This document shows positions 1-64,000 of a stretch of DNA of 64,000 nucleotides, one piece after another. The first letter of the stretch is position 1. Each line of letters begins with the position of its first letter. The notes beneath the pieces were generated by a model. The model saw only the letters and a program-made list of their open reading frames with translations. It did not search any database and had not been told where the DNA came from. The stretch comes from Argyresthia goedartella. Its lineage: Eukaryota > Arthropoda > Insecta > Lepidoptera > Argyresthiidae. Where the stretch lies: positions 27,436,001 through 27,500,000 of the forward strand of contig OX463824.1 in assembly GCA_949825045.1 (NCBI GenBank), read 5' to 3'. Both the position numbers and the translations under genes were made by a program.

Positions 1-490
1 CTCCTGTCTAGCCTAGTCTAAAATCCTAGTGTTATACCACGTCCATCATCGACACCACTCAAAGATGGCTGTGTGTGAATTGAATGTGTTTGTATGTTTA
101 ACGACTTGTGTGTGTGAGAATTTCAAAACTCGCTACACGAAGTGAATGAGGAAAGGGTTGACTCGCGAATATCCTAAGAGCTAAACCAGGAACCCTATGG
201 CGAAAGAAAAGGAAATTAGGGTCGCTCCAAGCCCAGACTCAGACACAGATCAAATTACCTACAAGTTCTTATCTAACGACCCAAGGATAGTTTTGGAATT
301 TGGGATAGGTTGATTTAAAGGATATGAACCGAGGTATATCTCGGCGTTTCAGGCACACACGAAAATCCACTGTAGCACGCAATCACAAATCTTCCAGTTC
401 CAGACGCGTAAAACAGCAGACCGAACTGTACAGATTACCGAAAGACACGTGTACCACAGTGGTTTGACGTAAGGACTGAATGACTTCCTT
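1..490. other. No gene seen
   Basis: No convincing reading frame, RNA gene or repeat was recognised. The right part may include the 3' untranslated end of the minus-strand LINE that follows, but no poly(A)-like tail or target duplication could be placed. Confidence 0.5.
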
Positions 491-494
491 CTTC

Positions 495-2440
495 ATAGTC
501 ATCTCACGCACCTCTTCTGGGGCGTGGGGAGTCAGGGTCAGGTCGACGGACCTCTTCTCGAAGAATCGCCTCTGTCCACTCCTGTGGACAGGTCATCGGA
601 TGGCCCCTGCGGGCGGTGGTCTTCTTGTGGCGCTGGTATGCAGTGGGTGATCGCCGGCTAGGCAACCAGGTCGCGTGGCAGGCGGCGGCGGTCGGGCGGG
701 CTCGCGTGGTGCGGCGCCAGTTCGGCGATGTGCGGAAGGTGTGATGCATCCGCACGCGCGAACATGCCCTTCGCTAGCCTCTGGACAAACTGGTCCACGG
801 TTTCCCATCTTAGGTCCCTCTGGGTTGTCGCGTTACTTACGTAGCGGGGGGCGCCGACGATGGTACGCAGAGAGAGGTTCTCTTGGGCTCGGAGTCTCCG
901 TTTGTTCATCTCCGAGCACAGGGCGTACCATGCCGGAGCCGCGTAGGTGAGGCGGGATCTCACATAGGTCTTGTAGATCCCGAGCTTCGCCCTCAGAGGG
1001 AGGCTGGAGTCGAAAAGTGGACGCAGCTTGGCGCGTGCCACCTTGACCTGGCTGACGACGTTGTCGACGTGTTGCTTCATGGTGAGCCGGCGATCAATGG
1101 TCACTCCCAGGTTCACCTGCGAAGACCACTCGATGTGCTGTCCCTGGAGCTGGAGCGATGGTGGAAGGAGATTCTGGCCTGTGATGAGCGCCTGCGTTTT
1201 CCCAACATTGACGGACAGTCGCCACTTGGCGAGCCAGTCGGGCAAGATATCCAGGGTGCGCTGCAGTTTGATGGCAGCGTGCGGAGCCTGGAATGACGAC
1301 GCAAAGTAGGCTGCGTCATCTGCAAAGAGTGCCAGCTGGGCACCCGGCCCGACGGGGATGTCGTCCGTGTATCGGGCGTAGCAGGCGGGAGACAGGCAAG
1401 AGCGACGGGATGTTCCTCGGAGACGGCGTCTTCCACCATCACTCGGAAGCGGCGATTCTTCAGGAAAGAGGCGATTGTCTTGACCGTTCTTCTTGGGGCA
1501 GGGGACGTCGACAGCTTGTACAGCAACTCCTCGTGCCATACGCTGTCGAACACCTTCTCCATATCCAGAAGTACTGCGGCAGTGTATTCTTTTTTGTTCA
1601 AACAGACATTCAGTACTCTGGTGAGCTGAAGCGTCGTAGAATGCTCGGGCCTGAAGCCGAACTGCTCCGGGCGCGGCTGGATGTGGGGCAGTAACTTCGC
1701 TAACAGGAGCTTCTCAAACACCTTTGAGATGGTGCTCAGTAGGGTGATCGGCCGATAGCTCTCAGGCAGCTTGGTGTCCTTGCCCGGCTTGGGCAACATG
1801 ATAACCAAGCCCTCCTTCCATTGGGTTGGAAAGTGACCCGTGTGCAAGATACCGTTAAACAGGCGCGTAACGGCCGCCACAGTGCGTGGCGGCAAATGTA
1901 ACAGCGCCGTGTTGGGTATTCGGTCTGCGCCCGGGGCTTTCCTGGGCTTGGTACGTCGGAATGCACGCACAATCTGACCGGGCGTGACGACGATGGGGTC
2001 CTCTTCGGGAGCTATCGGCGTGGCGAAGTACTCTCGCAGGTGTCTCTCGACTGTTGCGACGTGCTCCACATCATCCGTTGGGTTCGGCTTGAATTGCTTC
2101 TCGAGGCATTCGGCGAAGATCTCCGCACGGTCTTGGGCTCGGAATCTTGGTAGGCCGTCGCTGCCCAGGATTGGTCGAACAGGAGCAGGAGTGATCGACA
2201 AAGCCCGGCACAGGCGATGCACGGAGGGGACGTGGTCGCCTATGGACTCGACGTGGCGTTCCCAAGATTCTTCAGCGTGGAGATCAAGTTGGCGCTTCAG
2301 CTCTGCCGTCATGGTGTTGAGCCTGGTCTTTATCGTGGGGCAGCGGGTTTGCTGCCACTGCTTCCGGAGAGCGCGCTTATCGCAGATGAATGACTTCCCC
2401 ACCCACGCGCTCGTATTTATAGGGCGCCCCACATGGTTGA
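495..2440 (-). pseudogene. Jockey-like LINE, 5'-truncated, frameshifted ORF2
   Basis: Remnant of the reverse transcriptase of a non-LTR retrotransposon, read leftwards. From about 2430 to 1430 the frame shows RT landmarks in order: KAPGADRIP, the PKPGKD/YRPITLL block, FGFRPEHSTTLQL and motif A as LLDMEKVFDSVW. The rest (about 1425 to the stop at 658) lies in another frame, starting near CLSPACYARYTDDIP, with motif C as LFADDAAYF and a thumb with YAAPAWYAL. The GVPQG motif B expected between them is missing, so a deletion of roughly 20 nt near 1410-1425 explains the frame change. The endonuclease domain is absent, as in 5'-truncated copies. The protein stretch upstream of about 2430 looks like flanking DNA. 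FADD and overall resemblance suggest the Jockey clade; the assignment is by memory of the family, not by search. Confidence 0.85.
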
Positions 2441-2984
2441 AAATGGCGTCCCTACCCCGCAAATACTGCCCCAGCGCAAGTTTCTTATCACTAACTACAC
2501 AGGGTCTAATTTCAATCAAACATGCCATGCACGCCCGCTGTTCTACAATTTTGTGTACGCATAGTTTCTAATCAACCATCGGTTATCACTCAAGTCATTT
2601 GGTATTGCCGATACACAAAATTTGTCGATCGCTGGCTATAAAGCGGTTGCGATTAATTAAGCCTGCCCGACCGCTAGCGTCTAAGACAAAGATCACTAGA
2701 ATGATACGCAAACCCGTGATGTCAGACTCACCACAACGTAATAATCAATCGCAATTGTATATTTGCAGTCAACACATTAGCTTTCTCCGTATAGTTCCAT
2801 AAGAACCTTCCTTTATTTAGTTATTCATAATTTATTCAGCACGCAGCCAAATCGGCTCTGATCCCTACACATTTCGCAGGAATGCGACAAAAAAAAACCT
2901 GACCCGACCTCTCTTCTCCGATCCAACCACGTTCTCAGGCCCCTTTCTAGCCAACTTACTTCGAATCACTTAATAACCCAAGCG
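2441..2984. other. No gene seen
   Basis: A TATTTAT element at 2414-2420 (TATA-like on the minus strand) lies just left of this stretch. No reading frame or repeat was recognised. Confidence 0.5.
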
Positions 2985-3115
2985 TTAAAGGAACTGACTC
3001 TTGTATTCAATGTGTGTACCAGTACAGTGCGGCGATGGGCTAGCCCTCTGTCACGCAAAATGAAGTATTAAATGAACTGACTCTTGTACTCAATGTGTAT
3101 ACCATTACAGCGACG
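2985..3115 (+). repeat. Pair of imperfect ~45-bp direct repeats
   Basis: Two copies of a segment beginning GAACTGACTCTTGTA and running through CAATGTGTRTACCA, starting at 2991 and 3074 (offset 83 bp). They sit immediately upstream of the LINE 3' fragment. Origin unknown; they may be remains of a short tandem duplication. Confidence 0.7.
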
Positions 3116-3116
3116 A

Positions 3117-3440
3117 GGATAGAGAAAGGCCAGCTTAGATGGTTTAGCTTAACGGATGAATGAAGGATTAGTGAGCAGATTGACGAAATAGATTTATACA
3201 GCTGGTGTGAAAGGAGCCGTCGGACGGGGACGCCTAAAAAGGTCCTAAAAAGACCAAATCGGCGATTTATCAGTGAAGGGACAGATAAGAAGTACCCGTA
3301 GCCGGCGAGCTTGCATGAAGGGACTTATAGATGTTGAGGAAGCGAGAGATGTATACCAGGATCGTAGCAGATGGTGGTCTTTAGTCTCTGCCTACCCCTC
3401 TTCCGGGAAACAGGCGTGAGAGTATGAAAGTATGTATCTA
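3117..3440 (+). pseudogene. LINE ORF2 3'-end fragment
   Basis: Conceptual translation gives LRWFSLTDE, then RRTGTPKKVLKRPNRRF, then a LHEGTYRC-like block, and ends near a Tyr-Pro-Ser-Ser-Gly-Lys-Gln-Ala stop at about 3410. This matches the C-terminal tail of a very common insect LINE protein (LRWFGHVMRMDE, GRPKK, SARNRRACMKGLMD, YPSGKRA), recalled from family knowledge. Several stops and frame changes interrupt it. Only the extreme 3' end is present, as expected for a heavily 5'-truncated copy. Confidence 0.65.
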
Positions 3441-4235
3441 TGAAAATCTACTCAGGAGCATCTCATAAAGGGTATGATTTATTTCATTTGCCCAACTTGC
3501 GTACACTAAACAAACATAACGCACACTCCTACACTTTATCACACATTCATTTAACTCACAGACACATTGATACACATACACAAATACCTAACATCTAACA
3601 TTATCTTAAACAAATTTCAATTATTATTATTCTTTATAATTATTAGTTTTGTTAATAAAACATATATAAACAAAATGTATGAAATTTCTTACGATTGAGA
3701 TAAAAAACCATTGCATCTCAAACAGTAACTATGAAAGCATCCAACGTAATAATTTGTATGTGACTAATTGCTTTTGTGTCAAATAAATATATTATTACTA
3801 TTATTTTATACTTAATTCATAAAATGCCTGCTAACCGAACTATTTTAGATTATTGTATATATTAGATTATTAACTAATGGATCTGTGAGTTTTAGGCCTC
3901 GCGAGTATGTTGGTGAAAAGCTGAACTAAAAGCATACTAACACTTGTTTGTGTGCTCGCATGTGGCTTTTAGCCAATCTTCCTTGAGAAGATCCTCGCGC
4001 ATTGCGGGCATCTGAGCACAGGATTGTGAAAGTAGCCGTACCAATTACTTTGTATTTGATTCCAACCTTCAACCGAAACTATATGGCCTATATCACTCTT
4101 TCAGTCTCCACAAATCCAATGACACCTCATTTGACTAAATCCGTTAACGTCGGGTATATTTAGGTAAATATTTATATTTTCAACCCCTTATCTCCGCCAT
4201 TTTGAAAAAAATCCAAATATTTAATCGACAAAAGA
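3441..4235. other. AT-rich, no gene seen
   Basis: AT-rich sequence with short A/T runs. No reading frame, tRNA or known repeat was recognised. Confidence 0.5.
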
Positions 4236-4239
4236 TACA

Positions 4240-4390
4240 ATATTATCAAACTTGCTCACAAATTTTCACGAGAATCGGTTAAATGGGGACCTGCAGAGGA
4301 GAACAGCCGGAAATTCGGACAGACGGACATACGAAAGCATTCTGTCCCAAGCTGTATCGGAGACGCATCGCTCGGTTAATTATTTAAATA
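4240..4390 (+). repeat. Dispersed insect repeat fragment
   Basis: Contains the phrase TTTTCACGAGAATCGGTTAA, then CAGACGGACATACG, TTCTGTCCCAAGCTG and CGCTCGGTTAATTATTT. From memory this combination is a common insect dispersed repeat of unknown class. Single copy in this window. Confidence 0.4.
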
Positions 4391-5099
4391 TTTTTCTTAA
4401 CTTCACTCATAAACTTTCGTTCAATTCAAAGTTAGAGTCTTATTCACTGTCAGACCCGGTATTCATGATAAACACGTCATCAATTAGACTCTACCTGTGC
4501 CAGTAATTTTCTTCAAGGCGCTTAACATAATACACATCTTTTTTTTGGACTGTAAATCATTAATAGTCAAATACTTCAATAACACTAAATGCAAACCATA
4601 TACGTAAATAAAGATTCTTATTTCTTATTTTTTTTTATAAAATCAACGTCATTCGTAACATATATCAACCAACGTTGAGATGTCAACACTATCATGAAAT
4701 TATTTGTCTCTTTCTCGCGATCAGACTCGCTCGACCAACATCGTTGCTAACCGTATTAACTTTTCGTCGCACGTTCTTCCGCCGATGACGTATAATAACA
4801 AAAATGGCGGGAGCTGTCACGCTTATTCGCATTTTGCGGGGCTCCTAATCCTAATTACGTATCAAACGTGACTTTTTTGCCAAAGATACGCCGCTGAATA
4901 GCATGAGTCGCGCTTATTCCCATACGAGGTGGCAACGGAACAGTTGCGTATTTACATTTGAGCGTTAAAGAATCAAAGTAGCGTGAAGTGCGTGTCTGTA
5001 TTTTAAACCTTTTAGCTTGGCGATAAAGTCCAAAACCAATTGACATTTTATGGGAATTTTAGCTGCCTTTGATTCTATGGTACTTATATGTTGTAATAC
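4391..5099. other. No gene seen
   Basis: Short open frames only, none resembling a known protein. No internal repeat noticed. Confidence 0.5.
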
Positions 5100-5245
5100 T
5101 GGGTAAATTATTTGGTGTGTCTGACCTAGGAAGAGGTGGCGTGATGAGTATTGTCTATGGTACAAGGACAGGAGGAAGACCGCTCAGGGTCAGATAGAGT
5201 GGAAGTGGGGAGAGAGGGCTTTGACCAGCAGTGGGACATAATGGG
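5100..5245 (+). pseudogene. Possible RTE-like LINE 3' tail
   Basis: Fragments RTGGRPLR and GFDQQWDIMG resemble the end of RTE-type LINE proteins (GRP...W...QQW...G). The reading is broken by stops and frame changes, and the match is short, so this is tentative. Confidence 0.35.
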
Positions 5246-5273
5246 ATCGTAATAAATAATAGGCAACAAATAT

Positions 5274-5545
5274 AATGACCACCAAAATATTTTTTTCCTA
5301 CCCAAAATGGCTAAATGTTGTAGAAAGTATCAGGGCAAAATACTGCGGTAGCTTAGGTGAAGGGTAAAGGTGGTGAGCGAAGCGAAGCCCCCTTTATCCT
5401 TCGTGTTTGGTTGAACATGTAAGAACAACAAAAAATACTTAAAACATAAACTTAAGTATACAAAAGATAAAACGAAATTTGGTGATCATTTATCCAAACA
5501 CAATTTGGTGGACATCCATCCATTTTGGCAGTCATTTCGGTAGTA
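5274..5545 (+). repeat. Dispersed repeat R3, copy 1
   Basis: Starts AATGACCACCAAAATATTTT, includes TCAGGGCAAAATACTGCGGT, GTGAGCGAAGCGAAGCC and GGTTGAACATGTAAGAACAA, and ends in degenerate TTTGGTG-type units. The same ordered blocks recur at 62678-62930 and, lacking the left part, at 6440-6612. No terminal inverted repeat or coding capacity was seen. Class unknown. Confidence 0.85.
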
Positions 5546-5644
5546 AATTTTCGAATTTTTTGTTAATCGTTTAAACACAAGGCTAAATAATAGTAGATTA
5601 TACACCGAGGGGATAAGGCGCTGGGTTATGTCTATATATTGATA

Positions 5645-5880
5645 TTGGCGACCTCTGTGGCGCAGCGGTTGTGGCGCTGTCTACCATGCGAGAGGTCCCG
5701 GGTTAGACCCCCGGCTGGGGGTAAAAAATAAAACCCCGGGTCTTGGATATTTATATATGTGTGACGTCGCTGTTTCTGGTACCCACGACATAGGCTATCC
5801 TAAGTGTGCGACCAGAAGCAATGTGTGTGCCTGTATGTAAATGTTTAAATGTTTAAAAAATGTTTATGTTTATGTTTATT
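5645..5880 (+). mobile_element. tRNA-derived SINE (family 1), copy 1
   Basis: Starts near the left end with CTCTGTGGCGCAGCGG, which fits a polymerase III A box (TGGCGCAGCGG). About 35 bp later comes a degenerate B box region (GGTCCCGGGTTAGACCCC). The body carries GTGTGACGTCGCTGTTTCTG and AGAAGCAATGTGTGTGCC, and ends in TTTATG units (about 5862-5880). The same unit lies reversed at 9056-9291 with a better B box. It is a retroposed SINE rather than a functional tRNA gene: no acceptor stem closes and the B box is mutated. Confidence 0.85.
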
Positions 5881-6439
5881 GAACCCTGAACGTAACAAAG
5901 GACTCCAGATTTCACTCCCGAGCGCAGAGAGGGTTTTGAGACTGAGTCCTGAGTGTAGTGAGGTGGTGCAGTCAAGCTCGTCCAAGACAATAACTTCATT
6001 ATCCCCTAGAAATGAACTTAATTTTTATTAGCTTTTGAAAGATAACAAAAAGCATGGCTACTACATTGCAGGGTTTTACAACACTCGCGGCGTTTGTATT
6101 AAAATGTGTTCCATTCAACTTGCCGAAGCCAGCTCGATTTTCGTATAAGTTCGACTTTCGAATAAGTTCGGCGCGGCGCCGACCCCGCCCCCAGGGGGCT
6201 GGGCTGTGCACCGAGTACAGTTGTACTATTTCACGAAATTAGCCTTTAGAACATCACAATAAGAACTATGAGGGAACATCGAATTAATAACCAGCCGGTT
6301 ACAATTAAAATAAGTTTTACATTACGACCCGGCTAAAGCCATTACTTGCTTACGTAAGGTTTGCATGATATATAATTATTAAAGTCGAGCAGGTGGTGTG
6401 AAAATATTATAATCTTAAGTGAAATATTAAAATGCACAT
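5881..6439. other. No gene seen
   Basis: Contains a GC-rich stretch around 6165-6205 but no convincing coding frame or known repeat. Confidence 0.5.
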
Positions 6440-6612
6440 CAAAAATACAGATTTGCACAGCAAATATCAGGGCAAAATGCTGCGGTAGCTTAGGTGAAGG
6501 CTAAAAGGGTGAGCGAAGCGAAGCCCCATTTATTATTTGTGTTAGGTTGAACATGCAAGAACAACAAAAAATACTTAAAACATAAACTTGAGTACACATA
6601 GAATATTTAAAA
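6440..6612 (+). repeat. Dispersed repeat R3, copy 2 (partial)
   Basis: Shares AATATCAGGGCAAAATGCTG, GTGAGCGAAGCGAAGCCCC and AGAACAACAAAAAATACTTA with the copies at 5274 and 62678. The left block (AATGACCACC...) is missing. Confidence 0.8.
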
Positions 6613-6989
6613 CATAAAAAGTGTTTTTGTTGATCCTTTTTTGCTGTGAAAATCAGTTTTTTGATGTGCGATTAAATACTAGCCTTTTTTTAACATTATA
6701 CGTAATAATACTATAGTCTTGGTGAGTGAATTCCCTGCTCGTCATAAAAAGATTGAGTAATAGGAGCGCAGCAGTCAGAAGTATGTACAAGACGCATATG
6801 TTATGGCTATACATTCCAAGTTACTTCCATTTTATTGGGCAGCCGGGGAATTATGCACGGTCAACTGGGCCCAAGGGTCGCAGAGATATAAATAGGACCA
6901 TTGTTCCTCCTCTATCCCTTTGCTTCTACTTCAATAAATTTAGGGATCTTGAGATGGTGATATAGAGGCTGTACTAATACGGTGCCATT

Positions 6990-7125
6990 TGATAAATTAG
7001 GAGATGATGGCCCGCCCTGACCTTCTTAGATTGTTCGATATAGGGAACGATCGGCCATTTGTTACTGCCACGCGGATTGAACTTCTGCGTGGAAATGAAT
7101 AACAATAACAATAATAAAATTAATT
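6990..7125 (+). pseudogene. Possible LINE 3' end with simple tail
   Basis: A short frame reads ARPDLLRLFDIGNDRPF then TATRIELLRGNE and a stop, followed directly by AATAACAATAACAATAATAA. A C-terminal protein fragment followed by an A-rich simple repeat is the usual look of a truncated LINE 3' end. The family is not recognised. Confidence 0.35.
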
Positions 7126-7994
7126 CTTACTGGTCGCTTACTTACTACGTTATATATTCAAAGGTATTAAGTAATCTAGTTTACGTTAGGTTACAACCGT
7201 CGGAGTTTCTAGTGTTATGCTAAATCTATGGTAACACAGCTAATGTACTACCTCAGCTTCAACTTCAAATTGTGTTCTTGTCAATTTGTCTTAGATAATG
7301 TTGCCAGAATTGCACCTTATCTCAAAAACTCATTGCAGATGGCTCTGGTGTAGTTGAAGGCTGTCAAATTATATTTACTTCTTATAATCAGATGTCGGAA
7401 TTAATAAGAGTTATTCATGTACTTGAATCGAAATGATGATATAAATATGGATACTTCCGGGATTTCTAATGGACCGTCCCGAGTGGCCAATAAATAAAAA
7501 CCTCAGAGATAGATAGACAAATAAAACAAAGATAATTAACATAATAATTTTACTCATTAAATGTTAATCCCGGGATTTAAGGCATATCCACTTTATTCTT
7601 TCGCTGTATAAAATCAGTATAAGTTCATTAATAACTCTACCTAATTCCGAACTCTGCTTATAATATATGGCAAGCTAACCTCGTTTGAGGTTAATTGTAC
7701 CAGTGTCAAACATGTGTTTTAATGAGCATACATGTGAGCAAATCATATCACTCAATAAATTAAAATCACTCATTCAAATTACTCAATAAATTGTTAAACT
7801 GTGAATGGATGGGAACCAACCTGTATGCTGCCAAAAGAGTATATAGAACCACTTTGCTATTTTGATACCATGATACAGGTTTGACCTATCCTGGACCTAT
7901 ATGGACCTAAAACAATAGATCCTATGGTTTTGACTCCATAGATAAATTGGACTTTGTGTGTAATTAATAGAAACGTTAGGTAATTAAGTATATA
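7126..7994. other. AT-rich, no gene seen
   Basis: No coding frame, RNA gene or repeat recognised. The preceding gap 6613-6989 is likewise featureless. Confidence 0.5.
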
Positions 7995-8317
7995 TTTAGG
8001 CGTCCGAGGCGTGCATGGCCCAGCGGTATTCGCACATCGGAAACGATCGAAAATCTGGCCGAGACGGTCACTGGATGGGTGTCCGTCCTATGTGGCATTT
8101 TTTTCGGACGCTTCCGTATTTCGGATGACACGTTAGGCTGTAGGTCCCGGCCACTATTGCTACACGGTGGTACTAGTCGTGAACCTGTGTCAGAGGTTCT
8201 AATAGGGCAACTTGATAACTTCTGAGGGTAGGGTAGGCCACAAGCCCGACACCCCTCCATCAACCTACACTGAGTCAGCGCGATGGAGTATGGCTCAATG
8301 TTACTCGTATCCGGGTA
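7995..8317 (+). mobile_element. SINE-like retroposon
   Basis: Begins CGTGCATGGCCCAGCGGTA, an A-box-like tRNA head. It continues with GGCTGTAGGTCCCGGCCACT and CAGAGGTTCTAATAGGGCAA, then TGAGTCAGCGCGATGGAG and TATGGCTCAATG. This ordered set resembles widespread lepidopteran SINE-like repeats. No clean B box or target duplication was placed, so the class is provisional. Confidence 0.5.
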
Positions 8318-8565
8318 CAGATGTAGTGAATAATCCTTTCCTATCGGCAAAACTCGGAACAACGAAACACCCGAATGGTGCCGATGTGTCTATGAATTAC
8401 TCTATTATTAAATTACGTGTAGGTATCAAATAAATCGCATACTTTATTTATCAATGTCAAATGTCAAATTGCCCGTTTGACGGGTACTGAGTGGGAGTGA
8501 AGTAGTAAGACAAAAACGAACATTTCCGACAAAATACGAAAGGAAAGGATTATTCACTACATCTG
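8318..8565. repeat. 248-bp segment bounded by 25-bp perfect inverted repeats
   Basis: The segment 8318-8342 (starting CAGATGTAGTGAATAATCC) is the exact reverse complement of 8541-8565. Similarity extends inward imperfectly for another ~20 bp (TCGG blocks). It abuts the SINE-like repeat. A short non-autonomous DNA element or an inverted duplication would both fit. Confidence 0.7.
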
Positions 8566-8642
8566 TAATGGCCCGTGCTAATCAGTGGGCACAAAAATGG
8601 GCTACATTCATTTTATTAATTATATTTAGCAATATTGAAGGA

Positions 8643-8684
8643 GGCTTTTACCCAAAAATGGTCATCCATTTCTGGGTAAAAGCC
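8643..8684. repeat. Near-perfect hairpin, 19-bp arms, 4-nt loop
   Basis: Arm GGCTTTTACCCAAAAATGG (8643-8661), loop TCAT, and arm 8666-8684 complementary at 18 of 19 positions. A weaker complementarity (AATTATATT/AATATAATT) flanks it. No coding context. Confidence 0.85.
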
Positions 8685-8830
8685 CAAATAATATAATTTG
8701 AATAGAAAGGATGCATGCTGATACCTTATAATTATTATTGATCTAAATTTTATTATTAATTGTAATATAATAATATTTGGAACAAAGTCTATCTTTATAT
8801 TTATATTTTTATCTATTTATTTAATCGTAT

Positions 8831-8922
8831 GGCACCTATGCTCTTAAGATCTTTCAGATAGTTGACTACGACAGGGGTAAGGTTGTGGAACAGGTCTTCG
8901 GGTGGACCGGGGTAACGATGAA
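8831..8922 (-). pseudogene. Unidentified coding remnant, C-terminal end
   Basis: Read leftwards from about 8922 the frame gives YPGPPEDLFHNLTPVVV then NYLKDLKSIGAIRLNK and a stop. The residue composition looks like real protein rather than chance translation. It abuts the truncated 5' end of the family-A LINE at about 8920, which may have split it. I do not recognise the family. Confidence 0.35.
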
Positions 8923-9055
8923 ATCGACTACTTCGACACATTAGAATCCCTCCTTAATGAACTCTCACCTCTGTATAACGATACCCTCATTCTAGGTGAT
9001 TTCAACACCTGTCTCCTCAAAAACGACTCCCGTTCTACCAAACTCAAGTTTATAG

Positions 9056-9291
9056 TCAACTCTTTCATAAACATAAACATAAACATTTATATACAGGCAC
9101 ATACATTGCTTCTGGCCCCACACTAGGATACCCTGTGTCGTGGTAACCAGAAACAGCGACGTCACACACATATAAACATCCAAGACCTGGGGATTGTTTT
9201 TTTTTTTTTTTTTTCATTACCCCCAGCCGGGGATCGAACCCGGGACCTCTCGCATGGTAGGCAGAGCCACAACCGCTGCGCCACAGAGGCC
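9056..9291 (-). mobile_element. tRNA-derived SINE (family 1), copy 2, inserted in LINE
   Basis: Reverse-orientation copy of the SINE at 5645. On the minus strand the head is GGCCTCTGTGGCGCAGCGG (A box at 9273-9283) and the B box GGTTCGATCC lies at 9231-9240. A 16-18 nt T run (A-rich on the SINE strand), the GTGTGACGTCGCTGTTTCTG body, and a TTTATG-repeat tail at about 9066-9090 follow. It interrupts the family-A LINE between codons matching ...SF and NLHILPL... of the uninterrupted copy. The 5' junction is rearranged by two short inverted duplications (see findings). Confidence 0.92.
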
Positions 9292-9338
9292 GTGCATCTG
9301 TGGCGCAGCGGCAGAATATGCAATCTGCATATTCTGCC
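9273..9338. repeat. Two consecutive perfect inverted repeats at SINE 5' junction
   Basis: First pair: 9273-9286 and 9298-9311 (14 bp, CTGTGGCGCAGCGG and complement, 11-nt spacer). Second pair: 9310-9321 (GGCAGAATATGC) and 9327-9338 (GCATATTCTGCC), 5-nt spacer. The first arm of the first pair is the SINE 5' end, and the last arm of the second pair is LINE target sequence. Confidence 0.95.
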
Positions 9339-11924
9339 TCTTGATGCCACGCATTTCCAACCTCACTGCTCTCCCTCTCTCCTCGATATTATGATCGTCT
9401 CTAACTTGGATAAGGTCGCTGTACATGGTCGACTCAACTCTCCTTTCTCGTTTCACGACCTTATCTATCTTTCGTATAAGATCAGGCCTCTCAAGAGCAG
9501 GGCAAAATTTCTTAATATTCGTAACTTTAGGGATATTAACCTAGAGTCTCTTAGGTCGGATGCCTTGTCGATCGACTGGTCCCCTATAATATCCAGCGAG
9601 ACCATGGACGAGAAAATCAACAAGTTCAATATCATAGTCCTAGGTCTCTACGACAAGCATGCACCTATAAAAAAAGTGAGAGTGAAACACCTACCCGCCG
9701 CTTGGCTAACAGATACTATTAAGCGTCTAATGGCCAAGAGGAACAGAGCCAAGTGTAAATACCGTAAGAATCCGACAGATGACAATTTTCTTTCTTACAA
9801 ATGTCTTCGCAACCGCTGCAACCGTCTCTGTCGTGATGCTAAACGTCGGCACATCCACGAGAGTATTGAAAGTTACACACCAGCTCAGGTGTGGAAGTTT
9901 CTAAAAACACTTGGCATAGGTAAGACTCAGGACTTTCATGCTGGTAATGTAGATCTCAACGGTCTCAACCAGTTCCTTTCTGCCCCACCTGTTGTGATGG
10001 ATCCCATTGTCAAACAAGCCACTCTTCAGAGCCTGCGCTCTAAGTCCTTACCCGACACCACACCATTCAACTTGAGCAATGTTGGAATCTATGCGGTCAA
10101 GAAGGCGGTACTAGCAGTGAGCTCGAAAGTCGTAGGTGATGATAAAATCTGCCTTAAAATGCTTTTAACAATCCTGGATGAACTACTGCCAGCTATTACA
10201 CATGTTATAAATTTTTCCTTATCGAATGGCATCTTCCCCACCATGTGGAAAAAAGCATTAGTCATCCCGCTCCCCAAAACTTCCAGTCCCACCTCTTTTA
10301 AAGAGTATCGACCTATTTCAATCCTACCCATCCTCTCCAAAGTCCTTGAATCCATTGTCCATACCCAGCTCTCTTCTTACCTTCTCTCAAACAATCTGCT
10401 GAACATGTACCAGTCAGGATTCATACCGGGTCATAGCACCGTCACGGCTCTCATGAAAGTCATAGATGATATCCAGGTAGCCATGGACTGCAAACAGCTT
10501 TCCGTGCTTGCTTTACTTGACTTCAGTAGTGCCTTCAACTGCGTAGATTTTGACATTCTCGTTGAGCTTCTCAGATCTCTGAACGTCTCCTCCTTTTCTG
10601 CTAGCTGGTTCGACTCTTATTTGAGGGATCGGCAACAGCGTATCAGGTCGGAAGAGATATCCACTGAATGGTGTGACCTCTCTACAGGCGTCCCTCAAGG
10701 TGGTATTCTTTCTCCTCTTCTATTCTCGATCTTTATCAACACCATCTCGGACGTCCTGTCCTCCTCATATCATCTTTACGCTGATGATCTCCAGATTTAT
10801 CGCCAATTCTCTCTCAACGATGCACACTCTGCTGTGGAGGCACTCAACGCTGATCTTGAGGGAATAAGAAGTTGGGCTTCATCCTTCGGACTCCTGGTCA
10901 ACCCGAGCAAGTCCCAGGCCATGATAATAGGTACTAGACATTCTCTTAACTTGTTGCAGCAACATATCATTCCATCTGTCACTTTTAATGGTACCACAAT
11001 CGTATATAGCGATAAAGTTAAAAACCTGGGTCTAATCTTCGACAACCAGTTGTCCTGGTCATCGCATGTCAATGAGGTAAGTCGCCGAGTATTTTCTACC
11101 TTTCACTCTCTCAGGAGACTTCAGTACTTTTTGCCTCGACATACCAAAATCACTCTTGCTCAATCTCTCATTCTACCCCTCATCGATTACGCTGATGTCT
11201 GCTGGGTCAGTGCTAACGAAGAACTACTGAACAAACTCGAACGACTTCAAAATCTCGGGATTCGGTTTATCTTCGGGCTGCGCAAATACGACCATGTGTC
11301 ACAACATCGCAGGGAGTTGAAGTGGCTGCCGATTCGTCTTCGTCGGGATTCACACATCCTCAATTTCCTCTACAACATTTTACGTAATCCACGCTACCCA
11401 ACTTTCTTACGAGACAGTTTTCAATTTCTTTCTTCCAGCAGACCTCGGAGAACTCACGCAGTTTCCATGCTCACAACTCCACAGCATAACACCGCTTACT
11501 ATGAGAACGGGTTTAGAACCCGGGCCATTCGGTTGTGGAATGCACTCCCCTGCACCATCAGGGACAGTCCTAATCTGAATATCTTTAAAAGTCGTGTGAA
11601 GAAACATTACCTCTCCCTTTAGAGTTATAGGTATTATGCATGTAAGTATGTATTAGTATAGTGTATAAAATAGTATTTGTAGTATATAATAAGTATTTAG
11701 TATATTATTATAGTTATTATTTAATTTATTTTATTTATTATTTTATATATTGTACACATAGGTCTACCCCTGCTCAACCATCAACTTTTCCCTTGTTTGC
11801 CTGGTTTGCTGGAAGAGATCTCTTATTAGAGATAAGCTCGCCTTTGTACACTTTTTTTATGTAACTCTTGTTTTTTGTATGATTTGTGTGCAATAAAGAA
11901 ATTATGAATTATGATGAAAAGCTT

Positions 11925-12260
11925 TTATAAGTGTATATCCCGGTAAGGTCCCGTGTCTTTTTAGATCTGTATCATCCTTAGTATGGCTTTTCTGGATGAT
12001 TACCCCGTCAACCTTGTTCTCTGTTAGTAGTTTAGTTAAATAGTTGCATTTGGAAACTCTGATGCCTTCAATAATTAATTGACATCTTTTGTCTTAGGGC
12101 TCTGATTAGAGCCGTCTGTATTTTGTTTGTGAGAAGATCCATTGGTATACTGAGACAAAGTATTGATATTGCAAATTTTCTTTTATTCACTACCCAGGGG
12201 ACACGTGCAGGGTTGTTGGTAGGCAGCTCCTGCGGACGCGAGCAACAAACGTCCCCCATC
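11925..12260 (-). pseudogene. LINE fragment: N-terminus of an APE endonuclease
   Basis: Read leftwards, one frame gives KRKFAISILCLSIPMDLL and IRALRQKMSIN. After a frame change near 12066 it gives LTKLLTENKVDGVIIQKSHT, then DDTDLKRHGTLPGYTLIK. The second part matches the start of AP-endonuclease domains of LINE ORF2 proteins (...VDVVLIQETHT...RGKIPGY), with Glu of QETHT replaced by Lys. The frame stops abruptly at the family-A LINE tail, so that LINE probably inserted into this older one. Confidence 0.6.
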
Positions 12261-12759
12261 TTTCTATTTATTTTGTATTATCTCAAATATTATGTAGTCT
12301 TATCACGTATTCCCTAACATCTAGGAATACAATCCCTTTGACAAATCTACCATCAGGACACGATTCTGTTAAAAGAGTTAGCGGTCTTTTGGTCGATTTT
12401 TCTATCTGAAAGGGATTCTGATAGAAATTCCCAGATGTCAATCAATTAAACAATCAAAACTGATTTACAACTATAGATTTACATATTGGAGAACGGAGGC
12501 GAAGATTTTTTTTAGATCTCTTCCTCCGACTCACCCAAGTCTTCTAGAGAAGCATCATAAAATTCCGTTACAGACCCATGTCTTCCCGGGAAGACATGGA
12601 TTCACTTTAAATTTTTATTTAAAAAATATTACGCTGTGCTTGGGCGGTAAACTGCCATGATTGGTTGGTGTGTGGACGCCAAATGAACCAAATTAGGTCG
12701 TACAATTACCAGTCCGTACAACTTTCTTACAAAAAAATCCATTAAAATAAGCTTTCGTT
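12261..12759. other. No gene; contains a 24-bp perfect palindrome
   Basis: No coding frame recognised. 12576-12599 is a perfect palindrome with half-site CCATGTCTTCCC and no spacer. Confidence 0.7.
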
Positions 12760-13113
12760 CTAGGATTTTGAAAAATTTAAATGTGAGGTTTTTTGCTTGA
12801 ATTCGAAGTAAGTCTTTGTTTTATTCCTACCTACAATTGCTTTTGGGTTAGACAATAGACAAATTGTAGTGAAATTCATCCATAAAATCGGCAAAACGAC
12901 AATTATGTCGAGAGGGAACATTTTATAGTAGTCTGAGATTGTCACGTAAATACAAACTAAGGTAGCAATGACATTAATTTTACATAGAATAAGAGAAGGT
13001 TTCATCAGAAACTCAGATATACTTACATCTCTATTAGTTCTAAGAGTTACCATCAACAACATCCAACAGAATCTCTTGATAAGTCCAGTGCCGCACGCCG
13101 GGCGAGATGTCAT
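12760..13113 (-). other. 117-codon open frame, unidentified
   Basis: An open frame with an ATG at 13113 contains two hydrophobic stretches (SLILCKINVIATLVCIYVTI and FPLDIIVVLPILWMNF). On the minus strand a donor-like GATGTAAGT occurs near 13033. It could be an exon or relic of a membrane protein, or chance in AT-rich DNA. No family is recognised and no second copy exists in the window. Confidence 0.2.
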
Positions 13114-13705
13114 GTGACGGGGGCGTTAGCGGTTATCGCGCCGCGAGCTTGGGACTCGCAGAGGTTAAAAATTGGTTGTGTTTAACTAATACACATATTA
13201 CAATATTAATTATTATAAATAACAAGCAGGAATAAATAATTATAAAATTATTAACAGCGAGTTCTGTGTTGTTAGATTAACCCCAAGCAGTATTGTCATT
13301 TATGTAATCTTGAATATTATAATAAGTAATATCCCTTTTAAAACAAAGTGATTTTTGCATGGTTTTGCTCAAATGGCAATTTCAAAATGTCCAGAGGTAT
13401 CTTGTTGTAGTAAAGAATGCACCGACCCATGAGAGCATTGCTAACCTAAGAAAAATATAATAATCTTACTGGTTTCACTGTGTTTGTCAAAATCATTTCC
13501 GCCGTATTTACATTACACAAACGCTTTCGGTTCGTTAACACTCTATTCGTCTAAAACTCTGCAAACTAACATTAATTAATGTCCCAGAATGGCATTTGAG
13601 CACCTGTTTACTGCTTCCCTGCAGTCCAAAGACTTTCATCGGTCGCTAACTCAAAATAATCAGGACTGGAAGCATCTTCCAAATGTCAAAAATCAAATCA
13701 CACAG
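13114..13705. other. No gene seen
   Basis: AT-rich with no recognised coding frame or repeat. Confidence 0.5.
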
Positions 13706-13870
13706 CAAAATCGGTCAAGTGCGAGTGGGACTCACACAAGAAGTGTTTGGTACCATCGTATAACAAAAAACGCAAATCAATACATCTCTTGCCAGGGACC
13801 TCTTTATTTTTTTAATTGCGTGTAGTTATTTGGGGCTGTAGCGGCAGACGGACAGACGGTACTCTCAAAA
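13706..13870 (+). repeat. Dispersed repeat of the CAAGTGCGAGT... type
   Basis: Carries GGTCAAGTGCGAGTGGGACT near the left and GTAGCGGCAGACGGACAGAC near the right. Both ends match a very common lepidopteran repeat (CAAGTGCGAGTCGGACTCGC ... GACGGACGGACAGCGGAG). Related fragments lie at 30283-30345, 61935-62120 and 63070-63120. Class unknown. Confidence 0.6.
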
Positions 13871-13894
13871 CTGTGATAGATGAAATAATAATTA

Positions 13895-14145
13895 AATATT
13901 AGAGGACAGTCGTACACAAATCGAGCTAGGCCCATAATAAGCTCAACAAGGGCTGTGTTATGGGTACTAGAGGACGATATATTTAAAAGAGATAATTACA
14001 TAGGTAAATTCATAGAAAACATCCAAGACTAAGAAACTAATATTCATGCCCATCACACAAATATTTGCCCTTACTGGGATTTGAACCCAGGACCGTTCGC
14101 TTCGTAGGCAGGGTCACTACCCGCTAGGCTTAACCGGTCAGATAA
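13895..14145 (-). mobile_element. tRNA-derived SINE (family 2), copy 1
   Basis: On the minus strand the head reads TGACCGGTTAAGCCTAGCGG, and the B box GGTTCAAATCC lies at about 14079-14090, an exact fit to GGTTCRANNCC. The body includes CAAATATTTGTGTGATGGG and a TCTAGTACCCATAACACAGC region. A second, truncated copy lies at 21166-21330. It differs in sequence from the family 1 SINEs. Confidence 0.8.
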
Positions 14146-14154
14146 TTTAATTAT

Positions 14155-14325
14155 TGTTCTACTCTACACATATTTCTACCCCTGCTCAGCAATCAACCTT
14201 TATCATCCTTACTTGGTTTGCTGAAAGAGATCGCTTACTAGAGAAAACCTCGCATTAGCACTCAATTTTTATGTATTTTTTGTTTTTATAGTAATTTGTA
14301 TGCAATGACGAAATTAAGAATTCTG
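14155..14325 (+). mobile_element. Family-A LINE, 3' end only
   Basis: Matches the 3' UTR of the copy ending at 11920: CTACCCCTGCTCA, TTGGTTTGCTGAAAGAGATC, an altered GAGATAAGCTCGCC-like block and TTTGTATGCAATGACGAAATT. No coding sequence remains, so this is a heavily 5'-truncated insertion. Confidence 0.8.
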
Positions 14326-14650
14326 AATAATGGCTAAAACGTACTTTGGCGGAGGGGTAGGCGCAAAGATAGTGTCTCCATTATAATTCCTCCTTGGTCC
14401 CCAATAACGAGTCGCGAAATTTGCGAGCTACGAACAAACAATGGAGTTATAAGGTAAAACAACCTTTTGTCCCTTAACATAACCTATAGCGGCCCCAGTC
14501 ACAGAGTTTCAGAGGTTATGATAGTCCTTTTTAACTCCCGAAGTCCCGATGAAAAAAGACGGGTGTTATAACTTTGAAGTGTAGACTTTATAGCCCAATA
14601 CACCGAAACCATACTCCACTAAGATACACAAGCGCTTTCAACATATATTG
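14326..14650. other. No gene seen
   Basis: No coding frame or repeat recognised between the LINE tail and the R1 repeat. Confidence 0.5.
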
Positions 14651-15145
14651 ATTTTTATCTACACACGTATCATAAAAACTCTTTACTGCGTACAAAAAAC
14701 GCACGTTACGATCAGCATAATGTTAAACTACTTGGTAAAAACTCATTTCTTATCTGAAAAATTACACATTATGACCATAATGTGTAATTTTTCTACACAT
14801 TATGACATTCAAATTTCGAAGGCCGACGCCCGCCTCGTGCCGCCCCTAGTTTGTCTGTAAAGTTGGTACTGACATTCAAATATCGAACGCCGACGCCCGA
14901 AGTTGGTGCTACAGAAAAATCTAAACAACTGCAGAGCCACAATGCCGGTCAAACATGCGGTTCCTGAACACATCAAAGAGAGCTTATGATATGTGTGTAG
15001 ATAAACTAGTGTATGTAACTGTACATAATTAGGCATTAAAACTCTCGAGTGATATTATTACGAAACTCGCCTTCGGCTCGTTTCATAAACCCACTCTCGA
15101 GTATTAATGCCCTCCATTATGTAGCAGTCACATAAACTACTATTA
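14651..15145 (-). repeat. Dispersed repeat R1, copy A
   Basis: Same ~490-bp unit as 26061-26562 and 31544-32020, in opposite orientation. One end reads TTTTTATCTACACACG and the other AGTAGTTTATGTGACTGC. Internal features are a hairpin of ACACATTATG-type arms near 14765-14800, two TCGAACGCCGACGCCC-like units, and a stem formed by GGCATTAAAACTCTCGAG with its inverted partner near 15035-15110. No terminal inverted repeat or coding potential was found. Likely a non-autonomous DNA element. Confidence 0.85.
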
Positions 15146-15149
15146 TAAC

Positions 15150-15555
15150 TTATCCTTTGGTCCTTTAAAATATTTTCATGACATAGAGCTAATCTGATGA
15201 TGGAGCCGAAAGGTGGCTATGGGAATTCTGTAACAAAACCACGCAACCCTTTCGAGTTTGGGAGCGTTTGATTCGCCTTGACATGTCCTTTGGTCCCATA
15301 CAATTTTTCGTGACATGGAGCTGTTCTGATGATGGAGCCGGAAGGTGGCCCTGGGAATTTGTAACAAAACGAGGCAACCCTTTCGAGTTTGGGAGCGTTT
15401 GATTCGCCTTGACATGTCCTTTGGTCCCATTCAATGTTTTCATGTCATGGAGCTGATCTGATAATGGAGCCGGAAGGTGGCCATGGGAATTTGTAACAAA
15501 ACGACGCTACACTCTCGAGTTTGACTTCGTTTGATTTGTCTTGACTAGTACTTTA
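15150..15555. repeat. Tandem array, three copies of a 132-bp unit
   Basis: Units begin at about 15179, 15311 and 15443, each starting near TGACATGGAGCTGATCTG and containing GATGGAGCCGGAAGGTGG, GGGAATTTGTAACAAAAC and CCTTTCGAGTTTGGGAGCG. The third copy is the most divergent at its right end. A partial unit (ATCCTTTGGTCC) precedes the first. Confidence 0.92.
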
Positions 15556-15643
15556 GTTCTAGATTAGATTACAGCCTTAATATTGATTGCAAAGGTGGGT
15601 CCAATCCCCGTTCTATCAGAAATATGCATGTCGGTATGCATAC

Positions 15644-15894
15644 TGTTAGCGGCTTCGGCAGGCAGCCGTGGGGCGGGCAGCAGCGCGCCTATATAAAGCG
15701 AGGCGCAGACCTCGTGCGGGGCACTTGCTCTGCCGTCGTCATAGACTCAACACCTCACCATTTTTATTGTCACGCTGTCCGATATCTTTATTCGTTTTGA
15801 TAATTGTTATTAGAGTCCATTTTTGTTGAAATTATAATCAGTCAGTTTCAGTGTGTTTCTTTTTAAAAATCATCTCGGCCTCTGGTTGCTAATA
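15644..15894 (+). repeat. 5' LTR of the gypsy element
   Basis: 251 bp beginning TGTTAGCGGC and ending in GGTTGCTAATA. Its right ~110 bp (from ATCTTTATTCGTTTTGATAA to the end) recurs at about 19008-19120. A TATATAAAG at 15690-15698 is a credible core promoter. ATCAGAAGTGGGAT follows directly and may be the primer-binding site. Confidence 0.8.
15690..15698 (+). promoter_or_regulatory. TATA box in gypsy LTR
   Basis: TATATAAAG set in a GC-rich LTR context, about 45 bp from the LTR left end; consistent with the LTR promoter. Confidence 0.6.
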
Positions 15895-17047
15895 TCAGAA
15901 GTGGGATAGGATTCCTGTGATTCTATCTCACACGCCTACATCAATTTTAATTTCTACGAGTGAAAGATGTCGGATTGTGAATAACGTTGTAGCCGACGTG
16001 ACAGTAGTCGTTCACGCGAGCGACATCATAATGTGAAAAGTGAAGTGAAAAGTGAACACGATAAAGGCCAGTTGCAACAGGAAATGTCTGCACTCTTGGC
16101 TCACCTCTGTGCGTTAGAAGACCGCAAAACAGTTGGGCCTGTGGCTCAATTCTACCCATCGTCGGTGTCTGCCCCGCAAACAATGTAGGCGCGCGATCAC
16201 CGCCGCCGCCGCCGCCAGCTTGGCGCCATGAGCCTGAGCCAGCTCGATGCGTGATACTCCACACTCCCGCACGTGCCTCGAGTCTGCAGGCCTGCTGGGC
16301 CTGTGTCGGAAAGTATTCATACAAACGTGAATACTAGCGAGGTATTTATGCCGAAGAAAAAAAAATAGTCGATGGCAGACAAATTTGTGGATGCGATTCG
16401 GGCGATTGGTATCTATGATGAGATCTATCCATCATTTTTACATCTATAGTTTTCATAACATTGAGGATTTGTGTGAGAAGGTAGATCGCGCCTTATCGCA
16501 AAACAATTGGAGTGACTATGAATGATTTCGGCGATAGTGCAGTGCCTTGTTACTGATCCACACATTAGAATAGCAGCCACAGACACAAAACTACATCCAA
16601 GTAACCTAGTAGATTTTTGCTCAATCTATGTCAAGCCTAGGGTGCATAAAAATATTCCGTCTATCGTTCGTACTAGTACGTCACAAAGTATGATCCCCAC
16701 AAAAGGCAAACCCGTTGCGTTTTGTAGAAAGCGCAAGTTTTGAAGATGATGATTTTCACATGTTGTGGGACAGTCAGGACACAGGCAAGCTTCCTGTAAT
16801 AAGCAATCTAGGAAGAATACATGGGGAGGTTCGAGTACTTCAATATACAGTGGTTCTAATAATAATGTCCCTTCCTAGCGAAAGATATTGAATGTTTTGG
16901 CAGGCATGACTATTAGCGAGGGTCAGGTACGGCCGAGCCATGATAAAGTTGTTATTTTGCTCAAAAAACCCGAATGAATAGCTGCTTTCAAGACCGGAAC
17001 TGTAGGTTGCACGCACAGACCTAGAAGAATTTCTCATCAAAAAACCG

Positions 17048-17560
17048 GTGCTTGCAATCTATGACCCTCCCTTGCCGATTGAGGTGCATACTGATACAAG
17101 TTCTATCGGTTATGGAACTTTGCTTATGCAGGTTCGTGATGGAGGACACAAGCGAGTTGTTTCCTGCTACAGTAAGTTATTGAAAGGTGTGGAAATAAAG
17201 TACGCTGCGAGCTCTGCAGCATTAGAGCCATTATGTTGTGGGTGTAACTTTAACACGTGTAACACGTTGGTCACTAACCACATTGAGTCAACAGCGTGCA
17301 ACAGAGTTGCACGTTGCCAGTCAGCGGCGACAGGATTCACATGCTAATAAAGGTCGTAAGGAACCTAAGACGTTTTCTAATGGTGACTTCGTTTTTCTCT
17401 CCAAAAATTCGCAGAGTGCTGGCAAGCTGGACTCCGAGCGGCCCTTACAAGGTCTTGCAGGAGCTGCCTCACCACCGCTACGAGCTTGAACTGCTAACGG
17501 GTACCTATGGCAAACGGACCCAAGTGGCAGCGTTCTTTGAGGGCGTCAGCGAGCCATAGC
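17048..17560 (+). pseudogene. Gypsy pol remnant: RT/RNase H fused to integrase end
   Basis: From about 17043 the frame reads KPVLAIYDPPLPIEVHTDTS then SIGYGTLLMQ and KRVVSCYSKLLKG, the RT-RNase H connection of Ty3/gypsy pol with its first RNase H aspartate (HTD). It then degenerates. From about 17340, switching frame, KEPKTFSNGDFVFLSKNSQS and GPYKVLQELPHHRYELELL match the end of a gypsy integrase. Most of RNase H and the integrase catalytic core are missing, so a large internal deletion joins the two. Confidence 0.75.
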
Positions 17561-18999
17561 AGATAGAGGATGCTATGACTGGGCAGCGGGTGTTCCCGGC
17601 TGTATGAGACGGTACTACCGTCTGCAGATACCAATCTGGCGTGACTTTTGTCACGGGGGCTATAGCAAGCGGAAAATTGGGCCTCTGCTATAAGCCTGGA
17701 GGCCGTGGGCCTGGAGACTGAGTACCTGGAGGCCGTGGGGCCTGGAGGCTGTGAGCCTGGTTTAGTATAACATTAGCACTCAAATATGTGCTTAAGTTAT
17801 GCAGTGTTGGAGAGGAGAGTGGTGTCCCGAGACTTGTGCCGCTTTCTTCGAAGGTGAGAGCCCATAGATTTTTGATCCACATGGTACTGTGTCACTGTAA
17901 TAGGAAAGTATATAATTGCAAACTCCCTTAACCTATCTTGTTAATTATCCCTTTCGTAGACTTATTCTCTTACTTATGTGTGACTACAGACTTACTGACT
18001 ACCTATATGACAATATGTTGTGATCACTGTGCAATGTGTATCAAAATATCTAGATGGCGGTTGGTGATACCTTGTGTGATTTTTATTATGCTGGGCCTTC
18101 CCGTGGTAAGCACCTTCTGGGTATGCTCAACTTAATGCCTCTACCTCTAAGTGCTGTTTTGTTTATTTTGCGGTATGGGATTGCGCTACCTACTGGACCG
18201 GTGCGGTCATTGCATCGAGTGCACCCGTATCCGTCGGTACCGAACAGTTTTTATGGCAAACTTAGTAGTTGTAAGTCCCACACTGTTACCGGGGAGACAG
18301 TTGGGACGCTTTCTGTTCACGTTGATCGAGTCGAGCTCCAACGGGTTGCGACGGTCTGCAGCCTGAGCCTCATTTCGGGCGCCACTTCGCACGCTACGCT
18401 ACTTCTGGTTACCACGTATCACGTAGGAGTGTTATGAATGACATAAAGGAAAGAAGTGTTTGCCAGTGTCTGCAGAGTGGTGTCCCGAGACTTGCGCTGC
18501 GTTTTTTGAACTTAAGTGAGCTTGTTTAAGTTGGTGAAGTCTGCATTGCTACAGAGAGTCGTGCGGATCTTCATGTGAGACAGTAGACGAACTGCGGGAC
18601 GCTCTACGTCATGCAAACTGCCTGACCGGTCTCACGAAGACTGGCCTTGCCAGCCACGTATAGAGGACGGACTGCGGGACGCTCCCTTGGCGATTTGGTA
18701 TCGCACTACACTATGGGTCATGTGGAGGACTGACTGCGGGACGCTCCTATCGGCAGACAATGCCCCACATGACAGCGAATGAACATGGATCCATGGTTGT
18801 GTGAAGTGTGTGATGTATGAGTGGCGAATTGATGAATTATGAATTTACACCATTGGTTTGGTACATATGTGAAGAATGAAACTTTGTGGGGTACTAATTT
18901 CGTTACCTACTTGGTACTTCACAAACGTAACTTAGTCATGCAGTATGTCAGATTATTGAGTGAGGGACTTGCAAGATGACCTGAGTGAAAAAGTAGGAG
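17561..18999 (+). other. Gypsy 3' non-coding region with short repeats and PPT
   Basis: About 1.4 kb with no coding frame. It holds CCTGGAGGCCGTGGG-type units at 17695-17760, the phrase GTGGTGTCCCGAGACTTG at about 17818 and 18478, and three copies of ACTGCGGGACGCTC at about 18592, 18670 and 18731. A purine tract GAAAAAGTAGGAGG at about 18986-18999 abuts the 3' LTR and is the likely polypurine tract. Confidence 0.6.
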
Positions 19000-19120
19000 G
19001 CATTCAGCCGTGGGGCTATCTTTATTCGTTTTGATAATTGTTATTAGAGTCCATTTTTGTTGAAAATATAGTTTCAGTGTGTTTCTTTTTAAAAATCATC
19101 TCGGCCTCTGGTTTCTAACA
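19000..19120 (+). repeat. 3' LTR of the gypsy element, internally deleted
   Basis: Retains CAGCCGTGGGG and then jumps to CTATCTTTATTCGTTTTGAT, so about 115 bp including the TATA region and the first ~18 bp are missing relative to the 5' LTR. The right end CTAACA meets the target duplication. Confidence 0.75.
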
Positions 19121-19124
19121 ATAC

Positions 19125-19995
19125 AATATTTCCTACTTTAGGTGCCGTTTTAGTATATATAGGATTCCCTACAGAAAGAAGGCTGCTTCTCATGTACCGT
19201 GATAAGAAGAAAGTTGAAATTTTCACTGTCTATTAATTATGGTGTTAGAAGATTCAAAATTCAAATTCAAAAATTCAGAAATCTTTATTTGGAAATTACA
19301 AGTATTGTTCTAAGTACTAGTATAGAGCTTCCCTGCCTGTATAAGGGATAGATTGCTGGTGGTCTCCACACTAATTATAACCTGTATTACACGACACTAT
19401 CTCAATCTCATGTAAAGACAATGTAAATATTTCTTCTTATTGCTCTAAAATGTCGTTGCATGTTGACGGGTTACAAAACCTGCCTTCTGAGCTTCATGCA
19501 ATCTACCTTAAATATGTCGCCAAGATGTCCTGATAGTTCTGATAGTCTGAAAGATTGTACTCGAAACAGTGACAGATATGGATTAAAATTAATTTATACC
19601 ATCCCCCAGAGGAGGGCCACCTAAGTACTTAGAAATATTTGTTGGGCCCAATGTTGTTGCGTTACAATGTAGATATGTCCAAAGGTCTGATGAAGGCACT
19701 ATTGGACATATCGTAGAAATCATATGGCCCTGCTTCCGGAGAGCACAAATGTATGATACTGGCACACCTTCCGTGTAGACTTTGATAAAGATGGAGTTCA
19801 CCGTACTGAATCCAAGTCTGTACAATTTTCGGCAAAATATAGTCATGGTACTGATGAACGAAGGATGTTGCCAATCATATTATGATCTGAGTAACTTTGA
19901 TTTGGTTTGTAGTAGTTAGTAGTTTGGAGCGGGCTTCAAAAGGACTTATAATAGATATTTATCAATGGGGGTTTGCTTCATAAATAAACATTCCC
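19125..19995. other. No gene recognised
   Basis: A minus-strand stretch at about 19590-19875 has two overlapping 70-85 codon frames but no family match. Nothing else was recognised. Confidence 0.4.
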
Positions 19996-20521
19996 GCAAA
20001 CTTATGAGGTCACAAATCATTCTGCATGCAACCTTTAACGCTGGCTTTAGCTTACTCTTAGGGGAATAGGAAGTCAAATAACAACTAGACGATTCCTGTC
20101 GACGATTTAAATGTCAAGAGAAATTTTTGAATTTGTCGACTTATAGTTTTGGAGTTATTAATGAAAAACTGTTTTTGTTGGGTTAATGTCGAATTTTTCA
20201 GCAAACAGCATAATTTGTGGTTATGGAGAAATCCAAGTTTTTTCTGGGCGAACGTTTCCCGGTTTTCATAAATTACGAGTCGTATGACGATGAAAGTTGG
20301 CGTGATTGTTTATGGCGATGTGTCAAAGTTTGTCATGAAGAAACATTGGGACGGTCAGATTTGGAAATCGCAAATATATTAAAATTTTCCCTAATTTTTG
20401 ATTAAAAAAATCAGGTTCAGCTATTGAATAGTTAGCCCATTTTGTGATGAATTTTAGGCATATCTGTACATTTTTTATTCGTATGATTTCAGTGCAAAGT
20501 ATTAGTAGGTAAGTAACTCGA
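19996..20521 (+). repeat. Dispersed repeat R2, copy 1
   Basis: A ~526-bp unit from GCAAACTTATGAGGTCACAA to AGTAGGTAAGTAACTCG that recurs with few differences at 30854-31385. Copy 2 has CGTTTCCCTTTTTTC where copy 1 has CGTTTCCCGGTTTTC. The 62-codon frame in this copy is not preserved in the other, so it is not coding. No inverted termini were seen. Confidence 0.9.
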
Positions 20522-21165
20522 GTCCTGGCCAAGACAATTGGCTACAGACGCCACAGGCGAGCCCTCGAGCGAAGCGGTTGCCGCTACCAAAATCGGTCGG
20601 GCAAAATCTTCGCTATATATGCTTAATAACCGCTTTGTGGTTCTATATTGGACCACGCAGCAAACAGGAGGTGCGTACTAATTATGGTTGATGTTACCAT
20701 TTAGACGGCACTGTTGTGCAGCAACAAAGCGCCACAAATTAAAGACCGGACGCCGAATCGGATGCTTTATTGCGGGTACGACCGCATTCAAGCTAAGCTA
20801 TACCTTTTTGTAATCTGTAGCACAGTATGCAACGCAACACCTTGATGTCATCAGAAGTACATTGACTCTTGGCACCTCGTTGTGATGACGCCAAAGGCCG
20901 AGAGCGTGCGAGAGAACGAGAAAAACGCGTCCCTCGCGGGAGAAAAATTTAATTTATGGCGTATGTGGTTTTAACTCTATATGTGGACTTCTCACGGTAT
21001 TAAAATTAACGGCTTTAATGCCGACAGCACTTGAATATATTATTGGTGAATAGGTATCTCAGGGCCGAAATTAGAAAGCGTAAGTAAGTTCTTATCTTGA
21101 ATTTTCGAGATAACTTTGACGCTCCATAGCAATAGTAATAGTAATAGCAATACCTTGGACACTAT
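20522..21165. other. No gene seen
   Basis: Includes GC-rich patches near 20890-20950 but no coding frame or known repeat. Confidence 0.5.
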
Positions 21166-21330
21166 TTACACACATTGGTCTAGCCCCAAACTAGGATTCC
21201 CTGTATCTTGGGTACTAGACAACGATACACATACTTATATAGATAAATATTATACTTAAATAGATAAACAACCATGACTAGGGTACAAACATCCGTTCTC
21301 ATCAAACAAATATTTGCCCCCACCGGGACT
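21166..21330 (-). mobile_element. tRNA-derived SINE (family 2), truncated copy 2
   Basis: Shares ACAAATATTTGCCC and the preceding body (GGTACTAGACAACGATA) with the copy at 13895. The tRNA-like head is cut off at about 21330, where a minus-strand family-A LINE tail begins, implying later insertion of that LINE. Confidence 0.7.
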
Positions 21331-21337
21331 CATAATT

Positions 21338-21470
21338 CATAATTTCTTTTCATAATTCATAATTTGTTGCACACAAATCATATAAAAAACAAGCTTTACA
21401 TGAAATTTGTATACAAAGGCGAGCTTATCTCTCTTTTAAGAGATATTTTGTTTAGAACGTCACCGTTGGC
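21338..21470 (-). mobile_element. Family-A LINE, 3' end only
   Basis: Minus strand reads AAAGAGAGATAAGCTCGCC then TTTGTATAC, a TTGTGTGCAAC block and AATTATGAATTATG tail units at 21340-21365. Matches the 3' end of the copy at 8920-11920 without any coding sequence. Confidence 0.8.
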
Positions 21471-21933
21471 CCGTTTATCTATCCGGCCTTATTGTTCCAA
21501 ATAAACAGCTTGTTGGACAAATAGGAGATTCACCGGAAATTGTTACATCAGTAAGCTACGACCAAAGTTTTAACACCCCCTATTCCCGTGAAAGCCTGCT
21601 TAGGTACTACCAGCGTTATTTAAATTCCAGGGATTGTCAACTTGTGCCGCGTCGCGGGAACTTCACCGTCTAACCAATTGAAAAGGTGCCACGGTCCAAT
21701 TATAGAGAAAGTTAGGAAAAATGTTCCTAGCCTTGTACCCCCGTGGAACAGGGCTGGAGTCAGAATGGGCAGAAAAAGTCAGTCGGGAAAATAAAAGTAC
21801 CACAATCCAAATACTCGGGATGGAACCGTAAGAACACTTATCCTGTATAAAATACTTGTGACTTTTAATTTGCTGTACCCATTATTGAGTGAGCAAATTT
21901 ACCTAGGGAATACAACATTTATTTATTTATATA
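21471..21933. other. No gene seen
   Basis: No recognised coding frame or repeat. Confidence 0.5.
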
Positions 21934-22116
21934 TTAGGTCCTTACATATGAAATTGGCGTTTCGCCGTACTGGCCACTTTGATCTCAAATATCTCCTCTA
22001 TGGTTAGGAATTCCAAATTCAAATTTATACAGCTATTTACTCATGTAATTGTGTTTCTAAAATTATAATTAATTTGATTTTTCCTCATTTTTTTCTTGCG
22101 TCACTCAGCTTACAAA

Positions 22117-22733
22117 ATGGAAAACTTGAAATATCGCGTTATTTACGAGTATGAGTTCTACCGTGGCACCAGTGCTGCAGAAACGGCTCGAAGGATTGAT
22201 GATGTGTATGGCGACACCCTGCCGAACCAGCCAAACCATGCCCCAAGCGAAAATTGACTCCAAAAAAGTTACTTGTGAGCGTTTGGTGGACTAGTGCTGG
22301 TGTCGTTCACTACAGCTTTCTTAAATCTGGCCAGACGATTACGACAGATGTCTATTGCCAGCAACTGCAAATCATGATGGAAAAGCTAGCTGCTAAACAA
22401 CCGAGGCTGGTCAATCGCTCTTAGCCACTGCTGCTTCATGATAACGCTAGACCACTCACTGCACAACAGACGGCTACCATATTAGAGGAGCTTCAATTGG
22501 AATGTATAGGACATCCACCGTACTCTCCGGACCTTGCTCCAACAGATTACCATTTTTTTCGAAATTTGGATAACTTCTTGAAAGGGAAAATATTAAACTC
22601 CGATGGGGCAGTCCAAACCGCCTTCAAAGATTTTATTGATTCCCGTCCGAATGTTTTTTTTAGTAAAGGGATCGAAGAACTACTTATGAAATGGCAAAAG
22701 TGTATAGATAGCAATGGTACATACTTTGATTAA
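22117..22733 (+). pseudogene. Mariner transposase, internally deleted
   Basis: ATG at 22117 starts MENLKYRVIYEYEFYRGTSA then AETARRIDDVYG, the N-terminal helix-turn-helix of mariner transposases. The sequence then jumps to NQPNHAP, losing the middle of the protein, including the first catalytic Asp region. After a frame change the C-terminal half reads VSVWWTSAGVVHYSFLKSGQ, LLLHDNARP (second Asp), HPPYSPDLAPTDYHFFRNL (third Asp of DD34D) and ends NGTYFD with a stop at 22733. An in-frame TAG precedes LLLHDN (near 22422). It cannot encode an active enzyme but could mark a once-active mariner lineage. Confidence 0.9.
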
Positions 22734-22740
22734 ATAAATA

Positions 22741-25700
22741 TATAATAATAATAATTCTTTATTGCACAGAAAACACAATGGAAAAAATACAACGAACAAT
22801 GTGCAAAGGTGAGCTTATTTCTAAAAAGAAATTTCTTACAGCTAACCTGTGAGGAAAGGCAAAAATATTTATAGAGAGGTAGTCCTAGTGTACAATTAAG
22901 ATTTAAAAGAAAGAAATAAAGTCAATATACTATCAGATAAATCACAATACATCCTACACATACTATAAAATAAATTAATAGAATACAATAAATACATACA
23001 TACTATAAGATACCCACTATGCGGAAGAGAGGAGATGCTGTTTCAACTTTTTCTTAAAAGAGAACAAGGATGTGCAATCCCTAATAGCGCAAGGAAGTGC
23101 ATTCCACAAACGTATTGCCCTTAACCTAAACGAGTGCTCGTAAGCAACAGTGTTGAGCTGAGGAATTGACAAAAGTGACACCGTGTGAGATCTCCAAAGT
23201 CTATCCCCAGAGAAAAGAAACTCAAAATGTTCACGAAGATATGCGGGATAGCGCGGAAATATTGAAGAGCAAGGAGAGAATGTGCATATCATGACGAAGT
23301 CGGATCGGGAGCCAGCCTAATTCCCTGCGATATTGGGACACGTGATCGTACTTGCGGAGACCGAAGATAAACCGAATCCCGAGATTTTGAAGTCGCTCGA
23401 GTTTGTTCAGTAGATCTTCGTTCGTGCTGGCCCAGCAAACATCGGCGTAGTCAATTAAAGGCAGAAGAAGGGTCTGAACTAGCATGATTTTAGTCTGCCT
23501 AGGCAAGAAGTACTGCAAACGCCGAAGGGAATGAAAGGATGCAAAGACTCGTCTGCTGACTTCACAAACGTGGGGCGACCAGGATAAACGAGTATCAAAA
23601 ACAACCCCAAGATTTTTGGCTTTCTCGCTGTACTTGACAATGGTACCGTCATAAAGTACGGGAGCAACTGACCTATGCTGCAACAAATTAAGTAAGTGCC
23701 GTGTACCCAGTATCATCGCCTGAGACTTATCCGGGTTGACTAATAGCCCATACGAAAGAGCCCATTTCCTGATGTTGTCGAGGTCAGCATTCAAAGCCTC
23801 TACAGTCGAAGTCAGATCACACAGGGGAAAATTCCGATAAATTTGAAGGTCATCTGCATAGAGATGATACGAGGAAGACAATACATCCGAGATGGAATGG
23901 ATGAAAACTGAGAAAAGAAGAGGAGAAAGGATGCCACCCTGCGTAACACCAGTAGAGAGCTTGCACCATTCCGTAGTGACTTCTTCAGACTTGATGCGCT
24001 GCTGGCGGTCTCTCAGGTAGGAGTCAAACCAGCGAGCCGACTGTGAAGAGACATTGAGTGTTTTTATGATTTCAACAAGTATATCGAAGTCGACGCAGTT
24101 GAAGGCGCTGCTAAAGTCAAGGTGAGTCAGGACTGTGAGCTGCTTCTTATCAATTGCCAGTTGGATATCGTGAGTTACCTTGAGCAGTGCGGTGGTGGTG
24201 CTATGCCCTGGCCTAAAACCAGACTGAAAAGGGTTCAGTAAATCCATGGAGGAAAGGTACGAGGACAGCTGGGAGTGGACAATTGATTCAAGGACTTTGG
24301 AAAGGATTGGTAGGATGGAAATGGGACGGAATTCTTTGAAGGAGGACGAGTTAGAAGTTTTAGGCAGGGGTATCACTAATGCTCCATTCCACTGGCTTGG
24401 GAAGCAGTACTCGCTCAGCGACGCGTTAGATATATGCGTTATGGGTGGTAAAACATTATCGAGTACACTGAATAGCATCTGAGAGCAGATATTGTCATCA
24501 CCTACAGCCTTGGACGAGATTTCTAGAATAGCTTTCTTTACTGCGCCAACTCCGACAGACCTGAGGTTGAAAGGTAAGCAACTGGATGTCGTTCTGGTAC
24601 GCAAGTTACGAAGGGTAGCATCCTTGACACAGGGGTCCATCACGACAGGGGAGACAGCAAAAAATTTGTTGAGACCATTGAGGTCGACACTACCGGCAAC
24701 TGCGTCCTGGGACCAACACCAAGGGTCTTCAGGAACTTCCAAACCTGTGCAGGAGAGTAGCTCTCGATACTCTCGTAGATGTGGCGGCGTTTGGCATCTC
24801 CACAAAGACGGGTGCACCGATTACGGACACGTTTGTATACAAGGAGATTATCGACCGTCGGATTATATCTACATTTGGCATGGTTTCTCTGGGCCATCAG
24901 ACCCTTGATGGTGTCGGTAAGCCAAGGCGCAGGGAGATGTTTGACCCTAACCTTTTTGACAGAAGCATGTTTGTCGAACAAACTTAAGACAATCGAGTTG
25001 AAATGCTGGACTTTGTCATCAACGGTCTCACTACAGGCGACAGGAGACCAGTCTATAGAAGCGGCGTCAGACTTAAGGGAGCTGAGATCCATACCCTTGA
25101 AACTGCGAATATCCAGGAATTTTGCTGCGCGCTTAGGAGGCCTTAACTTGAACGAGAGATAAATCATATCGTAAAAGGAGAAGGGGGCGTTAAGTTGGCC
25201 ATGCGTAGCAACCTTGGATATGTTAGAAACAATCATAAGATCTAGAAGAGAGGGGGTGCAGTGGGGCTGGAAGTGAGTTGCACTCAAGGGAAGAATATTT
25301 AAATTTAGGGAGCTGATGATAGACTGGAGTTTGGCTGAGCGAACATCATTTTTAAGTAAACAGGTATTGAAATCACCTAGGATAACTGTGTCACTGTAAA
25401 GAGGAGATAGATCATTAAGAATGCTTTCAAAAGAATCAAAGTAGTCGATGAGTAGAGAGGGGCTATAGAAGACACCCAGAAGGACCTTATTGTGATGCAG
25501 GCATAACTCGAGAAACAGGTGTTCAGCGGATCCAGAGTACAGACTAGGTGAGTGGCTGATGACTTTGCAAGAAATGTCGGAACGAAGGTAAATAGCAACA
25601 CCGCCACCAGCCTTACCTGTCCTATCATTCCGATAGAGCCTGTACCCCGGCAGAGCATACAAGGTAGATGGAAGAGAGGGTTTAAGAAATGATTCGGAGA

Positions 25701-25799
25701 TCAGAATACCATGAATGCTCTGATCGCTGAAGGAGTCGATAAGGTCGGCATGACTGGAATGAATGCTCTGAGCATTTATGTGAACGACATTGAAGTTCC
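22741..25799 (-). mobile_element. Family-A LINE, 5'-truncated copy inside mariner
   Basis: Minus-strand copy. The 3' end at left has a TAATAATAATAA tail (22741-22757) and CAAAGGTGAGCTTATTTCT, the complement of the conserved 3' block. The 5' end lies at about 25799, inside the endonuclease (NVVHINAQSIH...). It abuts an AT-repeat and the right end of the mariner. No clean target duplication could be read because both flanks are AT repeats. Confidence 0.9.
23017..25795 (-). pseudogene. Family-A LINE ORF with two frameshifts
   Basis: Reads from SFLKPSLPS and YRNDRTGKAGGGVAIYLRSD through GDFNTCLL, SLLDLMIVSN and FSFYDMIYLS (endonuclease) to the linker WLTDTIKGLMAQRN. A frame change near 24680-24720 separates it from the RT part: NGALVIPLPKTS, QSGFRPGHSTTTAL, LDFSSAFNCVDFD, GVTQGGILSP (normally GVPQGG) and LYADDLQIY. 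A second frame change near 23250-23280 precedes the end RLWNALPCAIRD...LKQHLLSSA with its stop at 23017. The catalytic aspartates remain, but the frameshifts inactivate it. Confidence 0.9.
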
Positions 25800-25860
25800 T
25801 ATATATATATATATATATTATATTTAATATTATATTAATATGTATATATTATATTAAAAA
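25800..25860. repeat. AT-dinucleotide microsatellite and A run
   Basis: Begins with nine AT units and continues as TATATTAATATTA-type sequence, ending in an A run. Sits between the LINE 5' end and the mariner 3' end. Confidence 0.9.
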
Positions 25861-26060
25861 AAAAACGACTTTATGTTCCTCCCATGCAAAACGCCAATTT
25901 CATATGTAAGGACCTAAATAAGGTATACTCAAAACAGCAGTGGAGGTAAAATATTAAACCAAAACAACAGAATATGTACAACGGGGCTGTCTCCAGCGCC
26001 AAAAGTATGTGCACACAGCATGGTAAAAATATTGATACAGCTAAAACTAAAACTACACAT

Positions 26061-26562
26061 ATTAGTAGTTTATGTGACTGCTGCATAATGGAGGGCATTA
26101 AAACTCGATAGTGGGTTTATGAAACGAGCCGAAGACGAGTTTCATAATAATATCACTCGAGAGTTTTAATGCCTAATTATGTACAGTAACATACACTAGT
26201 TTATCTACACACATATCATAAGCTCTCTTTGATGTGTTCAGGAACCGCATGTTTGACCGGCATTGTGGTTCTGCAATTGTTTAGCTTGTTCTTTAGTACC
26301 AAATTCACGCAGACGGGCGTCGGCGTTTGAAATTTTAGTATCAATACCAACTTCACAGACAAACTAGGGACGGCACGCGGGTGGGCGTCGGCGTTCGAAA
26401 TTTGAATGTCATTATATGTAGAAAAACTACACATAATGACCATTATGTGTAGTTTTGCAGATATGAACGAGTTTTTACCAAGTAGTTTAACATAATGCTG
26501 ATCGTAACGTGCGGTTTTTGAACGCAGTAAAGAGGGTTTATGAAACGTTTGTAGATAAAAAT
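26061..26562 (+). repeat. Dispersed repeat R1, copy B
   Basis: Starts ATTAGTAGTTTATGTGACTG and ends TTTGTAGATAAAAAT. Contains AAAACTACACATAATG followed by AC and its exact inverted partner (about 26425-26458), plus CGGCGTTTGAAAT and CGGCGTTCGAAAT units. Very similar to copy C at 31544. Confidence 0.88.
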
Positions 26563-26692
26563 TGTTAAATATACAGTAAAATATTACGGAATTAAATAAG
26601 ATATACGTATTGATTTTTCACAAAACAAATAAGAAGGAATAAGAAAGGATTCCGTTATGTGAGGTAAGAATCAATAATCATTTATATTTATA

Positions 26693-26959
26693 TTAGGTCC
26701 TTACATATGAAATTGGCGTTTTGCATGGGAGGAATAAAAAGTCGTTTTTTTTTTAAAATATAACTGCAAATCAAGTTTTCCATTTTGTAAGCTGAGTGAC
26801 GCAAGAAAAAAAACAATTGAGGAAAAAACAAATGAATATAATTTTAGAAACACAAATACATGAGTAAATAGCTGTATAAATTTGAATTTGGAATTCCTAA
26901 CCATAGAGGAGATATTTGAGATCAAAGTGGCCAGGACGGCGAAACGCCAATTTCATATG
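26693..26959 (-). mobile_element. Mariner deletion derivative (MITE)
   Basis: Starts TTAGGTCCTTACATATGAAA preceded by TA, and ends CGCCAATTTCATATG with the outermost 11 bp missing. Relative to the mariner at 21934 it keeps the 5' UTR up to just past the ATG (on the minus strand ...CTTACAAAATGGAAAACTTGA) joined to about 45-60 bp of the 3' end (GACTTTTTATTCCTCCC, GCAAAACGCC). All transposase coding DNA is gone. Confidence 0.9.
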
Positions 26960-28015
26960 TTATATTTATAGCAAGGCAACGAGTCGTGATAGATGTCAGG
27001 AACGTCATCTTCGCTGGCCAAAACCTCATTATAGCGGCGACACATACGTTGTATGGGGTTGTTGGCCCTAATATTCGATCTGCACGTTGGGACGAAGAAT
27101 GCTTGAACAATAATTTCTGAGAGAGCAGAAGTTGTGGTGAATCCATTTATTGTTTTATGTAGATGGATCAAGTCCTGAAGTCTACAACGCGATTTTAAGG
27201 GTTCCAATGAGAAACGTTCGCATCTATTTTTGTAGGGCTTAACCAACGCGGCAAAGGCCGAGACGTGGGCAGAGCATGCGTAGGAAGCGCTTCTGGACCG
27301 ACTCAACATGATCGATGTGGGTTTTTTAAAATGATGTCCATATCACAGACATTCTAATCTGCAACGGACAAGAGCACTATAGAGCAGAATCAGACTAGCT
27401 GGTTTCTTAAAGGACTCAGTTACTCGAGCAAGAAATCCCAGAAGTTGGTTATATTTTTTCACTAAGGTTGAGCAATGTTGATTAAAGCTCAGCTTGTCAT
27501 CGAAAATAAAGCCTAAGTCACGAGCTTCCCGTTTTCTTTACAGTGTAACGTCCCCTATATTGGACAGGATATAATTGTGGTTACGGGTCATCGAGATGAC
27601 AAAGCGCTCTTCAGCAGCCAGAAACATGCGGTTGTCTGCGCATCAGTGAGACAGTGTGTTCAAGTCTTCCTGAAGGTTTTTGCAGTCAAGTTGTGTACTG
27701 ATACGGGTAAATACCTTGAGGTCGTCAGCGTATAATAAACAAGGGCTTTTGAGTTTGTTCACCAAGTCATTAATGAAAATAATGAAAAATAAATGTCCTA
27801 GTGGCGATCCTTGAGTAATGCCCGAAGGAATATCAGCTGCAAAAGCAGTTTGTTCACCAAGTCATTAATGAAAATAATGAAGAATAAATGTCCTAGTGGC
27901 GATCCTTGAGGAATGCCCGAAGGAATATCAGCTGCAAAAGACAGGTGATCCTTCAGCGCTACTATCTGACTACGGTTTTTGATATATGATTCCAACCAAC
28001 GCAGAAAGTTACCAA
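26960..28015 (-). pseudogene. LINE reverse-transcriptase fragment
   Basis: Read leftwards: SYIKNRSQIVAL, then SGIPQGSPLG and FFIIFINDLVNK (motif B). In another frame come LLYADDLKVF (motif C) and VHNLTAK-like residues. The C-terminal region EPLKSRCRLQDLIHLHKTIN leads to CRRYNEVLASEDD and a stop at 26953. Several frame changes are present, and a 95-bp tandem duplication falls inside the catalytic region. Endonuclease and fingers are missing. Probably CR1/Jockey-like; the family is not certain. Confidence 0.75.
27752..27941. repeat. 95-bp tandem duplication within LINE RT
   Basis: AGTTTGTTCACCAAGTCATT starts at 27752 and again at 27847. The copies differ at a few positions (GAAAAATAAATG versus GAAGAATAAATG; TTGAGTAATG versus TTGAGGAATG). 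The unit corresponds to RT motif B to just before motif C. Confidence 0.92.
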
Positions 28016-28587
28016 GTACCCCATGTAATGATAATTATAATATAGTTATTATCAACTGACTTCAAATTAGTAAGGAAAACCTATATTTTTTTCGTTTTCG
28101 TCTATAAAAATCACAGAGTTATAATATAGGCCAGGCAGAAAGGTAATGCGCTTGACAGTTCCCTTCAGAGTTGTTATTTGACATGATCGCCCATAGACAA
28201 GTAGACTGTTTGAAAAAAACGTAGTACGGTGAGCAACTACGTTGGTCAAATGTGATCGCAAGTGAAAGAAATAGGGAGAGTGTGTGTTTTAGGATTTAGG
28301 TACCTCATTGATTTAATTATCACCTGTGAAGGAATTGCATATTTGATAATCAAGGCCTCGTGAGATTTTTTACGTAACCTTTACTGTTACTAACTTTTTA
28401 GGGGTTGCCACTTTATCCTACTGCAGACAGAGTTATATCTTGGTAAGAAGTAGTGATGGTCTTGTGGCTCGAGACACATAACATTTATATTTTTATTTTT
28501 TTTTGAAAAAAATTACGAAACCAGAATTTTACATGATTATCATAAAAACTTACAAAATACGGAAAAAAATGAGCTTTGATAAGATTT
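28016..28587. other. No gene seen
   Basis: AT-rich. No coding frame or repeat recognised. Confidence 0.5.
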
Positions 28588-28822
28588 TAGCTAATCACGG
28601 TCATAAAATAGTATGACTACTGCCTCATAACTGTGATTTAAGCCATATAGAATATATTTGGAACCTTTAAAAGAGTAGAGTCAACGTTATGCTTATGCAT
28701 GAAACAGCTGCAATCTAAAATAGAGTGACTTTAGACGCTTTAAATTCAATAACACCTGATGACTGGAAGAAAGAAATCATTAATTTCAAGCGCTTCAGAG
28801 AAAATTACTGGTCAGAGACTTA
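28588..28822 (+). pseudogene. Tc1/IS630-type transposase C-terminal fragment
   Basis: One frame with three internal stops reads LLPHNCDLSHIEYIWNL, then KSRVNVMLMHETAAI and ITPDDWKKEIINFKRF, ending ENYWSET and a stop. It resembles the C-terminus of IS630-Tc1-family transposases (LPPYHCDLNPIE.IW..K), with the Glu of the catalytic triad kept in IE. No inverted repeats were located. Confidence 0.65.
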
Positions 28823-29461
28823 ATAGGGGGTCTCACGGTGAATCAGAGACTATAAAAAACATTTCTAACTCCGAATCCGAACGGAAGTAAGTTAGTGGAG
28901 TTGATATTTGAATAATAACATTAAACATGTATTGTGGTTGCCGTGGATCTAACAACGATACGCGTGTTATGTTTTTCTATTTATAATAAATATATATATA
29001 TTCAGTTTTAAGCCTAGGTAGTACCTATTATACTACACATTCCCGTGGTTGCTCCCACCACAAAGCAAAAAAACTGCTTAGAGACATTATTGAACCTACT
29101 TGGAGATACTTTGTATTTGTCTGCTGACTACACTCATAGGAACTGACGTCATAATGACGACGCACGCCTTGACGTTACGCGCATTACCATTCTGCGGGTA
29201 TGCATATATCCTGAGTCCGTCCCTCCAAGTTAATGTCTCCGCGTGCCACCAACTTGCCTCCCTCAGGGCGCGATTTGTCTTATTCCGTCTCCGCTGGAAA
29301 AAACTCAGTTGTGTAACGTAATAAACGTCGACTTTATAATCAAGGAGATGATTACCTATTCATAATTACAGGGCCGTTTAAAGACTGAAACACATCGCGG
29401 CAGGATGGTTTCGCCGCGGGCCCGCGCTGTTGTTTGTAACGTTTATAGAATTCGATTATGA
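28823..29461. other. No gene seen
   Basis: Includes a GC-rich patch at about 29140-29330 without recognised coding content. Confidence 0.45.
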
Positions 29462-30112
29462 CAAGAATCAAGATTCAAGATTCATTTTTTTTATTGAATA
29501 TAAATAAATAAATTATCTTATTCAACGTCAAAATTATACTTACTTATAACTACAAGTCAATTTTTTGTATAAAAAAAGAGACTGCTCCGTTTCGGAAGGT
29601 GGGCTTCGGGGTTAAGAAGAAACGACCAGAAACTCCACCATACCTTCTTTTTAAAAAAGTGACTTCACAACAGGTACTACTGGTGTCGGTGAAAGGAAAT
29701 TCGCCGGCAAGTGATAGACTTGATCCATCGCCCCTCGTCGAATTTCTGTGCACTGAGATGGTATGGACCACGCAGTTTTGTCATCTAAGTATTCCTTAAT
29801 ACTACATATATAATAGGACTTTCTTATCAGTTCATTTTTAACATAGTTTATGAAGCTCTTTTCAGGAAAGATGAATAATTCTTGTGGTATTTTATTGTAG
29901 AAGCGATTACAGTGCCCCCTGAATGATGTGCCTACTTTACTTAGTCTAAATAATGGTAGTGCTAACCTATTTCTATTTCTAGTGTTAATTGTATGGCTAT
30001 CACCTACAGTTTTAAATAAAGCCATATTTTTTCTTACATGCATGATATTATCGTATTTTGACATTTTCTTAATACGTACGTAATAAGCAATATTTTTTAT
30101 TGCAGACGTCAA
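29462..30112 (-). pseudogene. LINE ORF2 C-terminal fragment with 3' end
   Basis: A frame of about 150 codons reads NIAYYVRIKKMSKYDNIMHV, then HTINTRNRNRLALPLFRLSK, SFRGHCNRFYNKIPQELFIF and ELIRKSYYICSIKEYLDDK. This is the typical end of CR1-group ORF2 proteins (NTRNRDRLVLP...FYNKIP...YY...EYL.D). Truncation at about 30112 removes the catalytic RT. The left end holds A/T-rich tail sequence near 29465-29520. Confidence 0.75.
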
Positions 30113-30282
30113 AATTTATGCACCCATTCTCTCGGCGGCCAAACATGTCATCTGCCGCGACCGGCCTTTAGTTTTTGGCTCTATATTCACAGCCACCTTG
30201 GTTTCCAACTACAAATTGCCGGTGCATTTTGTAATGAAATTACTACGAATTGTTGATATAAAGAGTTAAAAGCTAAAAACAA

Positions 30283-30345
30283 CCGCCCAAGTGCGATTCG
30301 GACTCGCACCCCAAGGGTTCCGGACAAATTGCAAAATTATTGTAT
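30283..30345 (+). repeat. Dispersed CAAGTGCGA... repeat, fragment
   Basis: AACCGCCCAAGTGCGATTCG followed by GACTCGCACCCCAAGGGTTC matches the start of the common lepidopteran repeat also seen at 13706. Only the left end is clear. Confidence 0.6.
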
Positions 30346-30853
30346 TTTTCGTGATGTAACTAAAGATCGATCAGCTGATTTGTAAGGAGAGGAGGTAAAA
30401 AAATAAAGTTGCTCAAATCAAATCGGTTTCATGGTGAAAGTTGCTTAGAATTATATAAAATTTGCTTACACCTAGTTATGTTATACAACAATCAAAAATG
30501 TAATTTGAAGACACAATACATTATAATAAAACATAAAATGTTCAATGTACAAAAGAGCTTAAACCTTATATATGTGCAAATATAAATTAAATAAAAAATA
30601 TCCCTCATGTCACCGCCCCGTCGTTGAGTGGCAGGGTGCCCAACATGCTGGCACCAATACATCGTATGGCCAGGCTATTGCGCTGGGCAAGGTAGGTGCC
30701 AGCTCTTGGATCAGGGCCGAAACTTTCACGAAAACGTCAAGGCCTTTCCCAAGCGGACAAGCAGAGGCACAGATGTGCCCAAGTTTAGCTAGTTATTAAC
30801 TGCTTTGAATGACTGTCTGTTAGCACTAATCTCGGGTTAAAACCTCAAATTAT
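30346..30853. other. No gene recognised
   Basis: A minus-strand stretch at about 30610-30790 has GC-rich codon-like composition (TLPSAIAWPYDVLVPACWAP) but no family was recognised. Confidence 0.35.
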
Positions 30854-31385
30854 AGGTACACGCAAACTTATGAGGTCACAAATCATTCTGCATGCAACCT
30901 TTGAGGCTGGCTTTAGCTTACTCTTAGTGGAATAGGAAGTCAAATAACAACTAGACGATTCCTGTCGACGATTTAAATGTCAAGAGAATTTTTTGAATTT
31001 GTCGACTTATAGTTTTGGAGTTATTAATGAAAAACTGTTTTTGTTGGGTTAATGTCGAATTTTTCAGCAAACAGCATAATTTGTGGTTATGGAGAAATCC
31101 AAGTTTTTTCTGGGCGAACGTTTCCCTTTTTTCATAAATTACGAGTCGTATGACGATGAAAGTTGGCGTCATTGTTTATGGCGATTTGTCAAAGTTTGTC
31201 ATTAGGAAACATTGGGACGGTCAGCTTTGGAAATCGCAAATATATTTAATTTTTCCCTAATTTTTGATTAAAAATATCAGGTAAGTTATTGAATAGTTAG
31301 CCCATTTTGTGATGAATTTTAGGCATATCTGTACATTTTTTATTCGTATGATTTCAGTGCAAAGTATTAGTAGGTAAGTAACTCG
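30854..31385 (+). repeat. Dispersed repeat R2, copy 2
   Basis: Direct-orientation copy of 19996-20521, running from CGCAAACTTATGAGGTCAC to GTAGGTAAGTAACTCG. Scattered substitutions and small indels are visible. Flanks on both sides differ from copy 1, marking the unit ends. Confidence 0.9.
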
Positions 31386-31543
31386 TTTTGATGCAACTTA
31401 TAGCATGGCTGTTATCCTTACAAAACTCTTTAAAATTGGTATGAAGATTATATTGGTGTCATAATATTTAATAAAAGTGAATTACTTACGGATGTAGGCG
31501 AATTTTTAGGGTTTTCACTGGACGTTGATTAATAATAATATAT

Positions 31544-32020
31544 ATTAGTAGTTTATGTGACTGCTGCATAATGGAGGGCATTAAAACTCGAGTTCGGCTC
31601 GTTTCATAATAATATTACTCGAGAGTTTTAATGCCTAATTATGTACAGTTACATACACTAGTTTATCTACACACATATCATAAGCTCTCTTTGATGTGTT
31701 CAGGAACCGCATGTTTGACCGGCATTGTGGCTCTGCAATTGTTTAACTTGTTCTGTAGTACCAACTTCTCGCAGGCGGGCGTCGGCGTTCGAAATTTGAA
31801 TGTCAGTACCAACTTCACAAACAAACTAGGGACGGCACGCGGGTGGGCGTCGGCGTTCGAAATTTGAATGTCATTATATGTAGAAAAACTACACATAATG
31901 ACCATAATGTGTAGTTTTCCAAACACGAAACGAGTTTTTACCAAGTAGTTTAACATAATGCTGATCCTAATGTGCGGTTTTTGAACGCAGTAAAGAGGGT
32001 TTATGATACGTGTGTAGATA
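31544..32020 (+). repeat. Dispersed repeat R1, copy C (interrupted by LOA LINE)
   Basis: Starts ATTAGTAGTTTATGTGACTG and runs to ACGTGTGTAGATA, where the LOA element begins. The last bases of the repeat continue at 37941-37960 after the LINE. Two GGGCGTCGGCGTTCGAAATT units occur near 31776 and 31843. Confidence 0.9.
32008..32020. repeat. Target-site duplication of LOA LINE, left copy
   Basis: ACGTGTGTAGATA, identical to 37941-37953. Confidence 0.93.
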
Positions 32021-32707
32021 GGGTGTTCTGAGCGACTACCTCCTAGTGTGGGGGTGCTGAAGTGATGCAGAAGGATACGTCCGCCTGCATAACTTCTGCT
32101 TCCTCCTGGTGCACCCTGGTAACAGCGGCTAGTGACTGGTCCCCGGACCTCTTACTAGCCGATGGCTAAAAGTAGCTCCGGTTCTGTCGGTTAAAGTGGG
32201 TGTACCCGGCAGACTATCTACACTCACCTGCGTCTTGTGGTCTGCGCAGTTGACCACCGTAGGCCAGGATGAAGGGGTCCTGGGGGGTTGAGCCGAGCGT
32301 TGCTGTGGATTTAGCTTCGTAAGGCAACACGCCCTCTTTGGCCTGGATTTCAGGCAAAACGGTAGCCTCGCCCGTAGCCGCGGGTTGGGGTAACGGCCAA
32401 GTGTCCCGTCAGAGGGCTACGGCTAGGGGTGTAGGGTCCGCTAAGGCGTCAGTCATAGCGGAGGGATGGGTCATGCTGACGGGGTAAGCTTCGGTGACTA
32501 CGGCGGTGGGACCATGTCGCTGACACCTTGGTTCCCATCGTCCACAGAAGCGAGCTCCCGATGTCGCGCCAAGTACCAGCCCTATGCTCCTATATCTACT
32601 CGGTTCTCCTAGCGACTGAAAGCTGTTCCAAGCGAGTAGGCGCTCCCAATTGTGCGGGCTCCGTGGAGGGTGGGAAATCGAGTAGACGAATCTCTATACA
32701 TTTGACC

Positions 32708-34326
32708 ATGGATCGTGTCAGGTCAAAAAACCCATCTGGAGCGCTTCCAGCGGTGAAAACCGCAAGCGTCTCCAAACAGGTGCGAGAATCTGCCTCGGCA
32801 GATCCTCAAGCCTCAACTGGGCGCACTGCCACCATCAGTGACCTACCGGTGCAAACCGGTAGTGATTCCACTGTGGAGGTTAGCTGCAAAAAGCCCGAAA
32901 GTGAGTCGAGAGGCAGGGCCACGGGCAACCCGGTGCGCGGAGCCATTCGACAAACATCGCCGAGCATTTCGCCAGCGCCTGGACGATGGGTGGTCGAAAG
33001 GGTAAACCACCCAAGCAATCTTTGCAAGGGAAGGGCCCATCGACTAAACGTCCAGATACGGTGCAAACCGGACCAGGGCGTAAGGCGAATCGTCGGTGGA
33101 AGAAAAAACAGCGTTTGGCTGCCACATCGGCCGCTGCCGGCGTAGATGGGGTTCCATCTGCCACGGTGACGACCGATGGCGGTCCCGCTGTTAATACAGC
33201 CGGAGCTGCGGGTAAGGTGACCGGCTCCCGTGGTGTCAAAGGGGCAACCCTAGACTCAAACGGGGCTAAACCTACCGTAGCGTTCTCTGGTGGTCCAACT
33301 TCTAACAAGAAGTTGAAATATGCCAAGAGATCCGGCAAAAACGAGCGCGCGGCTGCTAAGAGGGCTCGACTAGAGGATAGTATTTCTCCTCGAGTGGAGC
33401 CTAAAAAGCAGTGCACGGAAGCGCGCAGAGCTGGGGTCACCTATGCTCAGAAGGTGAAATCTGACCAGTACATCGCCGTAACTGACGTCGCTACTGGTCA
33501 TATTTCACAGGATCTGTCAACGCTCATCCTCAACGAGATTGATGACAAAATCTTGAGGGAAGCGTTGGCGGATCCGAGCAAGGAAAACCACAAATTCGGT
33601 GGCAAGCCTCGTTACGAGGACGGCCACCTTAAACTGTTCGTGGAGGACGAGTACTCCCTGAACTGGCTGCGGGAGTGTGTCTCCGGTGTATCTACACCAT
33701 CCAACGTACAGTTGGTGGTGAAACGCCAATCGGAGATGGTCCGCAGGGTTCGATGTGGGGTGCTCATACCCAACGAACGAGGCAAGTGGAAGTCTGCGCC
33801 CGACGTCGGCGTAGTCCTCCACTTTATGAACAAGTGGGCACAGGTTGACCGATGGCTCCTCCAGAAAGTGGATGAGCAGCAAGACAACCTGTTTCTCATC
33901 ACAGACGTCCCTGAAGATGTGGTGCCGACCCTGCTGGGAAGGGGCAGACAGCTCCTTTTTGGTAGTGGTTCGGTCTACCTCAAATTTCAGGGACCCGGTG
34001 GGAAATTTGTGAAGGAACCACCGGTGGTAGCGCAGACCAGCTCTAAGCTGGTCATCACTGGGGTTTCATCAAGAACAGCCAAGCCCCAGAGTTCTACTCC
34101 AGAGCGGCAGCAAACAGGCCCCGATGCAGTCGGGGAAAGTTCTGCTGCTCAACCGCAGGACGAGCACGCGCACTGGAAGGCCATGCTGCTTGGTGAAGGC
34201 GATGAGCCAGAACCAGCAGTGGTGCCCTCTGAGGGCGAGGAGCTGTCCATGCGGCTGGAGGAGGAACTCGTCTTGGAGGTGGAGGAGGGGTTGACCAAAA
34301 ATGGCGTCCCTCTCCCGCGATTGTAA
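32708..34326 (+). pseudogene. LOA LINE ORF1 (gag-like), one frameshift
   Basis: ATG at 32708 starts MDRVRSKNPSGALPAVKT. A frame change near 32970-33000 leads into GGRKGKPPKQSLQGKG, a basic, low-complexity region (GRKANRRWKKKQR), and then a folded domain of about 200 residues (GVTYAQKVKSDQYIAVTDVA ... VLIPNERGKWKSAPDVG ... GRGRQLLFGSGSVYLKF). It resembles insect LOA/I-group ORF1 proteins of the type I believe is catalogued as DUF4780. ORF1 products are RNA-binding particle proteins. The acidic end overlaps ORF2 by 26 nt, so ORF2 is probably translated by reinitiation. Confidence 0.75.
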
Positions 34327-37300
34327 AATCCTCCAAGCCAACCTCCAACACAGCCAAACTGCAACGGCCCAGTTAAGACGCTGGTTGGGGGCAAACAGCA
34401 CTGCCGTGGCTCTGATCCAGGAGCCGTGGATCAACCGCGGTAGCATTCGAGGGCTCGCCAATTTGAGAGGTAAGCTTTTCGGTACAACTGATCACGATAA
34501 CCCTAGAACGTGCATCATAACTACTAACAACATCCCAGCACAGCCATTAACAGAGTTCTGTTCCAGGGACCTGTGTGCCATAAGGCTGCAACTGCCCGAC
34601 ACAGATAGGTGCCGCGAGCTCGTGGTGGCCTCCGCCTACATGCCTGCGGAGGACAACCCGCCTCCACACGACCTGTGCCGGCTGGTGGACCACTGCGAGA
34701 AGTCGGGCCTCCAGCTCATCGTTGGGGCCGACTCGAACGCGCATCACCCACTGTGGGGCATGCCAGATATGAACAGCAGAGGTAAGACACTTGTTGAATA
34801 CCTATTTACTACAAACCTCAATGTGCTTAACATAGGTTCTGAACCAACTTTTGTTACCAAGCGGAGCAGAACTATCGTTGATATTACCCTGGCAACGGCG
34901 GACATATCCGACGACGTTGGGGGCTGGCATGTGTCCAACGAGGCGTCATGCTCTGATCATCGATGGATACGCTTCGATATCAACGCAGCGTTCTCCCCAA
35001 CTGTCCCTAAGGGAAACCCACGCAAGACTGACAGAACCAGGTACAGAGCTATCCTAGGTGAAAGACTTGCTTGGGCTGAGACTCTACCAGATCCGGAGGG
35101 ACCCGAACAAATCGAACAACAGGTAACAGATTTTACAAATACTTCAATAGACTGCTACCATTCAACTTGCCCGCTTAGCACACCAGCGCCTACCAACATC
35201 AAGGGGCAGCCTTGGTGGGATCCTGATCTAGATAGGATGCGTGCTAAGATCAGAAGACTGCTAAACAGGGTGATGAACACCAGTGCTGATGAGGATTGGG
35301 ACAACTATAAAGATGCCAAATCCAAGTACAAGAAACGACTACGGTTCAAAAGCAGCAACTCATGGAGGAAATTCTGCAGCGACATTGAAACCGTTGATCA
35401 AGCAAATCGGGTAAGGCAAATACTAGCTCAACAAGGCAACTCCAGGCTAGGGTCGCTTAAAAAACCCGATGGAACATATACCTCTTCCACCACAGAAACA
35501 CACAGTCTCTTGTTGGAAACTCACTTTCCCGGAAGTAGAACTATTCAAGAGATTGTGTGGCCGGAAGAGGTTCACCATGAAGCTGTCGACCACTTAGACA
35601 TAACTAATAATATTATCACTGCTGACAAGGTGAGATGGGCCATTAATAGCTTTAAACCTTTTAAATCAGCAGGACCAGATGGAATCTTCCCAGCACTTCT
35701 ACAGTGGGGTGGGGAACCAGTCATCAATATAATGGTCCGAATCATGAAAGCATGTCTTAGATTCGGATACGTTCCCAAAAGGTGGAGAGTAGTAAACGTA
35801 ATTTTCATACCGAAGCCAGGAAGGAGCGACTACACTAACGCTAAATCTTTCAGGCCGATTAGTCTCACCTCGTTCTTGCTTAAAACTCTCGAACGTTTGT
35901 GCGAGAGACACCTGAGAGATGGAGCGTTAAAACATATACCCTTACACAAGAATCAGCATGCATATAGTTTGGGTAAGTCTACTGAATCGGCTCTCCATGC
36001 AGTTGTATCCACAATTGAAGAGGCGATTCAAAACAAATGCATCTGTCTTGGAACTTTTATTGCTATAGAAGGTGCCTTTGACAAGACGCAGTATAGCAGT
36101 ATAAGTGCATCTCTAACAAGGCATGGGGTGTCAACAGCTGTAAACAACTGGGTCACAAACATGCTTAACAAACGTATCGTGCGTCTAGCTGGAGAGTCCC
36201 TGTCGGCGGAGGTAGTGCGGGGATGCCCGCAGGGAGGAGTGCTCTCCCCGCTTCTGTGGAATCTGGTCATTAACGACCTGATTACCAAGCTTAACGCTAA
36301 TGGATACTACACCGTAGGATACGCCGACGATTTGGTAATCCTCATCACAGGTAAATTTGCGAGCACAGTATGCAACCTTAAACAAACAGCTCTTCGCATC
36401 GTGGAGCGCTGGTGTTTAGAATATGACCTGGCGGTTAACCCAACAAAAACGGTAATGGTCATGTTCACTAACAATAGGGCTCTTGGTAGGTATACCCTAC
36501 CTAAGCTCTTTGGAACGGAACTCCAGCTAGCAACTGAGGTGAAGTACCTGGGCATAACCTTGGACAGCAAGCTCAACTGGAGTAGCCACATCGACAACAA
36601 ACTAAAGAAGGCGAGTATTGCTTTCTGGCAGTGTCGGAGAATGGTGGGGAAAAAGTGGGGACTTTGGCTGTACGTAACGGTGATCCGTCCTCTTGTCTGC
36701 TACGGAGCTGTGGTGTGGTGGACCAGGACCAAACTAACCAGAATGGTAAGCAAACTCCAAAGCTTCCAAAGGCTGGCCTGCATGGCTATCACAGGTAGTA
36801 TGAGAACTACTCCAACAGCAGCAATGGAGGCCATGCTGTGTCTTCTGCCACTCCAGCTGTATTAATATACGACGCAGATGACGCGGCCTCCTGCTTAATA
36901 GCAGGAGGCCGCGTCATCTGCGGTGAGACTCAACACCTTAGGACTTTGGAGGAAAAACAGGACCTCACACACCGCCATCCTAGGGGAAGTTTACAAAAAA
37001 TTTCCCATCTCTATGGCTTGCAGTGACAGAATCCCTAAACAATTTGTTTTTGACAAAAAATACAATATACAGTTACATGAAGACCATCGGGTTGAGGGGC
37101 TCGACGTTAAAGAGCTCAGAATTTTTACCGATGGTTCAAAAACTGAAGCAGGCACTGGTTCAGGCACCTTCTCGGAGGACCTAAACATCAAGATAAGAGA
37201 TTCCTCCATTCGAATCCTCTCGGATAGCATGGCCGTCCTACAAGCCCTAAATAGCAACACTATTAACTCAGGGCTAATCTACGAGTGTCACAAACGACTA

Positions 37301-37852
37301 ATGGAGGTATGTCAACACAACCGCGTAATCCTTCAATGGATAAAAGGACACAGCGGATCAAGAGGTAACGATGCAGCAGATGAGTTGGCGCGTAAAGGAT
37401 CTAGCTTGACAGCGTATGGTCCCGAACCTATCATCCCTCTTCCCTTCAAGATGGTACGCTCATTTCTGAGAGAGTCGACCAGGAATGATCATGCCACTCT
37501 TTGGACAAACCATGAGGAGTGCAGGCAGGCTAAGCTGGCCTTGCCGTCCCCTAGCGCTAGGCTGGCTAAGACCTTGCTTCGACTTAGTAGGCCGCGCATG
37601 CTGCTGGTAACTGCAGCACTTACTGGCCATGGTTTCTTTAATAAACATCTATATGTCCTAGGTGTTACCGACAGCCCCCTTTGCAGAGCCTGCTTGGAGG
37701 CAGAAGAAACGGCTGCTCACGTCCTCATGGAGTGCACAGGAGTAGCGGACTACAGGGCTAAACACCTCGGTCAATCGAGGGACCTTCCAGGGATAGTCGG
37801 TAACGTAAAGGGCCTACTGGCGTTCCTGGAGGAGTTGGGTTGGCTCGAATGA
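34301..37852 (+). pseudogene. LOA LINE ORF2 (endonuclease, RT, RNase H)
   Basis: Frame opens at ATG 34301. The endonuclease has ILQANLQHSQ, LIQEPWI, VGADSNAHHPLWG, SRTIVDITLA and CSDHRWIRF, so its catalytic set appears complete. RT motifs include FKSAGPDGIFPALLQ, IPKPGRSDY and FRPISLTSFLLKTLERL, GCPQGGVLSPLLWNL and YADDLVIL (about residue 674). Motif A reads FIAIEGAFD, so the first catalytic Asp is Ala (codon GCT at 36062-36064). At 36863 an inserted inverted duplication brings three in-frame stops. The same frame resumes with QEAASSAVRLNTLGLW and the RNase H FTDGSKTEAGTGSG ... ILSDSMAVLQAL ... GHSGSRGNDAADELA. A segment between EDLNIKI and SSIRIL, where the catalytic Glu normally lies, is deleted. 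A Cys/His end (CRACLEAEETAAHVLMEC) closes the protein. Confidence 0.88.
36873..36922. repeat. Perfect 23-bp hairpin with 4-nt loop in LOA ORF2
   Basis: Arms 36873-36895 (starting CGCAGATGACGCGGCC) and 36900-36922 are exact complements, loop TAAT. The right arm is native ORF2 coding sequence; the left arm is the inserted inverted copy. Confidence 0.95.
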
Positions 37853-37940
37853 TGTCGCATTCCCACCCACACGCAAAATAGGCGCTTTCGTCGTCGAGTT
37901 GCGGAAACCAGCCCGTCTTACAATTGACAATTGACAATTG

Positions 37941-37953
37941 ACGTGTGTAGATA
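37941..37953. repeat. Target-site duplication of LOA LINE, right copy
   Basis: ACGTGTGTAGATA directly after the ACAATTG-repeat tail. The sequence beyond (AAAATAAT) resembles the continuation of R1 (AAAAATTG). Confidence 0.93.
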
Positions 37954-38285
37954 AAATAATAATCATGTTTATTCAGTAATATTGCTACAGTTTTGTCATA
38001 CATTGGTACAGACAATATAAGAGTCGTTACTCGCCAAAGTAGAGTTTCCCCTGTGTTTTGGGATAAGTAACATACGCTCCTCTCTACTTATATGCAACAA
38101 TATTGTCTAACAAAAAAGAAAAATGTTCTCTAATTTAATTATGTACATACAGTTAAAATATTTGACTTAATTTAAATTTATAGTAACATTTAAACTTATA
38201 AAGTTAAGGATCTTATATAATAGTTAAAAGTTAATTTGATAAAATGGGATTAATTTTTACACATGTGACACAAAACTTACTTATT
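37954..38285. other. No gene seen
   Basis: AT-rich sequence after the LOA element. No coding frame. Confidence 0.5.
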
Positions 38286-38409
38286 TTTTTATATATTTTA
38301 ATTTTTTTTATTTTTTTTTATTCAATAGTTTACAATAAGGCTTACAGTAATTATTTACCAAATTGCACTTATTGCTAGATAATTAGTAACAAAAAGCAAC
38401 ACTTATCAT

Positions 38410-41214
38410 TTATCTGTAGAAACTAAATAGAAGAGTCAGATCGTTTGTTAACTTTGGGATTGTATCAGAGAATATGTCAACCAGCTGACCCACCCTGACC
38501 AGTTCATTTATGAGAGCTATAGCTCTTGGGGTAGGCGCGTTTTCACCGCGCAGGCTGCGAAAATGATAGGCCGAAGCCAATAGTGGTGGCCGCCGCCGAA
38601 GCATACCAGATCGCAATTTGGGGACTATTATAGAGATACTGTGCAAAACGCTTGGATTATTTAACGTGTTTCGCAATGTACTGATATAGTGGACAAATAG
38701 GGCCAGCTTTCTTCTAAGCTCTAGAGTATACAGGCCAACCATACCCACCACAAATAGGGAGGGGAAAAGGAAAGGATAATAACCATACATTCGTTTGTAG
38801 AGGTATCTAGCAAACTTCCTTTGTATTCGCTCTATCATAATAGTGTATTTATCCTCGCGAGGATCCCAAACTATAGCGTCAAACTCCAGCCTACTACGAA
38901 CAAATGCGTTTTAGAGCATAATAGCAACTTTCGGATCTCTAAAATGAGAAGCAGTCCGCATGATGAACCCTAAAGTACTGCTGGCATTTTTGCAAGTGGT
39001 TTTAATGTGATCGCTAAAGGTTAATTTTTGGTCCAACATTATCCCCAGATCACGGATCTTGTCAACCCTTTCCATGACTTGTCCGTCCAGCGTGTATAGA
39101 TTTATTGCAGGTGCGCGTTGCCTAGAAAACGCGATGACTTTACACTTTGCAATATTCAAATCAAGTTTATTTGATTTGCTCCACTTAGCTACAGCGGTTA
39201 CATCATCCTGCATTCTTTGACCATCGGCAGCAACTCTACAAGGTGTGAACAATTTTAAGTCATCAGCAAACATGAGACATCTACACCCCTTCACAACGTC
39301 AGGGAGATCATTTATCATGAGCGCGAACAACGTCGGTCCGAGTGTGCTACCCTGGATTACCCCAGATCTAGTGTAGTAGTCGACAGAACGGTATTTTTGA
39401 AGCTGGAAATACTGGACACGATCACTCAAGTAACTGGCAATAAATTTTAGAAGTTTGGGTGTGAAACCAAAGCCAGATAGCTTACGTAGGAGTATATCAT
39501 TATCAACAGTATCAAAAGCCTTCCGAAAGTCAAAAAATGCAGCGTCAACTTGACAACCTGTGTCCATTTGACAAAGAGTGTAGTCAACGAAGTTAATATG
39601 GTTCGTTGTGGTAGATCGCCCTGCACGAAAACCATGCTGTGCGTCTGCAAGACGAATCTCTACCTGTCGAGTTATTTGCGCATTAAGTATATGTTCAAAG
39701 ACTTTACAAAAACCTGACAAGACAGCAATAGGCCTAAACTCAGTCACATCAATAGAGCTAGATTTAGGCACCGGCGTAACTCTCGATCTCTACAATTTAC
39801 TGGGAAATTTACATTGCTTTATAGAGAGGCCAAATATATGCTGAAGCGGCTTAATTAGCACATATTTACAATCTTTTATCAAGAAAGCTGGTATTGAGTC
39901 AGGGCCTGTGGCAGCTGTAACTTTCATGCTCTGGATGGCGCGCTTGACTTCTTGAAATGTTATGTCAGTTATAGAAATGTTGAGAGCGTCTAAGCAACCT
40001 CCAGAACACTGTTCAGCATCCTCTGCGCTAAGATTTGGAATAGTGTCTAAGAATACAGAGTGAAAGTGAGTTGCAAATGCATCAACAGCTTCCTGGTTGC
40101 CTACACATTTACCCTTGTGGATGTATTCTTGGCTCGAGCTCCTGGGACTCCGCAAGCTTTTAACATACTGCCAGAATTTATTGGGGTCTTCATATATATT
40201 ACGTTCAACTGTTTTCATATAGCGGCGGTACGCCATGTCTATTAGTGATTTTATAAGACTTCGATAGTACTTATAAACCTGATGATTGAAATCCAGACCC
40301 AACTGCTTATACTTTTTTAGGTGAAAGTACTTGATCTTCAATTTTGATTTAATTTCATCCGTAAACCAAGATGGATAGCGTCTATAGTTGATTTGCGTAC
40401 TACTTTTTAATGGCACATTTTCATCAAGAACATGGTAGAGTTCATCATAGAAGGCATGTAGAGCAGCATCGCTGTCCCTCAAACTCAATACATTAGTCCA
40501 ATCAACGCGAGATAGTTCAAGATATAGTTTGCTTAGATCAGCCTTGTGAAAATTCCATTTAGGGGGCTGCCTATCAGCGTTCGGGGGAGGTTTTGAGGTT
40601 ATGTAGGAGGGTAAAGAATGTTTTGAGCTAGGCATGGTTAGCATTATCTCCAGGGGTGGGTGATACAGGTCTGCGGGAACCAACGGTTCAACATCAGCTG
40701 AAACTAGTACTTGCTCTGATTTAATATTTGTGATTACATAATCAAGAATCCCTCCATAAGAATTAGGTGTAACATTTAGTTGCTTACCGTTACAGAATTG
40801 GATAAAGTTGATAATCTATGATTTCACTTTTGAGCTGCATGAATTGATGTTGAAATCTCCTAATAACAAGAAATTCAAGGTAGACTACCGACAGTATATA
40901 TCTTCTAAGCATTCTAATACATCCAGGTAACGATTATCATCATAGCTAGGTGGTAAATATACTACACAGATAATTAATTTCACACCTTTATGAGTAATAA
41001 TTAAACCCAAGATTTCTTTTTCAGCAGTCAGACTGTCAATATTGTCAATTACTTTAATAGAGAAGCTATCCTTAACTCTTAACATAACTCCGCCCCAGCC
41101 AACATTTTCCGGGCGATCTCTTCGATACACTTTATATCCAGCGGGAAATAATTCACTGTTCATTACAGAGGTAGTCAGAAAGGTTTTAGTCACAGCTATC
41201 ACGTCACAATCCAT
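38410..41214 (-). pseudogene. CR1-group LINE ORF2 (endonuclease and RT), broken
   Basis: Endonuclease traces: AVTKTFLTT, GYKVYRRDRPENVGWGGVML, LIICVVYLPPSYDD, then LLLGDFNIN near 40865 and GGILDYVITNI near 40750. The linker and RT are mostly open from 40683: YPSWFTDEIKSKL, TAATGPDSIPAFLIKD, then after a frame change near 39785 PKSSSIDVTEFRPIAVLSGF, HGFRAGRSTTTNHINFVDY, motif A FFDFRKAFDTVDND, motif B GVIQGSTLGP, motif C LMFADDLKLF and LGIMLDQKLTFSDH. A further frame change near 38900 precedes the C-terminus ERIQRKFARYLYKRMYGYYP. Catalytic aspartates are present; at least three frame changes or stops inactivate it. Confidence 0.87.
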
Positions 41215-41302
41215 TGCAGATACGCTTTTTAAAAAGATATGAGTTTTACTTCTGAGACCTCTTACATTCTGATAAATAATATTAAGTTTAAGTTTAATAT
41301 CT

Positions 41303-41896
41303 CTACTTCTGCGTGTCTTTGCTTTGACGGCGAAAATTCTGAGGCCACGGCTTCACACATATGTCTTCAGTCCAGTTTGCAGGCGACAAGACAATATCAG
41401 CAGAAGAGAGCGGAACACCCAACTTAAATGAAGCATAGTCCCCACGGGCATTCAGGGACGTCACAGAACAGGTATCATGGCCGCATAAAGTGGCAAGATA
41501 GGTTTTCACCTGTTCACTAGTGGTGCCAGTCTTAACATAATACAGATGAAGATAGCGGCGTCGTTCAGCAGCTTCCAAGAGTGTTAAACCCGGAATGATG
41601 GTAGCAGTCCCGCGCACAACGTTGGACAGACTTGCAGCGCTGCGCTTCCGCCTCTTTTTGACTTCAATCCAGTCCGACTCATTTGCACTTGCGAAAGCCG
41701 CAGCGGAGAGATCTTGTACATCCGAGGCAGGAAGTTGGAGCAAGGCACCGACCGGATCCGGGTGTGATGCAGGAAGAGAAACGTGAGAAGAAGACTGAGA
41801 AGAAGACTGCGCCTGAACACTTGCTGACGGGAGATATGCTGAGCACGTGTCTCCTACCACTGTGTCTCCTACCACTGTGCCTACTTGAAAAGGCAT
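41303..41896 (-). pseudogene. CR1-group LINE ORF1, C-terminal part
   Basis: Reads RRYLHLYYVKTGTTSEQVKT, then YLATLCGHDTCSVTSLNARG, DYASFKLGVPLSSADIVLSP and NWTEDICVKPW, ending with a stop at 41303. This block is the conserved C-terminal domain of ORF1 proteins in insect CR1-group LINEs that I recall as ...GNYASFKLGVP...WPEDICVKPWR. The upstream residues are Ser-rich and low in complexity. The N-terminal part is missing, cut near 41895. ORF2 begins about 90 nt downstream. Confidence 0.75.
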
Positions 41897-41900
41897 CTAA

Positions 41901-43660
41901 TCGCTATTGGAGTGTTTATAGTATGAGTTATGAAAGAGAAGTTGATAAGTGTAATGCATGTATGTAGAGTGTAGTGTGTAATGAATGTTATAATGTATTT
42001 GATATACAATAGCACCTACATGTTTACTAAGAAATTAATTACGGGTAAACGGTTTGTATTTGCGTAAATTATTCTTCACTACAAATGTTGACCAAAATAA
42101 TTAACGATATCTCGAAAAACGTTTGACCAGCAAAAACTTGGATTTCTTCGAACAAGTTCGACAATGTTTGCTGGTTGCCGACAACATGTACCATGTACCA
42201 TGTTAAATCAGCCTACAATCAGCTGTTAAGATTTTTTTCAATAACCGCTGGAGACCTGCACCTGGTTATGAAGCATCGCGATTTAGAACCTCATGCCATA
42301 GCAACACAATTCAAAACCTATAACGGCAAAATGGTGTCCCTGGACGCCGCTAGGTACCCAGGGGTTAGAACATAGTAGTCCTCAACTATACGATCAATTC
42401 TGAAATTTCATCGACATTTGCCGCGCATGTTTGACTAATTATTCCATCCACAATGAATTAACTAAAGGCACAATTTTTTGCTGGGCGTATGCACACATAA
42501 TTTTTGGAGACTTCTATCTAAAAATTGATATATGAATAGACAGTACACTCATAATTAAAAAGCTTGTCTATGAATACAACTGTTTTAATACTCATTATTT
42601 TGCCTAATTTCAGATTTTAAAGGGCAGTTTTGGTCAAATACGTCGCCGTAAATACACTGAATTTCAATCAGAAACATAATTTAGTGTACGCAACGTATTT
42701 TTAGTCTTGGAACCTGGAATATATTACAAAGTGTTGTTGGCACATGCAGCATACATTTATGAACAAGAGCTTGCGCCACTGGTAAACAGAACATAAAATT
42801 ATTTCCCACAAATTACATGCCACTTGCTTTATCACGGCCTGGCAATATTGAAACAGTTCGGATGCGATTAATTCTGCCACTTTAATACACAAAACACACA
42901 GAGCCGATGCACTAACTCAGCAGTGTATACCTCGCGCCACAAATTAAGAGCGCTGGGTGACATTGGCGGGAATTACTGCGCTTATGTACAGGTATTGAAA
43001 AGTGACAAGGCCACCATTCATAACATGTGGCGCGACGTATAATTTGTTATATTAGGTATTCGAATTTCCATGTAGCCTATGATACAGGCGAGCCAGCCAG
43101 CCAGCGGGCTGTCACATCTCTCACTCTTACCCCACCTTACCCTATGCGATAAATAGAGGTCACAGATCGCTCCGAGCCAAAGAACTATACAGTTCTTTGG
43201 CTCGGAGCGATCGAGAATTGACACAAAATCTCCGTGGGCAAAATTATCGTGTTTTAGCGACGGTTTGTGCTGCAAGAAAGACAAGGATCTATAACGGGGT
43301 AATTTAATGGGCTCGTATGTATTGTTAGTGCCACTACTATTTTCTTAATAACTTGAAAAATTCCATACAAATCTCTTCGTTTGATCTTGGAGGAAGATGA
43401 TTTCGATGGTGACGCTCTTGAAAATGTTGCGACCGTGTGCTGCCAGCAACAAAAACAATTACATCTGTAACCGTTAGCATTACCGAAAAAAGTTTGACGC
43501 ACAAAATGTAGCCAAATACACAGATTATGCCCAGAAAAGGTTATTACAACTTTGTATGTAGGGTCAAACGTTATCCCATTGATGTACCTACTGTTATATT
43601 ATAATGAGCAACTTTATATTTGACGACTCCGTAGATTTTCGTCCGGGGGCGGTCACCTGA
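41901..43660. other. No gene; one perfect hairpin
   Basis: No recognised coding frame over 1.7 kb. Short ATG-initiated frames near 42175 and 43018-43500 have no family resemblance. A perfect hairpin lies at 43165-43212. Confidence 0.5.
43165..43212. repeat. Perfect 22-bp hairpin, 4-nt loop
   Basis: Arms 43165-43186 (starting GATCGCTCCGAGCC) and 43191-43212, loop ATAC, no mismatch. Confidence 0.95.
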
Positions 43661-43869
43661 TTTATTTATTTATTTATTTATTTATTCATTAACAATATAC
43701 ATTGTGTCTGAAATCACTTAATATCTAATATTAGTACTAGATTTAATTTTCAAAATAAATCAATAATTTAAATTAATGTCACATGTTGTCATATCTTGTA
43801 GTTGATAAATTATATACAGTTCAACTTTTCTAACAATTAGGTTCAGCATTAAAGTCATTAATGTCATAA

Positions 43870-46411
43870 AAAGATTATTCCATCAAATATTTTTTAATTT
43901 TTCCTTCAAACAACTTCGTTTTATCAATTATTTAAAAAAAAATCGGTAATGAATTATACATATACATACAATTTTATGGATTGATAAAGAACATTTTGCT
44001 TGGCAATGATTAGGCGAGGTTCAATTATCTGAAGTTTAATGTCCTGCCTCCTGGAAATTTTCTTAAATGTTTCTCTTCCGGACCTTCTAGGTCACTCAGG
44101 TGTTTACTCAGGGTAGTCAGTAATATAAGTATATAGAGACTAGGGACAGTTAATACACGAAACTTCAAAAAGTATTCTTTACATGAGATCCACTGAGGAA
44201 CTCTAGCTAATACTCTAATTGCTCTCTTTTGCATCCTAAAGGCACTAAGAATATTGCGTTGGTAGCTGTTACCCCCAAAATTTAATACTGTATCTTAACT
44301 TAGATTCTACTAATGCAAAATACACTGCTCTGAGGTGGTCTTGAGAGACCTCATCCCCTAAGGTCTTCATAGCAAAACAAGCGGAACTAATGGATTTTAC
44401 AATCACTTCCACCTCCTCCTTCCAGTTAAGATTTTAATCAATATGAACCCCTAATAACTTTACTGACTTAACGACATTGACTTTCTCATTATTATAAAGT
44501 ATGTCCAAGGTCTCAGTGTTTCTTGTGGTTGTTTTAAAAAGTATTATTTTGCTTTTTGTGCCATTCAATTCTAGATTATTGTGCAAGAACCAATCTTTGA
44601 AACAAGCCAGCACAATATTTAGTCTTCTATTAAGATCGACTATGTTGGCTGCCGAAGTTATTGCATTAGTATCATCAGCAAATAGGACCAAGTTAGTGTC
44701 TATTGAGTTATTGATGATAGAATTTACCAAGTTATTTATAAAAACCACAAAGAAGATGGGTCCCAATATTGATCCTTGCAGTACACCTCTTCTTATTTTA
44801 ACTAAGTTAGAATAAACTACTTGTTCTTTTATTTTACTAATTGATCTGACTTCAACAAACTGGTATCTATTTTGCAAATAGCTTCGAATTAGTTTTGATG
44901 GCTGTCCTCTTACGCCATAGTAATCTAATTTTTTAATGAGAAGTTCATGATCAACTGTATCAAATGCTGCACTTAGATCTAAAAATAATGCTGCAACTTT
45001 GTATTTTCTATCCAGGTTTGTAACCATATCATTAAGTAGTGCCTCTATTGCATCTGCTCTGCCTGTTCTATAACCAAATTGCCATGTGCTAAGAACTTTG
45101 TTCTTAATAAGGTGTACAACTAGAGCATTCTTAATTAATTTTTCAAAAATCATTGACAAAATTAGTAATAAAGATATTGGCCTGTAATTAGCAGAATCTG
45201 TTTTCGAACCCTTTTTAAATATTGGTAAAATCCTAGCAATCTTTAACTGGTCAGGAAACGTACCAGTTTCAATGCTCTCATTGTAAAAAGCTGCAAGAGG
45301 ATATGCCAAGATATCAATATTATCCTTTATAGCCGTTATTGGCAATTCATCTACTCCACATGACTTTTTGGCCTGCATCTTGTTAACAATTGTTAATATC
45401 ATATGCAGTCACAGTATTTAAGACAAAATTTTCATTAACTCTATCTGTATTCTCATATAAGTAATTCAACGCCTTGCTAGCAATCACTGTATTATTGTTA
45501 TTTGATTTATCAAATTCCTTTGAAAAAATATCCGCAATATCATCAGGATTGTCTATTATATGGTCATCGTCTTTTAGAAGTAGCTCTTTATTATTATTAA
45601 CATGTTTTGATTTATTTCTATGGCGATTTACAATATTCCATATAGATTTTGTAGAGTAGTTAGTTTTCCTCAGTTCATTGTTAACATTATTCCTTTTCGC
45701 TGTTCTTAAAATTCGCCTATAAGTATTCATGTATGTCACTATGTAAGATACAACAGGCTTATGACATGTTTGGAGGTCTGCTGTTTTCAAAAACCGTTTC
45801 ATAACACTAGAAACTTTTATTCCTTTAGTAATCCAATTCACTTTCTTCTTATTTTTGAGATATATTTTTTTGTTTATTTTCTTACAACATTTGTTGTGTA
45901 TTTCTTTAATAGTTTTTAAGAATGTATTTGTACCTATATCGAATAATTGATGATTCAATAAGTGTGTTCTAAATTTTAATTTGTTAATTTTACTATAAGT
46001 TCTTTTATCTGCCCAAATGTAATCTTTATCACCCTCTGTAATATTTCTCTTTTTAATTTCTAAATTTATTGAACAAGAGATAGCATAATGACCCTACCCA
46101 ATCTTATTGTTATCTACCATCACGTCATGTAAGAGATCTAAGTTTGAGTTTGTTAGAAAATTGTCAATACATGATTCGCAGCTGTTTCTTTGAAATGTAG
46201 CTTCATTTATAATATGCGTAAAATTATAACATCGTAACAATGAGAGAAAATCATTTGTTTTTTCATCACCTTTAAGCAGGTTTATGTTAAAATCGCCTGC
46301 AATGACACACTCCTTCTTAAAAGAGTACTCAAGTAGTTGTTCTAGTGAGTTCAAGAAGTCTGTAAAATTGCTTACTTCTGGTATCCGGTATAAACAGAAA
46401 ATATATAGATT
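43870..46411 (-). pseudogene. Family-B LINE ORF2 part 3 (endonuclease end and RT)
   Basis: Starts LYIFCLYRIPEVSNFTDFLN, then CVIAGDFNINLL, CESCIDNFLTNS and, after a TAG near 46093, HYAISCSINLE. The linker ISTKSIWNIVNRHR-like region is followed by the RT after a frame change near 45390: KKSCGVDELP, FKKGSKTDSANYRPISLLLI, FGYRTGRADAIEALL, motif A LFLDLSAAFDTVDHELL, motif B GVLQGSILGPIFF, motif C LVLFADDTNAI and LLGVHID. A stop there and another near 44270 separate the C-terminal piece MQKRAIRVLARVPQWISCKE. FADDT and overall form fit the CR1/L2 superclade. Inactive. Confidence 0.88.
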
Positions 46412-46933
46412 GTGGTAGATGATAAGTTATCCTGGATTCCGCAAATAAATTCTGTTGCCGGTCGTACTAGGAAACTTATATACGTTTTTAAGAGTCTTAG
46501 GGATGTTCTTAGTCAGGATATGTTAATACGTACTTACAAGGCGCTGGCTGTATCTGTTCTCACCTACTGTATTACTTCTTGGGGGGGTGCTGCAAAGACA
46601 CATTTGATAGAGGTTGAGCGTGCACAACGGGCTCTTCTTAAGGTAATGAAAAGATTACCTTTTCGCTACTCTACGACTACATTATACAAAGAGTCCAAAC
46701 AACTTACAGTCAGGAAGTTATACATTCTCCAATGTGTTTGCAGATTTCACCGTAATATCCATCCAATTCCTGATCACATTGGAAAAAGGGTAGATATAGT
46801 CCCATTACCCAACTTTAGGTCTGCCTTTGCTAGAAGACATTTCTTATACAATGCACCACGTATTTATAACAAACTAAATAAAAGCAACTCTATAAGACGA
46901 CATAATATTTATACACTTAAAATATATATACAC
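46412..46933 (+). pseudogene. Family-C LINE RT C-terminus, upstream of BEL
   Basis: Reads VVDDKLSWIPQINSVAGRTR, KLIYVFKSLRDVLSQD, VLTYCITSWGGA, VERAQRALLKVMKRLPFRY and ends RRHNIYTLKIYIH at the BEL border. After BEL (from 54203) the same frame continues NWFKEFDCEAIEQLFNYAS and stops at about 54262. The catalytic RT is missing through 5' truncation. Its sequence differs from family B, so the two are different LINE families. Confidence 0.88.
46929..46933. repeat. BEL target-site duplication, left copy
   Basis: TACAC immediately before the LTR TGTTCGA. Identical to 54198-54202. Confidence 0.9.
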
Positions 46934-47478
46934 TGTTCGATTCCAAATCGATATTCGATCGATGGTTTCTGAACGGCCATTTTGAATTTGACGTTAGCTG
47001 CCAACTGGCAGTTTTTTGACAACGGACAGACGAAAGCCCTCGCAATATAAACGCGTTTTGGTAAGGGTATTGAAATTAAATCGCAGGCCATCTGGAATGT
47101 ATTCGGGTTTCCCTCAGGATTGTTAATATAGCTGAGTGTGTTATTGTTTCTCGAACCAGATAAAGTTCGCATTTTCGTGCCCGATTGTTTTTACCACGTA
47201 ACATAACCTGTGTTGGAACACTGTGCTCATTGAAGCTGGTCCGCCAGTCATACCTGGTTGGCTGAAGAACCTGTCTACCAAGAAGAGCCTAGGGTGCACC
47301 CGGGCCTTGCAGAGAGACAGGAGGTTGACGGGACCGAAGCACAGACCAGGTTAGATCGACGCCAATTAACTTCAGCTCGGTGAACCGCCGACGTTCACAC
47401 TTCTTGGCAACTGATCGTTACGCTACCTCGTAGCTGATGGGCCCCTACGAGGTCATTAGGTGCTGAGAAGCCTGAACA
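46934..47478 (+). repeat. BEL 5' LTR
   Basis: 545 bp, TGTTCGATTCC ... CTGAACA. Differs from the 3' LTR by six substitutions. No obvious TATA box near a start site was noticed. Confidence 0.95.
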
Positions 47479-47481
47479 TTC

Positions 47482-47497
47482 TGGTAGCAGAGCGTGG
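47482..47497 (+). promoter_or_regulatory. BEL primer-binding site
   Basis: TGGTAGCAGAGCGTGG begins 3 nt after the 5' LTR. TGG at the start is expected for pairing with a tRNA CCA end. The tRNA species was not determined. Confidence 0.7.
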
Positions 47498-48022
47498 TTT
47501 CCTGAGATTTGCAGCCGTCAAGGGCTCCAGGAAGGCACGATTTGGGACTATCAATCTGTAGGTATAGGCGGTTATTAGGTAACTTGGTTGTTGTTCCTAT
47601 ATCCACATAGATTGGTAGTATTGTAAGCTATAGGTCTATTGCTGGTAGTAGATAGACAGATATTGAATTGAAAATTTCATTGAAGTACCAGTTAGTAAAT
47701 CTATTAGTGGTCTAGTAATGCTATTGAATGAATGTTTTGGTTAACATAGGTAGTTACATCTATTGATAGCAGGCTATTACATTGTTTTCAGTTTATAGCA
47801 ATTTATAATTTGAACTAATATTGACTATCTGTGTGTGTTATAATGATAAAGGGAAACTAAATTGTATTTACAGAATTTATATAGATATAAAACTCGGTTC
47901 CTATTGTTTAAGGAAAACAACATTGTTTAAGTTGTGGTTTAGGGTTCCCTCGTTTGGGTTGTAGACTGGAGGGTCCAATAAAATTGAGTTACTGCAAATT
48001 GTGAGTAAGTATCGTTCCGATC

Positions 48023-49738
48023 ATGTCGTTATCTGAAATCCAGAAGGGTGTTTCTAAGGAACTCAGATGGTTTTCCTCCGCACACGGTCTGATAGACCGT
48101 TTAGATAGGCATGATGTGGTATTGGAGCGGTCTATGGACGTTAAGGAACGTTACAATAGGGTGCTCGAATTGTCCGCGCAGGCGGAATCAGTTGATGGTT
48201 GCGCACCTGACAGGCTGTCACGGTTGATAGGGGATGTCGACCAATGTATGGAGATGGCAGCTGCTATCACGCAGAAGGCTGCGGACATACGTAGACAGCG
48301 CGAGTCCAGCCATGGTGGTGACATTGAAGCACCTCTGCCGCTTCAGGGATCGGGGTCCAGGTTACCTGCCATAACTATGCCTACTTTTGACGGCGTGTCC
48401 GGTGAATGGATGAGCTTCATCAATCTGTTCGACAGTTTGGTGCACATGCGATCGGACATTACCAAGTCTGTCAAGATGGCTCAGCTGGTGGCAGCATTGA
48501 GGGGTGAGCCTAGGGAGCTGGTCGCTCATTTGACAGTTACGGAGGGTAACTATGAAACGGCCAGGCAATTGTTGGTCAGACGTTACCATAACAAACGGAG
48601 GTTGGCCGATGCCCAACTGAACCGTTTGTTTAGTATCCCGGTTGTGAACAAGGTCGGGGCCATACAGACGGAGGTTTTGAACCCATTGTTGTCCGTCACC
48701 AAGGCTCTAGAGAATCTTGGACTTCCGGTTGGTGAATGGTCGTACCTACTGTTGTACATTGTACTTTCCCGCCTACCCGCTGACGTGCAGACTCGTTTCG
48801 AACAGTCTCACGGGAGGTCGGCCGAGGACCTGCCCGCCTTCTCCGACTTGGTCGGATTCTTGGCAGAGGAGGCTCGACGGGCAGAGAATTTAGGGTTGAC
48901 GGTCACCCATCCTTCGGAGCCACAGAGAGCTGCCGGGAGCGCTGTGAGTAGGGGCCCTCCGACGAGGAAGGACCGCACCAACCGGCAGTCGTATGGGACT
49001 GTGAGTGAATTGACCCCACATGGTGAGACCTGCCCATGTTGTAGGCAGATTGGCCATGCTGTGGCCAATTGCAATAAGTTCGGGGAACTTAGGGTTCAGG
49101 GACGGCGCCGGATGGCCAAGCAGCGGAGCTGGTGTTTCCTGTGCCTCGGGCCACACATGGCTAGGGACTGCACGCGCACACAAATGTGCGGATATTGTGG
49201 TGGGCCCCACAACAATCTGTTGTGCATGAACCGGTCCGGCCAACAGCCTCCACAGGGCCGTACCCAGGGTGACACGGCATGGGGCCCTGAGAATTCGTTT
49301 GCGACTCGGAGCGCAACTCAGGGGCCAACGTCCCCACGTGCACAGGGCAGTACCAGGGTGCAGGGCCGCACTCAGGACCATTACATGGGGGGCCCTGAGT
49401 TTTCGGTTGCGACTCAGCATCCGACCCAGCGGGACATTGGATGTGTTGAGCAGGCCGTAACGGGCGGGTGTCATGGGACACCTTCGAGCTATGCGGGTGC
49501 GGTTCGGACGCCGCCTCAGTTGTCGCCCCGCTCGTCGCCTCGTCCTCGTCAGTCACATGTGATGTCCCCCCCGCTCATGGAGCGGCCACGGTTGAATTCA
49601 CGCCCACCCCCCTTTACGGGGAATCGTAGGTTGGGAATGGAACCGGCGCGTGGGCCATTTGTACAATGGGACCCTCTGGCGTATAGCTGCATACCTGATC
49701 GGTTACAGGCACAGTGGGGCCCCGGGGGTCCTCGCTAG
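48023..49738 (+). CDS. BEL gag polyprotein
   Basis: 571 codons from ATG 48023 to TAG 49736-49738. The N-terminal half is helical/acidic. The central region (LPAITMPTFDGVSGEWMSF, then FINLFDSLVHMRSDI, VKMAQLVAALRGEPRELV, YHNKRRLADAQLNRLF) matches the gag domain of BEL/Pao elements (DUF1759 type). Three Cys-rich knuckles follow: CPCCRQIGHAVANC, CFLCLGPHMARDC and CGYCGGPHNNLLC. The end is rich in Gly, Thr, Gln and Pro. Gag assembles the intracellular particle and binds RNA. The leader from the 5' LTR is 544 bp. The stop is in frame with pol, so gag-pol could be made only by readthrough or if TAG is a recent mutation. Confidence 0.92.
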   Translation: MSLSEIQKGVSKELRWFSSAHGLIDRLDRHDVVLERSMDVKERYNRVLELSAQAESVDGCAPDRLSRLIGDVDQCMEMAAAITQKAADIRRQRESSHGGDIEAPLPLQGSGSRLPAITMPTFDGVSGEWMSFINLFDSLVHMRSDITKSVKMAQLVAALRGEPRELVAHLTVTEGNYETARQLLVRRYHNKRRLADAQLNRLFSIPVVNKVGAIQTEVLNPLLSVTKALENLGLPVGEWSYLLLYIVLSRLPADVQTRFEQSHGRSAEDLPAFSDLVGFLAEEARRAENLGLTVTHPSEPQRAAGSAVSRGPPTRKDRTNRQSYGTVSELTPHGETCPCCRQIGHAVANCNKFGELRVQGRRRMAKQRSWCFLCLGPHMARDCTRTQMCGYCGGPHNNLLCMNRSGQQPPQGRTQGDTAWGPENSFATRSATQGPTSPRAQGSTRVQGRTQDHYMGGPEFSVATQHPTQRDIGCVEQAVTGGCHGTPSSYAGAVRTPPQLSPRSSPRPRQSHVMSPPLMERPRLNSRPPPFTGNRRLGMEPARGPFVQWDPLAYSCIPDRLQAQWGPGGPR

Positions 49739-52129
49739 GAATTTGCGGCCCAACCATTTGTTGCCCCCCAACCGGAGACGGTGGTGTTACCGATCGCCTC
49801 TGTGCTTGTTTGGGATTTGGCGGGCAACCCAACATACGTTCGCGCCCTATTAGATTCTGGAGCTCAGGGCTGCATTGTATCGAATGATTTAGCAATATGG
49901 TTGGGCCTCAAGGTAAATAGGTATAATAAATCAATACGGGGCGTGGGGAATGTTACGGTTACGAATGTAGTTGGTCAATCGGTGATCACGTTCTCTCCAC
50001 GTTATGACATTTTGACAAAAACATCCGTGCAAGCTTTAGTAATGACGCATGTCATGGGCAGACACCCCTTGGTGAAGTTGAATCCGGCCGTTCGATTCCT
50101 GACATCAGGACTCAAGTTGGCGGATCCCGATTTTGACACTCCAGCCCCGGTCGACCTGCTACTGGGAGCAGACGTTCTGGGTAGGTTTCTGTTGTCGGAT
50201 CGGCGAGTTCTTCAGCCGGACGGGTTGATTGCTGTGGATACTAAGTTTGGTCACGTGATCATGGGTCCGGCATTGCCAATGGTTAGGCCTGCCGAGTCAG
50301 ATGGCATACTTATTGGCTCAGCGTTGTCAGACGTTATCCAACGTTTCTGGGAGATAGAGGAACCTCCCACCGTTCGTCGAGTCGACGCAGACGAAGAAGA
50401 GTGCGAGTTGTTTTACCAGAATAGTACTGGTCGCCTTCGTTCTGGTCGTTTTGTAACTCGACTGCCTTTCAGGGCCGATCAACCGCCACTAGGAGAATCT
50501 AGGAAGATGGCTGAGACGAGATTGATGTCGATGGAGCGTAGGATGACAAGGGACGCCGTATTTAAACAAAAATATGTTGATTTCATGAGGGAGTATGAGT
50601 CGTTAGGACACATGTCGGTATCGGGTGTGGACTGGAGATCTGAGGATCATTGTTTCCTTCCACACCATGCCGTCCTACGAACCCCTACCGGCAAGATTCG
50701 AGTTGTTTTTGATGGGTCAGCACCTACCTCGAACGGGATGTCCCTGAATCAGTGTCTTCATTCGGGACCCAAGTTGAGTCGTGATATTTCGGATATTCTC
50801 ATGAGCTTTCGGAGGCACCAGATTGTATTTGTCGCAGACATTCGGATGATGTTTAGGCAAACGGTAATTCATCCGGCTGACAGAAGGTATCAGTTGATAC
50901 TGTGGCGTGAGTCCACGGCCGAGCCAGTCAAGGTCTATGAGTTAAACACGAACACGTATGGGTTACGGTCTAGCCCGTATTTGGCGATGCGTACCCTGCG
51001 GGAGTTGGCGTCGCGTGACCGTGTGAGCTATCCTAGAGCCGCCGCTATCCTGGAGCAAGATTTGTACGTCGATGACGTCTGCACAGGGCCAGCCAGTGTA
51101 GAGGAAGCTCTGGACCGACGTGACGAGCTCATTCAATTGCTGGAACGAGGCGGCTATGAACTACGCAAGTGGATGTCCAACTCCCCTGATTTGATGGCTG
51201 GTCTCCCAGATGAGTTTCAACAAGACCCGCACGTTTTTGAGAATCCTGACAACCCTAACATGTTGTCAGTGCTTGGAATTCAGTACCGGCCCGTCCATGA
51301 TGAGTTTACCTATCGGGTGGTTTTAGAAACACCGAAGGCCTGGACGAAGCGGTCAGTACTGTCAACGATTGCGAGAACGTTCGACCCGAATGGATGGATT
51401 TCTCCAGTCACCTTTGCTCTCAAATGTTTTATGCAAAGGCTATGGGCGGCTCAGTTGACCTGGGACACCCACCTCTCAGGTGATTTGTTGACTGATTGGA
51501 CGCGAATGTTCACCTCGCTATCGGACATAAATAATGTATCGCTGCCGAGGAAATTGATCCCTGCTGGGGATTACAGGGCAACCCTTCACGGGTTTTGTGA
51601 TGCCTCTGAACGAGGGTTTGCGGCAGCGGTTTATTTGCGAACCATCACCTCCACCGGGGAGGTCGACGTGCGTTTGGTTTTGGCAAAAAGCAAGGTAGCG
51701 CCTATTTGGACAAGGATGACGATTCCAAAACTGGAACTGTCCGGGGCTGCTCTTTTGACCAAACTTTTGAATCACACTCTAACAGTGTTGCGTGGGTCAG
51801 TGGTTTTGGAGGATACGGTGTACGCGTGGACGGACAGCCAGATTGTTTTGTGCTGGCTGAAGGCTTCGGTCCATAACTTAGAGGTTTTTGTTGCGAACCG
51901 TGTCTCCCAGATTGTGTCGTCTGAGGTCCCACTGACCTGGAGACATGTACCAGGAGAATTGAACCCGTCTGATTGTGCATCCAGGGGATGTCGGGCTCCT
52001 GAACTCGTTAGACACCATTTGTGGTGGGGACCACCCTGGCTTGCCAAGAGAGAATCGGACTGGCCCCACAGCAGTAGTATCTTCGGATCATGGCCCCAGA
52101 GCGGCCGTGCATGTTACCCAGAAGGCTGA
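49739..52129 (+). pseudogene. BEL pol, part 1 (protease, RT, RNase H)
   Basis: Open in the gag frame directly after the TAG, with no ATG before about 50041, beyond the protease. Protease: ALLDSGAQGCIVSN and LLLGADVLGRFL. RT: HHAVLRTPTGKIRVVFDGSA, motif A FVADIRMMFRQTVIHP, TYGLRSSPYLAMRTL and motif C LEQDLYVDDVCTG (YVDD, typical of BEL/Pao). RNase H/Pao domain: LHGFCDASERGFAAAVYLR, IPKLELSGAALLTKLL, YAWTDSQIVLCWLK and VPGELNPSDCASRG. The frame closes at 52129 just after a shift near 52075-52110, where the integrase region moves to another frame. Confidence 0.9.
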
Positions 52130-52919
52130 GGACCCTGACGCCGGGTTTCTGCTGGACCGGTATAGCTCACTTGACAAGTTGATAAACGTGTCCACTTGGA
52201 TTAGGAAATTCGCTCGAAATTGTCGTACTCCTCGCGATCAGCGAACGTTGAACCCTATTCTGACTCCGGCAGAGCGAAACGAGTCGCTATTGAATTTGGT
52301 CCGGTTGGTACAGTCCTCGAAGTTTGGGGCAGAATTGGAGATTATACGAAGTGGACGTTCGAAATTGAAGGGAGCCGTCGCGCGTCTCAACCCCTTTGTT
52401 GATTCGACCGGGTTACTTCGGGTAGGAGGAAGATTGCGCAATGCGAATCTGTCGTATTCGGCTCGTCACCCACTTCTGCTCCCCAAGGGGGGACAGTTAG
52501 TTGAATTGCTGGTGACTGATCGTCATATTAAAAACGCGCATGCCGGCTGTAACGCGTTGTTGGCCACGCTTCAGCGGGAGTTTTGGATCTTATCTGCCCG
52601 CCGTGTCATACGGAATATCGTGTTTCGGTGCATGCCTTGTTATCGACTTAAGGCTGCAACGATGCAACCTCTCATGGGGGACTTGCCCCCTGATCGTGTG
52701 AATGAGGTCAGACCGTTTTCAGGTGTTGGTACGGATTTTGCAGGACCGTTTATGGTGAAGAGTTCACGATTGCGTACCGCTAGGCAATACAAGGCGTACC
52801 TATGTGTGTTTGTTTATCCACCAAGGCGGTACATCTCGAGCTCGTTGCTGATCTCTCGACAGAGGCTTTCATTGCTTGTTTGGATAGGTTTGTTTCTCGA
52901 AGGGGACTTCCAACTTTGA
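52100..52919 (+). pseudogene. BEL pol, part 2 (integrase N-terminal region)
   Basis: Shifted frame. Reads RYSSLDKLINVSTWIRKFAR, then LLRVGGRLRNANLSYSARHP, VTDRHIKNAHAGCNALLATL, FWILSARRVIRNIVFRCMPC and VGTDFAGPF, the zinc-binding His-Cys region and first catalytic Asp of the integrase. Coding sense is lost near 52800-52815, inside a TGTGTGTTTGTTTA stretch, where the original frame resumes. Confidence 0.88.
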
Positions 52920-53620
52920 TCCGCTCTGATAACGGCACTAACTACATCGGTGCGGAACGATACTTACGAGAGATAGTCAACTTTTTGAATGTAAATAAAG
53001 TGGATATTGGAACGGCCCTCTCCCGTCGGGGTATACAGTGGACCTTCAGCCCACCGATTTGCCCCCACTGGGGTGGGATTTTTGAGGCCGTAGTTAAGTC
53101 AGCTAAGACGCACTTGGGGCGTATAGTAGGTCAGACCGCGCTGACTTTTGAGGAGCTCGCGACATTGTTTTGTAAGATCGAGGCCGTTCTCAATTCGCGA
53201 CCGTTGTGTCCGCTCAGCTCGGATCCAAATGACCTGGAGGCTCTGACCCCAGGCCATTTCTTGGCAGGACAGCCACTTAACGCGTTGCCCGAGCACCCCT
53301 TCGAGGGAGTGAAATTGTATCGGTTGTCAAGGTATCAGATGTTGCAGCAGTTTACTCAGAATTTCTGGAAGCGTTGGTCGCTCGAGTATCTGCATATCTT
53401 ACAACAGCACCTTAAGTGGACTGACAAAACTAGCCCCCCTAGTGTTGGTGACCTCGTTCTGGTTAAGGATGCTAACCTACCGCCACTACGTTGGCGCAGG
53501 GGGCGCATTGTTAACTTGTTCCCTGGCAAGGACGGGACCCCCCGGTCTGCAGAGGTTCTAGTAGGAGGCTCGGTTCTAAAACGAGCGGTAGCAACGTTGT
53601 CTCGGCTGCCCGTAGATTAG
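52802..53620 (+). pseudogene. BEL pol, part 3 (integrase core and C-terminus)
   Basis: Back in the gag/pol frame: CLSTKAVHLELVADLSTEAF, then RRGLPTLIRSDNGTNYIGAE (second Asp) and CPHWGGIFEAVVKSAKTHLG (catalytic Glu), completing D-D-E with the first Asp in part 2. The C-terminus FWKRWSLEYLHILQQ and VGDLVLVKDANLPPLRWRRG fits the BEL/Pao tail domain (DUF5641 type). Stop at 53620. The two frame changes compensate each other, so they may be paired natural indels or assembly errors. Confidence 0.9.
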
Positions 53621-53652
53621 GGGACAGGTGGGTGCCTGTCCGGGCGGGTGAT
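53621..53652 (+). promoter_or_regulatory. BEL G-rich tract and hairpin before 3' LTR
   Basis: GGGACAGG, TGGGTG, CCTGTCC forms a 7-8 bp stem, followed by GGGCGGGTGAT abutting the 3' LTR. The G-rich end is the likely plus-strand primer tract. Confidence 0.6.
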
Positions 53653-54197
53653 TGTTCGATTCCAAATCGATATTCGATCGATGGTTTCTGAACGGCCATT
53701 TTGAATTTGACGTTAGCTGCCAACTGGCAGTTTTTTGACAACGGACAGACGAAAGCCCTCGCAATGTAAACGCGTTTTGGTAATGGTATTTAAATTAAAT
53801 CGCAGGCCATCTGGAATGTATTCGGGTTTCCCTCAGGATTGTTAATATAGCTGAGTGTGTTATTGTTTCTCGAACCAGATAAAGTTCGCATTTTCGTGCC
53901 CGATTGTTTTTACCACGTAACATAACCTGTGTTGGAACACTGTGCTCATTGAAGCTGGCCCGCCAGTCATACCTGGTTGGCTGAAGAACCTGTCTACCAA
54001 GAAGAGCCTAGGGTGCACCCGGGCCTTGCAGAGAGACAGGAGGTTGACGGGACCGAAGCACAGACCAGGTTAGATCGACCCCAATTAACTTCAGCTCGGT
54101 GAACCGCCAACGTTCACACTTCTTGGCAACTGATCGTTACGCTACCTCGTAGCTGATGGGCCCCTACGAGGTCATTAGGTGCTGAGAAGCCTGAACA
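53653..54197 (+). repeat. BEL 3' LTR
   Basis: 545 bp, TGTTCGATTCC ... CTGAACA, with the same ends and length as the 5' LTR. Confidence 0.95.
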
Positions 54198-54202
54198 TAC
54201 AC
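54198..54202. repeat. BEL target-site duplication, right copy
   Basis: TACAC immediately after the LTR end CTGAACA. Confidence 0.9.
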
Positions 54203-54285
54203 AACTGGTTTAAGGAGTTCGACTGTGAAGCAATTGAGCAATTATTTAACTATGCATCTTAAATCTTTACATTTCACGATCACGC

Positions 54286-54375
54286 ACACACTCACACACA
54301 CGCACTCACCCTTACACACACACACACACACCCTTACCCTCACACACACACACCCTCATGCATATACACACGCAG
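54286..54375. repeat. CA-rich microsatellite
   Basis: Runs of CACACA with interspersed CTCA/CCTT in the family-C LINE 3' UTR. Confidence 0.9.
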
Positions 54376-54605
54376 GTCACATAAGGAGTCTTAATAACTT
54401 TCTTTTTACTTAACATATTTTTGTAAATACTTACCTTATTTTCGTGTTTTATTTACGCTAACATGTTTACAAACGATCTATGTAACTGAGTTAAGTAAAT
54501 ACTGAAGCCTGTAACACAGTGTATACTACCACAGGCTTCAGGGTTACTGTAGATTTAAGACATTGTATTATGTTAAAAATAAAGAATTATTATTATTATT
54601 ATTAT

Positions 54606-54718
54606 TAGATTTGTAGCGATATCACGAATCCCACATACCTCAAATGAGTTAATCTTGTATAGTTTTTTACAAATTTCCAAAACTTCAAACTCTCTTTCTC
54701 CTTGACATAGAATAAGTG
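54606..54718 (-). pseudogene. Family-B LINE ORF2 part 2 (endonuclease middle)
   Basis: Short segment between the two insertions. On the minus strand it reads LILCQGEREFEVLEICKKLY, then KINSFEVCGIRDIATN. It continues the RGG of part 1 and runs into LYIFCLYRIP of part 3. RGG(x)LIL...FEVC...YRIP is the usual middle of an APE endonuclease. Confidence 0.88.
54713..54718. repeat. Target duplication of DNA transposon, left copy
   Basis: TAAGTG. Using this copy, the family-B endonuclease reads RGGSLILC without a stop, so it is likely the original sequence. Confidence 0.85.
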
Positions 54719-54730
54719 AGGAGGTAAAAA

Positions 54731-54975
54731 GCAAAACGTGTTTTGTCACAAAAAGTAAAAAAAAATGTGATTGCCATTCCCTCCATTTTATAAATAGCTA
54801 CATTTCTGTGATTTTGTTTCTTTACAAAACGTGTTCTGTCCTATACAAATCTTGGCTAAAAAAACGAACTTACAAGCAAAAAATGTTTTGTCTAAGCTTA
54901 AGTTTCGTTCAGAAAGTGATTTGTCCGTTCCTCCAATCAGAGCGTCAGTTTTCGATGGACAAAACACTTTTTGAA
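54731..54975. repeat. Left subterminal repeats of the DNA transposon
   Basis: Degenerate copies of a CAAAAAGTGTTTTGTCC-like motif: 54731-54748 (AAAACGTGTTTTGTCA), 54825-54842 (CAAAACGTGTTCTGTCCT), 54876-54893 (GCAAAAAATGTTTTGTCT), 54910-54927 (CAGAAAGTGATTTGTCCG) and, inverted, 54957-54975 (GGACAAAACACTTTTTGA). Confidence 0.85.
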
Positions 54976-55084
54976 CTCACTCTGACTGATTGACAACTTT
55001 GAGGTTATAACTTCATTTTATTCATTCTGCAGTGCAATTTCGTAAGTTTCTTATTAAAAACAGTTTGATCAGTTAAAATACCTA

Positions 55085-55625
55085 ATGGACGAAGATGAAA
55101 CTGAAACGGTTCTTGTTCAAGAAGCTAGCGTTGGAAGTAGAAAAAGAAAAGCAACAGGAGGTAAAAGAGCCGCCGAAGCGAAGATGAAAAAGCACTCTGC
55201 TCCTTCTGGCAGTAACGTCTATGTGCCTTGTAATCACAATGATTCTAATAAAAGATTTCAATGCAGCAAGATAACACCGAATATGGATCAAGCAATAAGA
55301 CAAAACTTTTACAAAGTTCCCGACAAGCTTAGACAGGACAGCATAGTTGCTAACATGATCGAATTGACGGTTGTTAAAAGAAGAAGGCCACGGCCCACAG
55401 CACTCAATAAAAAACATAAACCGGGAGGATCGCATAGTTGCAATGTGAAGTACTTTCTCAAACATAAAGGTGATACATTTTTTGTATGTAAAACGCTCTT
55501 CCTCACCGTGTTGCGAATGGGCAGAACAAGGGTCCAAAATATTGTTAAAGAGAAGAATATTGGAAATTCCATTGAAGAAAAGCGAGGAGGAGACAGGATC
55601 ATTCACAAATCTGTTAGAAAGAAGA
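55085..55625 (+). pseudogene. DNA-transposon protein, N-terminal part
   Basis: ATG at 55085 starts MDEDETETVL. A basic region KRKATGGKRAAEAKMKKH may serve as a nuclear localisation or DNA-binding segment. CNHNDSNKRFQC, VVKRRRPRPTA and KHKGDTFFVCKTLFLTVLRM follow, then RTRVQNIVKEK and GGDRIIHKSVRKK at the LINE border (55625). The order of a Cys-containing head, the VC(K)..FL...L motif and a helix-turn-helix-like VQNIVKEK matches a large family of uncharacterised arthropod proteins that I believe is catalogued with a DUF7869 C-terminal domain. The gene continues at 59266 in the same frame: the split codon completes to Asn, then SVRTFIRKLRGKES. No stop precedes the LINE. Confidence 0.75.
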
Positions 55626-58600
55626 TTTTACTTTTCTGTTTCGCTAAATCCTCAGAACAACTTTACTTGTCAATGTCAATCTGCCTGCTGTCATTTCACG
55701 CGACCGGTGTTGTTATTTTTTTTTTTTTTAATACGTTCCGATTTCTGCATCGCTGCGCAGTAGTGGTAACTCTCGCACGTGTTTTGTTCTGTCTTGTTTA
55801 TAGTCTAACGATAAAGTGTGTTGTTTTTGTGTTATTTTTTTTTTTGGTTACTGTTATTATTGTGTGTTTATCTAGATTCCTTTCAGCATTCCTGTGTAGT
55901 TAGGGTCTGGGTCAGTATTTATTTATTTATTTATTAAGTAGTGTAGTTAACTACTCAGTTATTGAGTAGGCAACTTTTATCCATATTTTTTTGTACTACT
56001 GTACCCCAGCATAATTATTTATATTGTATTTATATATTTAAGTAGGTATATTCTTATTTTACATGGATAGTTTATGTAATATTGATAATAGTTTCTTCTC
56101 TTGTTCTTCAACCGACGACTACATTAGTGCGGAGAGTGATAACTCCCTTGTGGAGGAAACACTATCCGCCAAACTGACTTCTGTCTTTGCTGGACTCGAT
56201 AATAATTTTAACATCGTTCACATCAACGCTCAGAGTATCCACACGAGTTACCCGGACCTACTCGAGGCTTTCAGTAGTAAACATGTGGATGGTATACTTG
56301 TATCAGAATCATTTCTTAAACCGACATTACCTTCCACTATGTACTCGCTGCCTGGGTTCCAGCTCTACCGGAACGGCAGAGTTGGCAAAGCTGATGGCGG
56401 GGTGGCTATTTACCTTCGCTCGGATATCCCTTGCAGAGTTGTTAGTGCTTCACTGAGTGAGTACTCCGAATCCGCAGAACATCTCTTCCTTGAAATTTGT
56501 CTTCGCCATAATAAAGTTCTACTCGGTGTTCTCTACAGTCCCTCACTTCACATCGATTATTTCGACTCATTTGAGTCTTTGCTCAGTGAGCTAACTCCTC
56601 TTTATAATGATACCCTCATTCTCGGCGATTTCAATACATGCCTTCTCAAAAACGATTCCCGCTCTGCCAAACTTCAGTCCATTATAAAGTTTTTCAATTT
56701 ACATATTCTTCCCCTCAACGCTACTCATTTCCAACCACATTGTACTCCCTCCCTCCTTGATCTCATGATAGTTTCTAATTTGGAAAAGGTTGCTACACAA
56801 GGACAGTTTAACTCTCCTTTCTCCTATCATGACCTGATTTACCTCTCTTATAAGAGCAAAACCCCCAAGACCAGAGCAAAATTTATCCACACTCGTAGCT
56901 TCAAGGGCATTAATTCTGAATCCCTTAAATCTGATGCCGCGTCGATCGACTGGTCCCCCGTCATCTCCAGTGAGTCCGTTGATGACAAGATCCACCATTT
57001 CAATACAATCATTCTGGGACTGTTCGACAAGCATGCACCGGTCAAGAAGTTCAAGGTAAAACACCTTCCAGCTCCATGGCTCACTGATGCTATTAGGCGT
57101 CTGATGACTAAACGCAACAAAGCCAAATGCCTCTACAAAAAGGAGCCTACAGCCGAAAATCTTCAAATGCCTTCGAAACCAGTGCAATCGCATGTGTCGT
57201 GACGCCAAGCGTCGCCACTCTTTCAGAGCATTGAAAGTTACACTCCGGGTCAAGTATGGAAATTCCTCAAAACGCTTGGTATCGGCAAGTCTCAGGATGA
57301 ATTGATTGGTAATGTTGATCTCAGTGGTCTCAACAAATTCTTCGCGGTCCCCCCTGTCGTCATGAATCCTTTTGTAAAGGATTCCACGCTTTGTCACTTG
57401 CGCACGAAGTCAGCTCCTACCTCCACTCCTTTTGACTTTAGACTTGTCGGAATCAATGCGGTTAAAAAGGCTGTGCTCGCTATTTCCTCTAAAGCTATAG
57501 GATTTGATAATATTTGTTCCAAAATGATCAGCATTGAACTTGACGAGCTCCTTCCTGCTATAACTTACATTATAAACCACTCACTCTCCAGTTTCTCCTT
57601 CCCTAATGTGTGGAAAAAAGCTTTAGTTATCCCTTTACCCAAAACATCTAATCCCTCCTCCTTTAAAGAGTTTCGCCCAATTTCCATCCTGCCAATCCTC
57701 TCCAAAGTCCTTGAATCCATAGTCCATGCTCAGCTCTCCTCCTACCTTTCCTCTAACAAGTTGCTGAACAAATTTCAGTCCGGATTTAGGTCGGGTCACA
57801 GTACCGTAACGGCCTTACTCAAAGTCACTGATGACATTCAGCACGCGATGGATGAGAAACAGCTCTCTGTGATAGCACTTTTGGACTTTAGCAGCGCCTT
57901 TAACTGCGTCGATTTTGACATTCTCGTTGAGATACTGAAGTCCCTGAACGTGTCCTCCGACTCTGCTATCTGGTTTGATTCGTACCTGAGAGGGCGACAG
58001 CAGCGTATCAAGTCGGAGGAGACTTCAACAGAGTGGTGTGACCTCTTTGCGGGAGTGCCCCAAGGTGGTATACTGTCTCCCCTTCATTTCTCTATCTTCA
58101 TTAATTCTATCTCGGATGGACTCTCCTCGTCTTATCATCTTTATGCTGACGATCTCCAGGTTTAACGACATTTTTCTCTTCATGATATGGCCTCAGCCGT
58201 AGAACTGTTAAATGTAGATCTTGATAAAATCAGGGACTGGGCCAATTCTTATGGGCTACTAGTGAACCCTAGTAAGTCTCAGGCTATGATTATTGGTTCC
58301 AGGTACTCCCATAACTCATTACAGCATTTGTCCATTGCTCCTGTAACATATGACGGAACCATAATCTCATATAGCACGAAGGCCAAAAATCTAAGAGTTT
58401 TCTTCGATAACCAACTGTCCTGGTCAGTCCATGTCGGCGAGGTAAGTCGGCGAGTCTTTGCCAGTTTCCACTCTCTCAGGCGTCTTCAAAACTTCCTGCC
58501 TCGTCGGACAAAGATCACGCTCGCTCAGTCTCTCCTCCTCCCCCTGATCGATTACGCAGATGTCTGCTGGGCTAGCGTGACTGAAGAGCAACTGAACAAA

Positions 58601-59257
58601 CTCGAGCGACTTCAAAACCTCGGGATTCGGTTTGTTTTTGGTCTGCGCAAGTTTGACCACGTCTCAGAGTATCGCAGGAAGCTGAAATGGCTCCCGATTC
58701 GTCTTCGCCGGGATTCCCACATCCTCATTTGCCTCTTCAACATTTTATATAATCCTCGCTATCCTGGCTTCTTACGAGATCGTTTCGAATTTCTGTCCCC
58801 GGATAGGCCACGGAGATCGCACACTCGGTCGCTACTTACAACTCCGCAACACAATACTGCCGCCTATGAACATGGGTTCCGACTTCGCGCCATCCAACTC
58901 TGGAACAAACTCCCCAACGCTATTAGAGACAGTCCGTCTCTCAACATATTTAAAAGTCGGTTGAAAGAACACTATCTTTCTCTACCTTATTAAATCTAAG
59001 TAATTTTATTTAGGTTTTTTTTTACATATTTATATACATAATTCTGGTGTTTATGTACATATTGCTAAGTAGTTTATTGTGTTTAATTATTTTGTTTTAT
59101 GTTGTGCACTTAGGTCTACCTGTTGTCAATTATTTCCTTTCCATCCTAGGTTTGCTGGAAGAAATCTTTTTATAGAGATAAGCTCGCCTTTGTCATGTCT
59201 TCTCCATTTTCCACTGTCAAATCTGTTATTTTGTGCAATAAAGTATATTGATTGATA
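55626..59257 (+). mobile_element. Family-A LINE, full-length single-ORF copy
   Basis: Flanked by AAAGAAGA at 55618-55625 and 59258-59265, so both ends are fixed: 3632 bp. 5' UTR 55626-56062 with T-rich runs, one long ORF (56063-58993, broken at two places), and a 3' UTR with CTAGGTTTGCTGGAAGAAAT and GATAAGCTCGCCTTTGTC, then TGTGCAATAAAG and a TATTGATTGAT tail. It has no ORF1 of its own. Its insertion splits the DNA-transposon gene at a Lys-Asn codon pair. Confidence 0.93.
56063..58993 (+). pseudogene. Family-A LINE ORF (endonuclease and RT), two breaks
   Basis: ATG at 56063 (MDSLCNIDNSFFSCSSTDDY). Endonuclease motifs: IVHINAQSIH, ILVSESFL, YRNGRVGKADGGVAIYLRSD, LILGDFNTCLL, SLLDLMIVSN and FSYHDLIYLSY. 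Frame is lost near 57165-57210 (QMPSKPVQSHVS, stop near 57200) and regained by 57302 (GNVDLSGLNKFFAV). RT: KKALVIPLPKTSNPSSFKEF, RPISILPILSKVLES, QSGFRSGHSTVTALLKV, LLDFSSAFNCVDFD, GVPQGGILSP and YHLYADDLQV, where a TAA (58163-58165) replaces the Tyr codon seen in other copies. The same frame reopens and runs to GLRKFDHVSEYRRKL and LKEHYLSLPY with a stop at 58993. Single ORF; CR1/L2-type RT. Confidence 0.92.
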
Positions 59258-59265
59258 AAAGAAGA

Positions 59266-60549
59266 ATAGTGTGAGAACCTTCATAAGAAAGCTCAGAGGA
59301 AAAGAGAGCCACTTTAATAGGAGGCTATCGCAAAGAGTTTATCTTAGTTGTGAGCTAAGTGTAAACAAGCTGCATCAGATCGACAATGAAAGTGTTGAAA
59401 GAGATAAAAAAGTACATATCGGAATGTTTCGTCAGATCTTTGTTAGCGAATTCAACCTCGGCTTTAGGTCTCCGGCCACAGATGTTTGTAACTACTGTTC
59501 TTTGATGAAAAGTAAAATAAAAGAATCTCCAATGGGATCAAAACAAAGGAATGATTATTTAATTGAAAAAAGAATTCACAAACAGAGAGCTAATACTTTC
59601 TACAAGATATTGAAAACAGAAGTACCGAATGCTCATAGTTACTGTTTCGACCTTCAACAAATACAGTCTTTGCCAAAAACCAATATTCAAGAAGCCTTTT
59701 ACAGTCGGCAATTGAACTTCTACAATTTGTGCATATGTGATCTGGAGGGTGTAAAGCCACTATTTTACACTTGGACTGAGGAGCAAGCAGGCAAAGGAAG
59801 CCTAGAGGGATCTTCTGGCCTATTGCATTTTTGCAACACACTACGTTTTCCCACAACCTCATCCGTTTGTTTTGCGATGGATGCGTAGCCCAAAATAAAA
59901 ATAACATTGTTTTGAGAACAGCTATACATTTTCTACAAAAAAAAGGATTGCCCTGTCGATGAAATACAACTGAATTTCCCTGTTCGCGGCCACAGCTATC
60001 TGCCTGCAGATAGAGTGTTTGGCAGAGTTGAAAAATTGCTGAAAAAGGAACCAATAATAATTACAAGGGAAGAGTATTATAACATTTACGCGGAAATAGG
60101 CGAAGTGAAAAAATGTGGAGTTGACTGGACAATAAAAGACACAAAATCACTCCAGAAATACTATAAAGACCTACCTAATATCAGTGACCTGAAACGAATT
60201 TACATCAAAAGGACTGTAACATCTGGAAAATGTTCAGTCAAAGTTAAGGGGTTCCAGAACTTTGTATTTGAATCAGATGAGTCGTTTGTATCGTTAGTTA
60301 AACGTAATGTTAAAAATACTCAACTTTCAAGAGTACATTTGAATGATTTTCCCTTAAGTCATGCTATCACTGCAGAGAAGAAGAAAGACGTGGAGCAACT
60401 GTTGTGTACTGTTTGGAAAGGAGTGGAAAAACAAGGCAGACGATCGCTTTGATTGGTATAGGATTGTGCTGTGCTTACCAACAGCTGAAAATGAACAGGA
60501 AGAAGTTAATTGTGACTGTTTAGAAGAGGAAGTATCCATAAGAATATAA
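59266..60549 (+). pseudogene. DNA-transposon protein, C-terminal part (DDE-like pattern)
   Basis: Reads VRTFIRKLRGKESHFNRRLS, then FVSEFNLGF, TDVCNYCSLMKSK (zinc-like CxxC), NAHSYCFDLQQIQSL and FYSRQLNFYNLCICDLEG. After one-base frame changes in a T run (59828-59832) and an A run (59937-59944) come LIRLFCDGCVAQNKNN and FPVRGHSYLPADRVFGRVEK. A third change near 60405-60415 precedes ADDRFDWYRIVLCLPTAENE and the stop after EEVSIRI. Conserved acids: Asp in FDLQ (codon 59649), Asp in FCDGC (59876), Asp in PADR (60009) and Glu in RVEK (60030), a spacing compatible with an RNase H-fold DDE/D nuclease. No substitution stops were seen, only three single-base shifts, so the copy is not old. Enzymatic function is inferred. 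Confidence 0.72.
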
Positions 60550-60761
60550 TAGAAATACAAGGGAAATAAATAATATTATTGAGAACTATCGCTGTAATTT
60601 TAATTTGAGACTGTTTAGAATAGGTAGAATCCATAAGAATACAATAGAAATACTTACCTATAATTAAGATAAATATTTAATTATAATAAAAACCATTATC
60701 ATTTGATTTAATTATTTTATTTAGTTTCATGCAAAACAATATATGTCCAAGGCCCATCTAT

Positions 60762-60978
60762 GCAAAAAGTGATTTGTCCCTGAAGTTCGTGCAGAAACGT
60801 TTTGTCCAATTTTCAAAAATCAGATTGAATCTAAAAGTAAACGGAACAGTTTTATGCTCCCTAAGATAATATCTTTCATAAAAACTAAACATCCAATTGT
60901 TTTTGCAAGGTATGAGATAATTAGAAGTTTTTTCTGTTTTCCCAACATTTAGAGGTGACGCACAAAACGCTTTTTGCT
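60762..60978. repeat. Right subterminal repeats of the DNA transposon
   Basis: 60762-60780 (GCAAAAAGTGATTTGTCCC), 60791-60807 (GCAGAAACGTTTTGTCC) and, inverted, 60961-60978 (CACAAAACGCTTTTTGC, part of the terminal repeat). A degenerate copy (GCAAAACAATATATGTCC) lies at 60731-60748. Same motif as at the left end. Confidence 0.85.
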
Positions 60979-60989
60979 TTTTACCTCCT

Positions 60990-60995
60990 TAAGTC
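60990..60995. repeat. Target duplication of DNA transposon, right copy
   Basis: TAAGTC, one mismatch to the left copy. The change creates a TGA on the family-B strand. Confidence 0.85.
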
Positions 60996-61332
60996 AACCG
61001 CCTCTCTTTTTGGCCTTTCGTACATTACTGTCAGCAACAGTATAGGTATCTAAGCTAAAAACTGCCGCCGATGCCTCATTTAAAAAATGTTCGCTTATGC
61101 ATACATAGGTTGGAATTTCTTCTAGTGAATTGAGATTAACTATTAAGTCGTCACGTTTGTTAGAGATACCACAAATATTCTGATGAAATATTCTTATTGT
61201 ATCAATAAATGGCACCACATGTTCACCTGTTTTAAATTTTTGTGATGACTGTGAATAACTACCTGTTGATGACCTTAGCATACTACCCGTGCCATTGTTA
61301 CGTTTATTCACGAAAAAACGTTTCATTCTCAA
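60994..61332 (-). pseudogene. Family-B LINE ORF2 part 1 (endonuclease N-terminus)
   Basis: Reads IRIFHQNICGISNKRDDLIV, VCISEHFLNEA and YTVADSNVRKAKKRGG before a TGA at the transposon junction. HQN and SEH are the first two APE-endonuclease motifs. The frame continues at 54718. The duplication copy on this side has TAAGTC, which makes the TGA; the other copy has TAAGTG, which would give Ser and keep the frame open. Confidence 0.85.
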
Positions 61333-61903
61333 TCCCTTCTGTTTGCATTGAAGTATTCAATTTCACAGTGAGACAACTTGTTTGTGTCTTCTTGTTGGAC
61401 CTGTTCACAATGCGCATTCCACTATTATGTGAATCTGTCATATAGTTCCTATATTCATTATGATAAGAGCGTTTACAAATTTCTCTATGTATGAGTCTAC
61501 TAGCAACTAACCTCCTACTTATTTTAAATCTAAAAAATTCATCACCTGAATCCCAGATGTCCGAAGCAGAAACATTTTCAAATCTACTCGCAATAAAGTT
61601 AATTGTGTCATTGATCTTTTTCTCAGCTAAATATTTGCCATATAAAACATTACTTACTATCACATTTGTGTGTTCAAGTTTCTTTAAGTTTGAGTACAAT
61701 AAAGACTGAAATTTGAGAGGATCCTTATCGTTGGACCCGCCCAAAATGACAGCAAAATCAGACTTAGTGTAGCTTCCACAGAGGCTTTCACAAGAATTCA
61801 AAACTTGATCAAGAGTCGCATTAGGTTTTGAAAAAGATTCAATAATAAACCTGTAACAATATAATTGCTCAGATAAAATCGGTGTCATAGTGACGTTGCT
61901 CAA
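61304..61903 (-). pseudogene. Family-B LINE ORF1, esterase-like
   Basis: A 199-codon frame. FAVILGGSNDKDPLKF carries Gly-Ser-Asn-Asp, which fits block III (GxND) of SGNH hydrolases. The following HTNVIVSNVLYGKYLAEKKI and NDTINFIASRF resemble esterase-type ORF1 proteins of CR1-like LINEs (...VILTDVPYR....N..IN..N). The N-terminus and the nucleophile Ser block are not visible; the ATG at 61903 may not be native, because the frame continues upstream (REIILSNV). It overlaps the ORF2 start (ATG at 61332) by 29 nt. Function inferred only. Confidence 0.55.
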
Positions 61904-61934
61904 AATAATCTCCCTAACAACTCTTCAAATTTTA

Positions 61935-62120
61935 TTAGGGTTGCCGAAGGGTGCCAAACGGGAACCCTACTAAGGCATTACTAAGCCTCCGCTGTCCGTC
62001 CGTCCATTAGCAGGCTGAATCTCATGAACCGTATAAGGTAGAGAGTTGAAATGTTCATCTAATTTGTATTTCTGTTACCGCTACAGCAAAAAATAATGAA
62101 GTACACGAGACTATGGGTCA
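61935..62120 (-). repeat. Dispersed repeat of the CAAGTGCGAGT... type, right part
   Basis: GGGAACCCTACTAAGGCA, CCGCTGTCCGTCCGTCCAT and AGGCTGAATCTCATGAACCG are the right-hand half of the common lepidopteran repeat whose left half starts CAAGTGCGAGTCGGACTCG. Abuts the 5' end of family-B LINE. Confidence 0.6.
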
Positions 62121-62677
62121 GCGCCAACCCACACGAGGCTTACCAGGTAACTGTTTAGTGCCCATTTTGGGTCGGGACGGCGTCATTACTCCGCACTTTT
62201 CCATCCATCCAGGCCATCACTATCAACGGCGATTGCTACAAATCGACGATAACCATTTTTTTGACCCGAATTAAAGGATATCGACGTGAACGACGTGTGG
62301 TTCTAGCGGGACTGCTGTAGACATTCTGAATGAACGAAGGATATGGTTATCTTTCGCAGAAGTGACGTGAATTGGCCACCAAGATTGTGCCATTTTACCC
62401 CGCTAGACAATTTGTTGTCGGGTTTTCTGAAGTCACAGGTCTATGCAAATATAACGCAATCGACCGATGACCTCAAAGTCAACATATCCTGGCCTTCGCT
62501 CAAATTCAGCCGGATCTATGCGGAAGAGTTATTGAACATTGGACGTCTCGGTTCCATGCCACCGTGAGAAGCCGCGGCGCACATTTGAACGATGTCATTT
62601 TCCAAGCACGTACATCCAAGAGAATAAAAATGAATTTCGTTAATACCTCACACACAGATTGTTTTAGAGAACAATTT
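62121..62677. other. No gene seen
   Basis: A 74-codon frame (62343-62567) has no recognised relatives. No repeat identified. Confidence 0.45.
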
Positions 62678-62930
62678 AAATGACCACCAAAATATTTTTT
62701 TCCTACCCAAAATGGTCTGATCATCAAAAATTGCAGCAAATATCAGGGCAAAATACTGCGGTAGCTTAGGTGAAGGGTAAAGGGGGTGAGCGAAGCGAAG
62801 TGTTGCGAACGTGTTAGGTTGAACATGTAAGAACAACAAAAAATACTTAAAACATAAACTTAAGTCACAAAACATAAAATGAGTTTGGTGATCATTTATC
62901 CAAACACAATTTGGTGATAGTTTACTAATT
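62678..62930 (+). repeat. Dispersed repeat R3, copy 3
   Basis: AATGACCACCAAAATATTTT, then TCAGGGCAAAATACTGCGGT, GTGAGCGAAGCGAAG and GGTTGAACATGTAAGAACAA, closely matching 5274-5545. The tail has TTTGGTGATCATTTATCC followed by AAACACAATTTGGTGATAG. Confidence 0.88.
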
Positions 62931-64000
62931 CTAGAGGTCGTTTCGAATTTATTGGTAGGTCCGTTTTTGGTGATCTTAAACATAAGCCATTGTTTTATTC
63001 TATTTCAACATCGTCCTGTCCCTATTTTTTTTTCGTTTTGTTTAATTACTTTAAGTGGTTAAGTTTTCTTTCACGATGGTACGGGATTCTTCGTGTGTGA
63101 GTTCGACCCGCACTTGACCGAAAATCATCTTTATTTAAAAAATAACGTTGTACGTTAGTCTTACTAAATCTCTAAAATGTCCCAAGCAATTTGAATAATT
63201 TATATTCACATTTATTCTCCTCAGTCCGGAGGAGGTTGAAGTAAACAGAAAATAAGATATAACGCAGAGGAACAGCAAAAAATAAAAAAATATTTTGTGC
63301 GAGAAGTAGAAAAGTCTTGCCTTCCTGTCGCTAGATGGCGTAGGTATAGATGATTCAAACTTCTTTGGCATTGATTAATTAGGTAATACGTTCTCTTTGT
63401 TGGTAGCGGACTTGTTTCACAGCAGTGCGGTGCCTATATTTGCTACGCAAAGGAGAGATGCGTTAGCAGCGGATCTGACCCACTACCGATATGAAAATTA
63501 CCAAGTAACTCTTTATTACTAATTTTCTTGCCAACGCGAACGTTGAGGGTAAGGCCATATAACTTAGTTTACAATACAATTTTGGTACCTAGGGCCTAAT
63601 TCCGGTACACAATAACAGCTCCATGACAATTACATTACGATTACGGTCAACTTTACATATCCAATATCTGACGATTATTATTTTTACATTTTTGTCCACG
63701 AATAGCACCTACGATTTAGCTGCCTACTGGGATGTATACAGGACGTTATTAAATGAAAGATATCGATAAAAATAATTAGAATGTTTCTTAATTATACATA
63801 CTTAACTTACGTAGGTACACATGAAATCTGTCTAGGCGACATTAAAAAATGAAAGATAATAAAGATCACTATGACAGTAATTATTAATCTTACCAAATAA
63901 AATTCTTATTTTCTATAATCAGTCTCCAAATATAAAGTTTATTGCAAAATCAGCCTTTATTAAATCTTATCTAATAATAACACTTTCTTATTTTTTATAT
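62931..64000. other. No gene; one dispersed-repeat scrap
   Basis: 63070-63120 on the minus strand contains TCAAGTGCGGGTCGAACTC and CGAAGAATCCCGTACCATCG, a fragment of the CAAGTGCGAGTCGG repeat. The rest is AT-rich without recognised coding frames. Confidence 0.5.

Follow-up and report, generated by a model that had tools for sequence, protein, structure and literature searches.

Background and overview of the locus

Sola transposons are described, in the excerpts available from PMC10741241, as elements of mostly 2-9 kb that encode a DDD transposase, generate 4-bp target duplications and carry terminal inverted repeats (TIRs) of 11-1124 bp. For Sola2, the corresponding excerpts of PMC3627910 give 4-bp AWWT duplications (ATAT, AAAT and ATTT), TIRs of 12-21 bp and an enzyme of 888 aa, with examples from amoebozoans. 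Mariner elements duplicate the dinucleotide TA (PMC5199201, in the part consulted). The RNase H fold pattern (PMC5718144) places an aspartate on strand 1, a second aspartate near strand 4 and a glutamate or aspartate on, or close to, the helix that comes next. Pfam gives no function for the PF25273 (DUF7869) domain.

The analysed stretch (the window) comprises 64,000 nucleotides of the moth Argyresthia goedartella (contig OX463824.1). The element described here is a broken DNA transposon. We consider it likely that the DUF7869 protein of its family is a DDD transposase of RNase H fold, as predicted, and that the family falls within Sola2.

Boundaries and ends of the element

The whole transposon copy, including a nested retrotransposon, spans positions 54718..60990 (+ strand). 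These limits were set against 27 copies in which both ends were found, and the comparison shifted each boundary of the original prediction outward by one base. The inverted ends of the element begin GAGGAGGTAAAAAGC. The matching ends that had been predicted were recovered as an inverted pair of 28 nt, 93% complementary (54719-54746 and 60962-60989). With the adjusted limits, the left TIR (54718..54746, + strand) starts GAGGAGGTAAAAAGCAAAACG, and the right TIR (60962..60990, - strand) has T as its last base where the family has C.

Repeated subterminal motifs, also part of the original prediction, were found at both ends. Those on the left lie at 54729..54973, with copies at 54729, 54822, 54874 and 54910 and an inverted one at 54957, and one on the right lies at 60760..60779 (+ strand). 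In L009, a copy free of the retrotransposon, a 16-mer occurs seven times with at most three mismatches, and all seven occurrences are within 400 bp of the ends; in 200 mononucleotide shuffles the mean was 0.045 and the maximum 2.

A short distance to the left of the element, at 54576-54608, AATAAAG is followed by an ATT repeat; this resembles the 3' terminus of a further + strand retrotransposon. Further upstream (49781-53620), open frames resemble by eye a BEL/Pao-type retrotransposon polyprotein.

Copies in the genome

A search of the source genome (1.11 Gb, 89 contigs) with the left 262 bases of the element returned at least 31 matches. Thirty-one loci were examined, namely the window and 30 other stretches; both ends were present in 27, and a single end was found in L010, L012, L037 and L038. 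Two near-complete copies without the retrotransposon, L009 (2.64 kb) and L032 (2.58 kb), are 98.1% identical to each other, and both have broken frames. Compared with L009, the copy in the window has identities of 97.2% and 95.3% on its two sides. Internal deletions have reduced 17 copies to 1.0-1.1 kb; the mean pairwise identity of these is 97.3%. The rest are longer, rearranged or represented by a single end. Both flanks are common to L017, L026, L034 and L035 (contigs C30 and C29), indicating that in these four the element was carried within a larger repeat. The left flank of L036 also occurs in L031 and its right flank in L019, which suggests either that copies have exchanged sequence or that the assembly is faulty here.

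Target duplication

The window copy is flanked by AAGT on the left (54714..54717) and on the right (60991..60994). With terminal bases G...C, 23 of the 27 two-ended copies carry a 4-bp ANNT duplication without mismatch; of the other four, two (L019 and L031) have one mismatch each, one has two and one has four. The duplication is thus of 4 bp and not of the 6 bp (TAAGTG/TAAGTC) that had been proposed: with the boundaries first assigned, a 6-bp duplication has at least one mismatch in all 27. In the window considered alone, 6 bp would be possible with one base change, as the unoccupied copy L043 reads AATAAGTGAACC, and it is the family rule that decides against it.

Distinct target sites were tallied with shared flanks counted once, adding one site from the related family F1 and two each from F2 and F7. 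Left out were loci without a perfect duplication (L009, L019, L024, L031 and L039), the four single-ended loci, and those whose flanks are in common with L017 and L011 (L026, L034, L035 and L032). The 24 distinct perfect sites were ATTT (6), ATAT (4), AAAT (4), ACAT (3), AAGT (2), ATCT (2), ACTT (1), AATT (1) and AGTT (1). All 24 are ANNT, a form that makes up 8.7% of the 4-mers in the window, while 15 are AWWT and nine are not. The wider context YANNTR was found at 21 of the 24 sites on each side.

The unoccupied target

The two flanks were joined with one AAGT into a sequence of 252 bases, in which the junction follows base 76, and this sequence matched 40 places in the genome at 93-98% identity. 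The junction was crossed in all 40: the matches run over bases 1-252 in 37 cases and 1-251 in one, and two start at base 8 or 10. This indicates that the insertion took place in a repeat already present in many copies, one of which received the element. The empty target that had been predicted is therefore preserved in unoccupied copies. The accompanying proposal of a restored endonuclease frame was not confirmed in the form given, for in the joined flanks the long frame meets a stop at the junction. The empty-target argument is consequently carried by the unoccupied paralogues and not by frame restoration.

The interrupted gene

Between the ends lies one gene, as predicted, but it is interrupted by a + strand non-LTR retrotransposon of ~3.6 kb that the original prediction had missed. 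The 5' part of the transposase gene runs from the start ATG to the insertion (55085..55625, + strand), and the 3' part, with frame changes, ends at a TAA stop (59266..60549, + strand). The nested retrotransposon occupies 55626..59257, with approximate ends, and is flanked by the target duplication AAAGAAGA on the left (55618..55625) and on the right (59258..59265). It gave a Pfam match to RVT_1 (E = 1.5e-28) and a weak one to Exo_endo_phos_2 (E = 2e-5, under the curated cut-off). It is absent from L009, which is continuous across the insertion site.

The FDLQ, FCDGC..QNKN and RGHSYLPADRVFGRVE motifs that had been read in the protein are all present, though in three different frames. Taking P0001 as the reference for numbering, the first conserved aspartate codon (FDLQ, D304) is at 59649..59651, the second (FCDGC, D381) at 59876..59878 in a different frame, and the third (LPAD, D425) at 60009..60011 in a third frame, all on the + strand. 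With its three aspartate motifs in three frames and a retrotransposon inside the gene, the window copy is a broken DNA transposon that lacks a continuous frame for the full protein. At and past the end of the gene lies a direct repeat of 49 bp with 90% identity (60510-60558 and 60605-60653).

Related families in the same genome

With the 277-aa open frame of L009 as the query, 140 matches were obtained from 815 candidates, and these 140 were scored. Frames open throughout were found in one family with 13 matches in frames of 604 aa and in another with 11 matches in frames of 577 aa. The two F1 copies sampled (L039 and L040) are 99.5% identical over 2613 bp and have a 608-aa frame, and the two F2 copies sampled (L041 and L042) are 99.93% identical over 2872 bp, with a 552-aa frame that starts at TTG in L041. 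For F7, two copies were compared at both ends, with 100% identity over 796 bp at one and 99.86% identity over 699 bp at the other. Such near-identical copies with different flanks would reflect recent movement, and the presence of open, near-identical copies on several chromosomes likewise suggests it.

The layout of GAG...CTC ends with ANNT duplications is the same in F1, F2 and F7. Their left ends read GAGGAGGTAACATTC, GAGTCATATACTATC and GAGTTGATAAATATC, respectively, and the right ends are mirrored, ending in ...CTC. The duplications are ATAT and ATTT in F2, ATTT and AAAT in F7, and ATCT in one F1 copy, the other (L039) being without a target duplication. L009 and F1 measure 2.6 kb and F2 3.0 kb, with TIRs of ~30 bp. 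Subterminal motifs occur six times in F1 and three times in F2, each at most 400 bp from an end (mean of 0.01 for both in 200 mononucleotide shuffles). Another family, F9, was dropped prior to counting as its ends were not reached.

In F5 (~33% identity), two junctions of joined copies read CACAGTG, and the right end of a single copy is followed by CACAGTT. A 5-bp duplication is possible in this branch, which would be a poor fit to the 4-bp rule. Eight DUF7869-family protein matches form a head-to-tail array with a spacing of ~2.8 kb at C32:29432806-29452957. In L056, the junctions at 942 and 3771 are identical, each composed of a right end, CACAGTG and a left end; two identical array junctions suggest that a single joined unit was amplified and that its members did not insert one by one.

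The DUF7869 protein and its predicted fold

The intact relatives F1 and F2 match PF25273 with E = 9.4e-7 (29.0 bits) and E = 7.4e-9 (35.9 bits), above the curated cut-off of 26, whereas the three protein pieces of the window itself had no DUF7869 match in the Pfam scan. The DUF7869-like label given in the original prediction is thus borne out for the intact relatives but not for the window pieces. The domain was detected at E <= 0.01 in 57 of 58 aligned relatives. In F1 the PF25273 model spans only the part from about residue 350 on, and the first aspartate precedes that part.

Three protein searches found 279, 315 and 542 relatives, of which the best 120 of each were listed; the named relatives among the matches listed come from butterflies, moths, beetles, true bugs, the orthopteran Anabrus simplex and Hydra vulgaris. 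Residue conservation was assessed in the 216 proteins of at least 500 aa among 253 from the best-120 lists, the 37 shorter ones being dropped. All 216 carry D304, D381 and D425, and position 432 is glutamate in all but one (E432, 215/216). E347, D248, C250, C253 and H280 are also invariant in this set, and from the sequence pattern the CxxC...H group could bind zinc.

Structure prediction yielded an RNase H fold in two models, in which the three invariant aspartates are placed as in RNase H-type transposases and integrases. The predicted models fit the pattern of PMC5718144. D425 occupies position three of the helix in each model, but E432 is nearly invariant as well. The predicted core resembles the catalytic cores of retroviral integrase and the Mos1 mariner transposase and has its acids in equivalent positions, at ~6-17% sequence identity among the matches listed. 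The mariner TA duplication (PMC5199201, in the part consulted) differs from the ANNT found here.

A search of a viral structure library gave nothing at E <= 0.001, and a sequence search of the PDB gave a single, unrelated match (E = 0.59). A pattern scan picked out four stretches of viral contigs and 44 stretches of prokaryote genomes, none of which encoded a relative by tblastn. In the literature searched, occurrences of the string GQNKN were apparently unrelated to transposons.

Classification and alternative explanations

The proposal of a cut-and-paste element with a DDE/D-type transposase is well supported by the multi-copy ends, the duplications, the unoccupied targets, the predicted fold and the invariant acids. 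The preferred interpretation is that a DDD transposase carries out the cut-and-paste transposition, its chemistry being predicted from models. A different arrangement, in which the elements carry the DUF7869 protein as a passenger and are mobilised by some other transposase, would account for the internally deleted copies, which moved without the whole gene; we regard it as very improbable, given that the one long open frame of the F1 and F2 copies leaves little room for a second enzyme and that the DUF7869 protein itself has the predicted RNase H fold with invariant acids. Ginger and IS3EU are superfamilies with 4-bp or 6-bp duplications. An assignment to a superfamily of this kind, which the 6-bp duplication first proposed would have suited, is the least probable of the readings considered: 6 bp is mismatched in 27 of 27 copies, the ends begin GAG in all four families read, and the Pfam families listed for the relatives include no integrase.

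Placement of the element in Sola2, as set by published descriptions, appears quite probable. Shared with Sola2, as far as the excerpts describe it, are 4-bp A..T duplications (ATAT, AAAT and ATTT common to both) and TIRs. The DDD enzyme given for Sola may be a further common trait, with D425 invariant and E432 nearly so in the proteins here, and the element size and the ~30-bp TIR fall inside the Sola ranges of 2-9 kb and 11-1124 bp in the excerpts of PMC10741241. The strict AWWT form of the published examples in the excerpts of PMC3627910 is followed in part (15 of 24 sites), and the enzyme of ~550-610 aa and the ~30-bp TIRs differ from the 888 aa and 12-21 bp given there. It is unlikely, in our estimate, that the DUF7869 elements form a cut-and-paste superfamily of their own, with the same chemistry but outside Sola1-3 and other named ones. 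Such a status would fit the observations that none of the 58 relatives has a Pfam transposase family at E <= 0.01, that the literature search on newly named superfamilies gave none that fits among four papers listed, and that the name DUF7869 was not found in the literature searched, where the term "under-described" thus holds for the Pfam label; Repbase may already list such elements as Sola2. Against it, the 4-bp A..T target and the likely DDD centre are traits of Sola2 and Sola in the excerpts consulted, which makes a new superfamily the less probable interpretation. It is equally doubtful that DUF7869 marks a large, recently active animal superfamily of its own, without a name in Pfam or the searchable literature, that would be characterised by GAG...CTC ends, YANNTR targets and a D-D-D centre.

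Proposed mechanism and implications

For the Sola2-like DDD transposase considered likely here, the enzyme would bind to both the element ends and the repeats next to them, and D304, D381 and D425, with E432 as a conserved neighbour, would carry out excision. Insertion would then take place at a YANNTR target cut with a 4-base stagger, repair of which would leave the ANNT duplication.

The element suggests a function for DUF7869 and is probably another member of a known transposon group. A domain of unknown function present in hundreds of predicted proteins thereby gains a testable role, with defined ends, a target rule and candidate catalytic residues, and such proteins need not carry host-gene annotation. 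Moth Sola elements are counted among the insertions in baculovirus genomes in the parts consulted of PMC4735498 and PMC6983493; if the Sola2 link is true, the family would also have a bearing on horizontal transfer.
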